Below are positions 1 through 8,604 of a stretch of DNA of 8,604 nucleotides, piece after piece. The notes beneath the pieces are model-generated. The model was not told the DNA's origin and ran no database searches. It saw only the letters and a list, made by a program, of their open reading frames with translations. Location of the stretch: the NCBI GenBank assembly GCA_016783285.1, contig JADHWW010000082.1, forward strand, positions 1 through 8,604. Reading direction: 5' to 3'. The DNA is from Anaerolineae bacterium (GTDB lineage: Bacteria; Chloroflexota; Anaerolineae; B4-G1). Position 1 is the stretch's first letter; each line of letters opens with the position of its first letter. A program made the translations under genes and the position numbers.

Positions 1-803
1 AACATCTGTGCGCCACACAGGATGTCCGAGAGCGGCCAGAACATTGAGTGCATCATCAGCAGCCGTCGTCCGCGTTGGAACTGCTCCCAGTTGTCTGTCT
101 CGAACTTTTTCTGCTCGTACTCTTGCCGGGCAAACGCCTTGACCACCCGCACGCCGGTCAGGTTCTCCTGCAAGGTGGTCGAAAGTTTGGCCTCCTGCTC
201 CTGAAAAGCCTCGTAAGCCTTTGAGACCTTTGTGAAAAAAAAGACCGACATGATCACGATCAGCGGAACGACCACAATCGAGAGCAGGGCCAGTTGTGTG
301 TTCAAGTTTAGTAGCGCCACAAAGTTGATCCCAAACAATAGCACGATGCGCCCCACGCCGATGGCCTGGTCGGCGAAGAACCGGCGCACGGCGTCTACGT
401 CCGAGGTGGCGCGTTGGATCAGTTCGCCGGTCTTGGTTCTGTCGTGGTAGGTGAACGACAGTCGCTGGATGTGGTCGTACAGATAGTTGCGCAACCGTAA
501 CGTGACCCCCTCTGCCGTCTGGGCAGCCCACCGTCCGCTGAGGAAAGAGAACGCGCCCTGAAGCAACGCCAGGCCCACAAAACTCAGCGCGATCAGCGGC
601 AAGGTGTGACCAAACTTTTCCTGTCCCAAAACGTCGTCAACAAAGTAGCGCAGTAACAGATAGTTGCCCGTCCTGAACAGGGCGGCGATACCCACACCGG
701 CGACCGCTCCCAGGTAGACCAGCCGGAAGCCGGTCATCATACGCCACAATCCAACCAGGCGGTTGTCCGAGACTGTCTTTTTGTAGTCTACGACACAATT
801 CAC
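1..803 (-). CDS. ABC exporter, N-terminal transmembrane half (partial, 3' end beyond window)
   Basis: This is the first 267 residues of a probable fused permease/ATPase exporter (MsbA/LmrA-like half-transporter); the nucleotide-binding domain lies beyond the left edge. The GTG start at 803 is preceded by a purine-rich ribosome site (AGGGGGTG at 810-817), and the frame is open to the edge. Hydrophobic segments lie near residues 27-50, 65-90, 143-167 and 169-190. Family hallmarks are present: the first intracellular loop region (RLSFTYHDRTKTGELIQR, about 114-131, followed by the TSDVDAVR stretch) and the second loop helix (ENLTGVRVVKAF, 213-224). Such proteins use ATP to export lipids, peptides or drugs; the substrate cannot be read from this half. 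A run of eight T on the coding strand (235-242) lies inside the gene, but the frame continues through it. It is transcribed divergently from the recombinase gene and has its own candidate promoter. The family call is firm, the substrate unknown. Confidence 0.9.
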   Translation of the reverse strand, partial: MNCVVDYKKTVSDNRLVGLWRMMTGFRLVYLGAVAGVGIAALFRTGNYLLLRYFVDDVLGQEKFGHTLPLIALSFVGLALLQGAFSFLSGRWAAQTAEGVTLRLRNYLYDHIQRLSFTYHDRTKTGELIQRATSDVDAVRRFFADQAIGVGRIVLLFGINFVALLNLNTQLALLSIVVVPLIVIMSVFFFTKVSKAYEAFQEQEAKLSTTLQENLTGVRVVKAFARQEYEQKKFETDNWEQFQRGRRLLMMHSMFWPLSDILCGAQM

Positions 804-842
804 AACACACCCCCTTTGTTCTGACCGCCCGCTTGGTACTCA

Positions 843-871
843 ATTCTACCCCGACCCGCTCGCCCGCGCAA
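843..871 (-). promoter_or_regulatory. Candidate sigma-70 promoter of the ABC exporter gene
   Basis: Read on the minus strand, TTGCGC (871-866) is followed after exactly 17 bp by TAGAAT (848-843). Transcription would start near 836, giving a leader of about 30 nt before the GTG start at 803. The match and spacing are good for a housekeeping promoter, but this is a motif reading only. Confidence 0.5.
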
Positions 872-879
872 GTCGGCGC

Positions 880-919
880 TTGCCAAGAGTCCGTTTTGGT
901 GTATAAGACTTGTGATAAT
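880..919 (+). promoter_or_regulatory. Candidate promoter(s) of the recombinase gene
   Basis: TTGCCA (880-885) and TATAAG (902-907) are separated by 16 bp. A second possibility is an extended -10, TGT followed by GATAAT (911-919), which lies inside the left arm of the palindrome at 908-935. With either choice the palindrome covers the -10 or the transcription start, so a protein bound there would be expected to block transcription. Motif reading only. Confidence 0.4.
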
Positions 920-935
920 GCTTGTTATCACAAGC
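908..935. promoter_or_regulatory. 28-bp palindromic dif-like site / operator upstream of the recombinase gene
   Basis: The left arm ACTTGTGATAA (908-918) and right arm TTATCACAAGC (925-935) flank a 6-bp centre, TGCTTG (919-924). Ten bases of each arm are perfectly complementary (909-918 with 925-934). Two 11-bp arms around a 6-bp centre is the layout of bacterial dif sites, and the inner ATAA/TTAT edges match E. coli dif. The near-perfect symmetry suits one recombinase binding both arms. It could instead be an operator for autoregulation, or serve both roles. Confidence 0.55.
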
Positions 936-954
936 CAAACGAGAAGTAAGGGAA

Positions 955-1899
955 ATGACTACCACAGCACCGACTACCACCAAGGCACAACTCTCGGTTA
1001 CCCAGGATAGTGCGAAGTCCATCATTGGCCTGGTGCTCGATGGCCTAACCAGCGAGCACAGCAAGCGAGCATATGAGCGAGCTCTACTTGACTTCCTGGC
1101 TTGGCACGCCGACCAGGAACGTCCTCCACTGAACAGGGCGCTAGTGCAAGCTTACAAGGTCAAACTGCAAGACGACGGCCTAGCCCCGTCAACCATCAAC
1201 CTGCGCTTGTCAGCGATCCGCAAACTGGCGCGGGAGGCGGCGGATAATGGCCTAGTGGACCAGACCCTTGCCAATAGCATAAAGGCTGTAAAGGGCGTCA
1301 AGTCGGCCGGTGTGCGTTCGGGCAACTGGCTGACCAGGGAACAAACGCAGGAGTTGCTGAACGCACCGGACGTGGAAACCCTCAAAGGTTTGCGGGATAG
1401 GGCAATCCTGGCCGTTCTCATCGGCTGCGGCCTACGCCGTTCAGAGGTTGCGGCGCTGGCGTTCGCCCACATCCAACAGCGGGAAGGTCGTTGGGTTGTC
1501 TGTGACTTGGTGGGCAAGGGCAACCGGATGCGCACTGTACCCATGCCGTCCTGGGCAAAGGCGGCCATGGACAAATGGACAGAGAAGGCAGGCGTCACGG
1601 AAGGCCGCATCTTCCGGCGCATCCGCAAAGGCGGCTGTGTCAATGGCGACAAGATGAGTGGCCAGGCCATAGCCAACGTGGTCAGGGAGTACGCCGAAGT
1701 GTGCGGGTTTGGCGATCTGGCGGCCCACGATCTGCGGCGAACATTCGCAAAGTTGGCCTACAAGGGCGGTGCGGGGCTTGACCAGATACAACTAAGCCTG
1801 GGGCACGCCAGCATTAGGACCACTGAACGGTATCTTGGTGTAGAGCAGAATCTAAGCGATGCGCCATGTGATCGGTTAGGGTTGCGGTTGGGAGAGTAG
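955..1899 (+). CDS. Tyrosine recombinase (XerC/XerD-like integrase)
   Basis: A 314-residue DNA strand-exchange enzyme of the phage-integrase/Xer family. ATG 955 was chosen because AAGGG lies just upstream (948-952) and GAGAAG at 941-946. An in-frame TTG at 922 would put the protein start inside the palindromic site. The N-terminal part (about 25-105) is the helical core-binding (SAM-like) domain, with SEHSKRAYERALLDFLAW and the typical STINLRLSAIRKL stretch. The catalytic domain carries the full set: Arg161 in GCGLRRSE, Lys188 in VGKGNRMRTVP, His258 and Arg261 in HDLRRTF, His284 in LGHAS, and nucleophile Tyr293 in TTERYLG. The length fits Xer proteins rather than longer phage integrases, and no phage genes are visible nearby. 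The adjacent dif-like palindrome is the obvious candidate substrate. It may be a chromosome-dimer resolvase or the integrase of a degraded element; the sequence does not decide. Confidence 0.92.
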   Translation: MTTTAPTTTKAQLSVTQDSAKSIIGLVLDGLTSEHSKRAYERALLDFLAWHADQERPPLNRALVQAYKVKLQDDGLAPSTINLRLSAIRKLAREAADNGLVDQTLANSIKAVKGVKSAGVRSGNWLTREQTQELLNAPDVETLKGLRDRAILAVLIGCGLRRSEVAALAFAHIQQREGRWVVCDLVGKGNRMRTVPMPSWAKAAMDKWTEKAGVTEGRIFRRIRKGGCVNGDKMSGQAIANVVREYAEVCGFGDLAAHDLRRTFAKLAYKGGAGLDQIQLSLGHASIRTTERYLGVEQNLSDAPCDRLGLRLGE

Positions 1900-2142
1900 C
1901 GTTGAACCTGCCTTCTCCGTAGTCCACAATACCGCGGTAACCTCAAATGGAAGCAGCAAATAGGGAACGGGGGGGGGCGGGCTGACAAATCAGTATGGGA
2001 TAGGCGACATTAGCCATAGGGACCTCCTGCGGGATTGGCAGGGTTGGCGCCCATATCTTCTTTCTGAACCGTCCCGGTTACCGTGGACAAGTGTCTGAAA
2101 GTCTGGGGACATTTGTCTTGCCCATAAAAGGACAATAGCCCC
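1900..2142. other. Intergenic region without a convincing gene
   Basis: About 240 bp of the 490-bp gap between the recombinase and the pilus operon. It contains a 10-bp self-complementary sequence, TACCGCGGTA (1930-1939), a run of nine G (1969-1977), a small AACCG/CGGTT hairpin (2067-2079), and a longer inverted repeat (2086-2117) listed separately. Short reading frames exist on both strands but lack ribosome sites and recognisable products. No clear terminator for the recombinase gene was found. The rest of the gap (2143-2389) is promoter and leader. Confidence 0.6.
2086..2117. repeat. 10-bp inverted repeat with 12-nt loop
   Basis: GACAAGTGTC (2086-2095) and GACATTTGTC (2108-2117) pair over all ten positions, with one G-T, around a 12-nt loop. 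No T-run follows, so it is not an intrinsic terminator. The GGACA/TGTC wording resembles termini of some insertion sequences, so it could be a transposon-end relic, or a protein-binding site just upstream of the pilus promoter. Confidence 0.4.
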
Positions 2143-2171
2143 TTGAACCGGGCGGCAAAATGTGCTACAAT
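2143..2171 (+). promoter_or_regulatory. Strong candidate sigma-70 promoter of the tad operon
   Basis: TTGAAC (2143-2148), a 17-bp spacer and TACAAT (2166-2171), with an extended -10 (TGC, 2163-2165). This is the best promoter match in the window. Transcription should begin near 2178, giving a leader of about 210 nt before the first gene of the operon. Confidence 0.7.
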
Positions 2172-2177
2172 TCCCCT

Positions 2178-2389
2178 GTGAGATTATCACCTCCAACTTC
2201 CCATCCTACAGAATTCAAAATGCACATTCCAACGTAGAGCCGCCAGACGGCCACCCGGACGGACAAGTTCCGGTTTCCTAGAGGCCCCCCGCCCAGAGCC
2301 CCCAGAGGGCCAGTGGCAACAGTAGCGACCAAGAGGCCCTGAAGGTCATTCCTTCGGGGTCCCTTTTTTGTTTCTGGCCTTTCGACGAA
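2178..2389 (+). promoter_or_regulatory. Structured tad-operon leader with candidate attenuator
   Basis: Between the promoter and the first gene, complementary segments occur that cannot all pair at once. GGCCC (2283-2287) can pair with GGGCC (2307-2311). AGGGCC (2306-2311) can instead pair with GGCCCT (2335-2340), supported by an inner TGG/CCA pairing (2314-2316 with 2329-2331). GGCCCT is also the left base of the terminator stem (2335-2345). This is the logic of an anti-anti-terminator, anti-terminator and terminator. Smaller hairpins lie at 2239-2251 (GCCG/CGGC) and 2255-2273 (CCGGA/TCCGG). No known riboswitch class was recognised. A constitutive terminator or a small RNA is an alternative. 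Confidence 0.5.
2335..2369 (+). terminator. Intrinsic terminator inside the tad-operon leader
   Basis: Positions 2337-2345 (CCCTGAAGG) pair with 2351-2359 (CCTTCGGGG) around the 5-nt loop TCATT. Two further G-C pairs (2335-2336 with 2361-2362) extend the stem past one bulged T. A C and six T (2364-2369) follow. Stem, loop and T-run together are a textbook Rho-independent terminator. It sits 20 bp before the first pilus-operon gene and far from any upstream stop codon, so it more likely acts on the leader transcript than on the recombinase mRNA. Confidence 0.75.
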
Positions 2390-2716
2390 ATGGACACAAC
2401 ACCGACCATACCACCACAATTGGAGGATGCCGTTAGAGCCGAGGCCAAGGCCCACGGCTTCGACGAGACTGCCACGCGCTGGCTGACCCTCCTGCTTCAG
2501 GACGATCCCACACTTCCCGCCCCGACGGCCGGGGCGATGGTCGCCCGCGTGTGCCAGCTCCCCATCGGCGTGGACCTGGCCGCACTCGACGTTACCCTCC
2601 AGCATCTGAGAGGGCGCAACCCTGCCGAACTGACCACCAGCGAGCGGCGCGTGACCGCTATGCTCTTGAAAGACCTGGTATCCCAGGCCCACGCGCTCCT
2701 GGCTGCTATAACGTAA
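2390..2716 (+). CDS. Small protein of unknown function, first gene of the tad operon
   Basis: A 108-residue protein that I do not recognise. It has no signal peptide or membrane segment and looks mostly helical. It contains an acidic N-terminal half (about 11-45), a Pro/Ala stretch (QDDPTLPAPTAGAMVARV, about 37-54), and a C-terminal helix rich in Leu/Ala (LKDLVSQAHALLAAI). Codon use with GC-rich third positions, and the 15-bp gap to cpaB, support a real gene. No Shine-Dalgarno sequence precedes ATG 2390; the frame is open upstream to 2282 but offers no ATG, GTG or TTG. The start lies 20 bp after the T-run of the leader terminator, so its expression, and that of everything downstream, depends on readthrough. 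By position it may be a cytoplasmic accessory or regulator of the pilus, but that is a guess. Confidence 0.7.
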   Translation: MDTTPTIPPQLEDAVRAEAKAHGFDETATRWLTLLLQDDPTLPAPTAGAMVARVCQLPIGVDLAALDVTLQHLRGRNPAELTTSERRVTAMLLKDLVSQAHALLAAIT

Positions 2717-2731
2717 CAAGGAGGCTTTGTC

Positions 2732-4006
2732 GTGAAACTTCGCGTCTGGAAATCGTTGACTTTCTTCATCGGGCTGATCCTCTTCATCGCCGCCTTCGGT
2801 GTGATCCTGGTGGCGGGCAGCATCTTCAACCCGCCGCCCTACCGCATCATCATCGCACTGGAGGAGATCCCGCCCTACACGGTCATCGCCCGTGACATGT
2901 TCGCCGTGGACGAGCAGACCATGCATCAGAGAGTCGCCTCGCGGCTGGTACACGAGACGGAGATAGACAGTTATCTGGGCGGCATGACAGTGGAGACCGT
3001 CCACGCCGGCGAACCGTTGCGACGCAATGCCGTGGTGACGGCCGACAACCCGGCCGCCGTGCACCGCCTCTCCCTGGCACTCACCGACCCCGACGTGGTG
3101 GCGGCTGTAGTTCCCGTCAACTCCAAAATCATCCCCGACAACGTGACGGCGGGCGACTACGTCAACGTCACCGTGGGCATCGAGGGCAACGTCAGTCAGT
3201 TGACAGCGACGTGGGGCGAGGCGGCGGGACCCACTACGTGGGGTGCGTCTCCGGCAGGTGCCCTGACCCCAGTTCCATTCACCTCCACCCTTCCGCTTGC
3301 GTCCGGTCACTCGACAGGCTCGGGGCAGGCTGGCCCACTGCCATTGAGCGAGGAGGTGCCGGAGGTAGCGCCGCCGCTGGACAAGATCGTCCTGCCCCAG
3401 GTGCAGGTGATCAACGTATCGCGGGAAAAGGTGCCCAATCCTAATTATGGCATGACATTCGGCCAGGAAGGGGCACAGGAGCCTCCCTTCCTGGAAGGGG
3501 ACATCGAATCCATCACTATCCTGGTGCCGAAAGCGGCCGAGGAGCTGCTCTACTTCGCCGTGGACAACGGGACGTTGCACGTCTCGATCGTGCCTCACGC
3601 GGCTGTGCTCGCGGGAGCCTCGCCGAGCACAGGCGTGTTGTGGGAAGACATCGTGCGCTTCTTCCAGGAGGAGCGGCTGAGGGCGCTGGGGGTGATCACC
3701 ACCACTGTGCCTGCGCCGGCCTCGACGTCGCCGGTCACCGCCAGCGGGGCGCTGACTATGCCGGTGGCCCCGCCACCTCTTCCAACTCCCACACCGACAG
3801 AAGCGGCTGCCATACCACCCACATCGCCGCTTCCCGGCCAAGGTGAGCCCCCAGGCGGCGGGGGTTCTGAGAGCGAGGGATCGCTGCTCCCGTCTACGCT
3901 GGCAGGCAGCCTCCCAGGCTACCTGGTGCCCCTGTGCATCGGCGGGGGCCTGGTGATCGGACTGGGGGCGGTGGGCTTTGCGCTGATGAGACGGCGAAAG
4001 GGATAG
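2732..4006 (+). CDS. cpaB: Flp pilus assembly protein CpaB/RcpC with C-terminal membrane anchor
   Basis: A 424-residue envelope component of the Tad/Flp pilus. The GTG start at 2732 follows AAGGAGG (2719-2725) at good spacing. An N-terminal membrane helix (about 10-30) is followed by a SAF-type domain (about 38-105) and the RcpC region: AAVVPVN and AGDYVNV (125-146), LPQVQVINV (221-229) and ITILVPKAAEELLYFAVDNG (261-280), all matching the usual CpaB order. Residues 151-215 are an expanded low-complexity linker holding a copy of the 24-bp repeat (peptide GHSTGSGQAG). A Pro/Thr/Ser-rich region (about 325-395) leads to a second membrane helix (about 396-418) ending in RRRKG. Typical CpaB proteins have only the N-terminal helix. 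The second anchor fits a single-membrane envelope, because no secretin gene follows. The family call is firm; topology is inferred. Confidence 0.88.
   Translation: MKLRVWKSLTFFIGLILFIAAFGVILVAGSIFNPPPYRIIIALEEIPPYTVIARDMFAVDEQTMHQRVASRLVHETEIDSYLGGMTVETVHAGEPLRRNAVVTADNPAAVHRLSLALTDPDVVAAVVPVNSKIIPDNVTAGDYVNVTVGIEGNVSQLTATWGEAAGPTTWGASPAGALTPVPFTSTLPLASGHSTGSGQAGPLPLSEEVPEVAPPLDKIVLPQVQVINVSREKVPNPNYGMTFGQEGAQEPPFLEGDIESITILVPKAAEELLYFAVDNGTLHVSIVPHAAVLAGASPSTGVLWEDIVRFFQEERLRALGVITTTVPAPASTSPVTASGALTMPVAPPPLPTPTPTEAAAIPPTSPLPGQGEPPGGGGSESEGSLLPSTLAGSLPGYLVPLCIGGGLVIGLGAVGFALMRRRKG
3308..3331 (+). repeat. 24-bp palindromic element, in frame in cpaB linker
   Basis: A diverged copy: left half CACTCGACAGG, right half CTCGGGGCAGG. 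It is translated as GHSTGSGQAG inside the expanded linker between the two RcpC strands. One CTCAGG position has become CTCGGG, so it is probably older than the copies in cpaE and tadA. Confidence 0.6.
3463..3494. repeat. Perfect 10-bp inverted repeat inside cpaB
   Basis: CCAGGAAGGG (3463-3472) and CCCTTCCTGG (3485-3494) pair perfectly around a 12-nt loop. They lie within the codons for about residues 244-255. In mRNA this would be a stable hairpin. It is not related in sequence to the 24-bp element. It may be chance in GC-rich coding sequence or an intra-operon RNA structure. Confidence 0.45.
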
Positions 4007-4011
4007 GAGCG

Positions 4012-5433
4012 ATGAAGGCCAGGCAAGAACTGACTACACCCAGCGGAGAGGAAGCACGCCCCCTTCGGCAGGCTCAGGGCAGGCACCTGCGCGTTCTTCT
4101 CGCCATCGACCTGGAAGCAGTTTCGGATATGCAACTCCTGATGGGAGAGCTGCAGGCCGGGAACCCCTACCACCTGGAGATCGCCGGCATCGCCCGCGAA
4201 GGGACGGTGGTCTACCAGGACGCGGTGGAGAAGGGGGCCGACGTCGTCCTGCTCTCCCCGACCATCCCCGGATACAGCCCTGAGGTCGTGCAGCGTCTCT
4301 ACCACTACGAAGAGCACCCCATCCTCACCGTCGCACTGGTGCCGACGGTGGGTGACTGGGCGGTGACGATGGAAAAGGCGGGGGCGATGGGTCACCTGAC
4401 CACCCCCCTGTCGCCCGAGAGCATCTCCCGGTTGGCGGCGATGCTGCCACCGGCGGTACGGGACGCCTACGGCTACCGCACTTCCGACAAGTACGTTCCC
4501 CGCCTCTCACCGGAGGTGGCACAGATCGTGGATCGAGGCGGCTGGCGGCGGCAGACGGTGGCCTTCTGGGCCCCCTCAGGGGGCGTGGGCAAGACGACGT
4601 TATCGGTCAACGTGGCAGCGGCGCTGGGCGTGATCGCCAACAAGCGTACCCTGCTCATCGACACCGACATGAACAAGGGAGACGCCCACCTGCTGCTGGA
4701 CCTGGAGGGGGAGGAGAAGAACGTCTACGCGCTGGCCAAGCAACTGGTCACCTTCGGAAACGTGACACCGTTGGACGTGAAACGATTCCTGACCCCGTAC
4801 AGGCGGAGCAACCTGTCGGTCCTGATCGGCATCCCTCAGACGTGGATGGCCTCCGACGCCAGCCTGGCGGGAGAGCAAGGTATGCGCTTGATCAAGAATC
4901 TGCTGGAGTTGACCGAACCGGCCTACGACTTCATCGTGTTTGATCTGGGCCAGACCTACAACCACCCCGTGCACTTGACGGTGCTGCAACAGGCCGATCT
5001 CATATTCCTGGTGGTCAACTCGACGGTGACCTCGCTCTACGCCGGGCACAAGGCACTGGGAGCGCTGCGGCAGGCGGGGCTGCTGGAGGGAGACAGACTG
5101 CGGGTGGTGGTGAACAAGTACCATCCGCGCCATGGAATCTCACGGCGGGAGGTGCAGGATGCGTTGGAGGGGTTGCCCACTTTCGCCGAGATCGCCGCCG
5201 GCGAGAACCAGGAAGTGACCATCGCGCTCAACGACGGCGAGCCGGTGGTGTTGGCCGACGGCAAGGCCCAGGTAGCGCAGGACATACTGCAACTGAGCGC
5301 GGCACTCTACCCGCCGCTGGCGGACATCCGTGAGCTGCAAGCGGGCAAGAAAAGCGGATTCTTGGAACGGTTCCTTCGGCTACGCCCTTCGGCAGGCTCA
5401 GGGCATCGCTCAGGACAAGCCTTCGGAGGATAG
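4012..5433 (+). CDS. cpaE: CpaE/TadZ-type pilus localisation ATPase
   Basis: A 473-residue MinD/ParA-like protein of the Tad system, which marks the assembly site at the cell pole or membrane. ATG 4012 is preceded by AGGAG (4005-4009), overlapping the cpaB stop. A GTG at 3934 in the same frame lies deep inside cpaB and has no ribosome site. An atypical receiver-like domain (about 25-150) precedes the ATPase domain (about 180-430). The P-loop is APSGGVGKTT (187-196): Ser replaces the signature lysine of KGGVGKTT, while the second Lys (194) is kept. LLIDTDMNKGD (214-224) and FIVFDLGQTYN (308-317) match the Asp-bearing ParA motifs, and VVVNKY (366-370) fits the family's nucleotide-contact Asn. 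Repeat-derived peptides occur at both ends (about 16-24 and 456-473), outside the folded domains. Gene overlaps place it firmly in the operon. Confidence 0.88.
   Translation: MKARQELTTPSGEEARPLRQAQGRHLRVLLAIDLEAVSDMQLLMGELQAGNPYHLEIAGIAREGTVVYQDAVEKGADVVLLSPTIPGYSPEVVQRLYHYEEHPILTVALVPTVGDWAVTMEKAGAMGHLTTPLSPESISRLAAMLPPAVRDAYGYRTSDKYVPRLSPEVAQIVDRGGWRRQTVAFWAPSGGVGKTTLSVNVAAALGVIANKRTLLIDTDMNKGDAHLLLDLEGEEKNVYALAKQLVTFGNVTPLDVKRFLTPYRRSNLSVLIGIPQTWMASDASLAGEQGMRLIKNLLELTEPAYDFIVFDLGQTYNHPVHLTVLQQADLIFLVVNSTVTSLYAGHKALGALRQAGLLEGDRLRVVVNKYHPRHGISRREVQDALEGLPTFAEIAAGENQEVTIALNDGEPVVLADGKAQVAQDILQLSAALYPPLADIRELQAGKKSGFLERFLRLRPSAGSGHRSGQAFGG
4061..4084 (+). repeat. 24-bp palindromic element, in frame at cpaE 5' end
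   Basis: Left half CCCTTCGGCAGG (4061-4072) and right half CTCAGGGCAGGC (4073-4084), with CCCT/AGGG complementary at the ends. Translated as PLRQAQGR, just before the first strand of the receiver-like domain. At 24 bp it adds eight codons without shifting the frame. Confidence 0.75.
5373..5429 (+). repeat. Nested pair of 24-bp elements plus fragment at cpaE 3' end
   Basis: Four consecutive 12-bp half-units read as left-left-right-right: CCTTCGGCTACG (5373-5384), CCCTTCGGCAGG (5385-5396), CTCAGGGCATCG (5397-5408), CTCAGGACAAGC (5409-5420). The inner two form one element and the outer two another, split at its centre. A further fragment (5420-5429) ends in GGAGG, which is the likely ribosome site of tadA. 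The region encodes the last residues of CpaE (PSAGSGHRSGQAFGG). Confidence 0.7.
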
Positions 5434-5439
5434 AGAACG

Positions 5440-6996
5440 ATGGCACAACGGATGCTGGGACAGAGTGGTGAGGTTGACCTGGTGGGCCAGATGGTGCACC
5501 AGGCCGCGATGAGGATGGCGACCGAGACGGGACATTCTCCCTTCAAGGTGGTGCTGGAGGCGGTGCGCGAGCGTGTGACCACGCTCCTGACGCCGGCGCA
5601 ACTGGAGAATCCGGGGCCGGCCGAGCGGAATGCGCTGCGACAGGCCGTATCCGAGGAGATGGCCCGCTACAACGAGGCCGCACCGGTATACGGCCAGGCC
5701 CCGCTGGAAGAGCCGGTGGACGTGGTAACAGAACGGGTGCTGGACGAGATCCTGGGGCTGGGGCCACTGGAAGCGCTCCTCTCGGCCGACGACGTGGAGG
5801 ATATCTACATCCTGGGGCCGCACGAGGTCACGGTTATCACGGCGGACGGGCAGAGGCAGCCGGTCAGCCTGGATTTCGGAGACCAGGAACGGCTGATGAA
5901 CCTGGCGCGGCGGGCACTGGCACAGGACGGCAAGCGGGTGGACTTCGCCCATCCTTTCGCCGACGCCCGGCTGCGGGATGGCTCCCGCTTTCACATCAGT
6001 ATCTATCCCTGTGCCGACCCGTGGCCGCAGATCGTCATCCGCCGCCACAGGCAACTCTTCGCCGCCGGCGAGGACCGATTGGCCCGGCTGATCGGGCTGG
6101 GCACGCTCACGCCGCAGGCGGCGTTGCTGCTGAGGACGGCGGTCAGGGCCAGGGTTCCCATCCTGGTTACCGGGGCGACGGCGGCGGGCAAGACGACGAT
6201 CATCAACGCGCTGGCGGGAGAACTGGACCCGCTGGATGCAGTGGTGTGCATCGAGGACACGCGGGAGTTGGATTTCCCCGGCCGGAACGTCAGTTACCTG
6301 GTCACCCGTCCCCCCTCACCCGAGGGAGAAGGGGCCCAGAGCATGCAGATATCGCAGCGCTACCTGGCGCAACAAGCGTTGCGGAAGCGGCCCGATTGGA
6401 TCGTACTGGGCGAGGCGCGCGGCGCGGAGGCGTGGGACTTTGCCCAGGCGGGCAACACAGGACACGCCATCATGGGCAGCGTGCACGCCAACAGCGCCCG
6501 GGATGCAGTAGAACGCTACCGGGACCTGTGCCTGGAGGCCGGCGAGAACCTGCGGGAGAACGTCGTGCTGCGGGGCGTGGTACGTGCCTTCCGGCTGGTG
6601 GTCTACGTCGAGATGGACGCCCGGCTGAGGCGACGGTTGGTCAAGCACATCACCGAGGTAACGGGCAACGTCACGGAACAGAACGTCCCGGTGCTGCAAG
6701 ATCTCTTTTCCTGGGAGGACCGTCCTTCGGCAGGCCCTTCGACAAGCCCTTCGACAAGCTCAGGGCAGGGCTCAGGGCAGGGCTCACCGCCACGCCTGCC
6801 ACGAGAGTACTCTCGCAGTGGAGTACTCGCGGTGGCAGGGCAAGGCTCAGGAGATCCTGGGTTGCATTGTACAGGCGCACGGCCGTACCCACTGCTGGGA
6901 AAACTGCTGGAGAGAGCCGGTTGCAGCTACGAGCAGGTGATACGCGGGGCAGGCATCCCCGCAGACTGGTTGCAGGAGGCACAGAGATGGGCATAG
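5440..6996 (+). CDS. tadA: Tad pilus assembly ATPase TadA/CpaF
   Basis: A 518-residue secretion ATPase that should drive Flp pilus polymerisation at the inner face of the membrane as a hexamer. ATG 5440 lies 6 bp after the cpaE stop, with GGAGG at 5425-5429. The N-terminal helical domain (about 1-115) and PAS-like N2 domain (about 115-205) precede the RecA-like core. Motifs: Walker A GATAAGKTT (245-253; usually GGTGSGKTT), Asp box CIEDTRELDF (270-279), TRPPSPEGEG (289-298), Walker B with catalytic Glu in RPDWIVLGEARGAEA (317-331; Glu325), and His box NTGHAIMGSVHANSARD (339-355). After LQDLFSWED (419-427) the family normally runs almost directly to the TGIRP motif; here CTGARP (477-482) follows only after about 48 extra residues encoded by nested palindromes and a hairpin. 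The ATPase core appears intact, so the enzyme is probably active. Confidence 0.93.
   Translation: MAQRMLGQSGEVDLVGQMVHQAAMRMATETGHSPFKVVLEAVRERVTTLLTPAQLENPGPAERNALRQAVSEEMARYNEAAPVYGQAPLEEPVDVVTERVLDEILGLGPLEALLSADDVEDIYILGPHEVTVITADGQRQPVSLDFGDQERLMNLARRALAQDGKRVDFAHPFADARLRDGSRFHISIYPCADPWPQIVIRRHRQLFAAGEDRLARLIGLGTLTPQAALLLRTAVRARVPILVTGATAAGKTTIINALAGELDPLDAVVCIEDTRELDFPGRNVSYLVTRPPSPEGEGAQSMQISQRYLAQQALRKRPDWIVLGEARGAEAWDFAQAGNTGHAIMGSVHANSARDAVERYRDLCLEAGENLRENVVLRGVVRAFRLVVYVEMDARLRRRLVKHITEVTGNVTEQNVPVLQDLFSWEDRPSAGPSTSPSTSSGQGSGQGSPPRLPREYSRSGVLAVAGQGSGDPGLHCTGARPYPLLGKLLERAGCSYEQVIRGAGIPADWLQEAQRWA
6724..6786 (+). repeat. Triple-nested 24-bp palindromic elements in tadA
   Basis: Three left halves are followed by three right halves: CCTTCGGCAGG (6724-6734), CCCTTCGACAAG (6735-6746), CCCTTCGACAAG (6747-6758), then CTCAGGGCAGGG (6759-6770), CTCAGGGCAGGG (6771-6782) and a degraded CTCA (6783-6786). 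This is what results if an element inserts at the centre of a resident copy, twice. The units are 12 bp, so the frame is kept; the product is a Ser/Gly-rich tract (about 429-449). Confidence 0.75.
6788..6839. repeat. Large GAGTACTC-containing hairpin inside tadA
   Basis: CCTGCCAC then GAGTACTC on the left (6795-6812) mirrors GAGTACTC then GTGGCAGG on the right (6821-6839), with small mismatches between. The left side also contains a perfect 14-bp palindrome, CGAGAGTACTCTCG (6802-6815). The hairpin directly follows the nested elements and encodes part of the same extra segment (about 450-467). It appears to be a second, distinct palindrome family. Confidence 0.65.
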
Positions 6997-8015
6997 TGGA
7001 TCAATTGTTCTATGGGCCCAACGTGGCATTGGCCTTGCTGGGCGGTGCGGGGGTGCTGGCGATGTTCCTGGCCCTCTTTGCCTCGGCCCCGGCAGCGGAG
7101 GTGAGGCGCAAGGTGACCGGCGAGGAGAGGCGCAGAACGACGTTGCAGCAGATGATCGACCAAGCCAACCTGCCCATCACCGCCGACGAGTTCCTCAAGA
7201 CCGGTACGATGCTGGCCGTGGCGACGGCGATCCTGGGCTACGTCTTGCTGCGCACCGTCACTGGAGCTGTGTTGGGTGGCTTGATCGGCCCATTGGCCTA
7301 TTGGGGTTACCTGGGCGGACGGCGTGACAAGACGCGCCGTGCCTACCAGGAGGCCCTGGCGCGTGTAGCCACGATCGTGCGCGACGTCATCGGGCGTGGC
7401 GGGAGCCTGAAGGAAGCCGTCGCTGCCGTGGCAAAGCGCGGGCCGGTGGTGACGCAAGTGGATTTCGAAGGGGCAAACACGGCGCTGGCCTCAGGTCAAT
7501 CGCTGGAAAAGGGACTGGAGCCCCTGGGAGAGCGACGGCGCGACCCTATCCTGACCATGTTGGTGGAGATCCTGCTGGTGCACGTGAAACACGGCGGGCG
7601 GGTCAAGACGGTGTTGGACCGCCTGGCGGCAGCGGCGCGCCGGCGGGCGAACGTGCGCCGGCGCATCCTGGCCGAGCAGGCCCAACTGCGGTGGGAAGCG
7701 CGTATCGTCAGCATCGCTCCTTTCGTCATGCTGGTCATCTTTCGTCTCTCGGCCCCCGGGCTGGTCACGCCCTTCTACGCGACCACCGCGGGCGAGATCA
7801 CCGTCCTGGTGGCCGGCCTGATCAGCATCGTGTCTTACATCCTGGTCATGCGGGTGGGCAACCGGCCGCTGCAGATCGTGGAGTCGGCCTTCGTCGCATC
7901 GGAGTCTGGCACAGCCGATGGTCAATCAGGGTCTTCGTCGCGTCCCCCCGCAGGCTCAGGTCCAGCGGATGGAAGGGCTGGCCCTGAGCAGAGCCGAAGG
8001 GGAGGGGTAGCATGA
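6987..8015 (+). CDS. tadB: Tad pilus inner-membrane platform protein TadB
   Basis: A 342-residue type II secretion F-domain protein, one of the two polytopic platform proteins on which TadA acts. ATG 6987 is preceded by AGGAGG (6974-6979) and overlaps the tadA 3' end by 10 bp, which suggests translational coupling. Membrane segments lie near 11-34, 72-89, 91-109, 242-263 and 268-290. The cytoplasmic F domain spans about 115-240 and includes the conserved RGGSLKEAVAAVA and LASGQSLEKGLEPL stretches, then HVKHGGRVKTVLDRLAAAARRR. After the last membrane segment an unusual hydrophilic tail (about 300-342) is encoded largely by diverged palindromic-element sequence, ending in GPEQSRRGGVA. The stop overlaps the tadC start as ATGA. 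The assignment as TadB rather than TadC follows from order: it is the first F-domain gene after tadA. Confidence 0.9.
   Translation: MGIVDQLFYGPNVALALLGGAGVLAMFLALFASAPAAEVRRKVTGEERRRTTLQQMIDQANLPITADEFLKTGTMLAVATAILGYVLLRTVTGAVLGGLIGPLAYWGYLGGRRDKTRRAYQEALARVATIVRDVIGRGGSLKEAVAAVAKRGPVVTQVDFEGANTALASGQSLEKGLEPLGERRRDPILTMLVEILLVHVKHGGRVKTVLDRLAAAARRRANVRRRILAEQAQLRWEARIVSIAPFVMLVIFRLSAPGLVTPFYATTAGEITVLVAGLISIVSYILVMRVGNRPLQIVESAFVASESGTADGQSGSSSRPPAGSGPADGRAGPEQSRRGGVA
7977..8000 (-). repeat. 24-bp palindromic element (reverse orientation) at tadB 3' end
   Basis: On the minus strand the left half CCTTCGGCTCTG (8000-7989) is followed by CTCAGGGCCAGC (7988-7977). It encodes the last residues of TadB and abuts GGAGGGG (8001-8007), the ribosome site of tadC. 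A second, poorer copy in forward orientation lies just upstream (CAGGCTCAGG core, 7951-7960). Confidence 0.65.
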
Positions 8016-8604
8016 ATGGCATCAATCTATTCGCTGCATTGCTGGGATCGGTGGGCATCGTGCTGGTCTTCAGTGTCGTCGCCGGGACTGCGGAGACGGT
8101 CCTGGCGAGACTGGGCGGCAAGGCAGCCCAACGGGTGGCCCGGTGGAAGGAAGGGGAAGCGGACCCATACTGCCTCTCGATGCTGAACGACCGGCCCTTC
8201 CTCGACCGCTTGCTGGGGCCGCTGTCCTCCAACGTGGCTCGCTGGTTGGGAACGACGGCAGGGACGGCGGAACGGGACGCCAATCTGCTCCTGCAGGCCG
8301 GTTACCCGCGCCCCTTCAACACCTTGGGTGATTTCTACGGCTGGAAAGTGATCACTGCCTTCACGTTCTTCCTGCTGACGCTCTTGGCGGCTGCATTGAC
8401 CGGCGCTACCTTCTTCGTCTTCGCCGCCTTCATACTGGGGGTGTTCGGTCTCTACCTGCCTGACCTGAGCTTGCGGCAGGCGGCCCGCCGGCGACAGGAA
8501 GCATTCCGTACCGAGATGGCCTTCACGTTGGACCGGCTGGCGATGATGCTGGGGGCGGGAGATGGGGCAGAGCAAGCGATACGGCGCGTGGCCGGGCGAG
8601 GTGG
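8012..8604 (+). CDS. tadC: Tad pilus inner-membrane platform protein TadC (partial, 3' end beyond window)
   Basis: The first 197 residues of the second F-domain platform protein. ATG 8012 overlaps the tadB stop by 4 bp (ATGA), with GGAGGGG at 8001-8007. An N-terminal membrane helix (about 5-25) is followed by a soluble stretch. RDANLLLQAGYPRPFN (88-103) matches the usual 'L..AG' lead-in, then come two adjacent membrane helices (about 110-131 and 132-149). LPDLSLRQAARRRQEAFRTE (149-168) and FTLDRLAMMLGAGDGAEQAIRRVA (171-194) begin the F domain in the form typical of TadC. The right edge cuts the F domain and the last membrane helices. TadB and TadC are thought to form the base with which TadA interacts. 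Confidence 0.9.
   Translation, partial: MNGINLFAALLGSVGIVLVFSVVAGTAETVLARLGGKAAQRVARWKEGEADPYCLSMLNDRPFLDRLLGPLSSNVARWLGTTAGTAERDANLLLQAGYPRPFNTLGDFYGWKVITAFTFFLLTLLAAALTGATFFVFAAFILGVFGLYLPDLSLRQAARRRQEAFRTEMAFTLDRLAMMLGAGDGAEQAIRRVAGRG

Follow-up and report, generated by a model that had tools for sequence, protein, structure and literature searches.

The 8,604-nt stretch of DNA analysed here (the window) carries a Tad pilus operon preceded by a conserved leader that, as sequence comparison supports, is noncoding and ends in an intrinsic terminator. To explain this arrangement we favour a lineage-specific transcription attenuator that would stop transcription by default and respond to some trigger. 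We regard the case for this reading as evenly balanced.

Gene context of the leader

A tyrosine recombinase gene is followed by 490 bp without a recognised gene, and then by a conserved gene for a 108-aa protein (the first gene) and by CpaB-, CpaE-, TadA- and TadB-like genes. An ABC-transporter-like frame, identified by eye, lies on the opposite strand at the left end, and the window contains no tRNA gene. Judging from homologues, the window probably comes from the Chloroflexota, class Anaerolineae.

958-1899, + strand: tyrosine recombinase gene (XerC/XerD-like; NCBIfam match below the curated cut-off)
2390-2716, + strand: first gene, 108 aa, conserved (66 homologues), no assigned function
2732-4006, + strand: CpaB-like gene (TIGR03177, 31.6 bits against a cut-off of 71)
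4012-5433, + strand: CpaE-like gene (AAA_31; homologues called CpaE by their sources)
5440-6996, + strand: TadA-like ATPase gene (T2SSE; best NCBIfam match TIGR03819, below cut-off)
6987-8012, + strand: TadB-like gene (T2SSF)
8012-8604, + strand: next gene, truncated by the window end (TadC by position only; no Pfam match)

The CpaB-like gene has no Pfam match, and its homologue in the genome G001 matches SAF and RcpC. A 21-nt repeat (CCCTTCGRCARGCTCAGGGCA) occurs in three copies within the CpaE- and TadA-like genes (4061-4081, 5385-5405 and 6747-6767), each with one mismatch to the query, where chance would give none; the CpaE of a close relative (P0001) lacks the residues that match this repeat. 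Directly after the recombinase gene, two 11-nt segments (1932-1942 and 2076-2086, 133 nt apart) form an inverted repeat of 91% complementarity, which may be a chance match or a recombinase site.

The first-gene protein matches nothing in Pfam, NCBIfam or PHROGs. It has 66 homologues, 63 of them without an NCBI source, and we therefore take the first gene to be real. Its start has no visible Shine-Dalgarno sequence; each of the next five starts has one. A profile of the protein matched 8 of 396 genomes in one draw, a count that is not independent of those from other draws because the draws overlap strongly. One of the eight, G376, also has the leader, and six of the eight first-gene loci examined have other sequence upstream. 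When relatives were sought by protein, a single-protein scan of genome contigs found none in 34 stretches, and an alignment scan found them in 24 of 80, three of which are titled Chloroflexota.

Several homologues of the first gene have features of their own. Five of them (P0117, P0119, P0123, P0125 and P0126) seem to be chimeras in which unrelated sequence is fused within the conserved part, and are either assembly artefacts or real rearrangements. In three of the eight loci (L050 in G239, L051 in G310 and L053 in G120) a different long hairpin, CTCGRCAGTGAT...ATCACTGYCGAG, precedes the same gene. One pair of this hairpin is changed on both sides between L050 and L051, from G-C to A-U, and the hairpin could represent either another type of leader or a repeat. 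In G376 (locus L048) the first gene has a TAG stop at codon 37, near the contig end.

An intrinsic terminator precedes the first gene

2143-2171, + strand: promoter-like site TTGAAC-17-TACAAT with extended TG (9 of 12 consensus matches)
2178-2369, + strand: leader RNA, from the presumed start to the end of the U run (by sequence; conserved in G376 from about 2222)
2335-2369, + strand: intrinsic terminator, stem 2335-2345:2351-2361 and U run 2364-2369 (hairpin search, folding and shuffles)

The terminator stem has 11 pairs, seven of them G-C, and is followed by CCTTTTTTGTTT; the tail reads six U, one G and three U. With the U run ending at 2369 and the first ATG at 2390, 20 bp separate the terminator from the first gene. 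None of 2,000 dinucleotide shuffles of 2178-2389 reached the score of this terminator, and 178 of them contained any terminator-like site at all. Across the window such sites occur at chance level (5 against 5.3 expected), and 2335-2361 has the longest stem of the five. The first-pass annotation had described a leader of about 200 nt with a terminator 20 bp before the first gene; both are present, the leader being closer to 190 nt.

The terminator lies between the first gene and a promoter-like site that is recognised by consensus match only. What had been called a strong promoter does match the consensus at 9 of 12 positions and has the TG extension, but such a match is weak taken alone, as the whole window holds 2 sites of this quality against 1.1 expected from shuffles. 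A promoter at 2143-2171, with a start near 2178, is a putative assignment. A 9/12 site also lies at 2391-2420, inside the first gene; apart from it, we found no promoter for the Tad operon downstream of the terminator in the window. The promoter region differs between the window and G376, where a TTGATA-17-TATACT site precedes an 81-aa frame whose end is the beginning of the element. In G376 this site (L068, 511-567, minus strand) leads straight into a strong terminator-like hairpin that stands before the 81-aa frame.

The leader is conserved but does not encode a common protein

2255-2273, + strand: small hairpin CCGGA/TCCGG (folding and alignment; loop shorter in G376)
2324-2351, + strand: core of 28 nt that includes the left arm of the terminator, identical in the window, G376 and G277 (sequence comparison)

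G376 carries the leader with the same gene downstream. The leader alignment of the window with G376 shows 109 identities among 118 aligned bases and contains 10 gap columns; similarity is no longer clear upstream of about 2222. Conservation is lower in the coding DNA that follows, whose first 123 bases agree at 94 positions, divided among first, second and third codon positions as 30/41, 39/41 and 25/41. Conservation in the roughly 110 nt preceding the hairpin matches that of the hairpin. This conserved leader is not one shared reading frame, because its indels are 7, 1 and 1 nt long; a common coding frame was excluded by these frame-breaking indels together with the identical third positions. 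Nor is the frame of a leader peptide conserved: the ATG at 2220 is ACG in G376, and the frame from the GTG at 2313 differs between the window and G376.

The 28-nt core was found, within 3 mismatches, in 2 of the 48 genomes in the order of G376, and its reversed control in none. The terminator's left arm is identical in all three copies. The right arms differ (CCTTCGGGGTC in the window, TTCAGGGCCTC in G376 and TTCAGGGTCTC in G277), yet each is still complementary to the left arm: that of the window pairs in a shifted register with the common left arm, and that of G376 is changed relative to the window with full pairing retained. At the level of sequence, it is this differing yet pairing right arm that supports the terminator. 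The U run is strong in the window but interrupted in G376, and G277 has the stem without it. The terminator, the noncoding conservation and the unchanged left arm that faces different right arms are thus seen in the sequences themselves.

Two further relatives, P0128 and P0065, are known through their proteins only. P0128, for which back-translation fixes some of the letters, is the product of an 80-aa frame antisense to the leader and is identical to the window at 44 of 55 residues without a gap (30 of 35 over 2228-2332 and 14 of 20 over 2168-2227). Its stop coincides with the promoter-like site and is compatible with the -10 element. In P0065, as in G376, the hairpin is read through in frame with the first gene. 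P0128 implies RTA at the position of the window's first ATG (2390-2392); given this start and the codon-37 stop of G376, the P0128 and G376 copies may be decayed.

A search of 298 genomes with an RNA model (R1) built from the window and G376 matched three, namely G376, G277 (E 1.2e-11) and G043 (E 0.0025). The last was dropped for its patchy alignment outside an 18-nt piece. In G001, a fairly close relative, the model found no copy. A DNA search of 14 chosen genomes at E up to 10 found weak matches in every one of them and a strong match in G376 only; that in G001 spans 25 bases at E 0.003. The element was not found in viral contigs; plasmids gave either no match or, in 5 records, matches no longer than 25 bases; and phages gave 149 matching records, many of them over the U-rich end of the hairpin and none covering 80% of the query.

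In G277, roughly the last 70 nt of the element precede an IclR/Rrf2-like regulator gene, which is unrelated to the first gene, and a perfect TTGACA-16-TATAAT site lies between the two. The copy may have decayed or moved. This context weakens the tie of the element to Tad control and is consistent with a mobile origin. A frame of G277 (MATISDQEALKVIQGLF) had no matches in plasmids, Pfam or PHROGs, and we found no paper on it.

Possible alternative pairings of the leader

2239-2243, + strand: 5' strand GCCGC of helix PX, partner of 2313-2317 (folding, P0128 back-translation)
2283-2287, + strand: GGCCC, upstream partner first proposed for 2307-2311 (pair probability at most 0.09)
2306-2311, + strand: AGGGCC, left strand of a possible antiterminator with 2335-2340 (folding; invariant in G376, one mismatch in G277)
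2313-2317, + strand: 3' strand GUGGC of helix PX (folding, P0128 back-translation)

As the first-pass annotation had noted, AGGGCC at 2306-2311 is complementary to GGCCCT at 2335-2340, which lies in the terminator's left arm, and, with five of its bases, to GGCCC at 2283-2287. Its further claim that the three helices are all mutually exclusive does not hold, since 2283-2287:2307-2311 and the terminator can coexist. Complementarity to the left arm is unusual to a slight degree only: when 2178-2334 was shuffled in front of the real terminator, 548 of 2,000 sequences provided a 6-nt partner for this arm, and 85 of 2,000 a second partner too. The leader as a whole folds slightly better than shuffled sequence (z -1.90; 10 of 200 shuffles at least as stable).

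In isolation, the terminator has a predicted stability of -19.5 kcal/mol and the antiterminator one of -13.0 kcal/mol. The growing transcript was represented by equilibrium folds of its prefixes, which are not a kinetic simulation. In these folds the antiterminator of the window has a probability of 0.33-0.69 until the right arm appears, after which the terminator prevails; in G376 the antiterminator stays at or below 0.10. The helix 2283-2287:2307-2311 does not exceed 0.09 in either sequence. An antiterminator that excludes the terminator is possible by sequence and is populated in the window but not in G376, and the shuffles above give the chance of such a partner (548 of 2,000). Folding the leader, one of the checks proposed at the outset, returns the terminator as a stable end state, but leaves the 2283-2287 helix hardly populated and the antiterminator low in G376. 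G277 has one A-C mismatch in the antiterminator and no discernible 5' strand of PX.

When the terminator region is removed, the best folds of the window and of G376 both contain PX (2239-2243:2313-2317). Its pair 2242-2314 is G-U in the window and in G376 and A-U in P0128, a one-sided consistent change. This change is what the proposed covariation check on the leaders of relatives yielded; two-sided changes were found at none of the 35 pairs in the two-sequence consensus fold of the window and G376. No pair of the terminator, the antiterminator, PX or 2283-2287:2307-2311 is certainly broken in P0128, many being left unfixed by back-translation, as are at least three of the six antiterminator pairs. 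A small hairpin at 2239-2242:2248-2251 is broken by P0128 and was set aside.

A candidate attenuator and its alternatives

In the attenuator that we favour, RNA polymerase would initiate near 2178 and transcribe the conserved leader. By default it would stop at the terminator (2335-2369) and release a short RNA, whereas some condition would block the terminator and let the Tad operon be transcribed. The moving part would probably be 2306-2317, which could pair upstream, in PX (2239-2243:2313-2317) together with 2249-2252:2308-2311, or downstream, as the antiterminator 2306-2311:2335-2340 on the left arm of the terminator; a protein, RNA or ligand would favour one of these states. The promoter, the switch, its direction and the factor that favours a state are what we infer.

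A fixed left arm beside a drifting right arm fits a second partner for the left arm, although the same pattern would arise if the shared sequence served some other purpose. Nor is conservation by itself a sign of attenuation, because terminators that precede genes are no more often conserved than terminators that follow them (58% against 66%, in the available part of PMC2965389). The design of a riboswitch or attenuator that had been proposed for this leader retains its basis in a conserved leader with a terminator; the switch itself, riboswitch or other, is a putative part of that design. The accompanying remark that no known RNA class is recognisable agrees with our search, which gave no Rfam match up to E 1. 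It is distinctly unlikely that the leader represents a new class of RNA switch, in which a domain closed by 2239-2243:2313-2317 would sense a ligand or protein and gate the Tad operon in uncultured Chloroflexota.

An unregulated terminator could instead end upstream transcripts, or set a constant low readthrough into the Tad operon, without any switch. It would by itself explain the conservation of the hairpin and agrees with the terminator as the stable end state in folding. In G376 the upstream transcripts would be those of the small gene just before the element, the 81-aa frame, which shows a zinc-finger-like pattern and stops at the start of the element. We nevertheless think this rather unlikely: the 110 nt or so upstream are equally conserved and are not needed by a plain terminator, and the recombinase gene of the window ends 436 bp before the stem. 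The transcription unit, being complete by sequence, could also be a small RNA gene whose stand-alone product of about 190 nt acts elsewhere, with the Tad operon downstream by chance, and the element in G277 does precede another gene that has its own promoter. Yet in the window no Tad promoter was found after the terminator save the 9/12 site at 2391-2420, and P0065, P0128 and G376 retain the same gene or its start beside the element; we consider this reading very unlikely.

Just as improbable is a mobile-element relic or recombination site, in which the palindrome AAGAGGCCCTGAA/TTCAGGGCCTCTT would be a DNA site beside different genes, possibly used by a tyrosine recombinase. Such a gene (XerC/XerD-like) does lie upstream in the window, part of the element occurs in other surroundings in G277, and the available part of PMC2965389 treats conserved terminators before unrelated genes as likely insertion-sequence ends. 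However, within the order of G376 the element occurs once each in G376 and G277 and was found in none of the remaining 46 genomes, the examined contigs of G376 and G277 have no recombinase gene, and the window, whose right arm has a different register, has not retained the palindrome. We give scarcely any credence to translation-coupled control, in which a short frame from 2313 would be translated into the hairpin, the ribosome would keep the terminator open, and pairing of 2306-2317 would hide the start. A start codon is indeed present at 2313 in the window and G376 (GTG) and in G277 (ATG). The frame continues across the hairpin and into the first gene in G376 and P0065; that of the window ends after 9 codons, within the left arm. 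Against this reading, the frame differs between relatives, its Shine-Dalgarno sequence is weak, extension through the hairpin occurs in P0065 only among the 66 homologues of the first protein, and the third codon positions of the core are also identical, which protein coding does not require.

If the attenuator gate is real, transcript readthrough would set surface attachment in an uncultured group. With the element, its relatives and its helices now defined, the attenuator proposal is open to a reporter test.

Comparison with known systems

Among the papers listed by full-text literature searches, judged by title and the start of the abstract, none dealt with RNA-level control of Tad pili, and the available parts of PMC2965389, PMC2864571 and PMC3369936 do not describe this element. 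As in riboswitches with a terminator platform, PX would close an upstream domain and compete with the antiterminator; the element differs from them in lacking an Rfam match up to E 1 and in having too few relatives for a structure. Like ANTAR/EutV-type antiterminators (PMC3369936), it has a candidate antiterminator stem, which shares bases with the terminator's left arm. ANTAR leaders themselves are built from a pair of stem-loops, with A1 and G4 located in their loops, as given in the available part of that paper. The premature-terminator attenuators of Naville and Gautheret (2010, PMC2965389) were subjected to a synteny test, for which the relatives of the present element are too few, and the available part of that study mentions neither a pilus gene nor Chloroflexi. 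The element resembles these attenuators in having a terminator-bearing leader directly before a gene and a possible alternative pairing for the left arm of the terminator.
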